NCBI RefSeq assembly: GCF_000812665.2
Contig: NZ_CP014327.1
Coordinates: forward strand, 62,001-126,000
DNA: 64,000 nt
Reading direction: 5' to 3'
DNA from: Falsihalocynthiibacter arcticus
GTDB taxonomy: Bacteria; Pseudomonadota; Alphaproteobacteria; Rhodobacterales; Rhodobacteraceae
Shown: in pieces, positions 1 to 64,000 of the stretch
Layout: each line of letters starts with the position of its first letter
Position numbering within the stretch: position 1 is the stretch's first letter
The notes under the pieces: model-generated
Seen by the model: the letters and a program-made list of their open reading frames with translations, nothing else
Told to the model about the DNA's origin: nothing
Databases searched by the model: none
Made by a program: the position numbers and the translations under genes

Positions 1-411
1 AGGCCAGTTCAACGAGGCCATCCCCATCTAAATCAGCACCGCCAATGGGGGCAAGCCAACGGTGCGTGCGACCGATATGCGGCGTTTCGGCCACTTTGCC
101 CGACGCGTCATAAATGGCCAAAGCAGCCCCCTTATGCATATCGGTTTCAATAACCACAACTTCGGGCGCACCGTCGTTATCGACATCCACGAGTCGGGGC
201 GCGATATCTTCGAACACGTGGTCCTCGGGCAAAGTGAGGCGCATTTTTTTGCCCGAAAACATCGTTAGAACAAGCGCGCCGTATTCCGTGGAATCCCCAA
301 GAATACCGTGATCATAGCGCTGTGTTGGGGCGCTATATTCGGCTTTGGTGATTACATCCGCCGAAGCAGGTGTCACCACAAAAGCCAGTGCAAAGAGCGC
401 GCCCCTGACCA

Positions 412-412
<1 letters not shown>
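1..412 (-). CDS. FG-GAP/VCBS-repeat exported protein (N-terminal part, runs off the window)
   Basis: On the minus strand an ATG at 412-410 opens a frame that stays open to the window edge (137 codons visible). The first 19 or so residues are a signal peptide ending in a PASA cleavage-like site. Two calcium-binding-like repeats typical of FG-GAP/VCBS beta-propellers follow, DVDNDGAPEVVVIETD and GADLDGDGLVELA. The start shares one base with the stop of the upstream ferredoxin gene (TAATG), so the two are probably translationally coupled. The family is usually secreted or periplasmic; the exact function is unknown. The C-terminal part is missing only because the window ends. Confidence 0.75.
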
Positions 413-747
<335 letters not shown>

Positions 748-838
748 TTAACAGTTGGGGACGTGAATATCTAAGGTGCCTGCTCTGCGCCACCCTCTTT
801 TGCCGCTGGCTCACGAACACTTGTTAAATTTCGCGAAT

Positions 839-853
839 GTTCTATATTTGTTC
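839..853 (+). promoter_or_regulatory. LexA (SOS) box GTTC-N7-GTTC
   Basis: GTTCTATATTTGTTC is an exact match to the direct-repeat SOS box GTTC-N7-GTTC known for alphaproteobacterial LexA (Rhodobacter). It ends 2 bp before the ATG at 856 of the DnaE2 remnant, as in SOS-controlled imuA-imuB-dnaE2 cassettes. Further GAAC/GTT-like half sites lie just upstream (GAACACTTGTT at 815-825). Confidence 0.8.
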
Positions 854-855
854 TC

Positions 856-1287
856 ATGCAGATATTTAGCCCCGCCCCCCATTTTCAACCCAGTACATGG
901 CCGCGCCCTCCGGCCTGCTTGCCGCACGCGCGTCTAGAGGAGCCGCCTGCGGGGGCGCGGGTGGCTGTTGCGGGGCTTGTTTTGGTGCGCCAACGGCCCG
1001 GAACCGCCAAAGGCGTGATCTTTTTAACGCTGGAGGACGAGACGGGCGTTTCCAATATCGTGGTCTGGCAGAATATCTACGAACGCTATCGTCGCGCGGT
1101 GGTGGCGGGGCGTTTGTTGCGCGTCACGGGGCGCATTCAGCGGGAAAATACCGTCATTCATGTGGTCGCCGAAGTGGTGGAGGACATCTCTTATATGCTC
1201 GACGATCTGCTGCGCGCTGATGCAACGGTGCAACCTGCGCCACAAACCACGTCGACACGGGTTCTCGCGTCGCTCAAACCGCGCTAA
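856..1287 (+). pseudogene. dnaE2: C-terminal remnant of error-prone DNA polymerase DnaE2 (ImuC)
   Basis: The 143-codon frame carries from about residue 36 to 110 the OB-fold segment that ends DnaE2/ImuC polymerases (VAGLVLVRQRPGTAKGVIF, then LEDETGVSNIVVW and VIHVVAEVVED). Full DnaE2 is over 1000 residues. The PHP, palm, fingers and thumb regions are absent, and imuA and imuB are not upstream. About 35 unmatched residues replace them, directly behind a perfect SOS box. The simplest reading is an internal deletion that fused the cassette promoter to the 3' end of dnaE2. A small DNA-binding OB protein made under SOS control cannot be excluded, because the frame is intact. No clear ribosome binding site precedes the ATG. 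Confidence 0.75.
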
Positions 1288-1334
1288 GATTGCGCCTGCA
1301 GGTGGGCAAAAGATCCGCCGCAGAGAAGAGCAGA

Positions 1335-1895
1335 ATGAGCAAAATCAATATGACCAACCCGAAACCCGGGTATTTTCGTGCGACCGCCGTGCTATTGAGT
1401 GCGGCGTTTGGCCTGTCCGCTTGCGTTGACAAGGGCGTCCACGTGGCGAGTCTGAGTGAGCCCGAGCTCGCTGTCAGCCAAGCCAGCGCTCCGCCAAATG
1501 CCCGCGAGGGAAGCTGTTGGGCGCGCGACGAAACGCCTGCAACCATCCAAACAACCACCGAGAAATTTCTCGTTGAACCCGAAGAGGTCGATGCGAGTGG
1601 AACGATTGCGAAACCTGCGATCTATCGCGTCGAAACCCGCCAAGAGATCACCCGCCAGCGGGATGAAATCTGGTTTGAGACACCCTGCTCGGAGACTATC
1701 GGTGAGGATTTCATCCTCAACCTTCAACGCGCCTTAAGCGTGCGCGGGTATTACGCGGGACCAATCAACGGTGAAATGGATTCGCCGACCCGCCAATCCG
1801 TTCGAAAATACCAAAAAATTCAGGGGCTCAACAGCTCTATCGTCTCACTCGAAGCGGCCCAGCAACTTGGCTTGTCAAACTACATCCTAGACTGA
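1335..1895 (+). CDS. Lipoprotein with peptidoglycan-binding domain
   Basis: The start is taken at ATG 1335, preceded by GAAGAG. A frame extension to 1290 adds no homology-like sequence. A signal sequence (ATAVLLSAAFGLSAC) ends in lipobox LSAC, predicting a lipoprotein. The C-terminal 55 residues form a PG_binding_1 fold: LNLQRALSVRGYYAGPING, then SPTRQSVRKYQ and LSLEAAQQLGL-like helices. Such proteins sit at the cell envelope and bind murein, often next to a hydrolase; no catalytic domain is visible here. It converges on the DegP gene across a shared hairpin. Confidence 0.8.
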   Translation: MSKINMTNPKPGYFRATAVLLSAAFGLSACVDKGVHVASLSEPELAVSQASAPPNAREGSCWARDETPATIQTTTEKFLVEPEEVDASGTIAKPAIYRVETRQEITRQRDEIWFETPCSETIGEDFILNLQRALSVRGYYAGPINGEMDSPTRQSVRKYQKIQGLNSSIVSLEAAQQLGLSNYILD

Positions 1896-1899
1896 AAAA

Positions 1900-1923
1900 G
1901 GCGCCGCATTTTCATGCGACGCC
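1900..1923 (-). terminator. Rho-independent terminator for degP
   Basis: GGCGCCGCAT and ATGCGACGCC form a 10-bp stem with one wobble pair around loop TTTC. On the minus strand it is followed by CTTTTTC. It sits between the convergent lipoprotein and degP genes. Confidence 0.7.
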
Positions 1924-1951
1924 CCGAGATCAGACCCTTGTGATCCGAAAA

Positions 1952-3430
1952 TTATGACAAGTTCACCGCCATATAGCGCGGCTCACCGTCACGACGCACA
2001 AGAAGAAGCAAGGATTTGCGCCCTGCATCTTTGGCATCTTCAATTTGGTCTTCAAGGTCTTGAAGCGAATTCACGGCTTGCTGGCCTGCCTCCGAGATCA
2101 CATCCCCCGCCCGCAAACCTTTTTCAAAGGCTTCACTGGTTTCGTCGATGCCTTTCACGAGCAAACCATTGACGCTGTTTGGCAATTCAAGTGCCTCGCG
2201 CACCTCATCCGTAAGCTCAGTCAAAGTAACGCCAAGAATTTCCATCTCAACGGGATCTTGAGCCTCAGGGGACGGCACGACAGTATCGCCATTTCCTTCT
2301 GCAGTTTCGCGACGTCCCAAAGTGATCGTGAGCGTCTTTGCTTCACCCTCACGGAACACTTCCATATCAACCGCTTTACCAACTTCCGTTTCTCCAACGC
2401 GGCGCACCAATGCACGGGTATCCTCAACCTCGACTCCATCGAAAGATGTAATCACGTCTCCAGCTTTGACACCTGCATCAGCCGAAGGACCCTCAGGAAC
2501 ATCCGTCACCAAAGCACCCGTCGCGTCAGGAAGTCCAAGCGCCTCGGCCACATCCGAATCGATATCCTGAATGCGCACACCCAGCCATCCACGACGGGTT
2601 TCACCGAACTCTTGCAACTGATTTACAACTTTGCTGACAACCGCCGATGACATCGAAAAACCAATCCCGATGGAGCCGCCATTGGGCGACAGAATGGCCG
2701 TATTCACGCCCACAACATCGCCGTCCATATTGAACAAGGGACCACCAGAGTTGCCACGGTTAATCGCCGCGTCGGTCTGGATATAATCGTCATAGCTACC
2801 AGAAAGCGCCCGGTTGCGCGCTGAAATAATCCCTGCGGAAACCGAAAAACCCTGTCCCAACGGATTGCCAACGGCCATGACCCAGTCGCCGACACGTGCA
2901 TTGTCACTGTCACCAAAAACCACAAATGGTAATGGTGTGTCACTCTCAACTTTCAGAAGCGCAATGTCCGTATTGGGATCACGGCCAATCAAACGGGCGG
3001 GATATTCCTCACCCGTGAAAAATTCGATCATGATTTCGTCCGCCCCGTCAATCACGTGATTGTTCGTGACGATAAAACCATCCTCGGAAATCACAAAACC
3101 CGATCCCAAAGCTTGGCTGCGCTGAGGTTGATCCCCGCCCCCTTCACGACGATCCAAAAAGTCGCGAAAGTAGTCCTCAAACGGGGAGCCTTCCGGCACG
3201 ACAGGACCCGGTTGAGTGGCGCGTGCAATGGTCGTTGAGGTTGTTATGTTCACCACGGACGGGCTAATGGATTCTGCGAGATCCGCAAAACTTTCGGGCG
3301 CACCGCGTGCGAACGCGACCATGCTCTGTGCGAGAAACAGAACCAATGCCAATGTTGCGAACAAGGCCGCCCTCACCATGTTTGATTTCTGTTCTACGTC
3401 TCGATCAATTGAAACTGCCAAAGATTTCAC
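1952..3430 (-). CDS. degP: Periplasmic serine protease Do/DegP (HtrA family)
   Basis: The 492-residue protein has a trypsin-like domain with catalytic triad His125 (TNNHVI), Asp155 (NTDIALLK) and Ser228 (GNSGGPLF), followed by two PDZ domains (about 285-375 and 395-490). A hydrophobic export signal covers residues 20-42 and ends AFA. The true start may be Met18 (position 3379), which would put the signal peptide at the N-terminus. DegP-type proteases degrade misfolded envelope proteins and act as chaperones. It lies downstream of hflK-hflC, but a strong terminator at 3667-3699 separates it, so it probably has its own promoter in the 291-bp gap. Confidence 0.93.
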   Translation of the reverse strand: MKSLAVSIDRDVEQKSNMVRAALFATLALVLFLAQSMVAFARGAPESFADLAESISPSVVNITTSTTIARATQPGPVVPEGSPFEDYFRDFLDRREGGGDQPQRSQALGSGFVISEDGFIVTNNHVIDGADEIMIEFFTGEEYPARLIGRDPNTDIALLKVESDTPLPFVVFGDSDNARVGDWVMAVGNPLGQGFSVSAGIISARNRALSGSYDDYIQTDAAINRGNSGGPLFNMDGDVVGVNTAILSPNGGSIGIGFSMSSAVVSKVVNQLQEFGETRRGWLGVRIQDIDSDVAEALGLPDATGALVTDVPEGPSADAGVKAGDVITSFDGVEVEDTRALVRRVGETEVGKAVDMEVFREGEAKTLTITLGRRETAEGNGDTVVPSPEAQDPVEMEILGVTLTELTDEVREALELPNSVNGLLVKGIDETSEAFEKGLRAGDVISEAGQQAVNSLQDLEDQIEDAKDAGRKSLLLLVRRDGEPRYMAVNLS

Positions 3431-3666
3431 TTTAAGCTCCTATTTTACATATCATCCTGCGGCGACACTGTATCCAGCACTTTGTTGCCGTATTCCTTGC
3501 AATTACTTTAACTCTACACGCGGACTTGTAACCAAGATTCAAATCGCGAACGCACAAATGAATGTGATTGCGATGTTAGCATTGATTTGAAGGTGTGGCT
3601 GATTCCTTTTTTTTCAAGGGATGGTTTCGAGATACCTCGCCACGCGAAAGCCTCGCCTCCACCAAC

Positions 3667-3699
3667 AAAAAAAGGGCCCATGTCGCGAAACATGGGCCC
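3667..3699 (-). terminator. Rho-independent terminator behind hflC
   Basis: A perfect 10-bp stem, GGGCCCATGT with ACATGGGCCC, surrounds loop CGCGAA. On the minus strand it is followed by seven T (plus-strand A7 at 3667-3673). It ends the hflK-hflC operon. Confidence 0.9.
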
Positions 3700-3721
3700 A
3701 GAATGCAGTGCGATAGCGCCC

Positions 3722-4603
3722 CTATTTCGCGGGGACTTCACCGGTAGACGACCGCATGAATTTGAAAAACTCACTGTCAGGTGACAACACCATCGAAGAA
3801 TTTCCCGCCTGGAACGCACGTTCATACGCCGTTAGCGAGCGATAGAATTCAAAGAAATCTTGATCCGACCCATAGGCCGTCGCAAAAATTCCGTTGCGTT
3901 TGGCATCGGCTTCACCGCGAATAATCTCGGACTGGCGTTTCGCATCCGAAACCAATTCAACCACGGTACGATCTGCGAGAGCCCGCACACGTTGTGCCGC
4001 CTCATTCCCGCGCGCACGCTCGTCGGTGGCTTCCCGCTCGCGTTCTGCGCGCATCCGATCAAAAGTTGCCCCTTGGTTTGCTTGCGGTAAATCTGTGCGT
4101 TTCAAACGTACATCAACCACTTCAAGACCCAAGGTTTGAGCTTCGAAAACGGCGCCAGCACGAATTTCCGACATTAACGCAATCCGATCCGCAGAGAGAA
4201 TATCGTTAGACGTTACGCCCCCCAAGACTTCGCGAATTATTGAAACGAGGATTGAATCCAAACGCGCTTCACCAGCCCGTTCACCACCCGCACCGACGGC
4301 CCGACGGAACCGTTCCACGTCTGTGATCCGATACCGCGCAAAGGCGTCAACGATCAACCGGCGATCATCTAGCGGCGTGACTTCCAAGGCTTCAACATCC
4401 CGGCTCAAGATACGGTCATCATAGTAGACAACCTCTTGAATAAACGGAATTTTAAACGCGAGACCCGGCTCTTCCTTGATGGCTTTCACCTGACCAAACT
4501 GAAGGACCAAGGCCTTTTCTTTTTCGTCCACGATGAAAATCGAAAGATAGGCAAGAGCGAGCGCCGCCACGGCAACGGGCAGAATATATGCTGTCTTTTT
4601 CAT
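3722..4603 (-). CDS. hflC: FtsH protease modulator HflC
   Basis: The 293-residue SPFH/prohibitin-family protein has one N-terminal transmembrane helix (about residues 5-24), then VDEKEKALVLQFGQV, a hallmark of HflC, an SPFH domain, and a charged coiled-coil region (RAEREREATDERARGNEAAQ). HflC and HflK form a membrane complex that regulates the AAA protease FtsH. Its ATG shares one base with the hflK stop (TAATG), implying coupled translation and equal stoichiometry. Confidence 0.95.
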   Translation of the reverse strand: MKKTAYILPVAVAALALAYLSIFIVDEKEKALVLQFGQVKAIKEEPGLAFKIPFIQEVVYYDDRILSRDVEALEVTPLDDRRLIVDAFARYRITDVERFRRAVGAGGERAGEARLDSILVSIIREVLGGVTSNDILSADRIALMSEIRAGAVFEAQTLGLEVVDVRLKRTDLPQANQGATFDRMRAEREREATDERARGNEAAQRVRALADRTVVELVSDAKRQSEIIRGEADAKRNGIFATAYGSDQDFFEFYRSLTAYERAFQAGNSSMVLSPDSEFFKFMRSSTGEVPAK

Positions 4604-5736
4604 TATTCTGTCCCTCCGGATTTACGCAACTCGTTGAGCGGAAGATAAGGCACAACACCCTGCCCCCCTGAGTCGCCGTCGATAATCACTTTGTCTACAC
4701 GGCCCAAAACACGCTCCATTGTCTCAAGATAAAGACGTTTGCGCGTCACTTCTGGGGCTTTGCGGAATTCAGCCAAAATCGATAGGAACCGGCTAGCTTC
4801 ACCCTCGGCTTGGTTGACAACTTGAGCACGGTAAGCCTCGGATTCTTCAAGAACCTGTGCCGCTTCCCCGCGTGCGCCCGCCAAAGCTTTATTGGCATAA
4901 GCATCCGCTTGTTTCTCAAGCTTATCACGCTCTTGCGAGGCTGCCTGCACATCGCGGAAAGCTTCGATAACCTCTTGGGGAGGATCGGCTTTTTTGAAGT
5001 TCACCCGCACGACATTGATGCCCGCATCGTATGAATTCAAAGTGTCTTGAACCAATGCTTTCACAGTATCGGCAATCAACCCGCGATCCCGATTCAGAAT
5101 CGGTGACAAGTTGGATTGGGCAATAACTTCGCGCATCGCCGATTCAGATACCGCAAGAATGGTCGCTTCGGGGTCGCGCAAGTTGAACAGATATTTTGCC
5201 GGATCATTGATATTCCAAACCACTTGGAAGTCGATATCGACGATATTTTCGTCGCCCGTGAGCATCAACCCGTCGCGCGCTCCGCTCCCGATTTCCACGA
5301 TTTGCTCGCGCGAAACGGTTAGAATTTCTTTGGTCACAAAAGGCCATGGCGCAAAATTCAGGCCTGGCTCGCCGGTTGAATAATACTTCCCAAGGAACAA
5401 TTCTACAGACTGCTCTTCTGGTTTGACGGTGTAAAACGAAGCAAAAGCCCAAAGGCCCAGCGCCACAAGGCCACCAATTGCAATCGTTGTGCCGTTGAGG
5501 GCAGGTCCCTGACCTTCGCCGCCACCAGAACCGCCATTGCTGCGACCACCGCCGCCGCGACCGCCCATCAAAACGCGAAGCTGTTCTTGCCCCTTTTTTA
5601 CCAATTCCTCAAGTTCGGGGAGTTGGGGTCCGTCTTGTCCGGGTTTACGTCCACCGCCGTTATTGGGACGATTATCTTTATCGCCACCATCGTCGCCGCC
5701 TCCGCCACCCCAAGGGCCGCCATTATTTCCCGCCAT
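4603..5736 (-). CDS. hflK: FtsH protease modulator HflK
   Basis: The 377-residue SPFH protein starts with a Gly/Asp-rich cytoplasmic tail (residues 1-78, with GGG and DDGGDKDN clusters), as in other HflK proteins. A membrane helix follows (TIAIGGLVALGLWAFASFY region), then the SPFH domain with VKPEEQSVELFLGKY and a coiled coil with alternating Ala/Glu. It is first in the hflKC operon. Its partner gene overlaps at 4603. The 62 bp between it and gor should hold the promoter; no convincing -35/-10 pair was seen. Confidence 0.95.
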   Translation of the reverse strand: MAGNNGGPWGGGGGDDGGDKDNRPNNGGGRKPGQDGPQLPELEELVKKGQEQLRVLMGGRGGGGRSNGGSGGGEGQGPALNGTTIAIGGLVALGLWAFASFYTVKPEEQSVELFLGKYYSTGEPGLNFAPWPFVTKEILTVSREQIVEIGSGARDGLMLTGDENIVDIDFQVVWNINDPAKYLFNLRDPEATILAVSESAMREVIAQSNLSPILNRDRGLIADTVKALVQDTLNSYDAGINVVRVNFKKADPPQEVIEAFRDVQAASQERDKLEKQADAYANKALAGARGEAAQVLEESEAYRAQVVNQAEGEASRFLSILAEFRKAPEVTRKRLYLETMERVLGRVDKVIIDGDSGGQGVVPYLPLNELRKSGGTE

Positions 5737-5798
5737 AAAGCTTCCTAACGTCTGAATTAACTATGCTACTTACTTAGATGCGGCTTCTAACCGAAATT

Positions 5799-7184
5799 TC
5801 AAGGCATTGCCACCTTAGAGGCGGCAGGAACAACGCGTGTTGGCGTTTTCATTGTCACCAATTCTTCGGCCATGACAGGATGCACCGCACATGTGCGATC
5901 AAAATCTTCCTTCGTCGCACCCATTTTTACTGCAATTCCGACCATTTGGATCATTTCGCCCGCGCTCGGGCCCACAATGTGACAGCCCAAAACAACGCGG
6001 GTCTCAACGGAAACTATTAATTTCATAAAGGCTTTGTTCTGACGCCCCGCAAAAAGCGTCTGCATGGGGCGGAAACTCGTGGTGTAGACTTCAACCGCGC
6101 CGGTTTTCGCGGCCTCATCTTCGGTCATGCCAACGGTACCAAACTCCGGCTGGGTAAAGACGGCCGAAGCCACCAAATCGTGGTCAGGCTTGGTTGGATT
6201 GCCATGGAAAACCGTATCCACAAACGCCGCGCCTTCGCGGATGGCGACGGGGGTAAGATTGATGCGGTCGGTCACATCGCCCACGGCAAAGATCGATGGA
6301 ATGTTGGATTGCGAATAGTCATCAACAAGGATTTCCCCCTTGCCGCCGAGCGTAACGCCTGCCGCCTCAAGGCCCATACCCGTTGTATTGGGCACCCGCC
6401 CTGTAGCGTAGATAACTTGATCAAATTCAACCACTTGACCACAAGTAGACGTCACCTGAAGCCCCGTATCTGTTTTAAGAATACTTTCCACATTCTCGCC
6501 CAGTTGTAGGTCGATCCCCTTGGTGATCATCTCGCTGGCGATCACATCAGTCGCCTCACGATCAAAGCCGCGCAGGATTTGCTCACCACGATAATATTGT
6601 GTGACTTCGACGCCCATCCCCTTAAGGATGCAGGCAAACTCGCAGGCAATAAACCCACCGCCAACAATCAAAACCGACTTCGGTAAATCGTCCCACAGGA
6701 AGATTTCATTCGAAGTGATCGTGTGCTCGGACCCAGAGAATTTGGGCGTAAAGGGACGGCCCCCAACAGCCACCAGAATATGCTTGGCGGTAAATTGTTC
6801 GCCCGTCGATAATTTCACCGTATGCGCATCCACAAGTTCGGCGCGGGCATTGAAACGCTGAACGTTATTGTTGTCCAAAATCGAGCCGTAAATGCCTTCA
6901 AGGCGATTCAACTCGCGTGTCAAATGGGGATGAAACGTGTGCCAATCGAAATCGCCAACCGAAACGTCCCAACCATAGTGGGCGGCGTCGACCATAAGAT
7001 CTTTGTATTCACTCGCGTAAACCATCAGTTTTTTCGGCACGCATCCGCGGATCACACAGGTGCCCCCCAGACGGTATTCTTCGGCCAAACCAACGCGGGC
7101 GCCACCCTCGGTCGATGCAAGTCTCGCGGCGCGCACGCCTCCGCTTCCGCCACCGATGACGAATAGATCAAAGTCGAATTTCAT
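5799..7184 (-). CDS. gor: Glutathione-disulfide reductase
   Basis: The 461-residue flavoprotein has FAD-binding GGGSGG at residues 11-16, the redox-active disulfide Cys43-VIRG-Cys48 in GGTCVIRGCVPKKLM, an NADPH-binding segment (VLIVGGGFIACEFA) and the C-terminal active-site HPVMAEELV of the dimer partner. CVIRGC is typical of bacterial glutathione reductases rather than dihydrolipoamide dehydrogenase. The enzyme reduces GSSG to GSH with NADPH in the cytosol. It starts only 3 bp after the rpiA stop, so the two form an operon; pentose-phosphate flux and NADPH use are related. Confidence 0.93.
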   Translation of the reverse strand: MKFDFDLFVIGGGSGGVRAARLASTEGGARVGLAEEYRLGGTCVIRGCVPKKLMVYASEYKDLMVDAAHYGWDVSVGDFDWHTFHPHLTRELNRLEGIYGSILDNNNVQRFNARAELVDAHTVKLSTGEQFTAKHILVAVGGRPFTPKFSGSEHTITSNEIFLWDDLPKSVLIVGGGFIACEFACILKGMGVEVTQYYRGEQILRGFDREATDVIASEMITKGIDLQLGENVESILKTDTGLQVTSTCGQVVEFDQVIYATGRVPNTTGMGLEAAGVTLGGKGEILVDDYSQSNIPSIFAVGDVTDRINLTPVAIREGAAFVDTVFHGNPTKPDHDLVASAVFTQPEFGTVGMTEDEAAKTGAVEVYTTSFRPMQTLFAGRQNKAFMKLIVSVETRVVLGCHIVGPSAGEMIQMVGIAVKMGATKEDFDRTCAVHPVMAEELVTMKTPTRVVPAASKVAMP

Positions 7185-7187
7185 AAT

Positions 7188-7976
7188 TTAGTCCTCTAGA
7201 TCCGCAAAAAGGTTGTCACTCTCGACGAAATCAAGACGGGACTCCTCAACTGTTCCATTATTTATATCGCGCACTTCGACTTTTCCATCCCCATAGCCGA
7301 TCACAACTACGTCACAAATATCAACAAACAGCCCGTTTTCCACAACACCTGGGATCTGATTGAGCACCAGGCTCATCTGGCGTGCATTGCCGATCCGGTG
7401 CAAATGGAGGTCCAGAATATAGTTCCCCTCATCGGTCAAAAAGGCCGCATCGCCATTCATCCGAAGGCTGGTCGTGCGCCCCAAAACATCAAGGCCAATA
7501 AGGGTCTCTTCGATCAACGCCTTGCTGGTTTGCCAGCCAAAGGGGATCACTTCAACGGGCAAAGGAAACGCGCCAAGGGTCTCAACTTGCTTGGAAATAT
7601 CCGCAATAACGACCATCTGATCGCTCGCGGTGGCCACAATCTTTTCTTGCAACAAAGCGCCACCGCCGCCTTTGATCAAATTGAGGTTACCGTCATATTC
7701 ATCCGCGCCGTCGATCGTAACGTCCAGCCATTTGGCCTCGTCCAAGGACACAACTTTGATGCCCACGCTGCGGGCCAATTCAGCGGTGCGAGTCGATGTG
7801 GGAACGGCCGTAATATTCAGCCCCTCCTCACGCACCATCTCGCCCAAACACCGCACCATCCACGCCGCAGTTGAGCCCGTGCCCATGCCAACGCGCATCC
7901 CGTCCTCGACATATTCGACGGCCCGTTTGGCGGCGACGAATTTGGCCTTATCGATGGGGGAAAGTTCTCCAGACAT
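7188..7976 (-). CDS. rpiA: Ribose-5-phosphate isomerase A
   Basis: The 262-residue protein carries the RpiA signatures GMGTGSTAAWMV (phosphate loop), DGADEYD (catalytic Asp region) and KGGGGALLQEK (catalytic Lys/Glu region). It interconverts ribose-5-phosphate and ribulose-5-phosphate in the pentose phosphate pathway. It is the first gene of the rpiA-gor unit and is divergent from the serine dehydratase gene. An AAGGAG-like site is absent; the minus strand before the ATG reads AAGGAGTCGCATT, with GGAG 7-8 bp upstream, which supports this start. Confidence 0.95.
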   Translation of the reverse strand: MSGELSPIDKAKFVAAKRAVEYVEDGMRVGMGTGSTAAWMVRCLGEMVREEGLNITAVPTSTRTAELARSVGIKVVSLDEAKWLDVTIDGADEYDGNLNLIKGGGGALLQEKIVATASDQMVVIADISKQVETLGAFPLPVEVIPFGWQTSKALIEETLIGLDVLGRTTSLRMNGDAAFLTDEGNYILDLHLHRIGNARQMSLVLNQIPGVVENGLFVDICDVVVIGYGDGKVEVRDINNGTVEESRLDFVESDNLFADLED

Positions 7977-8150
7977 AATGCGACTCCTTATAAGTTGGGG
8001 TGTTTATACAAAACCTCACGCGGCACGGCGAGAGGCAATTGCCGAAAATATGCACGGGTTTCGCCGCCTTTAGCGCAAACAGTGTCGCATGCGCCCTTGC
8101 ACCCGTCCCCGCGCGTGTTTCCTATAGGAAACTTTTCACGCGAGGCCATG

Positions 8151-9524
8151 ATGTTTCTCTCCGTTTTCGACATGTTTAAAATCGGTATCGGCCCTAGCTC
8201 AAGCCATACAATGGGGCCCATGGTCGCCGCCGCGCATTTCCTTGAGCGTCTCAAAGGGTCGCCCTTCAAGGCTCATGGTTTACGCGCCTCCCTGCACGGT
8301 TCGCTCGCCTTCACCGGAGTAGGCCACGCCACTGATCGCGCCACCATTCTCGGCCTCGCGGGTTTCACACCTGAGGCCTATGACGCGGTAAAAGCCGAGG
8401 AAATCTTGGCGCAAATTCACGCGACTAAAACGATTACAAACGAGGGTCTCCTGCCGCTTGCTTTTGATCCAACAACTGACCTCAAATTCGACTACGACAC
8501 TGTGCTTTCGGGCCATGCGAACGGCATGATCCTGATGGCCACTGACGCCCAAGGCGACGTCATTCTGCGCGATGTTTACTACTCCGTCGGCGGCGGCTTT
8601 GTGATGACCGAGGCCGAACTTGCAGCGGGCAAAAACACCGATCCGGGCGAACCGATCCCCTTCCCGTTCCAAACGGCCGTCGAGATGCTTGATATGTGCC
8701 GCGCTTCGGGTAAATCCATTGCCGACCTAAAACGCGCCAATGAACACGCGCGCAAAACCTCGGCGGATTTGGACAAAGACATCCTGCGCCTTTGGGACGT
8801 CATGAACGATTGCATCACCCGTGGCCTCGCCACCGATGGCATCCTCCCCGGTGGCTTGTCGGTACGACGACGCGCAAAAGCGATCCACGAAAGCTTGCTG
8901 GCGGAGCGCGGCCTCAACCTAAGTGCGCCGCATACCATCAACGACTGGATGAGTTGCTTTGCGATGGCAGTAAATGAGGAAAACGCCGCCGGTGGCCAAG
9001 TCGTGACCGCCCCGACCAACGGCGCGTCGGGCGTGCTTCCCGCAACATTGCGCTACTGGCTCGATTTTGTCCCCAACGCCTCGCCCTCACAGATTCCCGA
9101 CTTCCTCCTGACGGCGGCGGCTATTGGCGGGCTGGTCAAACATAACGCCTCGATTTCGGGTGCGGAATGCGGATGTCAGGCCGAGGTTGGTTCGGCGGCA
9201 GCGATGGCGGCGGCGGGCCTTGCTGCAGCTATGGGGGGTACACCCGAGCAAGTCGAAAATGCCGCGGAAATTGCGCTGGAGCATCATTTGGGCATGACCT
9301 GCGATCCGATCAGGGGTCTTGTTCAAGTGCCGTGTATCGAGCGCAACGGGCTGGGCGCGATCAAAGCGGTGTCGGCGGCTTCTCTGGCCCTTCGTGGCGA
9401 CGGGCACCATCTTGTTCCGCTTGATTCCGTTATCGAAACCATGCGTCAAACAGGCGAGGATATGCACGAGAAGTATAAAGAAACCTCGCTTGGTGGCCTC
9501 GCGGTGAACGTGCCCAACTGTTGA
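8151..9524 (+). CDS. sdaA: L-serine ammonia-lyase (L-serine dehydratase), single-chain
   Basis: The start is set at 8151 (MFLSVFDMFKIG), matching the usual N-terminus of the family and lying 5 bp behind GCGAGG; ATG 8148 is directly adjacent. The 457-residue protein has the beta domain signature GIGPSSSHTMGP at its N-terminus and, in the alpha domain, Cys residues in AECGCQAEVGSA and MTCDPIRGLVQVPC that bind the labile 4Fe-4S cluster. It deaminates serine to pyruvate and ammonia in the cytosol. Its stop lies 1 bp from the stop of the convergent LysE-type exporter. Confidence 0.94.
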   Translation: MFLSVFDMFKIGIGPSSSHTMGPMVAAAHFLERLKGSPFKAHGLRASLHGSLAFTGVGHATDRATILGLAGFTPEAYDAVKAEEILAQIHATKTITNEGLLPLAFDPTTDLKFDYDTVLSGHANGMILMATDAQGDVILRDVYYSVGGGFVMTEAELAAGKNTDPGEPIPFPFQTAVEMLDMCRASGKSIADLKRANEHARKTSADLDKDILRLWDVMNDCITRGLATDGILPGGLSVRRRAKAIHESLLAERGLNLSAPHTINDWMSCFAMAVNEENAAGGQVVTAPTNGASGVLPATLRYWLDFVPNASPSQIPDFLLTAAAIGGLVKHNASISGAECGCQAEVGSAAAMAAAGLAAAMGGTPEQVENAAEIALEHHLGMTCDPIRGLVQVPCIERNGLGAIKAVSAASLALRGDGHHLVPLDSVIETMRQTGEDMHEKYKETSLGGLAVNVPNC

Positions 9525-9525
9525 G

Positions 9526-10122
9526 TTATAAGTTGGCCCTCAAAACCGGAATGACCGATAACAAAAGCAAGAACGCCATGATGCCGTTGAACACGCGCAT
9601 GCGGCTTGGGTTGGTTAAAACTTTTTGCATTTGCACGCCCATAATCGCCCAAAGGCTGACGGACGGCAGATTTACGCAGCCAAATATAAGGCCTACTAAT
9701 AGAACAGATGCCAAAGTCTGGTCCGCCGCATAAAGCGACATCGCAGAGATCGCCATGCCGATGGCCTTCGGGTTCACCCATTGAAACAAAACCGCTTGGT
9801 AAAAACGCATCGGGTGGCCCTTTGCCGCCTGCTCCTTTGGGGGGCGGGCCGTTGCAATTTTATAAGCCAAATAGGCCATATAGACGGCTGCCAAAACTTT
9901 AAAAACTGTCAACATTTCGGGAAAAACGTCAAAGACCTGCATAAGTCCCATGCCCAGAAGAACCGCCATGAAGACAAAGCCAAACCCAACGCCAAGCATA
10001 TGAGGCACCGTGCGCAAGAGGCCAAAATTCGCGCCAGACGCCATCAGCATCAGGTTATTCGGCCCCGGTGTCACCGACATAACGAAGGCAAAGACCATGA
10101 GGGGTTTGATGTTTTCTATATC
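9526..10122 (-). CDS. LysE/RhtB-family amino-acid exporter
   Basis: The preferred start at 10122 gives MDIENIKPLMVFAF, the standard N-terminus of the family; in-frame ATG codons at 10143 and 10155 are alternatives. Six hydrophobic helices and the motif SVTPGPNNLMLMASG near residue 20 identify a LysE superfamily exporter (about 198 residues). Such proteins export amino acids or homoserine lactone-like compounds. It is divergent from an Lrp/AsnC regulator gene, the usual arrangement for a regulated exporter, and converges on sdaA. Confidence 0.9.
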   Translation of the reverse strand, partial: DIENIKPLMVFAFVMSVTPGPNNLMLMASGANFGLLRTVPHMLGVGFGFVFMAVLLGMGLMQVFDVFPEMLTVFKVLAAVYMAYLAYKIATARPPKEQAAKGHPMRFYQAVLFQWVNPKAIGMAISAMSLYAADQTLASVLLVGLIFGCVNLPSVSLWAIMGVQMQKVLTNPSRMRVFNGIMAFLLLLSVIPVLRANL

Positions 10123-10197
10123 CATTCGCAAGATATTGCACATCAGACGAGACATGTGATTGCTAAATTTGCAAAAATGACATAATATTCACAACAT

Positions 10198-10650
10198 ATG
10201 ATAGATTCTAGCCCCATTAACCAAAAGATATTGCGCGAACTTTCTATAAATGGTCGGATCAGCAATCTTGACCTCGCACAGAAAGTCGGCCTTTCGCCCA
10301 GCGCCTGCTTGCGACGCGTCCAAGACCTTGAACGGCGGGGCGTCATTACGGGCTATCGGGCCACCATTGATCAAACGGCCATTGGCGCGGGGTTCACGGC
10401 CTATATTGGCGTCGGCCTCAATGATCATTCCAAGACCAGTCAGGAAGCCTTTGAGCGCTCGATTTCGAAGGTCGACGAAGTGCGGGAATGTCACAATGTG
10501 ACCGGAACGATTGAATACCTCCTGCGGGTCGAAACCAAAGATCTGGCGAGTTATAAAGTGCTCCACACCGAGAAATTGGGCACCCTACCGCAGGTGCATT
10601 CGATCACAACTTATGTAGTGATTGGTTCGCCCAAGGATGACCGCGCCTAG
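10198..10650 (+). CDS. Lrp/AsnC-family transcriptional regulator
   Basis: The 150-residue protein has an N-terminal helix-turn-helix (ILRELSINGRISNLDLAQKV, then LSPSACLRRVQDLERRGVI) and a C-terminal RAM/AsnC domain (DEVRECHNVTGTIEYLLRV) that binds amino acids. It is divergently transcribed from the LysE-type exporter across about 75 bp. By analogy with other pairs it probably controls that exporter and itself in response to an amino acid. No start ambiguity: ATG at 10198 gives the normal family length. Confidence 0.93.
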   Translation: MIDSSPINQKILRELSINGRISNLDLAQKVGLSPSACLRRVQDLERRGVITGYRATIDQTAIGAGFTAYIGVGLNDHSKTSQEAFERSISKVDEVRECHNVTGTIEYLLRVETKDLASYKVLHTEKLGTLPQVHSITTYVVIGSPKDDRA

Positions 10651-10699
10651 ACGCGCAAATCCGCTGGTCAGAGGCACGGCGAACACCTAGAGTTCGTCC

Positions 10700-11608
10700 A
10701 TGTCTCAAGATCGTCCCCTCCTTGGAATCCTCCTCATCATCGGCTTTTGCATTCTTGCGCCGTTGGGCGACGCTATGGCAAAACTGCTGGGTGGATCGAA
10801 TGGCGTCATTGAGCTTGTGGCCTATCGCTTTATTATCCAAAGCCTGATTGTTGTGCCCATTGTCCTGTTTGCGCGGACGGATATGAGGGCCTCACCCCGC
10901 GTATTGGGCTTTACGTTCCTGCGTACCTCTCTGCACATTGCGTCTACCATCATGCTCTTTATTGCCCTGCGGTATATCCCTTTGGCGGAAACACTGGCGA
11001 TTGTTTTTATCATGCCGATTATCATGATGTTTCTAGGCTGGTTCTTTCTTAACGAAACCGTTGGGCCGCGGCGGATTTTGGCGGCAGGCGTTGCTTTCTT
11101 TGGCACGATGTTAGTGATCCAACCCAGCTTTGCGCTTGTGGGGATGACCGCGCTCCTGCCCATTGGGGTGGCCTTTGCCTTTGCCGTTTTCATGATTATT
11201 ACCCGCGTCATTTCCCGCGAGGTCGATCCGATGGCGCTTCAGGCGTTCAATGGCATCGTGGGAGTCGCGCTTGTTGTGCCGCTTTGGTTTGTGGGCGCGC
11301 ATTTCGGCTGGACGGATTTTCAAATCACCACCTATGTGAACAACCAATGGGGCATCATTATTCTAATGGGGGGCATTGGTACCGTTGCGCATCTTTTGAT
11401 GACGTGGTCGTTGCGGTTTGCGCCTTCCTCAACCCTTGCTCCCATGCAATATCTCGAAATTCCAATCGCAACGGTTTACGGTTTCTTACTGTTCAACGAT
11501 CTCCCGAACGGGGTCGCGGCACTGGGAATTACGATCGTCATCTCCAGCGGGCTTTACATTATCTACCGAGAGAGCCGCCTCGCGTCCGCGCTTCAAGCCG
11601 CAGAATAA
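10700..11608 (+). CDS. EamA/DMT-family inner-membrane transporter
   Basis: The 302-residue protein has ten hydrophobic segments in two repeated EamA halves, with ETLAIVFIMPIIMMFLGW and the matching APMQYLEIPIATVYGFLLF at the ends of the halves. The substrate is not predictable. It follows the Lrp-type gene by 49 bp in the same direction, so co-transcription is possible. Its 3' end overlaps the convergent thiamine pyrophosphokinase gene by 16 bp. Confidence 0.9.
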   Translation: MSQDRPLLGILLIIGFCILAPLGDAMAKLLGGSNGVIELVAYRFIIQSLIVVPIVLFARTDMRASPRVLGFTFLRTSLHIASTIMLFIALRYIPLAETLAIVFIMPIIMMFLGWFFLNETVGPRRILAAGVAFFGTMLVIQPSFALVGMTALLPIGVAFAFAVFMIITRVISREVDPMALQAFNGIVGVALVVPLWFVGAHFGWTDFQITTYVNNQWGIIILMGGIGTVAHLLMTWSLRFAPSSTLAPMQYLEIPIATVYGFLLFNDLPNGVAALGITIVISSGLYIIYRESRLASALQAAE

Positions 11609-12264
11609 AGCGCGTCCATCACGGAACGTAGGGCTTCGCGCGGCAAGATTACCAACATATGCGGGGCATCAAACGTGAGGATCACAGGGCCAGAAACCTC
11701 GTTTGATGTACCAATCCGCCCATGCGGCGCAAACTCCACCCCATCAATCGGCCACCGAAGCCCCTCGGATGTACCGCGCAGGTTCCCCATGGGAAAAAGC
11801 GAAAATCGCGTGCCAATAGAAAGGTCGAGACGCAACGTTTTGGGAGCACGAAAAACCACATCCTCGCCGCCAATCAGGATTACAACTTTCGAATCATGCT
11901 TGGCCAAAGCACTGAATGCCGCGAGCTCATGATCCAACCGCGCGCCTGTAAACCCAACCCCCAACATCAACGGGGCCTCGCATCGCAAAAGCGCTTTTTC
12001 AAAGTCCGTCGTGTCTTGTTCGGCCACTTCAAACAGCCGATCTGCCCCGATTTCAGCCCTTGAACCCGCGTCTATTGAATCCATATCTCCAATAACGGCC
12101 ACGGGTTGTGTGTTGTTTTCTAACGCGAATTTCACGCCCCCGTCACATGCTACTAACGTAGGTGCAAGGGTTAGGGCTTCTGAAAGGGTATCCAGCGTAA
12201 CCTCCCCTCCACCAAGAAGAGTGATGGGAGTCGATTTGGAAACAATAGGGGGAAACATGGTCAT
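11593..12264 (-). CDS. thiN: Thiamine pyrophosphokinase
   Basis: The 223-residue protein contains the family motifs VACDGGVKFAL, VIGDMDSID, QDTTDFEKAL and TGARLDHELA, which form the catalytic domain, followed by a beta-rich thiamine-binding C-terminus. It transfers pyrophosphate from ATP to thiamine, making the cofactor TPP in the cytosol. The gene overlaps the 3' end of the EamA transporter tail-to-tail. No thiamine riboswitch was seen in the 134 bp upstream. Confidence 0.9.
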   Translation of the reverse strand: MTMFPPIVSKSTPITLLGGGEVTLDTLSEALTLAPTLVACDGGVKFALENNTQPVAVIGDMDSIDAGSRAEIGADRLFEVAEQDTTDFEKALLRCEAPLMLGVGFTGARLDHELAAFSALAKHDSKVVILIGGEDVVFRAPKTLRLDLSIGTRFSLFPMGNLRGTSEGLRWPIDGVEFAPHGRIGTSNEVSGPVILTFDAPHMLVILPREALRSVMDALYSAA

Positions 12265-12398
12265 TTTGCCTTATTCTTGGAAACACGCCATATTTAGGCC
12301 CAGAAATGATACGTATAATAACGTAGTTCCGAACAATTGTGTGATCGGCAACGTGGTAAACATATAGTTGCAGAGTAAGAGAGAAAGCGAGCAGTATC

Positions 12399-14714
12399 AT
12401 GATAAGCGAAAGCAAAATCCTGACCGTATCTTACGGAACCTTCTCTTGCACACTTGAAGGTTTCGACGATTCGTTCTCCACGATGAAGGCCATCGCGGAA
12501 TATTTTAAGACCCTAGCGGCAGAAGACCGTTATTTTGGTGCGGAACCCCCCGCTCCAGACGTGGAAATGCTGGCTCGCATTGCAGAACGTGAAGTTCGCA
12601 GTCGTGTTCAGGCGCAAATTGGCGACAACGGCGTTGTGTTACGCAAAAGTGAGGAAACGGGCGCGCAAAACCCTACATTCACGAAAGAAAGCGCCCCCGT
12701 TTCTGAGACGCCTCAAGCGCATCCCACCGCCCCCCACAACCAAACGGTAAAAATGCCCGCTCCGGTTGCAGTTCAACTCACGCAAAAAACGGCACCTTTT
12801 GTGATGGCAGCAGCAACAGATGGATCAGAATCCGTCGCCGCCAAGCTGCAACGCATTCGTGCGGCTGTATCTCGCGCCCCAACAAACGCTCCGGCAGAAG
12901 TCATCGAAGACGCAAACAGCGAAGACCTTTTCAAGCCAATCGCAAGCGCCTTTCAAGACATTGAAGATGACGCTGAAATCGTCCTCCCTTCTGCGCCTAA
13001 AGTAGCGCCAGTGGCAGACGAGCAAGCGACCCAAGAGTCATTCGAAGACTCGCAAGTCGTTGAAGCAGTATTAGAAATAACAATTGAAGACAACGACGAA
13101 GAGCCGACAGCAGACCTAGTCGAGGACGCCGACATTGTTGTTTCTGATGTCTTCGAAGACACCCTTGAAGACATTCCCGAATTGGCGGTTTCCCTCGAAA
13201 ACGATGCAGAAGAAGAACTTGAATTCACGAAGGAAAATTCAGTCGATGTTTCTGAGCCTGAAGCTGTTTCAATGGATGTTGAATCCACAAGCGACGACGA
13301 TGCGGCAGTGCTTGCAGGTGTTGGTGCTTTCATGGCCCAATCTGAACCTTCTGAAACTGTCGCCAGCATTGATGAATATACCAATGAGCAGGGGGATGAG
13401 CCCCTCGACGCAACGGATATAACGTCCATCTTGGGCACCATATCCCAAGACGATTCGACATCGCATAGTGATGGCGCCATCCAAGAAGACACACACCAAG
13501 ACCAAGAAGACGATACTTTTGAAGGAAGCCTTGAGTCCCGTTTGGAAACAGAAAACGTTTTATCCGAGGCCCAGAGTGACGAAGACCTTGCGGATTTGGC
13601 CAAGCTCGATGCTCCCCAAGACGCGCTTCAAGACGAAGCACCTGATACTGCATCGGTAGAAAGCAGCACAGAAGAATCAATTCGCACGCCAAAAGGCAGC
13701 GTATCCAATGTTCTAGCGCGCGCACGCGCACGCGTCATTCATGTTAAAAAGACTGACTTGGAGCAAGTCTTGGAGGAGGACGCCGTTGAAGAATTCCTCG
13801 ACGTCTCCGCGTCACCTCAAGAGAATGCTTTTACCGACGATGACACCGACGATGCAAATGAAACGGCCGAAGAGTCGATTCTATCGGCGGAAGATGAAGC
13901 AGAATTGATGGCCGAACTTGCGGCTGTAACAAATGAAACACCAGACGACATCCCCACACTTGAACCTCTACCCGAGGTGACTCACTATCATTCGTTGAGC
14001 AAGCAAGCAGACGAAGACAATGTGAACCGCCTCATGGACGAGAGCGATTCGAAGTTTGCCGAGAGCGATGGAACTCGGCGCCGCTCGGCCATCGCGCATC
14101 TTAAAGCGGCGGTTGCAGCAACAGTTGCCGATCGGAGAATTTTGGGCGGTTCGAAACCAAAATCCGACGATACAGGTGCTTACCGTAAAGATTTGGCCGA
14201 AGTTGTTCGTCCGAACCGTGCCGAACGTCGTGCGGGCAGCAGCAAAGATGATCGCCCTGCACCTTTAGTCTTGGTGTCTGAGCAACGCATTGACCTGCAT
14301 GATGGGCCAGCAGTACGGCCACGTCGCGTAGGCAAATCGGCGCTCGAATTGCGAGATGTGAACGAAGATCTGTCGGAAGGCGGACGCGCAAATTCGAAAA
14401 CGGCGAAGCATCTTGAGGAAAGCAAATCCTTCGCGGAATTCGCCGAGCGCGTTGGCGCAATTGAATTGCCAGACTTGCTAGAAGCAGCAGCAGCCTACGC
14501 ATCCTTTGTCGAAGGAAAAGAGCATTTCACACGTCCCGACATCATGCGTCGTGCTTTGCAGTTCGCGGAAGACCAAGGTGTCTCACGCGAAGAAGGCCTG
14601 CGTTCCTTTGGCCTCCTCTTGCGTCAAGGTAAAATCGAAAAAGTAAAACGCGGGCAATTCAAAATCGCGCAGTCGACTCGGTTCAACCCAGAATCACGTA
14701 TCGCTGGCGAGTAG
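12399..14714 (+). CDS. Large acidic protein with conserved ends, function unknown
   Basis: The 771-residue protein has three parts: an ordered N-terminus (about 1-80, with YGTFSCTLEGFDDSFSTMKA and AIAEYFKTLAAEDRYFG), a long low-complexity acidic region (about 150-540) dominated by Asp, Glu, Ser, Thr and Ala, and a basic, ordered C-terminus (about 560-771). The C-terminus includes KSDDTGAYRKDLAEVVRPNR and a winged-helix-like end (FTRPDIMRRALQFAEDQG, then LLLRQGKIEKVKRGQFKI). No transmembrane segment or signal peptide is visible. I recall similar proteins in Rhodobacteraceae without a known role; a chromosome- or scaffold-associated function is only a guess. GAGAGAAAGCGAG precedes the ATG. Confidence 0.8.
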   Translation: MISESKILTVSYGTFSCTLEGFDDSFSTMKAIAEYFKTLAAEDRYFGAEPPAPDVEMLARIAEREVRSRVQAQIGDNGVVLRKSEETGAQNPTFTKESAPVSETPQAHPTAPHNQTVKMPAPVAVQLTQKTAPFVMAAATDGSESVAAKLQRIRAAVSRAPTNAPAEVIEDANSEDLFKPIASAFQDIEDDAEIVLPSAPKVAPVADEQATQESFEDSQVVEAVLEITIEDNDEEPTADLVEDADIVVSDVFEDTLEDIPELAVSLENDAEEELEFTKENSVDVSEPEAVSMDVESTSDDDAAVLAGVGAFMAQSEPSETVASIDEYTNEQGDEPLDATDITSILGTISQDDSTSHSDGAIQEDTHQDQEDDTFEGSLESRLETENVLSEAQSDEDLADLAKLDAPQDALQDEAPDTASVESSTEESIRTPKGSVSNVLARARARVIHVKKTDLEQVLEEDAVEEFLDVSASPQENAFTDDDTDDANETAEESILSAEDEAELMAELAAVTNETPDDIPTLEPLPEVTHYHSLSKQADEDNVNRLMDESDSKFAESDGTRRRSAIAHLKAAVAATVADRRILGGSKPKSDDTGAYRKDLAEVVRPNRAERRAGSSKDDRPAPLVLVSEQRIDLHDGPAVRPRRVGKSALELRDVNEDLSEGGRANSKTAKHLEESKSFAEFAERVGAIELPDLLEAAAAYASFVEGKEHFTRPDIMRRALQFAEDQGVSREEGLRSFGLLLRQGKIEKVKRGQFKIAQSTRFNPESRIAGE

Positions 14715-14732
14715 TATCAGCGTCACAAAACA

Positions 14733-14763
14733 AAAAAAGGCGGCCATTGGGCCGCCTTTTTTG
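14733..14763 (+). terminator. Rho-independent terminator, bidirectional
   Basis: GGCGGCC and GGCCGCC pair around loop ATTG, flanked by A7 on the left and T6 on the right. It terminates the acidic-protein gene and would also stop transcription leaving the IS3 element leftwards. Confidence 0.92.
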
Positions 14764-15195
14764 ATTCTTATACTGCGGCATCTGGACCTGTCGCGCTTTA
14801 GTGCCGCCCCAAGTGCTCGTTTAAGCCACTTTCCGTTCGAAAGCGACGGGACTTTTCCATCCTAGTGCTGAATGGCGCCGTCGCGGATTGTAGAACCCAT
14901 TGATGTATTCAAAAATCGCCATCTCAGCCTGCCTGCGGGTTTCCCAAGTGTCGCGCCAGATCAGTTCAGCTTTGATGGTTTTGAAGAACGTTTCCACTGC
15001 CGCATTATCATAGCAATTCCCTTTGCCACTCATCGATACCTTGAAGCCATGCAGGCGCAGAATCTTCTGGTAATCGTGGGAACAATATTGGCTGCCCCGG
15101 TCCGTGTGATGGAAACAGCCCTTGGGTGGTGCCCGAAAGGCTATTGCCATGTTCAATGCCCGGATGGCCAGATCGCGTTTCATTCGGTTACTAAC

Positions 15196-15233
15196 CACTG
15201 CCCGACAGTCGAAACGCAGTATCGATGAGAGGG
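15196..15233 (+). repeat. Hairpin repeat copy A inside IS3 orfB
   Basis: 38 bp: left arm CACTGCCCGACAG, hairpin TCGAAACGCAGTATCGA, right arm TGAGAGGG. It splits the codons for VVGWA and VSNRMKR; removing it restores GCT-GTT-AGT-AAC without any leftover base. Confidence 0.8.
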
Positions 15234-15399
15234 AGCCCAACCGACCACTCGGCGCGAATGCAGATCCAAGATCACAGCAAGATAGAGCCAGCCTTCTCGC
15301 GTCCAAATATAGGTGATGTCAGCTGCCCACTTCTGGTTTGGTTGCTCAGCGACAAAGTTCCGATCCAGTAAGTTAGGCGCGATGTTGAACTTATGATTG

Positions 15400-15439
15400 C
15401 CTCCTCTCGGGCATACTGCGCATACCCTGCCGGGCAGTG
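15400..15439 (-). repeat. Hairpin repeat copy C inside IS3 orfB
   Basis: 40 bp on the minus strand: CACTGCCCGGCAG, hairpin GGTATGCGCAGTATGCC, CGAGAGGAGG. It lies between the codons for RKHKATTD and NHKFNIAPN. Its hairpin bases differ from copies A and D but still pair. Confidence 0.8.
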
Positions 15440-15497
15440 GTCCGTCGTTGCCTTGTGTTTCCGCGTTCTGATCACTGATATGCCGTTCTGGCGCATC

Positions 15498-15538
15498 CAC
15501 TGACCGGCAGTTGGTTGCAAAGCAATCAATGAGAGGGG
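15498..15538 (+). repeat. Hairpin repeat copy B inside IS3 orfB
   Basis: 41 bp: CACTGACCGGCAG, hairpin TTGGTTGCAAAGCAATCAA, TGAGAGGGG. It lies between GHRRVGR and MRQNGIS. The hairpin arms are completely different from copies A, C and D but pair with one wobble. Confidence 0.78.
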
Positions 15539-15775
15539 AACGGCCGACGCGGCGATGCCCGATGTCCAAACCAACTTCTTTCAGTTCTTCAGTCATGCGC
15601 GGCCTGCCATAGCTGCCAAGACTGAGACGGGATTGTTCTTTGATGTGGGCCAACGTGACCATATCAGACCGCTGCCTGCGACTGGCTGGACGGTTACGGA
15701 ACGCCCGTAAGCCGCGTGCGCTGACATTCATGACATGGCACATACGTCCAATGGAAAATGCAGATTGGTGTTCTT

Positions 15776-15814
15776 CCCCTCTCATCGATACTGCATATCG
15801 ACTGCCGGGCAATG
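15776..15814 (-). repeat. Hairpin repeat copy D at the start of IS3 orfB
   Basis: 39 bp on the minus strand: CATTGCCCGGCAG, hairpin TCGATATGCAGTATCGA (6-bp perfect stem), TGAGAGGGG. It lies between the end of orfA and the first recognisable OrfB residues (EEHQSAFSI). Confidence 0.8.
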
Positions 15815-15828
15815 AATGAACCTAAACC

Positions 15829-16104
15829 TCACGGCTTTTGGCTCGCGAAGAACACCGTGGCCTTTTTTAGGATGTCCCTTTCCTCCTTGAGAATACGGTT
15901 CTCACGTCGAAGCCGGCCATTCTCCTGAGCCAGTCCCAAATCCTCCTTCGACACCACATCCGTGTCTCGGTACGCTGTGATCCATTTGTTCAGCGTCGAC
16001 ACACCGACACCAAGATCATCAGCCACTTGCTTTCGGGTAAGCCCACTGGTCAGTGCGATCCGCACCGCATCTTCCCTAAATTCGTCTGTTCGTTTCAGTC
16101 CCAT
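15829..16104 (-). CDS. IS3 transposase OrfA (helix-turn-helix)
   Basis: The 91-residue protein has a transposase_8-type helix-turn-helix (RTDEFREDAVRIALTSG, then LTRKQVADDLGVGVSTLNKW) and a leucine-zipper-like C-terminus (ENGRLRRENRILKEERDILK). It recognises the IS ends and normally is fused to OrfB by a -1 frameshift. The end KKATVFFASQKP is the usual OrfA C-terminus. The protein looks intact; OrfB does not. Confidence 0.9.
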   Translation of the reverse strand: MGLKRTDEFREDAVRIALTSGLTRKQVADDLGVGVSTLNKWITAYRDTDVVSKEDLGLAQENGRLRRENRILKEERDILKKATVFFASQKP

Positions 16105-16148
16105 GTTCAGTCTCCTTTGTTGCAGTAAATGCTATCAAAGGAGCGGCA

Positions 16149-17222
16149 TCAAACCGTGACAGGTCCATACAGCACAACCCGAACGTTGCGATGTGAGATG
16201 ATGCGGAAGTTATCAGTTACTTGATCTCGAAAGTTGCGCCACTTTTTTGGGACGACCTCTCGCATAAAGTTCAAGATTGGGTTGGCGAAGTGTTTTTGCG
16301 TTGGATAGTGCCGATTATGGGTGACGTGGCTGTGCATGACGGCCCAGAGCCTCTCAATGGGATTGAGATGAGGGCAATAGGGCGGTAGTTGGATCAGGTG
16401 AATGCGACAGTTTTTGCGCGACAGGAACGCTCTGACATTGGGGCCTTTGTGGTATGGGGCATTGTCCCAAATGACGTGAATGATACGTTTGTCAGGGTTT
16501 CTGGCCTCAATTTTGGCGAGAAGCTGAACGGAGCTGACCCCATCGACGGTGGTTGGTTCAACGAAGGGCGCGTCAAAGGTTTCCAGGTTCAGAGCGCCGT
16601 GAATGTTCACGCGCCCAGATGTCGTTTGGATGGCGGGATTTGACCCTTTGCGAGCCCAACCATGGCTGGGTTTGCTTTGATATTCCGGATGAACTGCATC
16701 CGAGAAGTCGACGGCCTCGTCGGCAGGCAAGTTATTCAGTAGGTTCGTATGAAATGCGATGAATGCGGCCTGCTTTTCAACGTCAGCCACACGGGGCAAC
16801 GCCTTTGGTTTGCGATACTCGAACCCCAGGCGGGCCAGAAGCTTGATGCAGCCAGAATGAGAATAGTGGATGTTGAATTTTGCACCCATATAGGCTCTGA
16901 TCTGCGCCGTTGAACGGCAGAACCGTTCCTCAAGCCATTCGCTCAAATCCGCCTCATGAGCAATCGTCATCCGTGACTGCCCGCCTTTCCACCCATCGTA
17001 GGCGACGGCCTCCCAGTCCTCAGCCAAATATTGCTTGTGCCAGCTGCGCACCGTGTCGTCGTCCAGAAACAGAACCTTTGCGATTTGGGCACATGACATC
17101 CCATCATTCAGCAGCGAAAGCGCATTCGCCCGCCGCGCAACCCCGTAATCCTCACGCTGGCGCTTCACGCAGGATAAAAGCTCAAGGCGGTCTGCAGTGG
17201 TAAGAAAATTAGGGCGGATCAT
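16149..17222 (-). CDS. IS630-family transposase, type 1 (complete)
   Basis: The protein has an N-terminal helix-turn-helix (NDGMSCAQIAKVLFLDDDTV, then RSWHKQYL), a second DNA-binding region, and a DDE domain with DFSDAVHPEY, VIWDNAPYHKGPNV and LPPYCPHLNPIERLWAVM carrying the catalytic Asp, Asp and Glu. The reading frame runs beyond the IS end into the neighbouring IS3 terminus (last residues VLYGPVTV), because this copy is not followed by a base that makes the flanking TA a stop codon. It should still be functional. Confidence 0.92.
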   Translation of the reverse strand: MIRPNFLTTADRLELLSCVKRQREDYGVARRANALSLLNDGMSCAQIAKVLFLDDDTVRSWHKQYLAEDWEAVAYDGWKGGQSRMTIAHEADLSEWLEERFCRSTAQIRAYMGAKFNIHYSHSGCIKLLARLGFEYRKPKALPRVADVEKQAAFIAFHTNLLNNLPADEAVDFSDAVHPEYQSKPSHGWARKGSNPAIQTTSGRVNIHGALNLETFDAPFVEPTTVDGVSSVQLLAKIEARNPDKRIIHVIWDNAPYHKGPNVRAFLSRKNCRIHLIQLPPYCPHLNPIERLWAVMHSHVTHNRHYPTQKHFANPILNFMREVVPKKWRNFRDQVTDNFRIISHRNVRVVLYGPVTV

Positions 17223-17287
17223 AAAGACACCTGAAACTCATTCGCTCAGTCCACCAATGCAAAAGTCGGGTGTTCAAAAACCCCGAG
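16170..17287 (-). mobile_element. IS630-family element, type 1, copy 1
   Basis: The left end starts CAGCACAACCCGAACG after a TA (16168-16169) that touches the IS3 end. The right end finishes CCCCGAG before TATA (17288-17291). Comparison with the second copy at 40905-42021 defines both ends within 2 bp; the TA duplication is characteristic of the IS630/Tc1 group. About 1.12 kb with one transposase gene. Both copies are nearly identical. Confidence 0.85.
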
Positions 17288-17312
17288 TATACCTCATTGG
17301 GCTCGCTCTTTT

Positions 17313-17528
17313 CTAAGCGTCCGGATCCGCCTGACCGATGCCCTTAAATATGGCCTTAAGCGGAAACGCCCAAATAACCCCAAGGAACACATAGATCACC
17401 AGTTCCAACCAGAACGGAGGCCGATCAAACAGACCAATAACACTAACCGCAACAATGATATACGCTGGGAGCCCCACAAGGAGTGCAAACAGCGACCACC
17501 GCCGACGGGCTTTATAACTCAATGCCAT
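17313..17528 (-). CDS. DUF2842 small inner-membrane protein
   Basis: The 71-residue protein starts MALSYKARRRWSLFALLVG and has two transmembrane helices (ALLVGLPAYIIVAVSVIGLF and ELVIYVFLGVIWAFPL). It ends with a short polar tail. DUF2842 is an alphaproteobacterial family of unknown function. ATG 17528 lies 2 bp beyond the purA stop (17531), so the two genes are co-transcribed. A TTG at 17534 overlapping the purA stop is a less likely start. Confidence 0.82.
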   Translation of the reverse strand: MALSYKARRRWSLFALLVGLPAYIIVAVSVIGLFDRPPFWLELVIYVFLGVIWAFPLKAIFKGIGQADPDA

Positions 17529-17530
17529 GC

Positions 17531-18823
17531 TCAATCCTCAAATGGGTCAGTGACAAGGATGGTGTCTTCGCGCTCTGGGCTGGTTGAGAGGATGGCCACA
17601 GGGCACTCAATCAACTCTTCAACGCGACGCACATACTTGATCGCGGCCGCTGGAAGGTCGTTCCAGCTGCGCGCCCCTTCTGTGCTCTCGCTCCAACCCG
17701 GCATTGTTTCGTAAATCGGCGTGACGCGAGCTTGATGATCGGCGGCAGTTGGCAAATAGTCCACCCGCTTCCCGTCGAGTTCATACCCCACACAAATTTT
17801 GAGTTCTTCAAACCCATCCAGCACGTCAAGCTTGGTAAACGCGATACCGGACACACCAGACGTCGCGCAAGTTTGACGCACCAAAACCGCATCAAACCAA
17901 CCGCAGCGGCGCTTGCGTCCTGTGACCGTTCCAAATTCATGGCCGCGCTCGCCAAGCCGTTGGCCATCCGCGTCATCCAGCTCTGCAGGAAATGGACCTT
18001 CGCCCACACGGGTTGTATATGCCTTAACGATTCCAAGTACATAGTCGATTGCACCTGGTCCGACGCCCGTCCCTGTCGCGGCTTGACCCGCGATCACATT
18101 TGAGGACGTTACAAAGGGATAAGTGCCAAAATCGATATCGAGCAACGCGCCTTGCGCACCTTCAAACAAGATACGTTTCCCAGCTTTGCGTTTCTCGTTA
18201 AGAATTTTCCAAACGGGAGCCGCATAAGGCAGAACATGCTCGGCGATTTCTTTGAGTTTCGCGAGCAAATCAGCCCGATCAACCTCAGGAAGCCCCATGC
18301 CACGACGCAGTGCATCGTGGTGCTGAAGCAAACGATCCACGCGCGTTTCAAGAGTAGCCTCGTCTGCCAAATCCGCAACGCGAATTGCACGACGTCCAAC
18401 CTTATCTTCATATGCAGGGCCAATTCCGCGCCCCGTCGTGCCAATTTTGGCGACCGTATTGTGACCTTCGCGCGCACGATCCAGCTCGCCGTGGACTGGA
18501 AGAATCAGAGGGGTATTTTCGGCAATCATCAAGTTTTCAGGTGAAATCTCGACGCCCTGCGCCCGCAGCTTGTCGATCTCTTCGATGAGGTGCCAAGGAT
18601 CAAGAACAACCCCGTTGCCAATCACAGAGAGTTTGCCACCCCGAACAATTCCCGATGGGAGAAGCGACAGTTTATAGACCTTCCCGTCAATAACGAGGGT
18701 GTGACCCGCATTGTGACCGCCTTGGAAGCGCGCAATTACATCTGCGCGTTCGCTAAGCCAGTCAACAATCTTGCCTTTTCCTTCGTCGCCCCATTGAGCG
18801 CCTACGACGACTACATTTGCCAT
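17531..18823 (-). CDS. purA: Adenylosuccinate synthetase
   Basis: The 430-residue enzyme has the GTP-binding loop [13 protein letters not shown] near the N-terminus, the active-site segments [12 protein letters not shown] and [32 protein letters not shown], and [10 protein letters not shown]. It joins IMP and aspartate with GTP, the first committed step to AMP. Length and motifs are complete. It is followed by DUF2842 in the same unit. ATG 18823 fits the family N-terminus [12 protein letters not shown]. Confidence 0.97.
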
Positions 18824-19009
18824 TATTCTATCCCGGTGATTGGAAAACCCGCGCCCGTATAACTTGCTATGGACTTACAGGGAACCTCTAAAACACCGTT
18901 TACCCCCCAAAGCACAAGACAGGGGTACTTCTTTTGCAGAATTCCCTAGAAATGCAGCAACACCCGCGAGGATTTCACGGGGCCGACCAAAGGCTTTCAA
19001 CGAATAGGG

Positions 19010-19038
19010 TTGCGAGCACGGGAAAAGCCGCCTAAATA
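19010..19038 (+). promoter_or_regulatory. Predicted sigma-70-type promoter of secG
   Basis: TTGCGA (19010-19015) and TAAATA (19033-19038) are separated by 17 bp and lie 27 bp before the secG start. Confidence 0.45.
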
Positions 19039-19065
19039 ACTCCAAATCTCAAGCGAGGCTGCTTC

Positions 19066-19431
19066 ATGGAAAATATCGTTCTTGTCATCCACCTACTTCT
19101 TGCGTTGTCATTGATCGGCATCGTTCTAATCCAACGTTCCGAAGGGGGCGGCTTGGGTATTGGCGGTGGCGGCAACGGAGGCACCTCGGGGCGCTCTGGC
19201 GGGACGGCTCTTGGCAAAGTCACTTGGGTTTTGGCGGGCGGATTCATCATGACGTCGATCACCTTGACTGTAATTGCAGCACAAAATGCTGGTGCAGGGT
19301 CGGTTTTGGATCGCGTTGGTGGAAAGGCCCCTGCGCCGATTGAAGCTCCGGCTTCCTCACTTGGTGAAGGTGATGCTTTGCTGCCGCCGTCATCTGGCGA
19401 CGAAACGCTTACACCCCCCGCCGCCGAATAA
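19066..19431 (+). CDS. secG: Preprotein translocase subunit SecG
   Basis: The 121-residue protein has the two SecG helices (about residues 3-20 and 55-73) separated by a Gly-rich loop (RSEGGGLGIGGGGNGG), plus the Pro/Ala-rich C-terminal tail seen in alphaproteobacteria. SecG stimulates protein translocation as part of SecYEG in the inner membrane. The usual neighbour pyrG follows 156 bp downstream. Confidence 0.93.
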   Translation: MENIVLVIHLLLALSLIGIVLIQRSEGGGLGIGGGGNGGTSGRSGGTALGKVTWVLAGGFIMTSITLTVIAAQNAGAGSVLDRVGGKAPAPIEAPASSLGEGDALLPPSSGDETLTPPAAE

Positions 19432-19464
19432 ACTACTATAAATTGAGAACGAGCAGAAATGCTC

Positions 19465-19533
19465 CGCAGCATCTTGCGATTGGGTTGCGGTTTCCTTGAG
19501 AATCCGTTATAACTCAACTCCCGTGATGCTGCG
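19465..19533 (+). promoter_or_regulatory. Predicted pyrG promoter flanked by a 9-bp inverted repeat
   Basis: TTGCGG (19485-19490), a 17-bp spacer and TATAAC (19508-19513) form a promoter-like pair. It is enclosed by CGCAGCATC (19465-19473) and its exact complement GATGCTGCG (19525-19533), followed by a GCGC-T6-GCGC hairpin. An operator or folded leader is possible; no known regulator site was recognised. Confidence 0.4.
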
Positions 19534-19587
19534 CTTTTTTGCGCCGTTTTCATCTCAGTTAAAACACTCACGGGAGACGTTCGCCAC

Positions 19588-21231
19588 ATGGCTCGTTATA
19601 TTTTCATTACTGGTGGCGTTGTGTCTTCACTTGGCAAGGGTTTGGCTTCGGCGGCTCTTGGTGCTTTGTTGCAAGGCCGTGGTTATACTGTTCGCCTACG
19701 TAAGCTCGACCCTTACCTCAACGTAGACCCCGGAACCATGAGCCCATTTGAGCATGGCGAAGTTTTTGTGACCGATGATGGCGCCGAAACGGACCTTGAT
19801 TTGGGCCACTACGAACGCTTCACCGGCGTGGCCGCACGCAACACAGATTCCATCTCTTCTGGGCGTGTTTATTCCACAGTGTTGGAAAAAGAACGCCGCG
19901 GCGATTATTTGGGTAAAACCATTCAGGTTATCCCGCACGTAACCAATGAGATCAAAGAATTCCTACATATTGGCGAGAATGAAGTCGATTTCATGCTTTG
20001 CGAAATTGGTGGCACTGTGGGCGACATCGAAGGCTTGCCCTTCTTTGAAGCAATCCGTCAATTCGCCCAAGACAAGCCGCGCGGCGAGTGTATTTTCATG
20101 CACCTCACCCTGTTGCCGTACCTTGCCGCGTCGGGCGAGCTGAAAACCAAACCCACGCAACACAGCGTCAAAGAATTGCGCAGCATCGGGATCGCCCCAG
20201 ACGTGCTTGTCTGTCGTTCCGAACAACCCATCCCAGAAAAAGAGCGCGAAAAAATCGGTCTTTTCTGTAACGTCCGCAAAGACAAAGTGATTGCGGCATA
20301 CGACCTCAAATCGATCTACGAAGCCCCCCTCGCCTACCACCGCGAAGGCCTCGACACGGCGGTCCTTGATGCTTTTGGCATCGACCCCGCACCAGCGCTC
20401 GACCTCACCCGCTGGGTTGATGTCGCAGACCGCGCCTTCAACCCCGAAGGCGAAGTGAAAATCGCGATTGTCGGCAAATACACCCAACTTGAGGACGCAT
20501 ATAAATCCATCGCCGAAGCTCTTGTACATGGTGGCATGGCCAACCGCGTGAAGGTGAAAATCGAGTGGGTCGATGCCGAGATTTTCGACACAACCGACGC
20601 CGCCCCCTACCTAGAAGGGTTTCATGCGATCCTCGTTCCCGGTGGCTTTGGCGAACGTGGAACCGAAGGCAAAATCAAAGCGGCCGAATTTGCACGCACC
20701 CGTAAAATCCCCTATCTCGGGATCTGTTTGGGCATGCAAATGGCGGTCATTGAAGCTGCACGCAATGTGGCCCACCTCACCGATGCGGGTTCCGAAGAAT
20801 TCGACCAAGAATCCGGTGAAAAACGTTTCACTCCTGTAGTTTACCACCTCAAAGAATGGGTACAGGGCAACCATAAAATCGCGCGCAGACTGTCTGACGA
20901 CAAAGGCGGCACAATGCGATTGGGCGCCTACACGGCCACTTTGAAAGAAGGCTCCAAAGTCGCAGAAGTCTATGGCACGACCAGCATCGAGGAGCGCCAT
21001 CGTCACCGCTATGAAGTTGACGTGCGCTACCGTGAGCAATTGGAAGCCGTTGGCCTTCAGTTCTCGGGCATGAGCCCAGATGGGAAACTCCCCGAAATCG
21101 TCGAGTGGAAAGATCACCCGTGGTTCATCGGCGTGCAATATCACCCCGAACTAAAATCCAAGCCCTTCGCGCCGCACCCGCTTTTTCAAGGTTTCGTAAA
21201 AGCTGCCAAGGACAATTCGCGTCTGGTCTAA
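19588..21231 (+). CDS. pyrG: CTP synthase
   Basis: The 547-residue enzyme has the N-terminal ATP-dependent amidoligase domain ([19 protein letters not shown], then [20 protein letters not shown]) and a C-terminal class I glutaminase domain with catalytic Cys in LGICLGMQ and His-Glu in QYHPE. It makes CTP from UTP, ATP and glutamine in the cytosol. The gene follows secG, a common alphaproteobacterial order. Preceded by GGGAGACG and in full family length. Confidence 0.97.
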
Positions 21232-21273
21232 CGGTGGGGAAATGCCTAACCTACCAAAAATTGGGAGGGACAT

Positions 21274-21576
21274 ATGACAGACAGTCTCAAAGGATACTGG
21301 ATCGCGCATGTAGATGTGGGCGATCCGGACGGTTACAAATCCTATGTCGCGGCGAACGGCGTTGCCTTTGCTAAATTTAACGGTCGTTTTTTGGTACGCG
21401 GCACCCCTCAAGAGGTCGTCGAAGGCCATGTTAAATCGCGCACAATTGTAATCGAGTTTCCCAGTTTGGAAGCGGCGAAGGCCTGTTATAACTGCGATGA
21501 ATATCAAGCGGCAAAAGCCTTACGAGCACCTGTGTCAGACTGCGACCTAACGATCATCGAAGGCTGGCTTGGCTAA
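21274..21576 (+). CDS. DUF1330 family protein
   Basis: The 100-residue protein is a ferredoxin-like alpha/beta domain of the DUF1330 family: GYWIAHVDVGDPDGYKSYVA, GRFLVRGTPQEVVEG, IVIEFPSLEAAKACYNCDEY. The family is related to dimeric alpha-beta barrels and has no established role. GGGAGGG lies 6-7 bp before the ATG. It stands between pyrG and a TerB-like gene in the same direction with gaps of 42 and 30 bp, so the three may be one transcript. Confidence 0.88.
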   Translation: MTDSLKGYWIAHVDVGDPDGYKSYVAANGVAFAKFNGRFLVRGTPQEVVEGHVKSRTIVIEFPSLEAAKACYNCDEYQAAKALRAPVSDCDLTIIEGWLG

Positions 21577-21606
21577 AACCTCCCTAAAGGAAGCAACATA
21601 ACTAAA

Positions 21607-22041
21607 ATGATTGATAAACTTTTTTCTCTTTTTGCCCCTGAAGCAGAACCACAAAAACTCGACGACCGCATCGCAATTGCGGGATTGCTTGTGCGCATAG
21701 CACGCACCGATGGCGATTATTCCCACGCAGAAATCACCCGCATCGACCGTATTTTGGCAAAACGCTACGGACTCACCCCCGAGCAAACCACCGAGTTGCG
21801 TCAGGAAGCCGAAGTCTTTGAGAAGTCGGCCCCCGACACCGTCCGCTTTACCCGCTCGATCAAGGATTCGGTGCCACACGACGAGCGCGAGGCCGTTATC
21901 GAGGCTCTATGGGAAGTGGTTTTGGCCGATGGTGTCCGCAATACATACGAAGACACACTCATGCGTTTGCTCGCAAACCTACTGGGTATCACGGACATGG
22001 ACAGTGCGCGCTGTCGTCAACGTGTTTTATCCAATCAATAA
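21607..22041 (+). CDS. TerB-like (tellurite-resistance TerB family) protein
   Basis: The 144-residue helical protein matches the COG4103/TerB-like fold: IAIAGLLVRIARTDGDYSHA with the acidic motif in ARTDGDY, and a second copy in ALWEVVLADGVRNTYEDTLM. These acidic helices may bind metal. The family occurs widely as single genes and does not by itself imply tellurite resistance. It follows the DUF1330 gene by 30 bp. Confidence 0.85.
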   Translation: MIDKLFSLFAPEAEPQKLDDRIAIAGLLVRIARTDGDYSHAEITRIDRILAKRYGLTPEQTTELRQEAEVFEKSAPDTVRFTRSIKDSVPHDEREAVIEALWEVVLADGVRNTYEDTLMRLLANLLGITDMDSARCRQRVLSNQ

Positions 22042-22185
22042 TCTCCGATTTCCTGGACCGAGGCGCCCCCGACAATTGGGCGTTTCGCACCAAATTGCGT
22101 TCCCTTACGTCAATCGTCCTTTCTGTTTGCAATTTTAAGGAATATCCTTCCTAATAATGAACCAAATCCAAACAGCTGGAATACC

Positions 22186-22980
22186 GTGACAAAACCTAAA
22201 ACAAACGACACACAAACTCCTGTGATAGAAATCCGCAACCTGCATAAATCCTATGGGCCGCTGGAAGTCCTTAAGGGTGTGGACATCTTGGCGAACCGTG
22301 GGGATGTTGTGTCGCTGATTGGCTCTTCTGGGTCAGGAAAGTCTACCCTTTTACGGTGTGCGAACCTGTTAGAAGATAGCCAGAGTGGGGATATCCTTTT
22401 TGAAGGCGAGCCTATTTCTTGGCGCGGCCAAGGTTTGGGGCGTCACCCCGCTGACCGCGCACAGGTCACGCGCATTCGCACCAATCTGTCGATGGTTTTT
22501 CAACAGTTCAATCTGTGGGCGCATATGAGCATCCTGCAAAACGTGATGGAAGCCCCTGTTACCGTCCTCGGAGAGGACCGTGAGGCGGTTGAGTTGCGCG
22601 CGCGCGACCTGTTGGCAAAAGTGGGGATTGGCGACAAATGTGATGCCTATCCTGCGCAACTTTCTGGTGGTCAGCAACAACGCGCCGCCATCGCGCGTGC
22701 GTTGTGTATGCAGCCCAAAGCCCTCCTGTTCGACGAGCCGACAAGTGCCCTTGATCCAGAGCTGGAGCAAGAAGTTGTAAAAGTCATCAAAGACTTGGCA
22801 AACGAAGGCCGCACGATGATATTGGTTACGCACGACATGCGGTTGGCGAATGATGTTTCGGACCACGTCGTGTTTTTGCATCAGGGAATCATCGAAGAGC
22901 AAGGCCCGCCGTCGACCCTTTTCACCGCTCCTAAAACCGCTCGTTTGCAACAATTTCTCAGCGCAACGGTGAGTGCATAA
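22186..22980 (+). CDS. Polar amino-acid ABC transporter, ATP-binding subunit
   Basis: The 264-residue ATPase has Walker A GSSGSGKSTLL, Q-loop VFQQFNLWAHM, signature LSGGQQQRAAIARAL and Walker B ALLFDEPTSALD, plus H-loop VTHD. It is of the HisP/GlnQ type. The start is GTG at 22186, preceded by GCTGGA. It heads a set with a binding protein and two permease genes; the order ATPase, binding protein, permease, permease is typical of Roseobacter amino-acid importers. Confidence 0.93.
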   Translation: MTKPKTNDTQTPVIEIRNLHKSYGPLEVLKGVDILANRGDVVSLIGSSGSGKSTLLRCANLLEDSQSGDILFEGEPISWRGQGLGRHPADRAQVTRIRTNLSMVFQQFNLWAHMSILQNVMEAPVTVLGEDREAVELRARDLLAKVGIGDKCDAYPAQLSGGQQQRAAIARALCMQPKALLFDEPTSALDPELEQEVVKVIKDLANEGRTMILVTHDMRLANDVSDHVVFLHQGIIEEQGPPSTLFTAPKTARLQQFLSATVSA

Positions 22981-23171
22981 TGTCTGCACCTAGTGCCCTT
23001 GTTGCGCTCACATTTGTGGGTCACCCATTAGAGTTTGATTCCAAAATCGTCCTAGATTTCGGCCCTTCGCACATACCCCAGTTTCTCAACGACGGAACCA
23101 AGAATACGCACACCAAGCGTTGGTTCCCCGTTGGCGGAAGACTTACGTAATTACACCTCACGGAGACTAAA

Positions 23172-23894
23172 ATGAAAAATATCCTTCTTTCGACCGCAGC
23201 TTTAGTTTTTACAACGAGCGTTGCCTTCGCTGACACCGTTCGCATGGGCACAGAGGGTGCCTACCCTCCCTACAACTTCGTCAACGATAATGGCGATCTC
23301 GACGGATATGAAATCGTCTTGGGCAATGAACTCTGCAAACGCGCAGAATTGACATGTGAATGGGTCCAAAACGATTGGGACAGCATCATCACAAACCTCA
23401 ACTCCGGCAACTACGACACAATTATTGCAGGCATGTCCATCACGGACGAGCGCAAAGAAGTCATTGATTTCTCGCAAAACTACACGCCACCAGCGGCTTC
23501 CGCCTACCTTGCATTGTCCGAAGACGTTGACCTAACTTCTGCTGTTGTGGCCGCACAAGCTGCTACTATCCAAGCGGGTTACATTGCTGAATCCGGTGCA
23601 ATCTTGGTTGAGTTCGCAACCCCAGACGAAACCGTTGCTGCGGTTAAAAATGGCGAAGCGGACGCAGTCTTTGCCGACGGCGATTATCTATATCCAATTG
23701 CGGCCGAAAGCGGTGGCGAAATGCTCATCGTTGGCGAACCCATCGGATTGGGTGGCGGCATCGGCATCGGCATGCGCAAAAGCGACACAGAACTCAAAGC
23801 AAAATTCAACACAGCCATCGATTCGATGAAAGCTGACGGCACGTTGAACGCTTTAATCACTGAATGGTTCGGCGCAGACGCCCAAGTATTCTAA
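23172..23894 (+). CDS. Periplasmic amino-acid-binding protein (SBP_bac_3)
   Basis: The 240-residue protein has a Sec signal peptide (about residues 1-20, cut after VAFA), then the family-3 pattern VRMGTEGAYPPYNFVNDNG, DGYEIVLGNELCKRAELTC and SGNYDTIIAGMSITDERKE with the amino-acid-binding Arg/Asp region. It delivers a polar, probably basic amino acid to the two permeases. CACGGAGACTAAA precedes the ATG. A strong terminator directly after the gene suggests extra transcript of this subunit. Confidence 0.93.
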   Translation: MKNILLSTAALVFTTSVAFADTVRMGTEGAYPPYNFVNDNGDLDGYEIVLGNELCKRAELTCEWVQNDWDSIITNLNSGNYDTIIAGMSITDERKEVIDFSQNYTPPAASAYLALSEDVDLTSAVVAAQAATIQAGYIAESGAILVEFATPDETVAAVKNGEADAVFADGDYLYPIAAESGGEMLIVGEPIGLGGGIGIGMRKSDTELKAKFNTAIDSMKADGTLNALITEWFGADAQVF

Positions 23895-23908
23895 ACCTTA
23901 ATAATCAA

Positions 23909-23937
23909 CGCGCGCCTTGAAAATAGGCGCGCGTTTT
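23909..23937 (+). terminator. Terminator/attenuator behind the binding-protein gene
   Basis: CGCGCGCCT and AGGCGCGCG form a perfect 9-bp stem with loop TGAAAAT, followed by TTTT. It lies between the binding-protein and permease genes, where partial termination would give excess binding protein. Confidence 0.85.
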
Positions 23938-23969
23938 CCTATTGGCCAAACCACTCAGGGGACTGTCCG

Positions 23970-24853
23970 ATCTTTTCATATTGCTCCGATCCGTCCGCCC
24001 TCGAAGGCCTGACATGGCTGTCGTGCTATCTCACGACAGGAAAACATTTCGCGTTTTACAGTTCGTTTTTAACGGTGCTCCTCTTGCTGGCCGTGACCGC
24101 ACCCGTTGCCTTGTTCTTTGGCTTTTTGGGCGCGACAGCTTCGCGTAGCCACGTCGCCCCCTGCGCTGGTTTGGAAAAATTTACACCTCCGTCGTGCGCG
24201 GGGTTCCTGATATTGCGTTTTTTATGTTCTTTGTCATCGCCCTTGACCAAGCTGTCGAATGGACGCGCCACAAGGTAAAATGCCCCGAATGGACCGATGC
24301 CATTCGTCAGGGCAGTGATTTCCTTGTCTGCCCCGATGCTAAAATGCCCCTCTCCACCTCGGCCCAATGGGTCCATGAAACCTACAGTTTCTCCATCGCG
24401 GTTTTTACCTTTGCGATCGTGTTCGGCGCCTTTGCGGCCAACGTTCTTTATGGCGCGATGCAAGCCGTCCCCCGTGCCCAAATGGAAACCGCCGAAGCTT
24501 ACGGTATGTCGCACCGCCAAAGTTTCTGGCGCATTCTTGTGCCGCAAATGTGGATTTTCGCGCTGCCCGGCCTCTCCAATCTTTGGTTGATCCTTGTAAA
24601 AGCTACGCCACTTTTGTTCCTTTTAGGCATCCATGACATCGTCTTTTGGGCCCGCGAAATGGGGGGCCACAAAACCAATGCCTTCGACTATCCGCATCCA
24701 GATTGGCGCATTTGGTATTTCCTTGGTTTGATGGTCTTCTACCTCACACTAACCAAAGTGAGCGAAATCGCCTTTGCCAAATTGACTCGTAAACTTTCCC
24801 GTGGACAGGCAACCGCTGGCGGCGAAGCCCAGCGACGCGAGGCCACGGCATGA
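23970..24853 (+). pseudogene. Amino-acid ABC transporter permease 1 (HisQ-like), frame broken
   Basis: Homology runs in one frame from FSYCSDPSALEGLTWLSCYL through AFYSSFLTVLLLLAVTAPVA to SRSHVAP, and continues one frame over with LRWFGKIYTSVVRGVPDIAF to the C-terminus. The switch lies in a C5 run at 24157-24161; six C would join it into 294 residues. The frame has no ATG, GTG or TTG near its N-terminus. The best candidate is ATC at 23970, placed 7 bp behind AGGGGA, so an ATG may have been altered or misread. The EAA loop (ETAEAYGMSHRQSFWRI) is intact. It is either a pseudogene or, more probably for the C run, an assembly error. Confidence 0.75.
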
Positions 24854-25689
24854 GTTGCCTCGAAACCATCCAAAACTACGGCCTGCGCTCCATCGGCTAT
24901 GGCGAGCGGCTTCTGCCCAAAACCGACTTCACCCTGTGTGATCAATTCACATTGATTGGCTCGGGTATGATCTGGAACATCTATTTCGGCGTCCTCGCCC
25001 TCATCTTTGGCTTCTTTGCCGCCACAGCCGTGGCCATGGGCAAAAGCTCACATCGCTGGATTCTGCGCCGCCCCGCCGAGATTTTCATCTTTATCTTTCG
25101 CGGCTCGCCCCTGTTTATTCAGTTCTTCTTGGCGTATGAAACCTTCGTTCTCCTGCCCAAACTCGGCATCGATCTCAACCTAGGATTCGTCGAAATTACG
25201 CTGGAAACCCGCATGTTAACAAAGGCTTGGCTCGGGGCATTGCTGGTGCTTTTCCTCAACACAACGGCCTATACTGCGGAAATCTTCTATGGTGCGCTGA
25301 ACTCTATTCCCAAGGGGGAAATCGAAGCTGCCGATGCCTACGGTTTAACCGGTTGGAAGAAATTCCGGCGGGTGATTTTCCCCACCATGCTGCGCCTCTC
25401 GTGGCCCGCTTACACCAACGAGGCGATCTTCCTCTTCCACGCCACAACCTTAGTCTATTTCTCGGGCTTTCCGGCATGGCAGCAACGCGGCGATGCGCTG
25501 TATTACGCCAGTTATTTTGCGGACAAAACGTTTAACCCGTTCGTCCCTTATCCGATCCTTGCCATGTACTACGTGCTTTTGACGTTTGTTGTGATTGGGA
25601 TTTATGGGGCTATCAGTAAATATCTCAATCGGCATTTACCGCAAGAAGCCCGTCGCAAATTTCAGTTCAGACCCCAGATCATTCGCTGA
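24850..25689 (+). CDS. Amino-acid ABC transporter permease 2 (HisM-like)
   Basis: The 279-residue membrane protein has about five to six helices, RGSPLFIQFFLAYE (conserved in HisMQ permeases) and the EAA loop EIEAADAYGLTGWKKFRRVI that contacts the ATPase. Its ATG overlaps the permease 1 stop (ATGA), so the two are translationally coupled. Intact and of normal length. Confidence 0.92.
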   Translation: MSCLETIQNYGLRSIGYGERLLPKTDFTLCDQFTLIGSGMIWNIYFGVLALIFGFFAATAVAMGKSSHRWILRRPAEIFIFIFRGSPLFIQFFLAYETFVLLPKLGIDLNLGFVEITLETRMLTKAWLGALLVLFLNTTAYTAEIFYGALNSIPKGEIEAADAYGLTGWKKFRRVIFPTMLRLSWPAYTNEAIFLFHATTLVYFSGFPAWQQRGDALYYASYFADKTFNPFVPYPILAMYYVLLTFVVIGIYGAISKYLNRHLPQEARRKFQFRPQIIR

Positions 25690-25718
25690 CGCGTGACACG
25701 CTGAAAACAGGGGGTTTT

Positions 25719-25746
25719 TGCGGTAGAATGAGCGTTTTCTACCGCA
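25719..25746 (+). terminator. Hairpin behind the ABC transporter genes
   Basis: TGCGGTAGAA and TTCTACCGCA form a perfect 10-bp stem about 30 bp after the permease 2 stop. The following T run is missing, so termination may be weak. It also faces the end of phaR across the IS. Confidence 0.55.
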
Positions 25747-25761
25747 GAGCCAATCAGCTTA

Positions 25762-26813
25762 AAGCATCGAGCTTTTAACTTGATCCGTATCCCGCCTCAC
25801 AAAAGAAGTTCCAGCATTCGTCTGGCGTGAAGAGATTGCAAATTTTGGCGAGGGCATCGAACATCTGGTCAAATGTTCTGGCTCCGATCCTTCGAAGGTG
25901 GGCTTTGAGTTTTGAGAAGGCCATTTCAATGGGGTTGAGATCGGGTGAGTACGGCGGCAGGTAGAGGAACCAGCACCCGACTTCCCGCAAGGCTTCTGCA
26001 GCCGCCTTGTTGTAATGGGTGGCAAGGTTGTCGCAAATGACGACAGTGCCTGGTCGCAGTTCCGGGGCAAGGACATTGCGGACGTAGACTTCAAACGCCT
26101 CACCATCCATCGCCCCCTTGATGACCCATGGTGCAATCAGGTTATCTTGCGTCAGGCCTGCAATGAACGTCTGAGTGCCCCACGCCCCAAACGGTGCGTC
26201 CATTTCCAGACGCTTTCCGCATAGACTGCGCCCACGTAGTCGGGTCAGATTGGTTTTTACTGACGTCTCGTCTATGAAGACGAGCCGTTCAGGATGCGCT
26301 TGCATTGCCGGAATACGGTACCGGAACCAGTCCCGACGACGCAGCTTCACATGGGCGCGGAGCCGCTCGGTGGCCACCAGTGACTTTTTTTGTACGTGTA
26401 ACCAAGTTTGCGCAGGAACCGTCCGATAGATGCAGAATGGGCAACAACACCCGTGGCGGCCTTCAGCGCTCCGGCCAGTTCTGGCAGTGTGATGTCACCA
26501 TCCTGCGCGACCAACTCTACAAGAAACTCACGGTGGAGCGCGAGCTTTCCGTGTCCTTTTGGTCGCCCTTGGACATCCGGTGTGGCATTGCCTCGCTCAC
26601 GGATTCTGCGAAGCCAGCGAACGCCCGTGGCCGCCGAAACCTTCAAACGCGCCGCCGCCGCACGACCGCTCAACCCTTCCTCAATGTACTCTTGAAACCG
26701 CGCCCGAAGCGCCATCGGTAATGCTGCTGACATGATCCATCCTCCCAACCAGAGTGAATCACAAAACTGAACTCAACGGAATCCTATCGATTCAATATTT
26801 AAGCTCGACGCTT
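25762..26813 (-). mobile_element. IS630-family element, type 2, copy 1
   Basis: 1052 bp with terminal inverted repeats AAGCATCGAGCTT / AAGCGTCGAGCTT, flanked by TA on both sides (25760-25761 and 26814-26815). By eye identical over its length to the copy at 52928-53979, so movement was recent. The right TA forms the phaR stop codon: TAA is present before and after insertion. Confidence 0.93.
25775..26733 (-). CDS. IS630-family transposase, type 2, two frames joined by -1 frameshift
   Basis: The first frame starts at ATG 26733 behind GGAGG and encodes a helix-turn-helix domain (RFQEYIEEGLSGRAAAARLK, VSAATGVRWLRRIRE) up to GYTYKKS. The DDE domain is in the -1 frame: KSL-VATERLRAHVKLRRRDW, VFIDETSVKTN, VICDNLATHYNKAA and YLPPYSPDLNPIEMAF. 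The frames meet at A7 on the minus strand (26385-26391), a classical slippery site; re-reading one A gives a continuous protein. Programmed frameshifting is known in IS630 relatives. Catalytic Asp, Asp, Glu are present. Confidence 0.88.
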
Positions 26814-27358
26814 TAACTCATTTTTGACAGCTTACTTTGCAGTTCCGCCAACTGTTTCTTGATGTCAGCCAGATCACTATCGCTACTCGCGGTGTCTTTT
26901 GAGGCTGGCTGCTCAGATGTAGGCGCGGTCCATCCGCCGGTCATGGTCTTCAAAAACGCTTCCTGTTGAGCCTTTAGCGCGTCAAGACCAGGGATGCCGG
27001 CCAAAGGACTGGGAAAGCCGCCCATAACTTTGGTCTGGCTCTCGCGGAGCATTTCAAAGCTGGCAGAGAGAAAGTCAGGGACAACGCTGCCTGCTTGGTT
27101 TGTATAGCTACGCACCAAATCCATGAGGACATTGACGGGCAATACATTGTCACCACGGCTTTCTCTCTCCGCAATAATCTGTAGAAGATATTGCCGTGTC
27201 AGATCGTCGCCGCTTTTTAGGTCAATAATCTGGACCTCACGCCCTGTGCGGATAAAGCCTGCGATGTCTTCAAGAGTGACGTAATCGCTGGTCTCGGTAT
27301 TATAAAGACGGCGGCTGGCATAACGTTTGATAAGTAGTGTTTTTTCGGCTTCGCTCAC
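26813..27358 (-). CDS. phaR: Polyhydroxyalkanoate synthesis repressor PhaR
   Basis: The GTG at 27358 follows AAGGGG by 6 bp and gives MSEAEKTLLIKRYASRRLYN, the family start. The 181-residue protein has the PHB/PHA-accumulation DNA-binding domain (RRLYNTETSDYVTLEDIAGF, then VQIIDLKSGDDLTRQYLLQI) and a PHB-binding region plus a C-terminal coiled coil. PhaR represses phaP and itself until it is titrated by PHB granules. The stop TAA uses the TA target duplication of the adjacent IS630 element. A PhaR operator lies 16 bp upstream of the start. Confidence 0.92.
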   Translation of the reverse strand: MSEAEKTLLIKRYASRRLYNTETSDYVTLEDIAGFIRTGREVQIIDLKSGDDLTRQYLLQIIAERESRGDNVLPVNVLMDLVRSYTNQAGSVVPDFLSASFEMLRESQTKVMGGFPSPLAGIPGLDALKAQQEAFLKTMTGGWTAPTSEQPASKDTASSDSDLADIKKQLAELQSKLSKMS

Positions 27359-27370
27359 AGGGATCCCCTT

Positions 27371-27387
27371 CTTCTGCAATGCAGAAG
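27371..27387 (-). promoter_or_regulatory. PhaR operator at phaR (autoregulation)
   Basis: CTTCTGCAATGCAGAAG is a perfect palindrome containing CTGC-N3-GCAG, the core known for Paracoccus PhaR. It lies 13 bp before the GTG start. Confidence 0.75.
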
Positions 27388-27413
27388 GATTGCGCATGCG
27401 CAGAAGGAAAGCA

Positions 27414-27450
27414 ACAAAAAGAAAGGCGAGACCCGAGAGGATCTCGCCTT
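27414..27450 (-). terminator. Rho-independent terminator behind phaP
   Basis: AAGGCGAGA and TCTCGCCTT form a perfect 9-bp stem. On the minus strand it is followed by TCTTTTTG. It separates phaP from phaR. Confidence 0.88.
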
Positions 27451-27502
27451 AAGAGGAAGCGCGGGAGGGAGGGAGGAGGAGACCCGCGGTTAGAACCTCA
27501 AA

Positions 27503-27943
27503 TTACTTCGTGGCCGCTTTTGCAGCTTTCGTAACGTCTGCGGTTGCTTTGTTAACAGCAGCGTTTGTTTCTTCAGTGATGTCTTTGCCAGCAGCAAGCA
27601 TCAGTTCAACGGTTTCAGCTTGAACTTTTTTCGCAATTTCAGCGAAAGCGGCCAAGTTTTCAGAAGCCATCTCAGCAGTTGAAGAAGCGAATTCTGTCAA
27701 TGCTTTGCTATAATCAGCTGGCTCAGTTTTAACTGCAGAAACTGCAGAAAGTTTCGCAAGTGTTTCTTTTGTCCATTTTGTGGAAATCTCGTTAGATTTC
27801 TCAGCAGCTGTCAAAGCTACTTTGGACATTTTGTCGCCAAGGGCGGCGGAATTTTTGAACGCGCCTTCAAATGCAGTTGTGTCTACTGGGAATGCGCCAA
27901 CCATGTCTTGCATGATCTTGGTGAAATCTTGTGCTTGTGTCAT
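27503..27943 (-). CDS. phaP: Phasin (PHA granule-associated protein)
   Basis: The start at 27943 (MTQAQDFTKIMQDM) follows TTAGGAGCG by 4-5 bp; an upstream extension of the frame covers the operator region and is not coding. The 146-residue protein is helical, Ala/Lys/Glu-rich and amphipathic (Phasin_2 type), with repeats such as AFAEIAKKVQAETVEL. Phasins coat PHB granules and control their size and number. Two PhaR sites lie 65-105 bp upstream, as expected for the best-known PhaR target. Confidence 0.92.
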   Translation of the reverse strand: MTQAQDFTKIMQDMVGAFPVDTTAFEGAFKNSAALGDKMSKVALTAAEKSNEISTKWTKETLAKLSAVSAVKTEPADYSKALTEFASSTAEMASENLAAFAEIAKKVQAETVELMLAAGKDITEETNAAVNKATADVTKAAKAATK

Positions 27944-28007
27944 GTGTTCGCTCCTAAGTGCAGGCGGGAAGTTCCGCTGAATTTCTCTTGTACAAACAAT
28001 ATGCATA

Positions 28008-28047
28008 CTGCATCGCGGCATTTCAAGCTTTTTATGCTGCATCGCAG
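28008..28047 (-). promoter_or_regulatory. Tandem PhaR operators upstream of phaP
   Basis: CTGC-ATC-GCAG at 28037-28047 is an exact match and CTGC-ATC-GCGG at 28008-28018 has one mismatch to CTGC-N3/4-GCAG. They are 29 bp apart centre to centre, in the phaP upstream region. Confidence 0.72.
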
Positions 28048-28072
28048 CATTATTATTCAATACCCTTATAAA

Positions 28073-29893
28073 TCAATCACTTATTGGTGCCAAAACATAG
28101 GTTCCAGGAGCAGGGCAAAGCTCTGGATAGCCCGAATCACCGGGAATTCGCGCCGGAACCTGCCCGCCTGAGTGTTCAGACAGCCATTTTCCCCATCGTT
28201 CCCACCATGAGCCCTCATGAAACTCTGCGCCTTCTTTCCACGCATCTGCGGTAAGCGTCATGTCCTCATTGGTATAATGGCCGTATTTTTTCTTGCTGGG
28301 CGGATTCACGATCCCAGCGATATGGCCACTTTCAGACAGAATAAAGGTTTTCGATTTACTCTTGAACTGACTCACGCCGCGATACGAGGAGGTCCAAGCC
28401 GCGATATGGTCGGTCTCACAGGCGATAGCACAAACGGGCACGTCCACATCTTTAATCGAGAGCACCTCGCCCTCCATTTCATAGATTCCGCGCGCGAAGT
28501 GATTTTCTTGACAAAGGTTACGCAGATATTCGACCGTCATCTGGCCCGGAAGGTTCGTTCCGTCGCCGTTCCAATAGAGAAGGTCAAACGCTGGCGGCGC
28601 CTCCCCCATCATATAATTCCGAATAGCGGGCGCATAGATCAGGTCATTGGAGCGCAAATACGAAAAGGTCTTAGACATGAAGAGCGAGTCCAAAACACCC
28701 GTCTCAGCGACTTCGCGTTCAATCCCACCAACAAAGCCTTCGTCCAAAAACACGCCAACTTCGCCCTGATCCGAGAAATCCGTTAGCGTGGTAAAGAAGG
28801 TCGCTGATTTTATCGATTTGTCCCCCGCCTTTTTCATCTTCGAAAGTGTTAGCGACAAAGTCGTTCCGGCGATGCAATAGCCCACAACATTGACGCTCTT
28901 TTCCTTGGTAATCTTTTTGACCGTCGCGATGGCCTCAAGGTACCCCTCATTCACATAATCCGCCAATCCCACATCCTTATAGGAGGCGTTCGGGTTGACC
29001 CAAGAGACGACAAACAGGGTAAACCCTTGTTCTGTAATCCAATTTATCAAACTATTCTGGGTCTTGAGGTCCAAAATATAGAATTTATTGATCCACGGCG
29101 GAAAGATAATCAACGGAGTCTTATAGACGGTTTCGGTTTGGGGGGCATATTGCACAAGTTCAAACATGCGATTGCGAAAGACGACCGATCCTTTGCTCGT
29201 CCCAAGATTTTCACCAACTTTAAAGGCCTTTTTGTCGGCCAAAGTTACCAAAAGCTCGCCATCATTGGCTTCAATATCGCGCACAAGGTTTTCCAGCCCA
29301 TCCACCAAGGATTGCCCCTCGGTCTCGGCTGCTTTGGCCAGCGCCGTCGGGTTTGTCCCAAGGAAATTATTGGGCGAAAACATATCCACAATCTGGCGAC
29401 TAAAGTAATCGACTCGCTTTTTATCTGACGGATCTAGCCCGTCAAGGTCCGCCACGGCCTGCGAAACAGCATCGCTGCCCATCAAATATTGTTGCTTAAT
29501 ATAATTGAAATACGGATGCGTATCCCACGCGGGGTCTGCAAATCGACGATCGGTAGGCCCAGAATCTTTGGGCGCCTCAATTTTACCTTCGCTCAAAGTA
29601 TGCTGCGCATCCACGTAATGCTTAAGCGACTTCCCCCAATAAGCAACCTGATGCTCGACCATTTTTGACGGATTATTTACCATTTCGGCCATATAAGCGG
29701 CAGCGGCCTTCATGAAGAGGTCGCTACTTGGGCCTTGGAGGTTGGGATCAATTTTACGTTTTTTCGAAAGGGCGGCGACAAGGCGCGCCGAAAGCGCCTC
29801 CACCTTAGCCAGATTCTCTGACAGACGTTCAGATGTCACATTTCCGTTTGAATCTGAGGATTTTTCGTCGGAATCGTTCTGATTGGTTGTCAT
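28073..29893 (-). CDS. phaC: Class I poly(3-hydroxyalkanoate) synthase PhaC
   Basis: The 606-residue protein has the PhaC N-terminal domain (WGKSLKHYVDAQHTL, FADPAWDTHPYFNYIKQQYL) and an alpha/beta-hydrolase core with lipase-like box GYCIAGTT, whose Cys (about residue 343) is the polymerising nucleophile. Catalytic Asp (CETDHIAAW) and His (SESGHIAGIVNPP) follow. It polymerises 3-hydroxybutyryl-CoA on the granule surface. It is followed downstream by phaP and phaR and is divergent from phaZ. Confidence 0.96.
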   Translation of the reverse strand: MTTNQNDSDEKSSDSNGNVTSERLSENLAKVEALSARLVAALSKKRKIDPNLQGPSSDLFMKAAAAYMAEMVNNPSKMVEHQVAYWGKSLKHYVDAQHTLSEGKIEAPKDSGPTDRRFADPAWDTHPYFNYIKQQYLMGSDAVSQAVADLDGLDPSDKKRVDYFSRQIVDMFSPNNFLGTNPTALAKAAETEGQSLVDGLENLVRDIEANDGELLVTLADKKAFKVGENLGTSKGSVVFRNRMFELVQYAPQTETVYKTPLIIFPPWINKFYILDLKTQNSLINWITEQGFTLFVVSWVNPNASYKDVGLADYVNEGYLEAIATVKKITKEKSVNVVGYCIAGTTLSLTLSKMKKAGDKSIKSATFFTTLTDFSDQGEVGVFLDEGFVGGIEREVAETGVLDSLFMSKTFSYLRSNDLIYAPAIRNYMMGEAPPAFDLLYWNGDGTNLPGQMTVEYLRNLCQENHFARGIYEMEGEVLSIKDVDVPVCAIACETDHIAAWTSSYRGVSQFKSKSKTFILSESGHIAGIVNPPSKKKYGHYTNEDMTLTADAWKEGAEFHEGSWWERWGKWLSEHSGGQVPARIPGDSGYPELCPAPGTYVLAPISD

Positions 29894-29917
29894 ATGATTT
29901 TTTCTACCCTAATCTTT

Positions 29918-29929
29918 CTGCAAGTGCAG
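29918..29929 (+). promoter_or_regulatory. PhaR operator between phaC and phaZ
   Basis: CTGC-AAGT-GCAG is an exact CTGC-N4-GCAG match in the 106-bp divergent region, 25 bp upstream of phaC and 71 bp upstream of phaZ. It could control both. Two further GTGCAG half sites lie at 29935 and 29947. Confidence 0.68.
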
Positions 29930-29999
29930 CATAGTGCAGGACGCGCGTGCAGCACAAATCAAGCTTAGCCTGAGAAATCAGCGCTGTGAAGGAGCGAAT

Positions 30000-31298
30000 A
30001 TGCGGTATATGGCCACCTATGACATGATGGAAACAATGCGCAATACCAACGAGTGGTTGGGCGCATCTGCAAAAGCCGTCGCTGCCTTCCCTGCCATGGG
30101 CCTTGTTCCCAACCCGTTTTTGCAATGGATAGGCGCATGGGGCGACGTCACAGAGCGTAGTTTCGCCCGTATGGCGGTCAAGCCAGACTGGGGCATTCAT
30201 TCGATTCCTGCCGAGGACGGATGCGATCATTTGGTCTCAGTTGAATCCGTTTTCTCGCGTCCTTTTGGCGATTTGATCAAGTTTAACGTGCAAGGCCGTC
30301 CCGAAAAGGCGCGCAAAATCTTGTTGGTCGCTCCGATGTCCGGCCACTACGCAACCCTTTTGCGCAGCACCGTCGCGAGCCTTCTTCCAGACGCCGAAAT
30401 CTATATCACCGACTGGCACAATGCGCGGGACATTCCCGTCTCCGAAGGCAAGTTTGATATTGAAGATTACACCCTTTACCTCGTTGATTTTATGCGAGAA
30501 ATTGGACCAGAAGCCAATGTGATTGCCGTTTGTCAACCCGCGCCCCTAGCGCTCGCGGCGACAGCCTACCTCGCAGAGCTCGATCCGTCCGCACAACCCC
30601 GCACCCTGACGCTCATCGGTGGGCCAATCGACCCCGATGCCGCTGCAACCGACGTTACCGACTTTGGTCGCCGTGTCACAATGGGCCAACTCGAAAAAAC
30701 CGCGATTCAACGCGTTGGATTCAAATTCAAAGGCGTCGGACGCATGGTCTATCCGGGCCTACTGCAACTCGCGTCTTTTGTATCGATGAACAGCGAGCGC
30801 CACTCAGAAGCTTTCAAAAATCAAATCACCCGCGTCTCAAAAGGCGAAGCTGGCGACCATGATGCGCACAACCGTTTCTATGACGAATATCTTGCCGTGA
30901 TGGACATGACAGCCGAGTTCTACCTCTCGACTGTCGAGCGGATTTTCAAAGACGGCGAAATCGCAAAGAATCAGTTCGTTGTTAACGGTACGCCCATCGA
31001 TATCGGAAAAATCACTTCGGTTGCGGTCAAAACCGTCGAGGGGGCAAACGACGATATTTCGGCACCGGGCCAATGCGTGGCCGCGCTCGACTTGTTGACC
31101 GGCCTGCCTGATAGCAAAAAAGCTAGTCACCTTGAACCTGGCGCGGGACACTTTGGTATTTTCGCAGGCAAAAGCTGGCGCAACAATATCCGCCCGCTTG
31201 TCCTTGATTTCATCGATGCGAATGCAAAACCCGAAACGCCAAAAGCTGCTGAGAAACCTGTACAAAAATCTGCAACGGTGACCAAACTCAAAGCCTAA
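30000..31298 (+). CDS. phaZ: Intracellular PHA depolymerase PhaZ
   Basis: ATG 30000 follows AAGGAG by 5 bp. The 432-residue protein is a PHB_depolymerase domain protein with nucleophilic Cys178 in VCQPAPLA, the Cys-type lipase box of intracellular depolymerases (PhaZ1), and conserved LLVAPMSGHYATLLR upstream. A His in EPGAGHFGIFAGKSWR completes the triad. It mobilises stored PHB. It is divergent from phaC, so synthesis and degradation share a regulatory region. The C-terminal tail is Lys/Ala/Pro-rich. Confidence 0.94.
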   Translation: MRYMATYDMMETMRNTNEWLGASAKAVAAFPAMGLVPNPFLQWIGAWGDVTERSFARMAVKPDWGIHSIPAEDGCDHLVSVESVFSRPFGDLIKFNVQGRPEKARKILLVAPMSGHYATLLRSTVASLLPDAEIYITDWHNARDIPVSEGKFDIEDYTLYLVDFMREIGPEANVIAVCQPAPLALAATAYLAELDPSAQPRTLTLIGGPIDPDAAATDVTDFGRRVTMGQLEKTAIQRVGFKFKGVGRMVYPGLLQLASFVSMNSERHSEAFKNQITRVSKGEAGDHDAHNRFYDEYLAVMDMTAEFYLSTVERIFKDGEIAKNQFVVNGTPIDIGKITSVAVKTVEGANDDISAPGQCVAALDLLTGLPDSKKASHLEPGAGHFGIFAGKSWRNNIRPLVLDFIDANAKPETPKAAEKPVQKSATVTKLKA

Positions 31299-31933
31299 TC
31301 CGGCAAATCTAGCCCGCGAAATATCGGGAAATCAAAATACCGTGCTGCGCGCACCGCTTGCTCCTCGGATGGCGCATCCCCCGCGCGCAGCACAACAGAA
31401 TTCCCGCCAATCCACCCGCGAATATCCCGCTTTGGCACCTCGCTAAACGTAAGATTGAACGCCGCGAGTTTTGGAAAAAACCGAATTTCGGAATAGGGCA
31501 AATGATCGTGCAACCACCACGCCAGATCATGCCAATTCCTTCCCTTCTCATATCGGTCCGCAAACCACGGAATCACGATGCACGCACAGGCTCCCATGGC
31601 GCCGCGTGGATCTTTCCTGTCCCAAATATGCCCGCCAAAATCCACGTCATTTCTGGCGCAGTTCAGCGCGTTCTCATTGCCAAACCGGTTCAAATCCGCC
31701 GCCCGAAATCCTGAACGCACAGAGATCGAACCAAAAGTTTCCTGAAGCGGATCAAGCAGTTGCGTACAAAGCGCACGCCCCGCCGCAATCGCCAGTTCCG
31801 GATTGTCAGGGATATTGGAAAACCCGTGCACTGCGCCGATTTCCGAATACAGAAAATCGCGCATGAAGAAATACTTGGATAACCGCGTGCGCCCGAAGGC
31901 TTCAAGCCCCCGCATGCTCGCGGGTTTACGCAT
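31295..31933 (-). CDS. Peptidase-M15-like protein, function uncertain
   Basis: The 212-residue protein contains SISVRSGFRAADLNRFGN, NDVDFGGHIWDRKD and HDLAWWLHDHLPYSEIRFFP. The spacing of SVRSGFR, GHxWD and the late HDHLP is reminiscent of the zinc ligands of D-Ala-D-Ala-type M15 peptidases, and I recall similar Rhodobacteraceae proteins annotated that way. No signal peptide is evident, which argues against a periplasmic murein role. Its end overlaps the phaZ stop (tail-to-tail, 4 bp), and its ATG directly follows the stop of the VOC gene. Confidence 0.7.
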   Translation of the reverse strand: MRKPASMRGLEAFGRTRLSKYFFMRDFLYSEIGAVHGFSNIPDNPELAIAAGRALCTQLLDPLQETFGSISVRSGFRAADLNRFGNENALNCARNDVDFGGHIWDRKDPRGAMGACACIVIPWFADRYEKGRNWHDLAWWLHDHLPYSEIRFFPKLAAFNLTFSEVPKRDIRGWIGGNSVVLRAGDAPSEEQAVRAARYFDFPIFRGLDLPD

Positions 31934-32365
31934 CTATTTCACGCCGTTCCATTGGAATTCGCCCTTTGGCCCCAGCGGTGAAAACGGGTTATGCGCAATT
32001 TCCCACACATGCCCGTCTGGATCGGCGAAAAACCCGTGGTGTCCGCCCCAAAACACATCAACTGCGGGCTTTAACACCGTCCCACCGGCCTGTTTTGCCC
32101 GTTCCAGTAACGGCGCGACATCTTCTTTTTGGGGCACATTATGGCCGAATATCACCCCGCTAAAACCGCCGACATCCGCAACCGGAATGCCGAGATCATC
32201 GGCCAAAGCCGCCCTCGGATACAACCCAAGCGTCTGGCCAATCAGGTCAAATGCAATGACCCCATCCGGACTTTCCACCTGCGCCCATCCCAGACCTTCA
32301 TAAAACGCCGCCGAAGCATCCATATCGGCCACGCCAAGCGTTATTAAACTTACCCATTGATCCAT
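31934..32365 (-). CDS. VOC-family (glyoxalase/dioxygenase fold) protein
   Basis: The 143-residue protein has two beta-alpha-beta-beta-beta modules (WVSLITLGVADMDASAAFYE at the start; FADPDGHVWEIAHNP at the end). Few metal ligands are conserved, so the enzymatic activity is open. The stop codon TAG is directly followed by the ATG of the M15-like gene, and the hydrolase gene lies 12 bp upstream, so the three genes form an operon. Confidence 0.88.
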   Translation of the reverse strand: MDQWVSLITLGVADMDASAAFYEGLGWAQVESPDGVIAFDLIGQTLGLYPRAALADDLGIPVADVGGFSGVIFGHNVPQKEDVAPLLERAKQAGGTVLKPAVDVFWGGHHGFFADPDGHVWEIAHNPFSPLGPKGEFQWNGVK

Positions 32366-32377
32366 TTTTTCAGCCTT

Positions 32378-33136
32378 TCAAAATTTCGCCCGTGCGATGA
32401 CCTTCTCACAGGTCTTTGTTATCAGGTTTAGGCATTCAGGCGTCGAGAAGCGGTGATCGGCCCCCTTGACCAGCGTCAGGCGGACATCACCGCCCTCAAC
32501 ATGTTCCAAAAGGCGCATCGCCACCGAAGTATCCACATCCGCATCGGCAGTTCCCTGCAAAAATCGCGTGGGAAATGGCAGAGAAAGCGGGCTGCGCAGC
32601 ACGAGGTTTTCGCGCCCATCCTCGATCAGCTTCCGCGTGATAATATACGGCCCGTCGCCATATTCGCTGGGCAAGGCAACCCGCCCCGTTTCGGCCATTT
32701 CCACCTTTTGTACCGCGTCAAATCCGCCCCACATGCTATCCTCGGTAAAATCGGGCGCAGCGGCAATTCCCACCAGTCCGGCGACTTTTTCGGGCATCGC
32801 GCGCGCCACAAGAAGCGCCATCCAGCCCCCCATCGACGAGCCAACCAAGATCTGTGGCCCTTCGGTCAATGTGCTAATAGCGGCCTGTGCGTCTGCGGCC
32901 CATTCTCCGATGCAACCGTTGGTAAATACCCCCGAACTCTCGCCATGCCCCGAATAATCAAACCGCAAAAAGGCGCGGCCAGTTTTCTTGGCCCACTCCT
33001 CAAGGTACACAGCCTTGGTGCCGCCCATATCCGACATGAATCCGCCCAAAAACACCACACCTGGTCCCTTGCCCTCCGTAAGGTGGTAGGCAATTTTGCG
33101 CCCTGTCTCGGTGGTTAAAAACTGTGGGTCTGTCAT
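32378..33136 (-). CDS. Alpha/beta-hydrolase
   Basis: The start at 33136 (MTDPQFLTTETGRKIAYHL) follows TTGGAGCC; the frame extends to 33298 but that region looks non-coding. The 252-residue protein has the oxyanion-region GGFMSDMGG, nucleophile elbow GSSMGGW (Ser), acid near DADVDTS and catalytic His in KGADHRFSTPE. It resembles esterases/acyl-protein thioesterase-type hydrolases of the BAAT/X-Pro group; the substrate is unknown. First gene of a three-gene unit, divergent from thrS. Confidence 0.88.
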   Translation of the reverse strand: MTDPQFLTTETGRKIAYHLTEGKGPGVVFLGGFMSDMGGTKAVYLEEWAKKTGRAFLRFDYSGHGESSGVFTNGCIGEWAADAQAAISTLTEGPQILVGSSMGGWMALLVARAMPEKVAGLVGIAAAPDFTEDSMWGGFDAVQKVEMAETGRVALPSEYGDGPYIITRKLIEDGRENLVLRSPLSLPFPTRFLQGTADADVDTSVAMRLLEHVEGGDVRLTLVKGADHRFSTPECLNLITKTCEKVIARAKF

Positions 33137-33339
33137 GTCTTGGCTCCAAAATATTGCCGATGTTTGACCGCCACAGTGCGGTCCAGCGCCCCGAGTTTCA
33201 AGTCTTTCATTCTCCTTGCGATCCGGACCACAGTCCATAAATCCGCGTTGACTTTCCCCGCCCCGCGCGGCAAAACACGCACGAACATATACCCGCAACC
33301 GGGCGTTTCGTAGGCGCCAAACTGACGAGGAGCCCCATG

Positions 33340-35289
33340 ATGGCCCAAATCTCCCTTACCCTTCCCGACGGCAGTTCCCGCCAATATGATGCTGGCATTA
33401 CCCCCGCGCAGGTGGCCGAGAGCATTTCCACATCCCTCGCGAAGAAAGCCATTTCCGCGACAGTGAACGGCCAACATTGGGATATGCAATGGCCCATCAA
33501 CGCCGATGCAAGCCTCGCGCTCCACACTATGAAAGACGAGGAACAAGCCGTTGAGCTGATCCGTCATGACTGTGCCCACATCATGGCGCGCGCCGTTCAG
33601 GAGCTTTGGCCAGACGTTAAAGTCACCATCGGCCCCGTGATTAAAAACGGCTGGTATTACGACTTTGACCGCGAAGAAGCCTTCACACCAGAAGACCTCG
33701 AAACCATCGAAAAAAAGATGAAAGAGATCATCAACAAGCGCGAGCCTGTGACCACAGAAATTTGGGAACGTGAACGGGCGGTTGATTTCTATCAGGCCAA
33801 TAATGAGCCTTACAAAGTAGAGCTTATCAACTCCATTCCGGGCGACGAACCCCTGCGCATGTATTGGCACGGCCACTGGCAAGACCTCTGTCGCGGCCCA
33901 CATCTTCAACACACCGGTCAAGTTCCGGGTGACGCATTCAAACTGATGTCCATCGCGGGCGCTTACTGGCGCGGCGACAGTGACCGCGCGATGCTGCAAC
34001 GCATCTACGGCGTGGCGTTCCAAAACAAAGACGGCCTCAAGCAGCACCTCCACATGCTCGAAGAAGCCGCCAAACGCGATCACCGCAAACTTGGCCGCGA
34101 AATGGACCTCTTCCATATGCAGGAAGAAGCACCGGGCCAAGTGTTCTGGCACGCAAACGGCTGGCGCGTCTATACCGAGTTGCAAGACTACATGCGCCGC
34201 AAGCAATATGCCGACGGCTATGTCGAAGTGAACACACCACAAGTGGTGAACCGCAAGCTTTGGGAAGCGTCCGGTCACTGGGAAGCCTATCAAGAACACA
34301 TGTTTATTGTCGAAGTCGACGAGGAACATGCACGCGAAAAAACTGTGAACGCGCTCAAGCCGATGAACTGCCCTTGCCACGTACAAATCTTCAACCAAGG
34401 CATCAAATCCTACCGCGACCTGCCCCTGCGCATGGCGGAATTTGGCTCCTGTAACCGTTATGAACCTTCGGGCGCACTGCACGGTATCATGCGTGTGCGC
34501 GGCTTTACACAAGACGACGGCCATATTTTCTGTACAGAAAACCAGATCGAATCCGAGACCAAAAAATTCGTCGAGTTTCTTTCGCAAATCTACGGTGAGT
34601 TGGGCTTCCACAACTGGCGCATCAAGCTTTCCACCCGTCCAGAAAAGCGCGTCGGATCAGATGAAAGCTGGGACCTCGTTGAAGACGCCCTAGGCAACGC
34701 GTGTAAAGCAGCAGGGTACGAGTTTGAACTCAACCCCGGCGAAGGCGCATTTTACGGCCCGAAACTTGAGTTCGTTTTAACTGACGCCATTGGCCGCGAC
34801 TGGCAATGTGGCACCCTTCAGGTCGATCCAAACATCCCCGAACGCCTCAACGCAACTTACGTCGGCGAAGATGGTGCCAAACACACGCCCTATATGTTGC
34901 ACCGCGCAACCTTGGGCTCGTTTGAGCGTTTCATCGGAATTTTGATCGAAGAGCACGCGGGGAAATTCCCCTTCTGGCTTGCGCCGCGCCAAGTGGTTGT
35001 GGCTTCTATTGTATCCGATGCGGATGAGTTCGTCTTGGAAGCCGTCGCTGCCCTGCAAAAACGCGGCGTGCGCGCCGAGGCCGACATTCGCAACGAGAAG
35101 ATCAACTATAAGGTCCGCGAACACAGCCTTGGCAAAGTGCCCGTCATCCTCGCAATCGGTAAGAAAGAAGTCGAAGACCGCACCGTCACCCTACGCCGCT
35201 TGGGTGAAAAGCAAACAAGGGTCTTAGAGCTTGATCAAGTCGTCGAAGACCTCGCGGTTGAAGCAACACCCCCCGATTTGCGCGACTAA
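33340..35289 (+). CDS. thrS: Threonine-tRNA ligase
   Basis: The roughly 650-residue enzyme has an N-terminal TGS domain ([20 protein letters not shown]), an editing domain with HxxxH-like [17 protein letters not shown] and [13 protein letters not shown], a class II catalytic core ([10 protein letters not shown] with the zinc Cys, [35 protein letters not shown]) and an anticodon-binding domain. It charges tRNA-Thr. ATG 33337 and 33340 are adjacent; AGGAG at 33328-33332 fits the second slightly better. Confidence 0.96.
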
Positions 35290-35307
35290 ATCGCTCGCAA
35301 TTTAAGG

Positions 35308-35342
35308 AATGGCTCGGAAACTTCAGTTTTCGGGCCATTTTT
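35308..35342 (+). terminator. Rho-independent terminator behind thrS
   Basis: AATGGCTCGGAAAC and GTTTTCGGGCCATT form a 14-bp stem with two wobble pairs and loop TTCA, followed by a T run. Confidence 0.88.
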
Positions 35343-35684
35343 CATCGCCCTAGGCGCCTGCGCTTTCTGTAACAATCCTCAAGCCGCGCAATTTTAAAAC
35401 AATTTCCACCAGTATTTCGGCGGATTTGTTTCAATACGCCCCCTCATTGGTGAAATATTCGGCGGAGTACCGCGCGCCTCCAAACTTTCGCTTATGCGAC
35501 AATTTGTCGTCAGCCCCTTAAAACTAAGAGGATTTTTCACGCGTACGCTCCCACCCGCCTCCTCGCGATACTTCACGCGCCAGTGAATAACGACGATGTG
35601 AGTGGCCCGTTCCCTCCTGGCTCGCATAGAGTTTACCCAATCGCTTGCTGCGATTTTTATGACAGTTTTTTAAAGGATATCTCA
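35343..35684 (+). other. Gene-free region upstream of the bufferin operon
   Basis: The 342 bp between the thrS terminator and the precursor gene have no credible reading frame. The region is AT-richer than its neighbours and must contain the promoter of the operon. TGTAAC at 35370-35375 and GAATAACG at 35586-35593 resemble ECF-type -35 elements in part, but no convincing partner was found. TAAAGGATA at 35671-35679 is the ribosome binding site for 35685. Confidence 0.5.
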
Positions 35685-35975
35685 ATGTCTACACACTTCA
35701 AAACTCTTGCCGCTGCTGGCGCTGTTGCTGCTGCACTTTCTGCCCACGCTCTTCCTGCTGCTGCCGATGAAGCAAAAGAAAAATGCTTCGGTGTGTCCCT
35801 TGCGGGTCAAAACGACTGCGCAGCCGGTCCTGGCACTACATGTGCGGGCACATCCAAAGTCGACTTCCAAGGCAACGCATGGAAACTTGTCGCTACTGGA
35901 ACTTGCGCAACTATGGACGTTGGCGAAGGCCGTATGGGTTCCCTCGATGCTCTTGAGCGCGACATCCCTGCATAA
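35685..35975 (+). CDS. bufA: Bufferin-type RiPP precursor (DUF2282, BufA1-like)
   Basis: ATG 35685 is placed 6 bp behind AAAGGATA. The 96-residue protein has a signal peptide (about 1-27, cut near AAA-DEA) and a mature part with four Cys (34, 45, 53, 74) in [29 protein letters not shown] and GTCATMD. This is the DUF2282 pattern. DUF2282 proteins are the precursors of bufferins, periplasmic copper-binding peptides in which MNIO enzymes turn core Cys residues into thiooxazoles (known from Caulobacter). The three genes that follow are the expected partners. Predicted role: copper buffering or resistance. Confidence 0.9.
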
Positions 35976-36090
35976 ATCCTACACGCCTCACCCGTCTGGG
36001 TGGGGCGCATTTTCTCCGAATTACTCGGATTTGGTTCTTAGCCAATTCTGATGTAGGCTACCTAGAATAATTTATGTTCCGGAGGCTCCC

Positions 36091-36951
36091 GTGCTCGATT
36101 CCAACCCGCACCGTTTTGAGGCCCTCCCCAATCGCCCCGGCGTTGGTTACAAACCCCAGCATTTTTCCGCGATCATGACCGATGCCTCCCCCGTGGAATG
36201 GCTCGAAATTCACGCAGAAAATTACATGGGTCAGGGCGGCCGCCCCATCGCCCAACTGCGTGCCCTCTCCGAAAAATTCCCAATATCTGTGCATGGTGTC
36301 GGCCTGTCGATCGGCGGCGAGAAGCCCCTTGATACAGACCACCTCGAACGCCTGCGTCATCTGGTTTCATGGCTTAACCCCGCCAGTTTTTCCGAACACC
36401 TTGCGTGGTCCACTCATGATGTTGGCTTCATGAACGACCTTTTGCCTCTGCCCTATACTCAAGAAACGCTTTCGCGGATTTGCGAACATATCGATCAAGT
36501 TCAATCCACCGTACGCCACCGTATGCTGCTGGAAAACCCCTCCAATTACCTTACCTTCGCCGAAAGCCAAATCCCCGAAGCCGAATTCCTCGCCGAGATC
36601 GCTCAACGTACAGGTTGCGGCCTATTATTCGATGTGAACAACGTGTTTATTTCCGCCACCAACCAAAAAACCGACCCATATTCCTACATCGACGCCTTCC
36701 CCCTTGATCTGGTTGGGGAAATCCACTTGGCGGGTTTTGAGGAGGACAGTGACGACGATGGCGACCTGCTTCTGATCGACAGTCATGGCCGTGAAGTCGC
36801 CGAACCCGTATGGGAAATGTACGCCTATACCTTGCTCAGAGGCGGTGCCAAACCCAGCCTCATCGAGTGGGACAATGATGTCCCCGATTGGCCCACCCTC
36901 GCCGCCGAAGCCCAACGGGTCGCGACGGTTCTTGACACGGTGCTAGTGTGA
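36091..36951 (+). CDS. bufB: MNIO-family (DUF692) RiPP-modifying oxidase
   Basis: GTG 36091 follows GGAGG by 5 bp. The 286-residue TIM-barrel protein has the DUF692 metal-site segments: GVGYKPQHF, EWLEIHAENYM, SVHGVGLSIGG, SEHLAWS, LLENPSNYL, FDVNNVFIS, GEIHLAGF and DSHGREV, which supply the His, Asp and Glu ligands of a di- or tri-iron centre. MNIOs install thiooxazole groups on Cys of the precursor. Its stop TGA overlaps the next ATG (TGATG). Confidence 0.93.
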   Translation: MLDSNPHRFEALPNRPGVGYKPQHFSAIMTDASPVEWLEIHAENYMGQGGRPIAQLRALSEKFPISVHGVGLSIGGEKPLDTDHLERLRHLVSWLNPASFSEHLAWSTHDVGFMNDLLPLPYTQETLSRICEHIDQVQSTVRHRMLLENPSNYLTFAESQIPEAEFLAEIAQRTGCGLLFDVNNVFISATNQKTDPYSYIDAFPLDLVGEIHLAGFEEDSDDDGDLLLIDSHGREVAEPVWEMYAYTLLRGGAKPSLIEWDNDVPDWPTLAAEAQRVATVLDTVLV

Positions 36952-37702
36952 TGGAGACCGTTTCGCAGACCCAGTTCATTCATGCCCTGCTCGACCCGGA
37001 CACGCCCCCCCGACGGGCCTTATCGGCCCCGATGGCTCTCCCGCCGGCAAACGTTTCTCGGTCTATCGCAACAATGTCGCGGTCTCCCTCACCGAATCTT
37101 TAGGCCAAGCCTTTCCAGTCCTCTGTCGCATTGTCGGCCAAGAGTTTTTCGACGCCGTCGCTGGGGTTTACTTGCGCGCCCACCCGCCACGCTCCCCGCT
37201 CATGATGTTCTATGGCGCTGAAATGCCTGCCTTTCTAGCCAAATTCGAACCCGTCGCGCACCTGCCCTATCTGCCCGATGTTGCACGTCTTGAACTGGCT
37301 CTTCGCGCCTCATATCACGCAGCGGACGCCCCTCCCATCGCGGCTGAGACCCTGCAATCCATCTCCCCCGACGCCCTTATGGCGGCGCGTCTCACCCTCG
37401 CACCCGCCGTGAAAATCCTGCGCTCGCCTTGGCCACTTCATGCGATTTATCTGGTGAACACGCGCCCCGATGCACCCGCGGTCACCCCCAGCGCGCAGGA
37501 TGTTTTGCTCACCCGTCCGGACTTTGACCCCGAAGTGACTCTCCTACCAGCTGGCGGGGCGGATTTCATCGAAACCCTCGGCAAAAACATGAGCTTCGGG
37601 GCTGCCTTTGAGGCGGCCAGCACAATACCCGAATTCGATCTCACAACGGTCCTCGGCGCCCTTCTTGCCGGCGGGGCCATCACCCATATTGACCTGATTT
37701 AG
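36951..37702 (+). pseudogene. bufC: DUF2063 partner protein of the MNIO (BufC/HvfC-like), frame broken at C7
   Basis: METVSQTQFIHALLDPDTPP starts at ATG 36951 overlapping the bufB stop. After C7 at 37005-37011 the frame leaves the homologous one, which continues as TGLIGPDGSPAGKRFSVYRN, AFPVLCRIVGQEFFDAVAG and LPDVARLELALRASYHA. One extra C (C8) restores a 250-residue DUF2063 protein, the RRE-like partner that presents the precursor to the oxidase. Other genes here have the same one-base deficit in homopolymers, so an assembly error is likely; if real, the bufferin could not be matured normally. Confidence 0.82.
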
Positions 37703-37710
37703 GATATTTT

Positions 37711-38274
37711 ATGCACGCGCTCCTCACATTATATGACTTCGCAGTTCGTCTCCTGACCAAATTTGCGGGCACATGGCTCCTCCCGACCCTTGCGCGTTTT
37801 ACCTTTGCGGCGACCTTGCTGGTTTACTACTGGAACTCGGCCCTTACAAAACTCGGCGACGGGGTTTTTGGATTTTTGTCGCCTTCCGCTGGGGCCTACG
37901 CCCAGATTTTCCCCAAGGCCGCCGAGGCTGTTAGCTATGATACAAGCCAACTCGGGTGGTTTTACTGGGCGGTTGCGGTTGCGGGGATGTGGGCGGAATT
38001 CATCCTTCCCGCACTCATCGTTCTGGGGCTTTTCACACGGCTTGGGGCAATTGGCATGATCGGATTTATCTTTGTCCAGAGCCTTACCGATCTCTACGGA
38101 CACGGCGGAATCAACCAGCCCGGAACCCTCGGCGCTTGGTTTGATGGCGCTCCAGACAGCGGGATCCTTGATCAGCGCCTCTTTTGGATCACAGTTCTTG
38201 TTGTGCTCGTCATTAAGGGCGCTGGCCCCCTCTCGGTTGACCGCATTCTCCTAGGTCGCCGTCCCCAAGCCTAA
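37711..38274 (+). CDS. bufD: DoxX-family membrane protein (BufD-like)
   Basis: The 187-residue protein has four transmembrane helices of the DoxX fold (ARFTFAATLLVYYWNSALTK, WAVAVAGMWAEFILPALIVL, GAIGMIGFIFVQSLTDLYG, ITVLVVLVIKG). DoxX proteins are the usual last member of bufferin and related MNIO operons. It begins 8 bp after bufC, so the four genes are one operon. The role may be export-linked or redox; it is not settled. Confidence 0.88.
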   Translation: MHALLTLYDFAVRLLTKFAGTWLLPTLARFTFAATLLVYYWNSALTKLGDGVFGFLSPSAGAYAQIFPKAAEAVSYDTSQLGWFYWAVAVAGMWAEFILPALIVLGLFTRLGAIGMIGFIFVQSLTDLYGHGGINQPGTLGAWFDGAPDSGILDQRLFWITVLVVLVIKGAGPLSVDRILLGRRPQA

Positions 38275-38298
38275 ACTCTAAGGACAAACCAGCCTGCA

Positions 38299-38324
38299 AG
38301 CCTCACCTTAGGGTGGGGCTATTT
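38299..38324 (+). terminator. Hairpin terminator behind the bufferin operon
   Basis: AGCCTCACC and GGTGGGGCT form a 9-bp stem with one T-G pair and loop TTAG, followed by ATTT. It converges with the ArsC/Spx-like gene, whose stop lies in it. Confidence 0.6.
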
Positions 38325-38651
38325 ACTTTGCATTAACTCCGCTTGCACGTCTTTACCCCATCCTAAAAACAAACGCTCATCCAGTTGTATCACAGGGCGT
38401 TTCATCAAAGTCGGATGCGCGGCCAAAAGGGTCAGCGGGTTCCCTTCGCGTGATTCGGGAGAAAGTGCGCGCCATGTGGTTGACCGGCGGTTCAAAATAT
38501 CCTCGCCAAATGCCGCATAAAATCGGGCCAAATCAACGGGTGCCACTCCATCATCCCGCACATCTACCCGCTCAAGAGCGCCAAATTCAGCTTCCAATTC
38601 CTTCACAGCCTTGCGACATGTATCGCAATTCTTCAAAGTCCAAATTTTCAT
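38319..38651 (-). CDS. ArsC/Spx-family (YffB-like) thioredoxin-fold protein
   Basis: The 110-residue protein has a thioredoxin fold with Cys9-Asp-Thr-Cys12 in LKNCDTCRKAVKELE, then the Spx/ArsC C-terminal pattern NPLTLLAAHPTLMKRPVIQL. The second Cys and missing arsenate-binding Arg triad point to the YffB/Spx branch, a glutathione-linked reductase of unknown substrate, rather than true arsenate reductase. It converges on the bufferin operon. Confidence 0.88.
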   Translation of the reverse strand: MKIWTLKNCDTCRKAVKELEAEFGALERVDVRDDGVAPVDLARFYAAFGEDILNRRSTTWRALSPESREGNPLTLLAAHPTLMKRPVIQLDERLFLGWGKDVQAELMQSK

Positions 38652-38871
38652 CTCAGCCCTCGATTTTTCCGATTTTCACTGTGTTTCCCGACAATTTCGC
38701 GCCCAACTTCCGAAACTTCTTGCCTTTTATGAGAATTCAGCTAACGATTTTGACGTGTTAACAGATTTTTGGAAGACCCGCATCCCTCGGGATGCACACC
38801 TCCGTAAAATACCTGTCGACACAGCCCGCCGCAATTCCGCGATTGGGTAAGATTGATTAGGGAGAAAACGG

Positions 38872-39081
38872 ATGGCTACCGGCACCGTTAAGTGGTTCAA
38901 TACAACTAAAGGCTTCGGCTTTATCGCACCAGACGCAGGCGGATCGGACATTTTTGTTCACATCTCGGCTGTTGAACAAGCTGGTCTGACTGGTCTAGCA
39001 GACAACCAAAAAGTGGAATACGAATTGGTCGCCGGTCGCGACGGACGTGAATCCGCAGGCAACATCAAGACTGTTGGCTAA
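38872..39081 (+). CDS. Cold-shock protein CspA-like (first copy)
   Basis: The 69-residue single cold-shock domain has RNP1 KGFGFIAP and RNP2 DIFVHIS. It binds RNA or single-stranded DNA as a chaperone. GGGAGAAAACGG precedes the ATG. The long 220-bp leader back to the divergent YffB gene is in keeping with leader-controlled cold-shock genes. A near-copy lies 250 bp downstream. Confidence 0.95.
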   Translation: MATGTVKWFNTTKGFGFIAPDAGGSDIFVHISAVEQAGLTGLADNQKVEYELVAGRDGRESAGNIKTVG

Positions 39082-39099
39082 ACCTTTCTAAAAGATTAC

Positions 39100-39132
39100 A
39101 CGGCCCGTTCTTTTTCGGGCCGTTTCAATCTT
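39100..39132 (+). terminator. Rho-independent terminator behind first csp
   Basis: ACGGCCCG and CGGGCCGT form a perfect 8-bp stem with loop TTCTTTTT, followed by TTTC and later T6. Confidence 0.88.
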
Positions 39133-39331
39133 TTTTGGTAAAAAACGGATGCTAACTCAAAGATTTCAAAGGAATCCCTTGCGATTTCCCACATTATCCG
39201 TCATACGGGTGATGTGACGACAGACTCTATTCTTCCGCCTATCTCCTTCTGAGCAGCCGGTTCGATTTATAACAAGGGCTGATCACCAAACCGCCGCATG
39301 TTGTGGGCGGCCAAAATAGGAGACTACGGAA

Positions 39332-39541
39332 ATGGCTACTGGCACCGTAAAATGGTTTAATTCTACTAAAGGCTTCGGCTTTGTTGCACCTGACGCTGGC
39401 GGATCCGATGTATTTGTACACATCTCTGCTGTTGAACGTGCGGGCCTCACAGGTCTTGCCGACAACCAAAAAGTTACCTACGACCTTCAAGAAGGCCGTG
39501 ACGGTCGCGCTTCTGCTGATAACTTGGCACTGGTTGACTAA
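39332..39541 (+). CDS. Cold-shock protein CspA-like (second copy)
   Basis: This 69-residue cold-shock protein is about 80% identical to the one at 38872 (KGFGFVAP and DVFVHIS). The first 45 residues are almost the same and the last 20 diverge. TAGGAGACTACGGAA precedes the ATG. A hairpin CCGCC-N9-GGCGG lies just upstream of the ribosome binding site (39291-39309). The two genes are a tandem duplication with separate terminators. Confidence 0.95.
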
Positions 39542-39572
39542 ATTCTTCTTGGCTCACGCCATGATGAAAATG

Positions 39573-39610
39573 AACACTCTGCGAATTTCGCAGGGTGTTT
39601 TTTTTTTGCG
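39573..39610 (+). terminator. Rho-independent terminator behind second csp
   Basis: AACACTCTGCGAA and TTCGCAGGGTGTT form a 13-bp stem with one T-G pair, followed by ten T. Confidence 0.95.
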
Positions 39611-39653
39611 CATTTGATACTCTGTGGGAAATACAACATCCTTAGAGGCACTC

Positions 39654-40286
39654 ATGACCACACTTCTTACTTTTGGCGACAGCAACACCTATGGCGCCGC
39701 CCCGCTTTATGCCGATGGTATCCGTGAACGATATGATGCGGCAACCCGCTGGCCAACCCGCGTGGCCGCCTCCCTTGGTTGGGATTTGATCGAAGCGGGC
39801 CTCCCGGGACGTACCGCCGCCACCCCCGATCCAACCGATATGGGCGACCATATGGACGGACGCCTCGGCCTCGCCATCGCGCTCCAAAGCTGTGGACCGA
39901 TTGACTACATGACGTTGATGCTCGGCACCAATGACGTCAAAACACACCTTGCCCTCTCCGCCACAGAAATCGCTGCCCACATTGAAGGCTTGGTCGCCAC
40001 CGCCCTCTCCGACGAGATGCAAACCCGCCACAACGGCTTCAAACTCCTCCTCATCGCCCCGCCCCCCGTGCGCGAAATTGGCTTCCTCACCGAGAAATTC
40101 GCAAACGGCGAAACCGCCTCCAACGCCCTCCCCGCCCTGCTCAAAGACATCGCCACCCGCCACGGCACAGCCTACCTAAACGCAGGCGACTACATTGAAG
40201 TTAGTGAAATGGATGGCGTCCACTACGGGCCTGAAATGCATGCTAAATTGGCGGTGGCCGTGACGGTTTCTCTCGCAAAATTCTAG
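39654..40286 (+). CDS. SGNH/GDSL-type esterase (arylesterase-like)
   Basis: ATG 39654 (MTTLLTFGDSNTYG) follows TTAGAGG. The 210-residue protein has SGNH block I with nucleophile Ser10 (GDSN), block III GTND (LMLGTNDVKTH) and block V DGVHY with catalytic Asp and His. These enzymes hydrolyse small esters or acetylated sugars. No signal peptide, so cytosolic. The upstream frame extension to 39624 lies in the csp terminator and is not used. Confidence 0.9.
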   Translation: MTTLLTFGDSNTYGAAPLYADGIRERYDAATRWPTRVAASLGWDLIEAGLPGRTAATPDPTDMGDHMDGRLGLAIALQSCGPIDYMTLMLGTNDVKTHLALSATEIAAHIEGLVATALSDEMQTRHNGFKLLLIAPPPVREIGFLTEKFANGETASNALPALLKDIATRHGTAYLNAGDYIEVSEMDGVHYGPEMHAKLAVAVTVSLAKF

Positions 40287-40320
40287 CCAAACCACTTGCA
40301 AAAATTGCAGTTATTTACCG

Positions 40321-40902
40321 TTAAGTTTTTAGTTTTTTTCGGCTAAGGGTTAGTTTCGCGCCATAATCTTGTAGTAATGTCATCAATTTCTCAATAAGCG
40401 TCGTAAAATTGGCTTCTTGTTTTTCAACATTCAGCAGTACTGAATTGAAACTGTCTTCGTATTGCCTCAATCGATGCCTAAATTCCGGATTGGTCTCACT
40501 ATCGAACCTCAATACTGCTCCACCATTTTCAGTTATTTTAAGATTTTTCATAACTAAAATATCGGCTCTTTGCTCGGTCAAATCGGTAAGGCCAATCAAA
40601 ACTCCCTGATAAAGCAAATCAACGCCAGTAACTTTGTTGTAAAAATCAAGCTTCCCACATCTGAGCGCGGCACCCTTTTCCTCTGTCGAAAAATTAATTT
40701 CTTTTGGAGCGAAAGCCGCCGGATCAAAACCATAGAATAATTCCACGCGTTTTTGATCAGCATCCAATACCTGAAACTCCAAGTTTTTTTTTCATAAGCC
40801 CTATTCAAAACTAGATGTAAAACATCTAACTGCTGGACAACCTCTTGAAGCTTAACCAAGAGAGAAGCGTACTGATCGAAATCAGCCTGACGTTTTCTCT
40901 TA
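40321..40902 (-). pseudogene. C-terminal part of a membrane-anchored coiled-coil protein, split by IS630
   Basis: Two frames join into one: RKRQADFDQYASLLVKLQEV, VVQQLDVLHLVLNRAYEKK, then EFQVLDADQKRVELFYGFDP to the end TLSRKKLKT. The switch is in T9 on the plus strand (40784-40792); ten would fuse them. The N-terminal side is cut by the IS630 copy at 40905. The likely missing N-terminus is the membrane segment at 42022-42237. The visible part is helical and then mixed alpha/beta; no family recognised. AT-richer than surrounding genes, suggesting acquisition by transfer. Confidence 0.65.
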
Positions 40903-40904
40903 TA

Positions 40905-42021
40905 CTCGGGTTTTTTGAACACCCGACTTTTGCATTGGTGGACTGAGCGAATGAGTTTCAGGTGTCTTTATGATCCGCCCTAATTTTCTTACCACTGCAG
41001 ACCGCCTTGAGCTTTTATCCTGCGTGAAGCGCCAGCGTGAGGATTACGGGGTTGCGCGGCGGGCGAATGCGCTTTCGCTGCTGAATGATGGGATGTCATG
41101 TGCCCAAATCGTAAAGGTTCTGTTTCTGGACGACGACACGGTGCGCAGCTGGCACAAGCAATATTTGGCTGAGGACTGGGAGGCCGTCGCCTACGATGGG
41201 TGGAAAGGCGGGCAGTCACGGATGACGATTGCTCATGAGGCGGATTTGAGCGAATGGCTTGAGGAACGGTTCTGCCGTTCAACGGCGCAGATCAGAGCCT
41301 ATATGGGTGCAAAATTCAACATCCACTATCTCATTCTGGCTGCATCAAGCTTCTGGCCCGTCTGGGGTTCGAGTATCGCAAACCAAAGGCGCTGCCCCGT
41401 GTGGCTGACGTTGAAAAGCAGGCCGCATTCATCGCATTTCATACGAACCTACTGAATAACTTGCCTGCCGACGAGGCCGTCGACTTCTCGGATGCAGTTC
41501 ATCCGGAATATCAAAGCAAACCCAGCCATGGTTGGGCTCGCAAAGGGTCAAATCCCGCCATCCAAACGACATCTGGGCGCGTGAACATTCACGGCGCTCT
41601 GAACCTGGAAACCTTTGACGCGCCCTTCGTTGAACCAACCACCGTCGATGGGGTCAGCTCCGTTCAGCTTCTCGCCAAAATTGAGGCCAGAAACCCTGAC
41701 AAACGTATCATTCACGTCATTTGGGACAATGCCCCATACCACAAAGGCCCCAATGTCAGAGCGTTCCTGTCGCGCAAAAACTGTCGCATTCACCTGATCC
41801 AACTACCGCCCTATTGCCCTCATCTCAATCCCATTGAGAGGCTCTGGGCCGTCATGCACAGCCACGTCACCCATAATCGGCACTATCCAACGCAAAAACA
41901 CTTCGCCAACCCAATCTTGAACTTTATGCGAGAGGTCGTCCCAAAAAAGTGGCGCAACTTTCGAGATCAAGTAACTGATAACTTCCGCATCATCTCACAT
42001 CGCAACGTTCGGATTGTGCAG
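40905..42021 (+). mobile_element. IS630-family element, type 1, copy 2
   Basis: Nearly identical to 16170-17287 in reverse orientation. The left end is CTCGGGTTTTTTGAACACCC after TATA (40901-40904), the right end GGATTGTGCAG before TA (42022-42023). It has split a membrane-protein gene next to thyX. A one-base deletion inactivates its transposase. Confidence 0.88.
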
Positions 42022-42024
42022 TAG
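40970..42024 (+). pseudogene. IS630-family transposase, type 1, frameshifted copy
   Basis: Compared with the intact copy at 16149-17222, one T is missing at about 41329 (ACTATCTCATT instead of ACTATTCTCATT). The N-terminal DNA-binding half and the DDE half therefore lie in different frames. Elsewhere only a few substitutions occur (AQIAKV to AQIVKV). The C-terminus ends in CAG-TAG, where the stop uses the flanking TA duplication. Both catalytic motifs (DNAPYHKGP and PHLNPIERLW) remain. Confidence 0.9.
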
Positions 42025-42237
42025 CCGCAGTATATCTTCAAAGTAAAGCTGCACCAAAAACGAAAGCGCTGCGCCGACCAAAACGCCGAAGGAGCTCAGA
42101 AGAAAAGCATTTCCAGCGATCAAGAAATGAATTTCGGCACTCAGCCAAATCGCAATTGCTGCCCCAAAGATTAAACCAAGGAACAGGCCAATCGCGAATA
42201 GGCCGACGAAGAAATGCCTCAACCAATCACCCTTCAA
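42022..42237 (-). pseudogene. N-terminal membrane segment of the IS630-split gene
   Basis: The frame (TTG 42237 or a nearby start overlapping the thyX end) encodes two transmembrane helices (FVGLFAIGLFLGLIFGAAIA and FLLSSFGVLVGAALSFLVQL), then YFEDILRLL before entering the IS. The most likely continuation beyond the IS is the coiled-coil fragment at 40321-40902. A single-TA excision model leaves the two frames off by one base, so a further small indel is needed; the link is an inference from orientation and position. Confidence 0.55.
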
Positions 42238-43135
42238 TCATATCCACGAATTCCCGCCATTCCCGCGCCGCCATACCGGAGTTTTCCTGCGTCACCTCTT
42301 CGCCCTTCAAACGGCGACGGATCACATCCAAGGCTTGCGCAGACAGGTTCGCGCCGCCCATCCGGTAATCCTCAAACGCCCCAAAGGCCGCCGGAACCCA
42401 ATCCGCCACAACCTTCGCAATCGCATCCGCATAAACACGGATTTCATATTGCGCATGGCTATCCGCCCGCAACCGCAGGAAGTGGAACAAGTTGTGCAGG
42501 TCCACTTTCCAATACCATTGTGTATAGATATTGCTCGGCAGGTTCATCCGCGCCAATTCCCGCGCCAACCCTTGCTGCCCTTCATCCGACATCATCGCTT
42601 CGTAGTTGTCATAGGCGCGATTGGCATCCGACTTCAAGATTTCCAAAACCCGCGCCGCTTCGTCGCCCGTCAAGGTCTCGCCACGTCCTTGATTGTTGAT
42701 CACCGACTGCGCCGCCAAATGCTCGGGCGCTGGAATATAAAACTCGCGGTCCAAAATCGAATACCGCGCCGAATATTCATTCACATTCGCCGTGCGATGC
42801 CGAATCCATTGCCGCGCCACAAAAACCGGCAGTTTCACATGCAGCTTCACTTCGCACATCTCAAACGGCGTCGAGTGCCAATGGCGCATCAAATACCGGA
42901 TTAACCCCTTGTCATTCTGAACCGATTTTGTGCCCTTGCCATAGGAAACCCGCGCCGCCTGACAGATCGCCGCGTCGTCGCCCATATAGTCGACAACCCG
43001 AACAAACCCGTGATCCAACACCTCCTGCGCGGTATAAAGATGCTTTTCCATCCCCGGCGCAACGGCGCGCAACGTGGGTTGCGGGGAGGCGCGAAGGGCT
43101 TCAATTTCGGCAAGCTGCTCTGGGCTTAGGGGCAT
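42227..43135 (-). CDS. thyX: FAD-dependent thymidylate synthase
   Basis: ATG 43135 ([16 protein letters not shown]) gives 302 residues; an open extension to 43330 is not protein-like. The ThyX signature [15 protein letters not shown] is complete, with FAD- and dUMP-binding residues. ThyX methylates dUMP using methylenetetrahydrofolate and NADPH via FAD, replacing ThyA. The 3' end overlaps the start of a split membrane gene. Confidence 0.96.
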
Positions 43136-43359
43136 GGCTGGTCCTCGTTCGGATGTGCGTTTGTGGGGATGCGACTCGTTTCCAACCCTATATATACGAA
43201 TCCATACGACCTTGGCCACAAAATGAGGGGTAATTTCCTCAGTGATCTTGAAAAACAACACATGCTGAAAAACCGACCCTAACGCCTCTCCATCATTGAC
43301 TTTCACACGCTTTGCGGGGACTTTTAACAAAAATTGAGACGAAAGCAGTGGTCCAACTT

Positions 43360-44207
43360 ATGTATAAATTCCTATTGTTCTGTTCCGCCCTGACACTGTC
43401 AGCCTGTGCAACCGGCACCCCCCCTTTGGCGGCGCCGGCTCGGACGAAGAAACGGGCGGCTCTGTTGCCACGACCGATAACTATATCGGCGACGACGATG
43501 ATATGAACAATCTGGTCTACGATGCTGCCAATGACCAACTCGTTATCAACAACTTGCCGTTCGATGGCGATGCTGGACGCTATGTAAATACTGGCATCAA
43601 GGCCCTTCCAGAGTTCCAAGTCTACGCGAGCCAGCAAGTTGGCGAGAAAGGCCACGTTCAGTATTACGCCGTCTATAGCCAATCCGCCTATAGCCGCGCT
43701 GGTGCCGCAGGCAGTGGCAACCACATCAATGGAGAAGGCGGCGGCATTTACGCTGACTTCGGCCACGGTGGCGCCATGATTGGCCGCGCTTCGAACAATG
43801 TTACCCGCCCCACAGGTGAATTGCGCTATGATGGCAATTATGCTGGCATTCTCGTGCACGATGATGCCACATCCCCCGCCGAAGCGATCACTCTTTCGAG
43901 CGGAGAGGTCTTGGTTTACGTCGATCCTAACGATTTTGACCTAACCGGCGCCATCCACGGCTTTATTACTGAACGCTTCGAATACGACACAAACGGCACA
44001 CGCATCGGGGCACTTGAGGCCCTTGTACTAGATGAAACTTCTGCTTTTACGGACAGTGGCATCATCGAAGGGACCGCACATTCGGGTGATAGGACCGGCA
44101 CCTATTCGGCAGTTTTCTCAGGCCCCAACAGCGAAGAAGTGGTTGGCGCGGTGCGCATAGCTGATCCAACGGTCCAAGAAACGGGCGTCTTTATCGCTGC
44201 GGACTAG
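43360..44207 (+). pseudogene. TbpB-like surface lipoprotein (predicted Slam substrate), frame broken at C7
   Basis: MYKFLLFCSALTLSAC is a lipoprotein signal with lipobox LSAC. After GTPP the frame leaves the homologous one at C7 (43418-43424); C8 gives FGGAGSDEETGGSVATTDNY and then a 282-residue protein. The second half is a TbpB-type beta-barrel: GGIYADFGHGGAMIGR, SGIIEGTAHSGDRTGTYSAV, FSGPNSEEVVGAVRI. Such barrels are recognised by Slam exporters, and a Slam gene follows after 6 bp. Ligand unknown (TbpB-like proteins bind iron- or haem-containing host proteins, or other ligands). A poly-C switch is possible, but the same deficit in unrelated genes favours an assembly error. Confidence 0.78.
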
Positions 44208-44213
44208 CGGCCA

Positions 44214-45593
44214 ATGCATCTCAGACCACTCCTCCTATCCCTTCTATTTTCGGCTTGCGTTGCGACCGCTTCGCAAGCCGAAGTCCGTCTTTCCCCTCAA
44301 GAAGCGCGATCTGCGGCCGCTCATTACCTAGCTGGCGGCCAACCCGTTGCCGCACGCCAAATTGCTAATGGGTTGCTCATTCGCGATCCGCAAGATCTGA
44401 ATGCTCTCCTCATCTTGTCGGTCGCCGAACGCAATCTGGGGAACTTCAAGGCCGCATCTAAAGCTGGAAAGAAAGCGTGGAGCGTAGCGGTAACCGACTC
44501 ACAAAAATACAACGCCGCTTTGGTCGTCGCTCAGGCCCTCGCCTCGGATGGCTCGCATACCTTCGCGCAAATCTGGCTGCGCCGTGCCGCGCAAACCGCC
44601 CCCAGCGAGGCAGAAAAAAACATAGCAATCAGAGATTTACAGTATGTCCGCAGCCAAAATCCGTGGTCAATGGACTTTCGGTTTTCCCTGCGCCCCTCCT
44701 CCAACATCAACAACGGCTCCAACTCCGATGTCGTGATAATTGGCGGCCTTCCCCTTATTATTTCTGGCCGCAACAAACCTCTTTCTGGTATGGGCCTCGT
44801 GGTTGGCGGACGGGTGGAATACGAAAAGCCGCTCTCTAAGAGCAAAACTTTAAGGTTTGGCGGCGATATTGAAACGCGCCAATACAAGCTGTCCGAAGAA
44901 GCCATATCCATAGCGCCCGACGCCAAGGGCAGCGACTACGCCTTCAGCAGCTTCAAACTCTATGCCGCCTATGACTTCGCGGCCCCCTCAAGCATGAATG
45001 CCCATTCCTTTGAGGCTTCGGTCGGGCGCTATCGCTATGGCGGCGAGCCTCTGAGCAACTTGATCTGGCTTAAATATTCCCTGCTCCACCGACAGGAAAG
45101 TGGCAGTATTTTGCAATTCTCCCTTTTCACAGAAGCCAACTCGCGATTGGACGACCATGCGCGCGACACAGGGAGAGTACTGGCGGTTATACAGCAACGG
45201 CGCGCAACGGAATCCGGCGGGATATTTAGTTGGAATATCACGGCGAGCACCACCAATCTTATTGGCGATCCAAAATTTGGCCGCGCCTCGGACCTTGCAA
45301 ATGACGCCATAGGTGGTGGCATCAGCTATACTTGGGCTAAGCCGTTTTTCTCGGCCACAACCAGCCTGTCTCTTCAATATGATGGGCAAGTGTTTGAAAA
45401 ATCAAGATATACTCAAGGCGAGAAGCGCGTAGACCACCTCGGAGTCGCGACGCTTTCAATGTTCTTTGACGATTTCGAATATTATGGCTTCGCGCCGGTC
45501 CTCGACTTTTCCTATGCGCGTAAATACTCTAACGCCGCCCTATTCTCTGCAGACGGTTTTGGCTTGGGCCTTGGATTTCGCAGCAGTTTCTAA
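44214..45593 (+). CDS. Slam-family (DUF560) surface lipoprotein assembly modifier
   Basis: The 459-residue protein has a signal peptide (about 1-22), an N-terminal TPR-like helical domain (about 25-155, with LIRDPQDLNALLILSVAERN and AQIWLRRAAQTAPSEAEKN) and a C-terminal outer-membrane barrel starting with the DUF560 pattern NPWSMDFRFSLRPSSNINNG and ending in an aromatic residue (GLGLGFRSSF). Slam proteins (type XI secretion) move lipoproteins with TbpB-like barrels to the cell surface. The neighbouring lipoprotein 6 bp upstream is the obvious substrate. Confidence 0.88.
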   Translation: MHLRPLLLSLLFSACVATASQAEVRLSPQEARSAAAHYLAGGQPVAARQIANGLLIRDPQDLNALLILSVAERNLGNFKAASKAGKKAWSVAVTDSQKYNAALVVAQALASDGSHTFAQIWLRRAAQTAPSEAEKNIAIRDLQYVRSQNPWSMDFRFSLRPSSNINNGSNSDVVIIGGLPLIISGRNKPLSGMGLVVGGRVEYEKPLSKSKTLRFGGDIETRQYKLSEEAISIAPDAKGSDYAFSSFKLYAAYDFAAPSSMNAHSFEASVGRYRYGGEPLSNLIWLKYSLLHRQESGSILQFSLFTEANSRLDDHARDTGRVLAVIQQRRATESGGIFSWNITASTTNLIGDPKFGRASDLANDAIGGGISYTWAKPFFSATTSLSLQYDGQVFEKSRYTQGEKRVDHLGVATLSMFFDDFEYYGFAPVLDFSYARKYSNAALFSADGFGLGLGFRSSF

Positions 45594-45671
45594 CGACCCG
45601 CCCCTTACAACCCTTGAACCTTCGCGGTAATTCGGGGCACTCTGTGCGCAAATCAACAAAGGATTTCTGTA

Positions 45672-46100
45672 ATGGGTATTAAATATCTTCACACGATGGT
45701 GCGCGTCAAAAACCTCGAGGCATCGATGGCGTTCTTTGCGCTCCTTGGCCTCAAAGAGACCAAGCGTTATGATAGTGAAAAAGGGCGTTTTTCCCTTATT
45801 TTCATGGCAGCCGAGGGTCAAGAAGAATGCCCAGTTGAACTTACTTATAATTGGGATGGCGACGATGATCTTCCAAGTGATGGCCGTCACTTTGGCCACT
45901 TGGCCTATGAAGTAGACGACATCTATGCCACCTGCCAAACATTGAAGGATGCGGGCGTCGTCATCAATCGCCCTCCCCGTGACGGGCATATGGCTTTTGT
46001 ACGCTCCCCCGACAATATCTCGATCGAATTGTTGCAAAAAGGCGCGAACCTCGCCGCCGCTGAACCTTGGGCGAGCATGGAAAACACCGGCCACTGGTAG
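45672..46100 (+). CDS. gloA: Lactoylglutathione lyase (glyoxalase I)
   Basis: The 142-residue VOC-fold enzyme begins IKYLHTMVRVKNLEASMAFF (metal ligand His7) and has VELTYNWD, HFGHLAYEVDD and SIELLQKG carrying the other metal ligands (Glu, His, Glu). It converts the methylglyoxal-glutathione hemithioacetal to lactoylglutathione. AAAGGATTTCTGTA precedes the ATG. Single gene with its own terminator. Confidence 0.94.
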   Translation: MGIKYLHTMVRVKNLEASMAFFALLGLKETKRYDSEKGRFSLIFMAAEGQEECPVELTYNWDGDDDLPSDGRHFGHLAYEVDDIYATCQTLKDAGVVINRPPRDGHMAFVRSPDNISIELLQKGANLAAAEPWASMENTGHW

Positions 46101-46110
46101 ATATTCGTGC

Positions 46111-46145
46111 AAAAGGCCCGAGGCGCATTGTGCTTCGGGCCCTTC
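46111..46145 (+). terminator. Terminator behind gloA
   Basis: AAGGCCCGA and TCGGGCCCTT pair with one bulge; an inner GCGCA/TGC stem extends it. It is followed by TTCAC and lies between convergent genes. Confidence 0.6.
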
Positions 46146-46163
46146 ACAGCGCTGCATAAATTC

Positions 46164-46661
46164 TTAGTAAATATAGCGGATTTGATCGGTCCAGTACCGT
46201 TCGACACGGCGCAGGGACACATTGATTTCCTCAATCCCATCCGCGCCCAACACACCCTTTGACTCAAGCCCATCGGCGTGGCGCATAAACAAATCATTCA
46301 CAACATCGCGAATATACCGCCCCTTTTCCGTAAGGCGCACCCGCACGGAACGACGATCAATTTCACAGCGTTGATGGTGCATATAGCCCATTTCAACCAG
46401 TTTTTTTAGGTTATACGAAACATTGGAACCCTGATAATATCCGCGGGTTTTCAACTCCCCTGCGGTAACCTCGTTCTCGCCGATGTTAAACAACAACAGC
46501 GCCTGAACCGCATTAATCTCAAGCACGCCCACGCGCTCAAATTCGTCCTTGATCACGTCAAGGAGTAGTCTGTGAAGCCGCTCCACAAGGGCCAATGCCT
46601 CTAGGTATCCGGTCATAAATCCCTGAACGGTTGGTACCGCCAGCTTGGAATGCATACTCAT
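46164..46661 (-). CDS. MarR-family winged-helix regulator (LdtR-like)
   Basis: The 165-residue protein contains a MarR-type winged helix (AVQALLLFNIGENEVTAGEL, GYYQGSNVSYNLKKLVEMGY, DRRSVRVRLTEKGRYIRDVV) between dimerisation helices. The sequence YYQGSNVSYNLKKLVE is typical of the alphaproteobacterial LdtR-like group, which controls cell-wall L,D-transpeptidases and stress genes. The ATG at 46661 is preceded by GGAGAGATTT. It stands alone; targets cannot be seen. Confidence 0.88.
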   Translation of the reverse strand: MSMHSKLAVPTVQGFMTGYLEALALVERLHRLLLDVIKDEFERVGVLEINAVQALLLFNIGENEVTAGELKTRGYYQGSNVSYNLKKLVEMGYMHHQRCEIDRRSVRVRLTEKGRYIRDVVNDLFMRHADGLESKGVLGADGIEEINVSLRRVERYWTDQIRYIY

Positions 46662-46751
46662 AAATCTCTCCGCGTTTATCTTTGAAACGACATTCGCGGC
46701 AAAAACCGAACATTCGGTTAAATCTTAGAAATTGATCTGAAAATTTTTGAC

Positions 46752-48322
<1,571 letters not shown>

Positions 48323-48353
48323 CGGGGCAATTTGACGAGTGAAGGATATCTAA

Positions 48354-48761
48354 ATGGCTGGTGAGCTGCCCGAGTTTTACTTCCGAATCCGTGAAAACGG
48401 GGCTGCGGTTTTTCGTGTTGATACGGAAAACCGCCAGCGGCGCATCGAGATGGATCAAATCGCCGTGGTTAACGTGCGCAATGGCGAGATAAAACCCCAC
48501 GGGGATCGGCCTTTGTCGGACCCCGAGAAGGCCGCGATCACCCAATGGCTCTCGGATCGGCGCAGCCTGCTGGCGCAACGCGATATCGATGATATCCACC
48601 GCGCGGTGGATTACCTCAACATCACCACGCAATGGGTTCAGAGCAAAGCAACGGATGAGAATCTCGACGATATCACCGATACGCTCTTGCTCGCGATGCA
48701 TGATCTGCGCACGGTTTTGGTGCGCAAAAAGGCCGACCGCATCCTAAAAGGGCGCGGCTAA
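48354..48761 (+). CDS. Conserved hypothetical protein
   Basis: The 135-residue protein has a beta-rich N-terminus (FYFRIRENGAAVFRVDTENR, QIAVVNVRNGEIKPHGD) and a helical C-terminus (RDIDDIHRAVDYLNITTQWV, ITDTLLLAMHDLRTVLVRKK). I recognise it as a conserved Rhodobacteraceae gene without assigned function. GAAGGATATCTAA precedes the ATG. No signal peptide or metal motif. Its position 31 bp after the aminotransferase suggests the same transcript; its stop lies 6 bp from the convergent MATE gene. Confidence 0.8.
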   Translation: MAGELPEFYFRIRENGAAVFRVDTENRQRRIEMDQIAVVNVRNGEIKPHGDRPLSDPEKAAITQWLSDRRSLLAQRDIDDIHRAVDYLNITTQWVQSKATDENLDDITDTLLLAMHDLRTVLVRKKADRILKGRG

Positions 48762-48767
48762 CAGCTT

Positions 48768-50123
48768 CTAGGCTTGCCCGATTTTCACCGACCGCATCCA
48801 AAACCGCATCGTCAGCAATACAGCCGCCGCCGACAGGCCGATCACAAGGCCGCCCCAAACGCCCTGCGCGCCATAGCCCATGACGGTGCCCAAATAATAA
48901 CTCGCGGGCGCGCCCAAGCCCCAGTAGGACAAAACCGCGATCCACATCGGAATCCGCGCGTCCTGAAGACCCCGCAGCAAGCCAAGCGACATGACTTGCA
49001 AACTGTCCGCCACCTGAAAAATCCCCGCCAGTAGCAACAGACCCGTGCCCATAACGATGATTTCACCGCGCAAAGGATCGTCAGGCGCAATAAAAGCACC
49101 GACCAAAAACTCTGGGTACAGCACAAAAAGCGCCACCCCAAACAACGACAGAATAAACGAGGCCAGCGTCGCCACCAGCGCGCCACGGCGCAAATGCGCT
49201 TCATCACGGATGCCGTAAGCACGGCCCGCACGGATCGTCGCCGCGGCTGACAGGCCAAGATGCACCATGAAAACCGCGCCCGCCATCTGCAGCGCAATCC
49301 CGTGTGCCGCCAGTTGAATCGTCCCCAACCAACCGATCATCAGGGTCGCAAGGTTAAACAAGCCAACCTCCGCCAAACTGGTGATCCCAATCGGTGTCCC
49401 AAGGCGCACAACTTCGCGAAAAGCTTCCCAATCGGGCCGCCAAAACCGCACGAATAATTCATGCTCGGGCAATTTGCGGATCGCATAAAGCCCCATATAA
49501 ATCAGCAAAAGCGCGTTCACCCCAAGGGAGGCAATCGCCGCCCCGCGAATCCCCAACTCTGGCGCGCCAAAGTTGCCGAAAATGAACGCGTAATTCATCA
49601 CGATATTCAAACCCACGGCCGCAAGCGACGCATAAAAAACCGCGTTCGCCCGTTCCAGCGCCGAAAGATACATCCGCAAAACCGTCGCCAAAAGCGCGAG
49701 CAACATCCCCGGTGCCGAGATGCGCAAGTAGGATTGCGCCGCCAGTGACAGCTCGGGGTCCTGCCCCGCCGCAATCAAAATCGGCGCGGAATAAATCATC
49801 GGAATCATCACAACGACCGAGAAAAACCCGACCGCCCACATGCCCATGCGCGTTACACGGCGAATTTGCACTGGATCACCCTGCGAATCTGCGGCCGCCA
49901 CGAGGGGCACAACCGCGCCCGCGAAACCACTGCCCAGAATGAACAGAATAAACGCAAACGACGTGCCCAAAACACCCGCCGCCAGCGCATCCACAGAATA
50001 CCATCCCAGCATCAGCGTGTCGGTCATATGGACCGCAAACTGCGCAAGTTGACTACCAATGAGGGGCAAACCAAGGACGACGATTGCACGCATATGCGCG
50101 CCGTATGACATTTCTTTAAGCAT
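48768..50123 (-). CDS. MATE-family multidrug/sodium antiporter (NorM-like)
   Basis: The 451-residue protein has twelve transmembrane segments in two homologous halves, each starting with an LPLIGSQLAQ- or LGTPIGITSLAE-like helix, and MTDTLMLGWYSVDALAAGVLG, the typical first-half MATE motif. It exports cationic drugs in exchange for sodium or protons. It ends a few bases from the convergent hypothetical gene. Confidence 0.93.
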   Translation of the reverse strand: MLKEMSYGAHMRAIVVLGLPLIGSQLAQFAVHMTDTLMLGWYSVDALAAGVLGTSFAFILFILGSGFAGAVVPLVAAADSQGDPVQIRRVTRMGMWAVGFFSVVVMIPMIYSAPILIAAGQDPELSLAAQSYLRISAPGMLLALLATVLRMYLSALERANAVFYASLAAVGLNIVMNYAFIFGNFGAPELGIRGAAIASLGVNALLLIYMGLYAIRKLPEHELFVRFWRPDWEAFREVVRLGTPIGITSLAEVGLFNLATLMIGWLGTIQLAAHGIALQMAGAVFMVHLGLSAAATIRAGRAYGIRDEAHLRRGALVATLASFILSLFGVALFVLYPEFLVGAFIAPDDPLRGEIIVMGTGLLLLAGIFQVADSLQVMSLGLLRGLQDARIPMWIAVLSYWGLGAPASYYLGTVMGYGAQGVWGGLVIGLSAAAVLLTMRFWMRSVKIGQA

Positions 50124-50289
50124 GAATTTCGCTTACGCCTGTTTTCTGAGCAATGCAAGAATGGAGAGGTGTAAAATTCCACCCTCACGTCACCATAGGG
50201 CGAACTTACGAATACTTTATGCGTTTTCGACATTTTGTGGCACAATTTCGCCACGCGTAACAAATGCATACATAAAAACAGGAGCAAAA

Positions 50290-50676
50290 ATGCAGGAAAT
50301 TTTTTCGGGCGTAAGTTGGGCCGCCGTTTTTGTCGGAGCAATCGTTTCCTTTGTTGTTGGCTGGCTTTGGTATTCCCCCAAACTCTTTGGCGTCAAATGG
50401 GCCGAAGGTGTTGGCGTTAAATTGGGGGATTCATCGGAAATGCCCAAAGTCGCGATGATCAGCCAAGCCCTCGGCCTCTTTCTCATGAGTTGGTTTGTTG
50501 CCGTCACCGCCGCCTCCGACGCCCTCCTCACCGTCATCCTCGCAACTCTCGCCTTCACCGTGATGGGCTATGCCAACGGTGCCTTCGCGCAACACTCCGA
50601 CTACGCCCGCAAAGTGAACGCTGGCTACTGGCTGGTCGCGCTTGTCATCATGGTTATCTGTAACGGCATCTTCTAA
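50290..50676 (+). CDS. DUF1761 inner-membrane protein
   Basis: ATG 50290 follows GGAGCAAAA. The 128-residue protein has four transmembrane helices: AAVFVGAIVSFVVGWLWYSP, then ALGLFLMSWFVAVTAASDAL, LLTVILATLAFTVMGYANGA and GYWLVALVIMVICNGIF. WYSPKLFGVKW is the DUF1761 hallmark. Function unknown. A GC-rich hairpin without T run (50683-50705) follows. Confidence 0.88.
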   Translation: MQEIFSGVSWAAVFVGAIVSFVVGWLWYSPKLFGVKWAEGVGVKLGDSSEMPKVAMISQALGLFLMSWFVAVTAASDALLTVILATLAFTVMGYANGAFAQHSDYARKVNAGYWLVALVIMVICNGIF

Positions 50677-50826
50677 ACGCGCGGCTTCCCCTTCGCGGGG
50701 AGGCCAACAGACACGCTTGCCATAAATGAAGGCCCGTTTGTACAAAATCACCGCGCTACCGCTTGCTTGCTCCGCATCCCAATGTCACAATAGCCAGCAA
50801 CCAAAATCAAAAATGAGCAGCGCATC

Positions 50827-52788
50827 ATGGCAAACGACCTTCTTTCTGGCTCCGTTCCTGAAAAAGAATACGACGCCTCTTCCATCCAAATCCTTGAGGA
50901 TATGGAGCACGTGCGCCTGCGCCCTGGCATGTATATCGGCGGTATCGACGAGCGCGCCTTCCACCACCTCGTCGCCGAAATCGTCGACAACTCGATGGAC
51001 GAAGCGGTCGCGGGCCACGCCACCCGCATTGAGGTCGAACTCCACGCCGACCACTCGGTCACCATCCGCGACAACGGTCGTGGCATCCCGATTGATCCCC
51101 ACCCCAAAGACCCGACAAAAACCGCCCTCGAAATCATCTTCTGTACCCTCAACGCAGGCGGCAAATTCGGCGGCGACGCCTATGAGACCTCGGGCGGCCT
51201 GCACGGGGTTGGCTCCTCTGTGGTCAACGCCCTCTCCGATCACCTGCGTGTTGAAGTCGCCAAAAACCGCGAACTCTACGCGATGGAATTTTCCCGCGGC
51301 GTCCCCCAAGGCCCGATCCAGAAAATCGGTGCCGCCCCCAATCGCCGAGGCACCTCCGTCACCTTCCACCCCGACGCCGACATCTTCGGCAGCCAGAAAT
51401 TCAAACCCAAACGCCTGTTCCAAATGGCCCGCTCCAAAGCCTACCTCTTTTCAGGCGTTGAAATCCGTTGGAAATCCGAAGTCGACGATGGCGAAACCCC
51501 ACTCGAAGCCTCCTTCCACTTCCCCGGTGGCCTCGCGGATTATCTCAACGAAACCCTCGGCACCTCCTCCACCTACGCCGACGCGCCCTTCGCAGGCAAA
51601 GTCACCTTTCAAGAAAAATTCGGCGTTCCCGGCTCCGTGGAATGGGCCGTCAACTGGACCCCCGCCCGCGACGGCTTCATCCAATCCTACACCAACACGG
51701 TCCCAACCCCCGAAGGCGGCACCCACGTCGCCGGTTTCTGGGCCGCCCTCCTCAAAGGCATCCGCGCCTACGGCGAACTGGTGAACAACAAAAAGGCCGC
51801 GCAAATCACCCGCGAAGACCTGATGTCTGGTGCCTGCGCCCTCGTCTCCTGCTTTATCCGCGACCCGCAATTCGTCGGCCAAACCAAAGACCGCCTCTCC
51901 ACCGAAGCCGCCCATAAAATGGTCGAAAACTCGGTCCGCGATCACTTCGATAACTGGCTCGCCAACGACACAAAAGCCGCAGGCGCGATCCTCGACTACC
52001 TCGTGCTGCGCGCCGAAGAACGCCTCCTGCGCCGTCAGGAAAAAGAGACCCAACGCAAAACCGCGACCAAAAAACTCCGCCTCCCCGGTAAACTCACCGA
52101 CTGTTCCTCCAACTCCCGCGAAGGCACCGAGCTTTTCATCGTGGAAGGGGACTCTGCGGGTGGCTCCGCCAAAATGGCGCGCAATCGCAAAACCCAAGCC
52201 CTCCTGCCCCTCAAGGGTAAAATCCTCAACGTCCTCGGCGCGGCCTCCAATAAAATCGGCACCAACGCCGAAATCAGCGACCTAGCTCAAGCCCTCGGCG
52301 TCGGCCTCGGCACCAAATTCAACCTCGACGATCTGCGCTATGAGAAGATCATCATCATGACCGATGCGGACGTCGACGGCGCCCATATCGCGGCCCTCCT
52401 GATGACGTTCTTCTTCACCCAAATGCGCCCGATGATCGACGCAGGCCACCTCTACCTCGCCTGCCCGCCCTTGTTCCGCATCGTCCAAGGCTCCGAGCGC
52501 CTCTATTGCCTCGACGAAGCCGAGAAAAACGCCGCCCTCGAAAAAGGTATCGGTGGCAAAGGCCAAATCAAAATCTCCCGCTTTAAGGGCCTCGGCGAGA
52601 TGGACGCAAAAGACCTAAAAGACACCACAATGAACCCCCTCACCCGCAAACTCATCCGCGTCACCATCGACGAAGACGAACCCGGCGAAACCGCCGACCT
52701 CGTCGAGCGTCTAATGGGCAAAAAACCCGAAATGCGGTTCCAGTATATTCAGGAGAATGCACGGTTTGTTGAGGAGCTGGATGTTTAG
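50827..52788 (+). CDS. parE: DNA topoisomerase IV subunit B
   Basis: The 653-residue type IIA topoisomerase subunit has the GHKL ATPase domain (EIVDNSMDEAVAGHA, IRDNGRGIPIDPHP, TSGGLHGVGSSVVNALS), the TOPRIM domain (FIVEGDSAGGSAKMARNR, IMTDADVDGAHI) and C-terminal GyrB-like region (FKGLGEMDAKDLKDTTMNP). QKIGAAPNRRGTSVTFHPD and the lack of a GyrB-type insertion support ParE over GyrB. It decatenates chromosomes with ParC. Its stop overlaps the ancestral end of the convergent AbiU2-like gene by 4 bp. Confidence 0.95.
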   Translation: MANDLLSGSVPEKEYDASSIQILEDMEHVRLRPGMYIGGIDERAFHHLVAEIVDNSMDEAVAGHATRIEVELHADHSVTIRDNGRGIPIDPHPKDPTKTALEIIFCTLNAGGKFGGDAYETSGGLHGVGSSVVNALSDHLRVEVAKNRELYAMEFSRGVPQGPIQKIGAAPNRRGTSVTFHPDADIFGSQKFKPKRLFQMARSKAYLFSGVEIRWKSEVDDGETPLEASFHFPGGLADYLNETLGTSSTYADAPFAGKVTFQEKFGVPGSVEWAVNWTPARDGFIQSYTNTVPTPEGGTHVAGFWAALLKGIRAYGELVNNKKAAQITREDLMSGACALVSCFIRDPQFVGQTKDRLSTEAAHKMVENSVRDHFDNWLANDTKAAGAILDYLVLRAEERLLRRQEKETQRKTATKKLRLPGKLTDCSSNSREGTELFIVEGDSAGGSAKMARNRKTQALLPLKGKILNVLGAASNKIGTNAEISDLAQALGVGLGTKFNLDDLRYEKIIIMTDADVDGAHIAALLMTFFFTQMRPMIDAGHLYLACPPLFRIVQGSERLYCLDEAEKNAALEKGIGGKGQIKISRFKGLGEMDAKDLKDTTMNPLTRKLIRVTIDEDEPGETADLVERLMGKKPEMRFQYIQENARFVEELDV

Positions 52789-52925
52789 GGTTCACTATTT
52801 CTAAGCCAGTTAGGTCTTTGAACATTACCCATTTCGCGAAGTGCTCCATGGTCTCTTTCCTTTAGAGCCTTTTCTGTTGCGTCTTGCCGTTCACGTTCCA
52901 ATTGAACTCCGTCGAAAAGTATCTC
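52785..52925 (-). pseudogene. Detached 3' end of the AbiU2-like gene
   Basis: Reading the minus strand from the IS left flank, codons continue as EILFDGVQLERERQDATEKA, LKERDHGALREMGNVQRPNW and LRNSEP to TAA at 52787-52785. With the IS and one TA removed, this joins the fragment at 53980-54561 in frame (240 residues in total). Confidence 0.7.
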
Positions 52926-52927
52926 TA

Positions 52928-53979
52928 AAGCATCGAGCTTTTAACTTGATCCGTATCCCGCCTCACAAAAGAAGTTCCAGCATTCGTCTGGCGTGAAGAG
53001 ATTGCAAATTTTGGCGAGGGCATCGAACATCTGGTCAAATGTTCTGGCTCCGATCCTTCGAAGGTGGGCTTTGAGTTTTGAGAAGGCCATTTCAATGGGG
53101 TTGAGATCGGGTGAGTACGGCGGCAGGTAGAGGAACCAGCACCCGACTTCCCGCAAGGCTTCTGCAGCCGCCTTGTTGTAATGGGTGGCAAGGTTGTCGC
53201 AAATGACGACAGTGCCTGGTCGCAGTTCCGGGGCAAGGACATTGCGGACGTAGACTTCAAACGCCTCACCATCCATCGCCCCCTTGATGACCCATGGTGC
53301 AATCAGGTTATCTTGCGTCAGGCCTGCAATGAACGTCTGAGTGCCCCACGCCCCAAACGGTGCGTCCATTTCCAGACGCTTTCCGCATAGACTGCGCCCA
53401 CGTAGTCGGGTCAGATTGGTTTTTACTGACGTCTCGTCTATGAAGACGAGCCGTTCAGGATGCGCTTGCATTGCCGGAATACGGTACCGGAACCAGTCCC
53501 GACGACGCAGCTTCACATGGGCGCGGAGCCGCTCGGTGGCCACCAGTGACTTTTTTTGTACGTGTAACCAAGTTTGCGCAGGAACCGTCCGATAGATGCA
53601 GAATGGGCAACAACACCCGTGGCGGCCTTCAGCGCTCCGGCCAGTTCTGGCAGTGTGATGTCACCATCCTGCGCGACCAACTCTACAAGAAACTCACGGT
53701 GGAGCGCGAGCTTTCCGTGTCCTTTTGGTCGCCCTTGGACATCCGGTGTGGCATTGCCTCGCTCACGGATTCTGCGAAGCCAGCGAACGCCCGTGGCCGC
53801 CGAAACCTTCAAACGCGCCGCCGCCGCACGACCGCTCAACCCTTCCTCAATGTACTCTTGAAACCGCGCCCGAAGCGCCATCGGTAATGCTGCTGACATG
53901 ATCCATCCTCCCAACCAGAGTGAATCACAAAACTGAACTCAACGGAATCCTATCGATTCAATATTTAAGCTCGACGCTT
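52928..53979 (-). mobile_element. IS630-family element, type 2, copy 2
   Basis: 1052 bp, by eye identical to 25762-26813. It has the same AAGCATCGAGCTT/AAGCGTCGAGCTT ends, flanked by TA at 52926-52927 and 53980-53981. It interrupts the AbiU2-like gene. Confidence 0.93.
52941..53899 (-). CDS. IS630-family transposase, type 2, two frames joined by -1 frameshift
   Basis: Same protein as at 25775-26733: N-terminal helix-turn-helix frame from ATG 53899 behind GGAGG, slippage at A7 on the minus strand (53551-53557), then the DDE domain with VFIDETSVKTN, VICDNLATHYNKAA and YSPDLNPIEMAF. No difference from the first copy was noticed, which fits recent transposition. Confidence 0.88.
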
Positions 53980-54561
53980 TAGAACTCGAAACTCGTCTTC
54001 TAAAGGGAGTAGTGCATCCCAATCGCTGTCGGTTTCAAGAAAAACACGGGTGAAAAAACAAAAAGTGTCTTCAATTTCGCGAAGGGCAGCAATTATTTCC
54101 TCGGAAGTAACCCCATCAATTTGTTCAGCGTTCACAGCAACGTTTAAGTCTGAATGAGCCAAAACTTTATTTCTAAGCCGCCGACATCCAATTGCAGTCT
54201 TCTCGAGAGCTGCAATTCTTCTTCTCATATCTTCCTTGTCGCTTCCATCCGGAAGGAATTCGAACCATTGAAGAAGGCTTAGATTGTCATTTCGGCCATT
54301 TTTAATAGGATCTAGCAAGCGGCAAATACCCAAAATAACTTCCCGAAAAAGGCTTTTTTCCACTACGTGAAAAAAAATCGGTAAAACATTATTCAGCAAT
54401 TCGACTCTCTCTGGCGAACCAACAAAAAAGTTCTGAAAAAATCTCCACTTTATCTTCAAATTAATAAACGAGTTCGAAACATAGTAATACGCCTCACCAT
54501 GTTCCTTTCCCAATTTATTGACAAGATTTGCCCGTACTTCGGCTGGTGTAAAACTCGTCAT
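53965..54561 (-). pseudogene. HEPN/AbiU2-like protein, C-terminus cut by IS630
   Basis: ATG 54561 (MTSFTPAEVRANLVNKLG) follows AAAGGACC. The helical protein matches the HEPN_AbiU2 pattern: SNSFINLKIKWRFFQNFFVG, SPERVELLNNVLPIFFHVVE, LGICRLLDPIKNG, and the RNase-type motif Arg130-NKVLA-His136 in CRRLRNKVLAHSD. The reading frame enters the IS after RVL and ends with four IS-encoded residues (KRRA). Removing the IS and one TA restores 45 more codons. AbiU2-type HEPN proteins are linked to phage abortive infection. The RX5H site is retained, so the truncated product could still act. AT-richer than the neighbours. Confidence 0.8.
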
Positions 54562-54753
54562 AATTTGGTCCTTTCGATGGTCGGGCAAAATCAAATCAAG
54601 TGGCCGCCCCGTTGTGGAACGTGGCTGTCATATCGCACCGTTCGAAACAACCACCCCGTATCAAATCCGAAGGCATGGCGCGCGCTCCAACAGCACCCTG
54701 TTCACATTAACGCATCCTTAATCCGCACGCCGCAGCAAGAAACCCTTCATTCC

Positions 54754-54802
54754 ACTTTAAAAACTTTAAAAACAGGCCAGAATCGACTTTAAAAACTTTA
54801 AA
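54754..54802. repeat. Pair of 17-bp direct repeats at the lolD 3' end
   Basis: ACTTTAAAAACTTTAAA occurs at 54754-54770 and 54786-54802; each is itself a tandem of ACTTTAAAA. The second copy contains the lolD stop codon. On the minus strand the T-rich composition might help termination. Confidence 0.7.
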
Positions 54803-55472
54803 CAAGTCGCCCATTTTCCAGCCGAACGATCCGATCCATCCGTGCCGCCAACTCAGGATTATGCGTCGCAATCACCGCCGACAATCCTTCATCCCGCGCC
54901 AAAGTCATCAAGGCTTCAAACACAACTTCCGCCGTTTCAGGGTCCAAATTCCCCGTCGGTTCATCCGCCAGCAAAAGCTTCGGCGCATTCGCCAAAGCGC
55001 GGCAAAACGCAACCCGCTGCTGCTCCCCGCCCGACAGTTCCGCAGGCCGATGCCCCGCCCGCGCCGCGAGTCCGACACTCTCCAAAAGCGCAAGCCCCCG
55101 CGCCTCCGCAGCCCCTTGTGAAGTCCCATTAACTAACTGAGGTAAAACGATATTTTCCAAAGCCGAGAACTCAGGTAGCAAGTGATGGAATTGATAAACG
55201 AACCCAACTTCGGCCCGCCGAATCCCCGTCCGACGCCGCTCCGAAAGCCCCGCCACGTCCTGCCCCGCAATCCGCACCACGCCGCCATTCGCAGAGTCCA
55301 AAAGACCCGCAATATGCAGCAAAGTCGACTTCCCAGCCCCCGAAGGCGCCACAAGCGCCACAACCTCGCCCCGCGTAATTTTCAGGTCCGCACCAGACAA
55401 CACATTGATCTGATTGGGTTTCCCAGTGTGGTAAGATTTCTCAATCCCAACAAGTTCCAAAACATCACTCAT
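54798..55472 (-). CDS. lolD: Lipoprotein-releasing ABC transporter ATPase LolD
   Basis: The 224-residue ATPase has Walker A APSGAGKSTLLH, FVYQFHHLLPEFSALENIVL (typical LolD/MacB Q-loop region), signature LSGGEQQRVAFCRALANAP and Walker B LLLADEPTGNLD. It powers extraction of outer-membrane lipoproteins from the inner membrane. It starts inside the lolC 3' end (8-bp overlap), so both are translated together. Confidence 0.94.
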   Translation of the reverse strand: MSDVLELVGIEKSYHTGKPNQINVLSGADLKITRGEVVALVAPSGAGKSTLLHIAGLLDSANGGVVRIAGQDVAGLSERRRTGIRRAEVGFVYQFHHLLPEFSALENIVLPQLVNGTSQGAAEARGLALLESVGLAARAGHRPAELSGGEQQRVAFCRALANAPKLLLADEPTGNLDPETAEVVFEALMTLARDEGLSAVIATHNPELAARMDRIVRLENGRLV

Positions 55473-56750
55473 ACCGTAACGCCTCCACAGGGTTCATTCG
55501 CGCAGCCCGACGAGCCGGAAAAATCGTTACAATACAAGACAGTATGAGCGATAACGAAACCGCCTTCACCACATCCTGCCACATCAATTTCGCAGGTAAT
55601 TTATAGATACCCCGAACCGAAGCATCCCAAACATCCCCCCCGAAGCCCCGTTCACAAAGGCCAAAATCTGGTCGAAATAAAGCGCGAATAAACACCCTAA
55701 AATGACACCCAAAATCGTCCCGATAACACCGACTAAAGCCCCGCAAATAAAGAATATTCTCATCACGGACCCTTCGGTCAAACCCATGGTCCTCAAGATA
55801 CCAATATCGCGCCCTTTGTTCTTCACAAGCATCACCAAACCCGACACAATATTCAGGCTCGCGATCAAAACCAGCACCGCCATCAGTACAAACATCACCG
55901 TGTCCTCAATCGCCAAGGCCCGTAAAAACCCGCCCGACCGATCTCGCCAAGACCACAACAACGTCCGCTCTCCGCCCGCAGCCAACAGCGCAGGCGTCAT
56001 GTCATCCACGCCCTCTGGATCAACGACCATGACCTCCAATTCATCTGCTACACCTTCCCGATTAAAGAAGCTTTGCGCCTCTTCAAACGGAAGGTAAACT
56101 CGAACGTTATCAATGTCATAGCGCCCAGCCGAGAAGACATAAACGACCTCGTAAACGTTCACCCGAGGGCTGGTTCCAAAGGCCGTTTTCACCCCATTTG
56201 GCGAGATCAACGTAATCGCATCCCCCACATCGAGGTTCAAAGTACGGGCCATCTCTCGACCAATCGCGATCCCCTCATCAAACTGCGCAATGTCCCCAAT
56301 CGATGTTTCAGGATTGGCAATACGAGGAATACCCGCGAAATCGTCGGCCGAAATCCCAAAAACCTGAGCGCCGGTATTTTGATCACCGCTATTCGCCATG
56401 ACATTGCCACGCACCAAGGGCGCAACGCGCGTCACACCGGGAACATTAGCAATGGCTTCGGCACGCGCGGCATAATCGGGCATCACGCGACTGGATTGCC
56501 CCAAATCGTTGATTTCTTCTGAGTTATAGACAGTCACATGCGCGTTTGACCCAAGGATCGTATCAACGAATTCTGCGCGGAACCCTGCCCGAACCGCCAT
56601 TGTGATAATGAGGGCGGCGACGGCGAGCAAAATGCCGACAAGACTGATCCACGTCATTACACTGACGCCACCGTCTGAACGGCGCGCCCGCAAATAACGC
56701 CACGCGATCATCCATTCAAATCGGGAAAAAGGGGCAGTTTGGTGCGCCAC
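55465..56750 (-). pseudogene. lolC: Lipoprotein-releasing permease LolC/LolE, frame broken at G7 (probably intact in vivo)
   Basis: GTG 56750 follows AAGGAG by 6 bp and gives MAHQTAPFSRFEWMIAWRYL. The protein has one N-terminal helix, a large periplasmic domain with the MacB/LolE fold, and FtsX-type helices (FVLMAVLVLIASLNIVSGLV onwards). At 55635-55641 a C7 run (G7 on the coding strand) shifts the frame after NGASG; G8 gives GGDVWDASVRGIYKLPAKLM and the end TIFPARRAARMNPVEALRYE, 428 residues. Because LolCDE is essential in most Gram-negatives, an assembly error is much more likely than a real mutation. Confidence 0.88.
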
Positions 56751-56850
56751 AGGCAGCTCCTTGTTGATTGGGCGGACTTTGGGCGGAAGGTTGCAAACCG
56801 TCAAGTTTAAACCGTAAATCGGCAATATCCGGCTTGAAATTGCCGCAAAT

Positions 56851-56882
56851 GTGAAACGCCCCAAGTGGTGGGGCGCTTCTGT
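56851..56882 (-). terminator. Hairpin behind proS
   Basis: CGCCCCA and TGGGGCG pair around AGTGG; on the minus strand GTTTC follows. It separates proS from lolC and is likely a moderate terminator. Confidence 0.6.
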
Positions 56883-56890
56883 ATCGTCGC

Positions 56891-58228
56891 TTAAAGTGCC
56901 GCGTAAATCGCGATGACGCGCGCGATAGCTTCTTCTGGAGTGACTTCTTCGCTTTCACCGGTTTTACGGCTGGTCAGTTCCACAACACCATTTTTCAAGC
57001 CGCGCGGCCCAACCGTAATCCGCCAAGGCAGACCGATAAGATCCATTGTCGCAAATTTTCCGCCAGCGCGCTCTTTGCGATCATCATAGAGGGGGTCGAG
57101 ACCGGCTTTCTGGAAGGCCTTATAAAGCGCTTCACAAGCGGCATCAGCTTCGTCATCGCCCTGCTTGAGGTTCACGATACCAACATGGAATGGCGTCACG
57201 CCTTCCGGCCAGATGATGCCTTTATCGTCATGACTTGCCTCAATGATCGCGCCCAAAAGACGGCTCACGCCAATTCCGTGACTGCCCATATGGACGGGCA
57301 CTTGCTTTTGATCCGCGTTGACAACTGTCGCGCCCATGCTCTCGGAGTATTTGGTGCCGAAGTAGAAAATCTGCCCCACTTCGATGCCCCGTGCAGTGCG
57401 GCGACGCTCCTCAGGAACCGAGTTGAATAAATCTTCATCATGGGTTTCATCGGTGCGGGCGTATCGCGAAGTGAATTCCTGCAACACGGCTTCGCATTCG
57501 GCCACATTGTCGAAATCAACTTCGCGATCCCCGAACGACAGATCGGTGACCTCGCTGTCATAGAAAACTTCGCTCTCGCCAGTGTCCGCCAAGACGAGAA
57601 ACTCATGGGTATAATCGCCGCCAATCGGCCCGCCGTCGGCGCGCATCGGGATGGCTTTGAGGCCCATGCGCTCGTAACTACGCAAGTAACTCACAAGATG
57701 ACGGTTATAGGCGTGCAACGCATCTTCCTTGCTCAAATCGAACGTGTACCCGTCTTTCATGAGGAACTCGCGTCCGCGCATCACGCCAAAACGGGGGCGA
57801 ATTTCGTCGCGGAACTTCCACTGAATTTGATAGAGCGTAAGGGGTAAGTCTTTGTAACTATTGACATGGCTGCGGAAAATATCCGTCACCGCTTCCTCAT
57901 TCGTGGGACCATAAAGCATGTCCCGCCCGTGGCGATCCTGAACGCGCAGCATCTCTTCGCCGTAATCATCATAGCGACCACTTTCACGCCACAAATCTGC
58001 GGGTTGAAGGGTGCTCATAAGAATCGGAATGTGGCCTGCTTTTGCCTGCTCTTCGTGCACGATATTCTCGATATTGCGCAGAACTTTGAGGCCCAGAGGC
58101 AGCCAGCTGTAAATCCCAGCGGCCGTTTGCTTGATCATCCCTGCACGCAGCATAAAGCGGTGGCTCACGATTTGTGCCTCGGCGGGGGTCTCTTTGAGGA
58201 CGGGCATAAAGTAACGAGAAAGACGCAT
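56891..58228 (-). CDS. proS: Proline-tRNA ligase
   Basis: The 445-residue class II synthetase has motif 1 ([20 protein letters not shown]), motif 2 ([23 protein letters not shown] region), motif 3 ([20 protein letters not shown]) and an anticodon-binding domain. It lacks the INS editing insertion between motifs 2 and 3, the normal form in alphaproteobacteria. It charges tRNA-Pro. Upstream of lolC-lolD in the same direction, a common order in Rhodobacteraceae. Confidence 0.96.
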
Positions 58229-58403
58229 GTGTAGGCCCTTTTGGCAAATTTTCGGTCTTTTATCCTCTATGCCAAACCGCGCACACGTTCAATGGGGCAA
58301 GGTGATCCGCGGTGTAATTGCCATGCAATATCGTTAAAAGGTCTGAAACACTTGAAACCATTGGGGCAATGCGCAACATAGGGCGAAACACAAAGGATTT
58401 CCA

Positions 58404-59497
58404 ATGGCGCTCTCGAGTTCTCAACAGTTCAAGTATTGGTCCATCGCTTTGGCGGTTTTTCTCGTCGTTCTTTGGTCCCTTGGGAATGTGCTGCTGCCCT
58501 TTCTCTTAGGGGGGCGATTGCGTATTTCCTTGATCCGGTTGCGGATCGACTTGAAAGATTAGGCTGTTCAAGAGTCATTGCCACAGCGATTATTACTCTC
58601 GTGTCTCTTTTTGTCTTTGTGGTGATGGCGCTCCTCATTATTCCGACTTTAGTTATCCAAGTCAGTGAACTCATTGGCAAAGTCCCCGAATATTTCAACA
58701 ATATCAGAGATTTTATAACCAACAAGTTCCCCGATATTGCCAATAGTGAAAGTACGATCCGCCAATCGCTAAACTCCCTAAGCGAAGCCGTGAAATCCAA
58801 GGGTGGAGCATTGATTGAGGGCGCTTTTGCCTCGGCGCTCTCTTTGGTGAACATCATTGTGCTTTTAGTTTTGGTGCCCGTCGTTGCGTTTTATTTGCTC
58901 CTTGATTGGGATAATATGACCGCAAAAATCGACGCGCTTTTGCCACGTGACCACGCACCAACCATTCGTCATTTGGCCAGCGAAATCGACAGGACGCTCG
59001 CGAGCTTCATTCGCGGCCAAGGCACGGTATGCCTCATTTTAGGAACGTATTACGCCATTGCTTTGATGCTTGCGGGATTGCAATTTGGCCTTGTGGCTGG
59101 TTCCGTCGCTGGAATGCTTACCTTTATTCCCTATGTTGGCGCGCTTGTCGGCGGTGGTCTGGCTATTGGTCTGGCGCTCTTTCAGTTTTGGGGCGAATGG
59201 GGTTCCATCGCCACTGTCGCGATCATCTTTGCGATAGGTCAGGTCGTTGAGGGCAATATCCTCACGCCAAAATTGGTCGGCTCCTCGGTGGGCCTACACC
59301 CCGTCTGGCTCATCTTTGCGCTTTCTGTTTTTGGCACCTTGTTTGGATTTGTCGGCATGCTTATCGCCGTTCCTGTTGCTGCCTCAATCGGGGTCGTGAC
59401 GCGATTTGGGATCAAAGGGTACACCCAAAGCTATCTGTACCAAGGCACTGAAATTTCCAATAAAGAGCCTGAAAATGCCTCGCCAACTGACACTTAA
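58404..59497 (+). pseudogene. AI-2E/PerM-family membrane protein, frame broken at G6
   Basis: MALSSSQQFKYWSIALAVFL and NVLLPFLLGG are in the frame from ATG 58404 (behind AAAGGA). After G6 at 58509-58514 the continuation AIAYFLDPVADRLERLG is one frame over; G7 restores 364 residues. The rest carries the PerM pattern: VPVVAFYLLLDWDNM, GTYYAIALMLAGLQFGLVAG, GMLTFIPYVGALVGGGLAIG, EGNILTPKLVGSSVGLHPVW. Transport function is not defined (permease or AI-2 exporter). The 3' end overlaps the next gene by 23 bp. Probably another homopolymer error. Confidence 0.85.
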
Positions 59498-60167
59498 CCT
59501 TCCGGTAAGGACGGCCCTTGGGCGCGAGGATTTCTTCGTTTCCCCCTCCAACGCCCATGCTCTGGAGACCCTAAGTGCGCCAACAGATTGGCCCTTGGGC
59601 AAGATCGTGCTGTGTGGTGAAACTGGATCCGGGAAAACCCATTTGGCGCACGTCTGGGCGGAGCAAACGCAGGCACAAATCCTTCAGGCGTGCGATCTGG
59701 AGGCCTCAAACATCGAGCAACTCGCACGCGCCCCCCTTGCACTTGAGGACGCAGATCAGATCGCTCAAGATGGCGAACGCGAAACCCTGTTGTTTCATCT
59801 GCACAACCTAATCCTTGCGAATGGACATTTCCTGTTACTCACGGCGCGCACCGCTCCAAGCCGTTGGAATATCGCCCTACCTGACCTCAAAAGCCGGATG
59901 GAGGGGACTGCTGTCGTGCAACTTCAAGCTCCCGACGACATGCTCCTCACGGTGGTCTTGCTCAAGCATTTCAACGATCGCCAATTGCACGTCGCCCCCG
60001 AGGTCGTCGACTATATCATCAAACGTATCCCACGCTCGCTCGGGTTTATTGGCGAGCTGTGCGTCGCCCTCGATCAAACCGCCCTTTCTGAAAAGCGCGC
60101 GATCACCCGCCCACTGGTCGCCAAGGTGTTGGATGTTCTGGACAAAAACCACACAACTGGCGCATAA
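59475..60167 (+). CDS. Hda-like DnaA paralogue (regulatory inactivation of DnaA)
   Basis: ATG 59475 (MPRQLTLNLPVRTALGREDF) lies within the end of the PerM gene. The 230-residue AAA+ protein has an N-terminal clamp-binding-like QLTLNLP, Walker A GETGSGKTHLAHVWAE, a Walker B-like ALEDADQI, and C-terminal lid helices, but no DnaA domain IV. In Caulobacter the equivalent HdaA inactivates DnaA together with the beta clamp. The order PerM, Hda, ppk, ppx is a known alphaproteobacterial layout. Confidence 0.87.
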   Translation: MPRQLTLNLPVRTALGREDFFVSPSNAHALETLSAPTDWPLGKIVLCGETGSGKTHLAHVWAEQTQAQILQACDLEASNIEQLARAPLALEDADQIAQDGERETLLFHLHNLILANGHFLLLTARTAPSRWNIALPDLKSRMEGTAVVQLQAPDDMLLTVVLLKHFNDRQLHVAPEVVDYIIKRIPRSLGFIGELCVALDQTALSEKRAITRPLVAKVLDVLDKNHTTGA

Positions 60168-60195
60168 CTTCATCATAGCGTCATAAAACTCCCTT
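60167..60195 (+). promoter_or_regulatory. Possible Pho box upstream of ppk
   Basis: ACTTCAT-CATA-GCGTCAT-AAAA-CTCCCTT has the 7-4-7-4-7 layout of PhoB direct repeats. The first two units match CTGTCAT at 4-5 of 7 positions. It ends 11 bp before the ppk ATG. Confidence 0.3.
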
Positions 60196-60206
60196 AGGTC
60201 GTCCGT

Positions 60207-62381
60207 ATGAATGAATGTGATTTCTTAACCGCGCCCTTTCCCGCGCCCGTGCCCCTAGATCCGCAGGATTTTATGGGTCCTCGCCGTTTTTTCAATCGGG
60301 AGCTGTCGTGGCTCGCGTTCAATTGGCGTGTCCTCGAGGAAGCTGAGAACCCCAATGTTCCCCTCCTTGAGCGGCTCAGATTTCTGTCGATTTCGGCGAC
60401 CAACCTCGACGAATTTTACACGGTACGTGTCGCCGGTCTGCGCGAATTGGCGCTAGCGGGAAATACCACCCCCGCCGCTGATGGACGCAGCCCTGCGGAT
60501 CAACTGGTTTTGATTCACAAAGACGCGCGTGAGTTGTTGAACAAACAACAGGAAACGTGGATTTCTCTCCAAAGTGAGATGGTACAGGAAGGCATTTTGG
60601 TTCTCAAAAACAGCGAGCTTTCTGCTGAGGACAAGAAATACCTAAAGGTCTATTTTATCGATCAGGTTTTTCCTGTTCTTTCGCCACTCGCCATCGATCC
60701 CGCGCACCCGTTCCCTTTCATTGCGAACACGGGCTTCTCGCTTGCGCTGCAACTTGAAAGCAAAGAAAATGGTCGGACCCTCAAAGCGCTCCTGCCTGTT
60801 CCAGGTCAAATCAAACGGTTTATCTCCCTGCCAAGTGAAGACGGGCAATATCGATTCCTACCCATGGAGGAGCTGCTCCTCTTACATTTAGACAGCCTCT
60901 TTCCCGGATACATGGCCAAAGGAAGCTGTGTTTTCCGTGTCCTGCGTGATAGCGACCTTGAGGTCGAGGACGAGGCCGAAGACTTGGTCCGCGAATTTGA
61001 AGTGGCTCTAAAAAGGCGCCGCAGAGGTGAGGTAATTCGCCTTAAAATCTCGAACGGAGCACCAAAGGCCCTGAGCAAACTCATCACCGACGAGCTTCAC
61101 GTCTCCTATGACGAAGTCGTTGAAACAGAAGGGCTTTTGGGGGCGTCCGACCTCGCAGAGTTGGTGATAGACGAGCGCCCAGACCTCTTGTGGCCAAGCT
61201 TCACGCCGCGTGTTCCCGAACGGGTTCAGGACCATGACGGCAATATGTTTGCGGCGATCCGTCAAAAAGACATGCTCCTGCATCACCCTTACGAAACCTT
61301 CGACATGGTCGTGCGCTTCCTTGATCAAGCCGCCCGCGATCCTGATGTTGTGGCCATAAAACAAACCCTCTATCGCACAAGCCGCGAATCCCCAATCGTT
61401 GAAGCGCTCTGCGAAGCGGCCGATATGGGGAAATCCGTCACCGCCTTTGTCGAGCTAAAAGCCCGCTTTGACGAAGCCGCAAACATCCGCCAATCTCGCC
61501 GCCTAGAGCGCGCAGGGGCCCATGTTGTATATGGTTTCATCAACTATAAAACCCACGCGAAAATCAGCATTGTTGTGCGGCGTGAAGGCGACCAGCTTGT
61601 CACCTATACGCATTATGGCACTGGCAACTATCATCCGATTACGGCCCGAATTTACACGGATTTGTCGTTTTTCACCTGCGACCGTGCGCTCGGAAGTGAC
61701 GCAACAAAAGTCTTCAATTACCTTTCCGGATACGCGCAACCTGTCGGGTTGGAAAACCTTTCGATCTCCCCGCTTTCCCTAAAATCCACGCTGCTTGAAA
61801 AAATCGCGCGTGAAGCGAAATTCGCGCAAGAGGGCAAAACAGGGGAAATTTGGGCCAAGATGAACTCGGTGGTTGATCCGGACGTCATTGACGCGCTTTA
61901 TGCCGCCTCACAGGCGGGCGTGAAGGTTAGTCTTGTTGTGCGCGGAATCTGTGGATTACGGCCGGGAATCAAAGGGTTGTCCGAAAATATTCGGGTAAAA
62001 TCTATTGTCGGTCGTTTTTTGGAGCATTCTCGAATTGTTTGTTTTGGGAATGGCCACGGCCTCCCCAGCAAAAAAGCCGAAGTCTATATTTCCTCCGCGG
62101 ATTGGATGGGGCGCAACCTTGTGCGGCGCGTTGAAACTCTGGTTCAAATCACTAACGCGACAGTAAAGGCCCAGATTGTGAGCCAAATCATGGCCGCGAA
62201 TATGGCGGATGTGGCGCAGAGTTGGATTTTGGCACCCGATGGGTCCTACACGCGCCCACCCCATGAAGGAGGCGGGATATCCTTCAACTGTCACCGCTTC
62301 TTTATGGAGAATCCCTCGCTTTCAGGCAGGGGCAAAGCTGGGGCCGCAGATGTCCCAGAATTGGCGCATTCCAAAGATTGA
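60207..62381 (+). CDS. ppk: Polyphosphate kinase 1
   Basis: The 724-residue enzyme has the N-terminal PPK domain ([20 protein letters not shown]), the head domain, and two phospholipase-D-like C-terminal domains with the phospho-His in [19 protein letters not shown] and [20 protein letters not shown]. It makes long-chain polyphosphate from ATP. Its 3' end lies 50 bp from ppx. The ribosome binding site before ATG 60207 is weak. Confidence 0.96.
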
Positions 62382-62431
62382 CAATATGCATATTCTAAAG
62401 GCAAGGTGCCTAAGAATTGAAGGAGACACAC

Positions 62432-63973
62432 ATGAGTGACGTCGATTTGGCCGAAGATCTCTGGGGCCCATTTGGACGACCACTTTTCGAGTCCCCCTCT
62501 GCACATGCGCTAAGGCGTGTAGGGGTGGTTGATGTTGGGTCAAACTCAGTTCGGCTTGTTGTTTTTGACGGCGCGGCGCGCAGCCCTGCTTACTTCTACA
62601 ACGAAAAAATTATGTGTGGCCTTGGGGCCGGGCTCGGCGAAACCGGCCGCCTAAATCCCGAAGGACGAAAACGTGCCCTCGCTGCAATCAAGCGTTTCCA
62701 GCGCCTTGCAGAGGGGATGAACATCGCACCGTTGACAGCCGTCGCCACGGCCGCGGTGCGAGAGGCGGAGGACGGCCCTGAGTTTCGGGAGGAGATAACT
62801 CGGGAAACTGGCCTCCGCCTATTTGTCATCGACGGAAAAGAAGAAGCTCGCCTTTCAGCACAGGGCGTCCTGCTCGGCTGGCCTGAAGCCAAAGGGCTGG
62901 TGTGTGACATTGGCGGCTCTTCGATGGAGCTTGCGGAACTGAAAGCCAGCGGCGTGGGCTATTGCGTTTCAAGCGACCTCGGCCCATTGAAACTCATGGG
63001 TTTCAAGACGAAAAAAAGCCAGAAGGCCCATATTAAATCCGTGATCGAAGACCTCCACAATCAAATGCCGATCACCGATAAGCGGCTTTTTCTCGTGGGA
63101 GGCTCTTGGCGGGCGATTGCGCGTTTAGACATGGAGCGGCGTAACTATCCACTTCCGGTTCTCCATGAATATCGGATGACACCAAGATCGGTACTCGATA
63201 CAGCAAAATGGATTGCCGAAAACGATCTCGATGATTTGGCAAGCCGCACCAATACATCGTCCGAACGTATGGCGCTGGTTCCGATCGCGAGCCAAGTCCT
63301 CAAACAATTGCTAAAAACGTTCAAACCAAAAGAAATCGCTATTTCCAGCTATGGAATCCGCGAAGGTATGCTCTATGAGCAAATGCCAAAACGGGTGCGG
63401 CGCCGTGACCCTTTAATCGAAGCCTGCCGATCCGCGGAGGCCAAAGATGCGCGTTCCCCCGGGTTTGGCCGCGAATTGTATGACTTCATCATGCCTCTCT
63501 ACAAATCTGCGCCCGAGGAAACCAAGCGACTCATTAAGGCGGCCTGTTTGCTTCATGATGTCAGTTGGCGCGCCCATCCGGATTTTCGCGGCGAGGTTTG
63601 TTTTGACAACACCACCCGCGCAAACCTAGGTGGTTTAAAACATCGCGAACGTATTTTTTTGGGGCTCGCCCTACTGCATCGCTACAAAAACAAAAGCGAA
63701 ACGTCACGCTTTGCCCCCTTGTTTGAAATGCTCACACCAAAGCAAAAAACCGACGCCGAGACCTTGGGCAAAGCCATGCGATTTGGGGCGATGTTTTGGA
63801 CCAAGCACCTGAATGCGGTTGCCAGTTTACGCTTTTACCCGAAGAAAAAAGAGTTGGTGCTGCATCTCGACCCCGAATATCAGGACTTGTTTGGGGAGGT
63901 TGCTGCTTCACGTTTCAATGCTTTGGCTTCAGCCCTAGAATCCAACGCCAGCGTGGAATTTTCTAAAGGTTAA
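62432..63973 (+). CDS. ppx: Exopolyphosphatase (Ppx/GppA family)
   Basis: ATG 62432 (MSDVDLAEDLWGPFGRPLF) follows GAAGGAGAC. The 513-residue protein has the ASKHA phosphate-binding motifs VVDVGSNSVRLVVFDG, ATAAVREAEDGPEF and VCDIGGSSMELAEL, then an HD-like C-terminal domain (LLHDVSWRAHPDF). It degrades polyphosphate or pppGpp. Paired with ppk in one transcript, giving opposing enzymes under shared control. Confidence 0.95.
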   Translation: MSDVDLAEDLWGPFGRPLFESPSAHALRRVGVVDVGSNSVRLVVFDGAARSPAYFYNEKIMCGLGAGLGETGRLNPEGRKRALAAIKRFQRLAEGMNIAPLTAVATAAVREAEDGPEFREEITRETGLRLFVIDGKEEARLSAQGVLLGWPEAKGLVCDIGGSSMELAELKASGVGYCVSSDLGPLKLMGFKTKKSQKAHIKSVIEDLHNQMPITDKRLFLVGGSWRAIARLDMERRNYPLPVLHEYRMTPRSVLDTAKWIAENDLDDLASRTNTSSERMALVPIASQVLKQLLKTFKPKEIAISSYGIREGMLYEQMPKRVRRRDPLIEACRSAEAKDARSPGFGRELYDFIMPLYKSAPEETKRLIKAACLLHDVSWRAHPDFRGEVCFDNTTRANLGGLKHRERIFLGLALLHRYKNKSETSRFAPLFEMLTPKQKTDAETLGKAMRFGAMFWTKHLNAVASLRFYPKKKELVLHLDPEYQDLFGEVAASRFNALASALESNASVEFSKG

Positions 63974-64000
63974 AGTTCGATTTCCCCCTCCTTGAGAGGC

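Follow-up and report, generated by a model that had tools for sequence, protein, structure and literature searches.

A short covarying hairpin inserted in transposase genes of Rhodobacteraceae, possibly as a folded strand moved by an enzyme acting in trans

Introduction

An IS3-family element of Falsihalocynthiibacter arcticus carries four copies of a short hairpin within its transposase gene, and the question is whether these copies are part of the element or came from elsewhere, and by what means they could have moved. The element lies in the 64,000-nucleotide stretch analysed here (the window; NZ_CP014327.1, positions 62,001 to 126,000). The origin and movement of short repeats of the CGTC type are at issue, and a 2013 survey found no transposase for them in the part of its text drawn on here (PMC3733652).

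Results

The window IS3 is interrupted by four hairpins

The window IS3 measures 1385 bp and its hairpin-free relatives 1231 bp; the excess is exactly 154 bp (38 + 40 + 38 + 38), and the four gaps in the alignment with those relatives coincide with the four hairpins (Table 1). With the four inserts left out, the element is 1231 bp long and OrfB runs in one frame without a stop or frameshift. The first-pass annotation had likewise put breaks in OrfB homology at the hairpins. The relatives came from roseobacter-group plasmids and were found by blastn against plasmid records; 718 records gave a match to the IS3, and in 53 a single place accounted for at least 80% of the element. Those of Phaeobacter inhibens (L085) and Pseudosulfitobacter pseudonitzschiae (L087) are each 1231 bp long and annotated as one IS3 transposase; that of Pseudorhodobacter turbinis (L086) is free of hairpins across its matching part, has no annotation and differs at its end.

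Alignment with these intact relatives, as the first-pass annotation had proposed, set the insertion points and segment lengths (38, 40, 38 and 38 bp). Hairpin A lies between TAAC and AGCC, hairpin B between GCATC and GAAC, hairpin C between GGAC and GGCA, and hairpin D between TTCATT and GAAG. The first 3' base is G at B and at C, but A in the aligned relatives; at D, the relatives read TTCATC or TTCGTC. All four copies are where the first-pass annotation had put them, with the ends of B, C and D trimmed by the alignment. The arms that it described as shared are less uniform than it supposed: the left arm CACTGCCCGGCAG is exact in copy C only (right arm CGAGAGGAG), and A has GACAG, B TGACC and D CATTG.

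An IS630-like transposase gene (by reading) occupies window positions 16149-17222 on the minus strand, and its 3' end overlaps an inverted repeat of the IS3, which apparently inserted at the end of this gene. A fragment at L001:2265-2543 resembles the same gene.

Table 1. Positions of the window IS3, its four hairpins and other small insert families
Feature	Position	Strand	Remarks
IS3-family element, 1385 bp	14783..16167	-	28-bp imperfect terminal inverted repeats, 14783-14810 / 16140-16167
orfA of IS3	15829..16104	-	no hairpin interruption
orfB (DDE transposase) region	14821..15828	-	start approximate; broken up by all four hairpins
Hairpin A, 38 bp	15196..15233	+	antisense to orfB; stem type TCGAAACG..TATCGA
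Hairpin B, 40 bp	15498..15537	+	antisense to orfB; stem TTGGTTGC/GCAATCAA
Hairpin C, 38 bp	15402..15439	-	sense to orfB; stem GGTAT/ATGCC
Hairpin D, 38 bp	15777..15814	-	sense, close to orfB start; stem TCGATA/TATCGA
Second hairpin family, sites	L071:790-1350; L054:1995-2034; L064:1037-1084; L140:6209-6239		
Further insert families, sites	L140:6126-6176; L169:7776-7821; L196:1743-1791; L206:3391-3435; L088:1626-1669; L184:3666-3714		

The hairpin is a family with a covarying fold

The left arm by itself is weak evidence for a repeat. It has 5 matches at up to 2 mismatches in the window versus 1.7 expected (reached by 1 of 100 shuffles), one of the five is the palindrome read on the opposite strand, and a shorter form is at chance (6 versus 6.5 expected). 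Pairing is more telling: in five copies 97% of stem cells pair, which none of 500 shuffles reaches, the structure having been drawn from the same copies. A covariance model built from five copies (R1) gave 43 matches at E ≤ 10 in the 4.38 Mb F. arcticus genome, its own source copies included. Independent support for the family comes from the many copies in other genomes.

Loci were gathered through model matches and through an exact-arm pattern, which biases the collection towards near-consensus copies. One set contributed its best 150 of 167 matches and a second set all 128, for 278 copies, which became 258 after duplicate removal and 256 with full flanks; curation dropped 20 of 248 for falling short of the arm consensus and left 228. 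The element consists of CRYTG followed by the fold CCC GGCA (stem-loop) GAGA GGG, and 217 of the 228 copies measure 37-41 bp from CRYTG to GAGAGGG. We refer to it below as the CRYTG hairpin.

Stems that vary and still pair, as the first-pass annotation had noted, are borne out by covariation in the 228 copies. Pair a8-r6 is C-G in 217 copies and T-A in 8, a7-r7 is C-G in 222 and G-C in 2, a6-r8 is C-G in 202, A-T in 5 and the mismatch A-G in 12, and a13-r1 pairs in 227. Departures from C-G still pair in 9 of 11 cases at a8-r6, 2 of 6 at a7-r7 and 8 of 26 at a6-r8. Slid controls gave 0-2 of 13-30 in four of six instances, and 10 of 15 and 10 of 23 in the two involving a8; since T-G counts as a pair in the a8 controls, it is the eight T-A copies that carry the case for a8-r6. 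In the apical stem 90% of six positions are paired, with all six paired in 166 of 228 copies, as against 65% (maximum 68%) after shuffling the 3' halves.

The 4x4 internal loop GGCA/GAGA between the helices varies little among the 228 copies, and the near-invariance of loop and arms is partly selected because copies were chosen for arm similarity. We prefer to read the left palindrome CTGCCCGGCAG as the 5' strands of both helices plus the internal loop. Stem types recur, and two common types have a bulged T. The fold is not unusually stable in the four window copies taken in element orientation (z of -0.1 to -1.3).

CRYTG hairpins are widespread in Rhodobacteraceae

The covariance-model search found plentiful copies in related genomes, with matches at E ≤ 0.001 in 149 of 394 Rhodobacteraceae genomes. 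At E ≤ 1e-4, 7 of 385 class-wide genomes matched, four of them Rhodobacteraceae and three from other families. A pattern scan of named genomes returned at least 119 stretches. Rhodobacterales make up nearly all of the 80 titles listed (Puniceibacterium, Leisingera, Sulfitobacter, Octadecabacter, Roseobacter, Ruegeria and others); some come from Cohaesibacter, Labrenzia/Roseibium, Robiginitomaculum and Rhizobium. A few of the titles listed lie outside the alphaproteobacteria, and at least two of these have no real stem (L144, L165). Some pattern-scan matches look like chance, such as L144, L165, L177 and most viral contigs. In named plasmids, three query copies matched 2, 10 and 6 records at E ≤ 0.01.

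Other small insert families were seen (Table 1). A second hairpin family in transposase genes resembles CGCCATTGG...CCAATGGCG and has three copies in one IS3 (L071); further families are of the types GGGAAAACGATCC-ACT-GGATCGTTTTC, GGGGAAACGCCCC-ACT-GGGGCCTTTCC and GGGCAATTGACCC. By eye, most of these further families come after CGTC, CATC or TGTC, and they may obey the same target rule as the CRYTG hairpins.

Empty sites fix the ends, polarity and target of the element

Comparison of occupied with empty sites at 80% identity or more yielded 102 pairs. In 62 pairs, the alignment is gap-free once CRYTG...GAGAGGG is left out, with no target duplication; 37 pairs show a net difference of 1-3 bases, and 40 in all are not gap-free. 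In most pairs, the element sits directly 3' of a YCRTC-like motif that the empty sites already have, with C at -1 in 77% of them. YRTC ends 27 of 95 empty sites versus 54 of 3300 background 4-mers (1.6%; p 2e-23). The last four left-flank bases are CATC in 44, TGTC in 18 and CGTC in 16 of the 228 copies, and the right flank shows little preference beyond G. The empty sites show that the CRTC-like 5' motif belongs to the target DNA rather than to the element.

At +1, 20 of the 62 exact pairs mismatch the empty homologue, at least 14 of them to G; the remaining positions listed have 4-13 mismatches in 62. Part of this G excess may be search selection since +1 is a position of the search model. 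At +2, there are 10 mismatches in 62, within the range of other positions, and 9 of the 10 are to G. One complete genome (G101) has near-identical IS copies of which L253 is occupied and L252 and L254 are empty. In element orientation, the empty copies read CATC and then TTCC, and L253 has a 39-bp hairpin after CATC and then GGCC; the flanks are identical except for TT to GG at the 3' junction. At L202 and L198, the bases adjoining the junction between CC and CGCTG differ from the empty homologue. Together, the 102 pairs (62 exact) and the polymorphism within one genome fix the ends, polarity and target of the element. Hence, the enzyme proposed to move it becomes searchable and testable.

Different stem types occur at one site in 11 of the 30 most populated sites listed, which we read as repeated independent insertion at favoured sites. 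Target tables drawn up per stem type, with the stem considered as an internal guide, gave no clear type-specific target.

Transposase genes hold most of the sites

Clustering of flanks gave 219 distinct sites, which were in turn clustered with hairpins masked because hairpin-encoded peptides otherwise join nearly everything. Each cluster was identified by a Pfam scan of a single representative, and by this count 173-187 of these sites fall in transposase clusters. The upper figure takes all such clusters as transposase, and the lower omits clusters 10, 12, 14 and 33 (14 sites; IS21, IS3 and IS630-like), which were judged by neighbouring ORF or helix-turn-helix matches only. The invaded transposases are of IS3, IS5-like, IS21, IS66, IS256, IS30, IS110, IS91 and IS240/IS6 type, the names beyond Pfam being our reading. 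The Pfam tallies cover 76 of the 88 references in sense orientation and 97 of the 129 in antisense, after removal by hand of repeats and a few near-repeats or chance loci. Among the 184 sites with a coding strand, 82 hairpins are sense and 102 antisense (p 0.16). Not every site is in an IS: L179 lies near a biotin ligase gene, L078 near a glycosyltransferase and L065 near a phage integrase, for example.

The first-pass annotation had called four hits within one IS unusual, which does not hold for this family: an IS21 in L174 has ten hairpins within 2.3 kb, none identical to another, with an eleventh just outside. In other genomes (L054, L057), IS3 copies have hairpins at the positions of A and D too.

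Some hairpins (L045:2027, L051:2026, L069:1503, L077:1503, L157:93) lie within or beside a recurring sequence around GGCCAGCGG or GGCCAGTGG, which may be another repeat. At G064:C364:33661-33745, two oppositely oriented hairpins stand 6 bp apart, like REP dimers. Another genome (G075, L244-L247) has several hairpin-bearing copies of an IS3 related to the window element, and these differ by ~130-bp segments that include the hairpin.

The window IS3 has multiplied with its hairpins in place

The first-pass annotation had treated the window IS3 as a single element; in fact, the F. arcticus genome has six copies of the 1385-bp IS3, 99-100% identical and each with all four hairpins. Only partial matches to a hairpin-free form were found in this genome, and no full-length one. 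Identical 3-bp flanks (gat, aag, cag) bound three of the six copies, and the flanks differ at the other three. Hence, the IS moved with its hairpins in place. Under neutrality, about three non-synonymous changes are expected for each synonymous one. The six copies differ by 12 non-synonymous and 3 synonymous coding changes, with 7 more non-coding and 3 in hairpins; changes common to at least two copies are 8 non-synonymous and 0 synonymous, and in one copy the ATG of orfA reads ATC. These copies thus show no sign of purifying selection. The IS multiplied with its hairpins even as its coding sequence drifted, so we take it that a helper transposase spread the window IS3 once its own function was lost, which is likelier than splicing or bypass. 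The RNA alternative raised by the first-pass annotation fares poorly here on the same lack of visible selection and on the occurrence of hairpins in either orientation (82 sense, 102 antisense).

Other multi-copy sets gave mixed ratios, with frames taken as the longest open segments. In the IS3 copies of genome G123 (L248, L249, L251), orfB has 10 non-synonymous and 22 synonymous changes and the hairpin lies in the apparent orfA; three of the four copies were counted, the fourth matching over too short a stretch. Non-synonymous to synonymous counts are 7:3 in G075 (OrfB-like frame), 3:0 and 2:2 in G101, and 1:2 in G055. Since orfB of G123 is under purifying selection downstream of the hairpin, not every insertion kills its IS, and judging from these substitutions the G123 element is possibly still an active IS.

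Further assignable hairpin sites in the F. arcticus genome, L045, L046 and L051 left out, lie in IS3, IS5, IS30 and IS110-like sequence by our reading of translations. Two transposase domains searched for in this genome gave 47 and 5 matches. Hence, IS DNA is, by this estimate, probably a small part of the genome.

Candidate movers

The first-pass annotation had also pointed to a single-strand-DNA transposase co-occurring with the repeats; no mover was found. The Y1_Tnp domain (Pfam PF01797), searched for in 20 and later in 394 genomes, is absent from the F. arcticus genome and from 124 of the 149 hairpin genomes (present in 25). It occurs in 38 of the 394 family genomes. Hairpins are found in 25 of the 38 Y1-positive genomes versus 124 of the 356 others (p 3e-4), an association that is real, though most carriers lack the domain, and that may only reflect IS-rich genomes. 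At ten Y1 loci, hairpin searches gave one marginal, cut-off match. We found no long, gene-bearing version of the element and no solitary arm in 1.37 Mb of loci or the F. arcticus genome. The 36 left arms without a standard right arm reduce to 8 distinct sequences, seven with an altered right arm and one chance-like.

Discussion

We put at about one half the probability that these hairpins form a short non-autonomous REP-like family of Rhodobacteraceae inserted as a folded strand by an enzyme acting in trans. Fixed ends, mostly exact junctions, a one-sided target, the lack of duplication and the covarying fold fit such insertion. The first-pass suggestion of a miniature structured element moved by an enzyme is strengthened by exact empty sites, hundreds of copies in relatives and stem covariation. 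Neither outcome that the first-pass annotation named as refuting was obtained, since the aligned IS3 relatives lack the segments and further copies are plentiful in other genomes. The element would move as a folded single strand, and a nuclease or strand transferase would recognise the helix and the conserved 4x4 internal loop, cut the target 3' of YCRTC, a motif that the 5' tail may read, and join the strand, which replication would then fix. The tendency of the first one or two target bases on the 3' side to become G would reflect the repair of a short overlap left mismatched at that junction. IS copies would tolerate the inserts because most copies are dispensable, and intact terminal repeats would let a helper transposase copy a hairpin-bearing IS and so spread the hairpins. 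Against this reading, neither an enzyme nor a long, gene-bearing form was found, 40 of 102 pairs are not gap-free, the folds are not unusually stable, and the F. arcticus genome now has no full-length helper copy free of hairpins.

The main rival is template switching during replication: a growing strand whose end reads YCRTC would switch through this short homology to a hairpin at another place, copy it and come back at the G-rich right end. Such a route dispenses with a dedicated enzyme and would owe the fixed ends to the flank in common together with the fold. The flank motif could equally be donor homology, and sloppier copying would account for the 40 of 102 pairs that are not gap-free, for the net gain or loss of 1-3 bases in 37, for first 3' bases that often become G and for the altered bases beside the CC/CGCTG junction at L202 and L198. 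However, 62 of 102 junctions are exact, partial copies were not seen among the 36 left arms without a standard right arm, and template switching does not readily explain why transposase genes are so strongly favoured; we hold it to be unlikely. A Y1 (RAYT/TnpA) HUH transposase as the mover, with the element an ordinary REP or a miniature IS200/IS605 derivative, would suit the insertion 3' of a short motif, the lack of target duplication, the fold and the higher frequency of hairpins in Y1-positive family genomes (25 of 38 versus 124 of 356). Yet just 25 of 149 hairpin genomes have the domain, none of the ten Y1 genes examined is clearly flanked by a hairpin, and the consensus has no GTAG tag, which makes this reading decidedly improbable.

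Removal of the hairpins at expression, by translational bypass or RNA excision, would leave the interrupted transposases active. It accords with the multiplication of the window IS3 with four hairpins and no hairpin-free full-length copy in the genome, with the open OrfB frame once the inserts are left out, and with the purifying selection on the G123 orfB (10 non-synonymous to 22 synonymous). Against it stand the two orientations, both in the window orfB and overall (82 sense, 102 antisense), and the coding changes of the six IS3 copies (12:3, or 8:0 for shared changes, and one orfA ATG changed to ATC); we think it very improbable in general, and for the window IS3 we set bypass and splicing aside on the lack of visible constraint and the mixed orientation. 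That the hairpins are native to this IS3 subgroup and kept by descent has practically no chance of being right. IS3 copies from other genomes (L054, L057) do have hairpins at the A and D positions, but the aligned IS3 relatives lack hairpins and provide empty sites, the family occupies 219 distinct sites, most of them in other IS families or positions, and 11 of the 30 most populated sites listed have different stem types at the same site. Native IS sequence is therefore rejected.

Returning to enzyme-mediated insertion of a folded strand, a bolder form of it, which is possible and which we hold only tentatively, is that the hairpin is a hyperparasite: a single-strand DNA element with a defined structure that has an insertion enzyme and a target rule (3' of YCRTC) of its own and spreads chiefly by settling in the transposase genes of nearly all IS families, which carry it between species. 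The concentration in transposase genes suggests that the hairpins help to wear down, or ride on, the IS of marine bacteria. The CRYTG hairpin may be one of several families under the same target rule.

Comparison with known systems

Rfam gave no family above the gathering cut-off in the window, and at E ≤ 1 none of its 10 matches in 14700-16300 lies over a hairpin, weak matches starting at the terminator at ~14733-14762. A literature search by motif letters and by description, with subscription papers and preprints outside its scope, found no published account of the hairpin family. MITEs of DDE transposons have terminal inverted repeats and a target site duplication; the CRYTG and GAGAGGG ends are not inverted repeats and the exact junctions have no duplication, so this kind was rejected. 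Integron attC sites have RYYYAAC / GTTRRRY core boxes, and an attC cassette was rejected on consensus arms without them.

Elements of the IS200/IS605 family recognise single-strand hairpins and insert 3' of a short fixed motif without target duplication. The CRYTG hairpin is alike in inserting 3' of a short motif without target duplication, and it would share single-strand hairpin recognition. It differs from IS200/IS605 elements and their miniature derivatives (PMC6006769) in its degenerate motif, in the 40 of 102 pairs that are not gap-free, in the lack of a tnpA found beside it and in its size of ~38 bp, with a longer form not seen. Ends matching those of an autonomous element with tnpA were absent from the 1.37 Mb of loci and the F. 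arcticus genome.

Mitochondrial byps are short hairpins inside coding sequences that are bypassed in translation, so that the interrupted gene would be expected to show purifying selection. Non-synonymous to synonymous counts are 12:3 in the window IS3 and 10:22 in the G123 orfB, whose hairpin lies upstream in the apparent orfA, and bypass is not supported for the window IS3. Rickettsia palindromic elements (RPEs), as cited in the portion of PMC3733652 used, are short hairpins inside coding sequences, as here, and mitochondrial double-hairpin elements are likewise short hairpins inserted in other DNA. The CRYTG hairpin is unlike RPEs, byps and double-hairpin elements in hosts and sequence, in lying mainly in transposase genes, in its occurrence in both orientations and in lengths that usually break the frame.

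GTAG REPs have GTAG at one end of the repeat (PMC3733652, same portion). With their RAYT, GTAG REPs and REPINs resemble the CRYTG hairpin in being tiny palindromic non-autonomous mobile DNA, as far as the excerpts of PMC3116915, PMC2817692 and PMC8266576 describe them. Unlike them, the CRYTG hairpin has no GTAG in its 228-copy consensus and is intragenic in IS, and the RAYT domain is absent from the F. arcticus genome and from 124 of 149 carriers.

CGTC-tagged REPs are, by the sections of Di Nocera et al. 2013 (PMC3733652) drawn on here, short palindromic repeats commonest in alpha-proteobacteria, with no dedicated transposase known. In that account, a CGTC, TGTC or CCTC motif lies 5' outside the helix, stems are heterogeneous (8-9 bp from A-T pairs, with a 4-5 nt loop and a CCA tail), and the repeats are mostly intergenic, some inside genes. 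Measured against these sections (PMC3733652), the CRYTG hairpin is similar in size and host group and has a CRTC-like motif on its 5' side, and it is unlike the CGTC-tagged REPs in its CCC/GGG helix, GGCA/GAGA loop, CRYTG tail and GAGAGGG end and in lying mostly in IS genes. Its CRTC-like motif is target DNA, as the empty sites show. If the hyperparasite reading is true, it would explain the origin of CGTC-tagged REPs. We call the CRYTG hairpin a REP-like mobile palindrome whose nearest described kind is the CGTC-tagged REPs, from which their descriptions set it apart.
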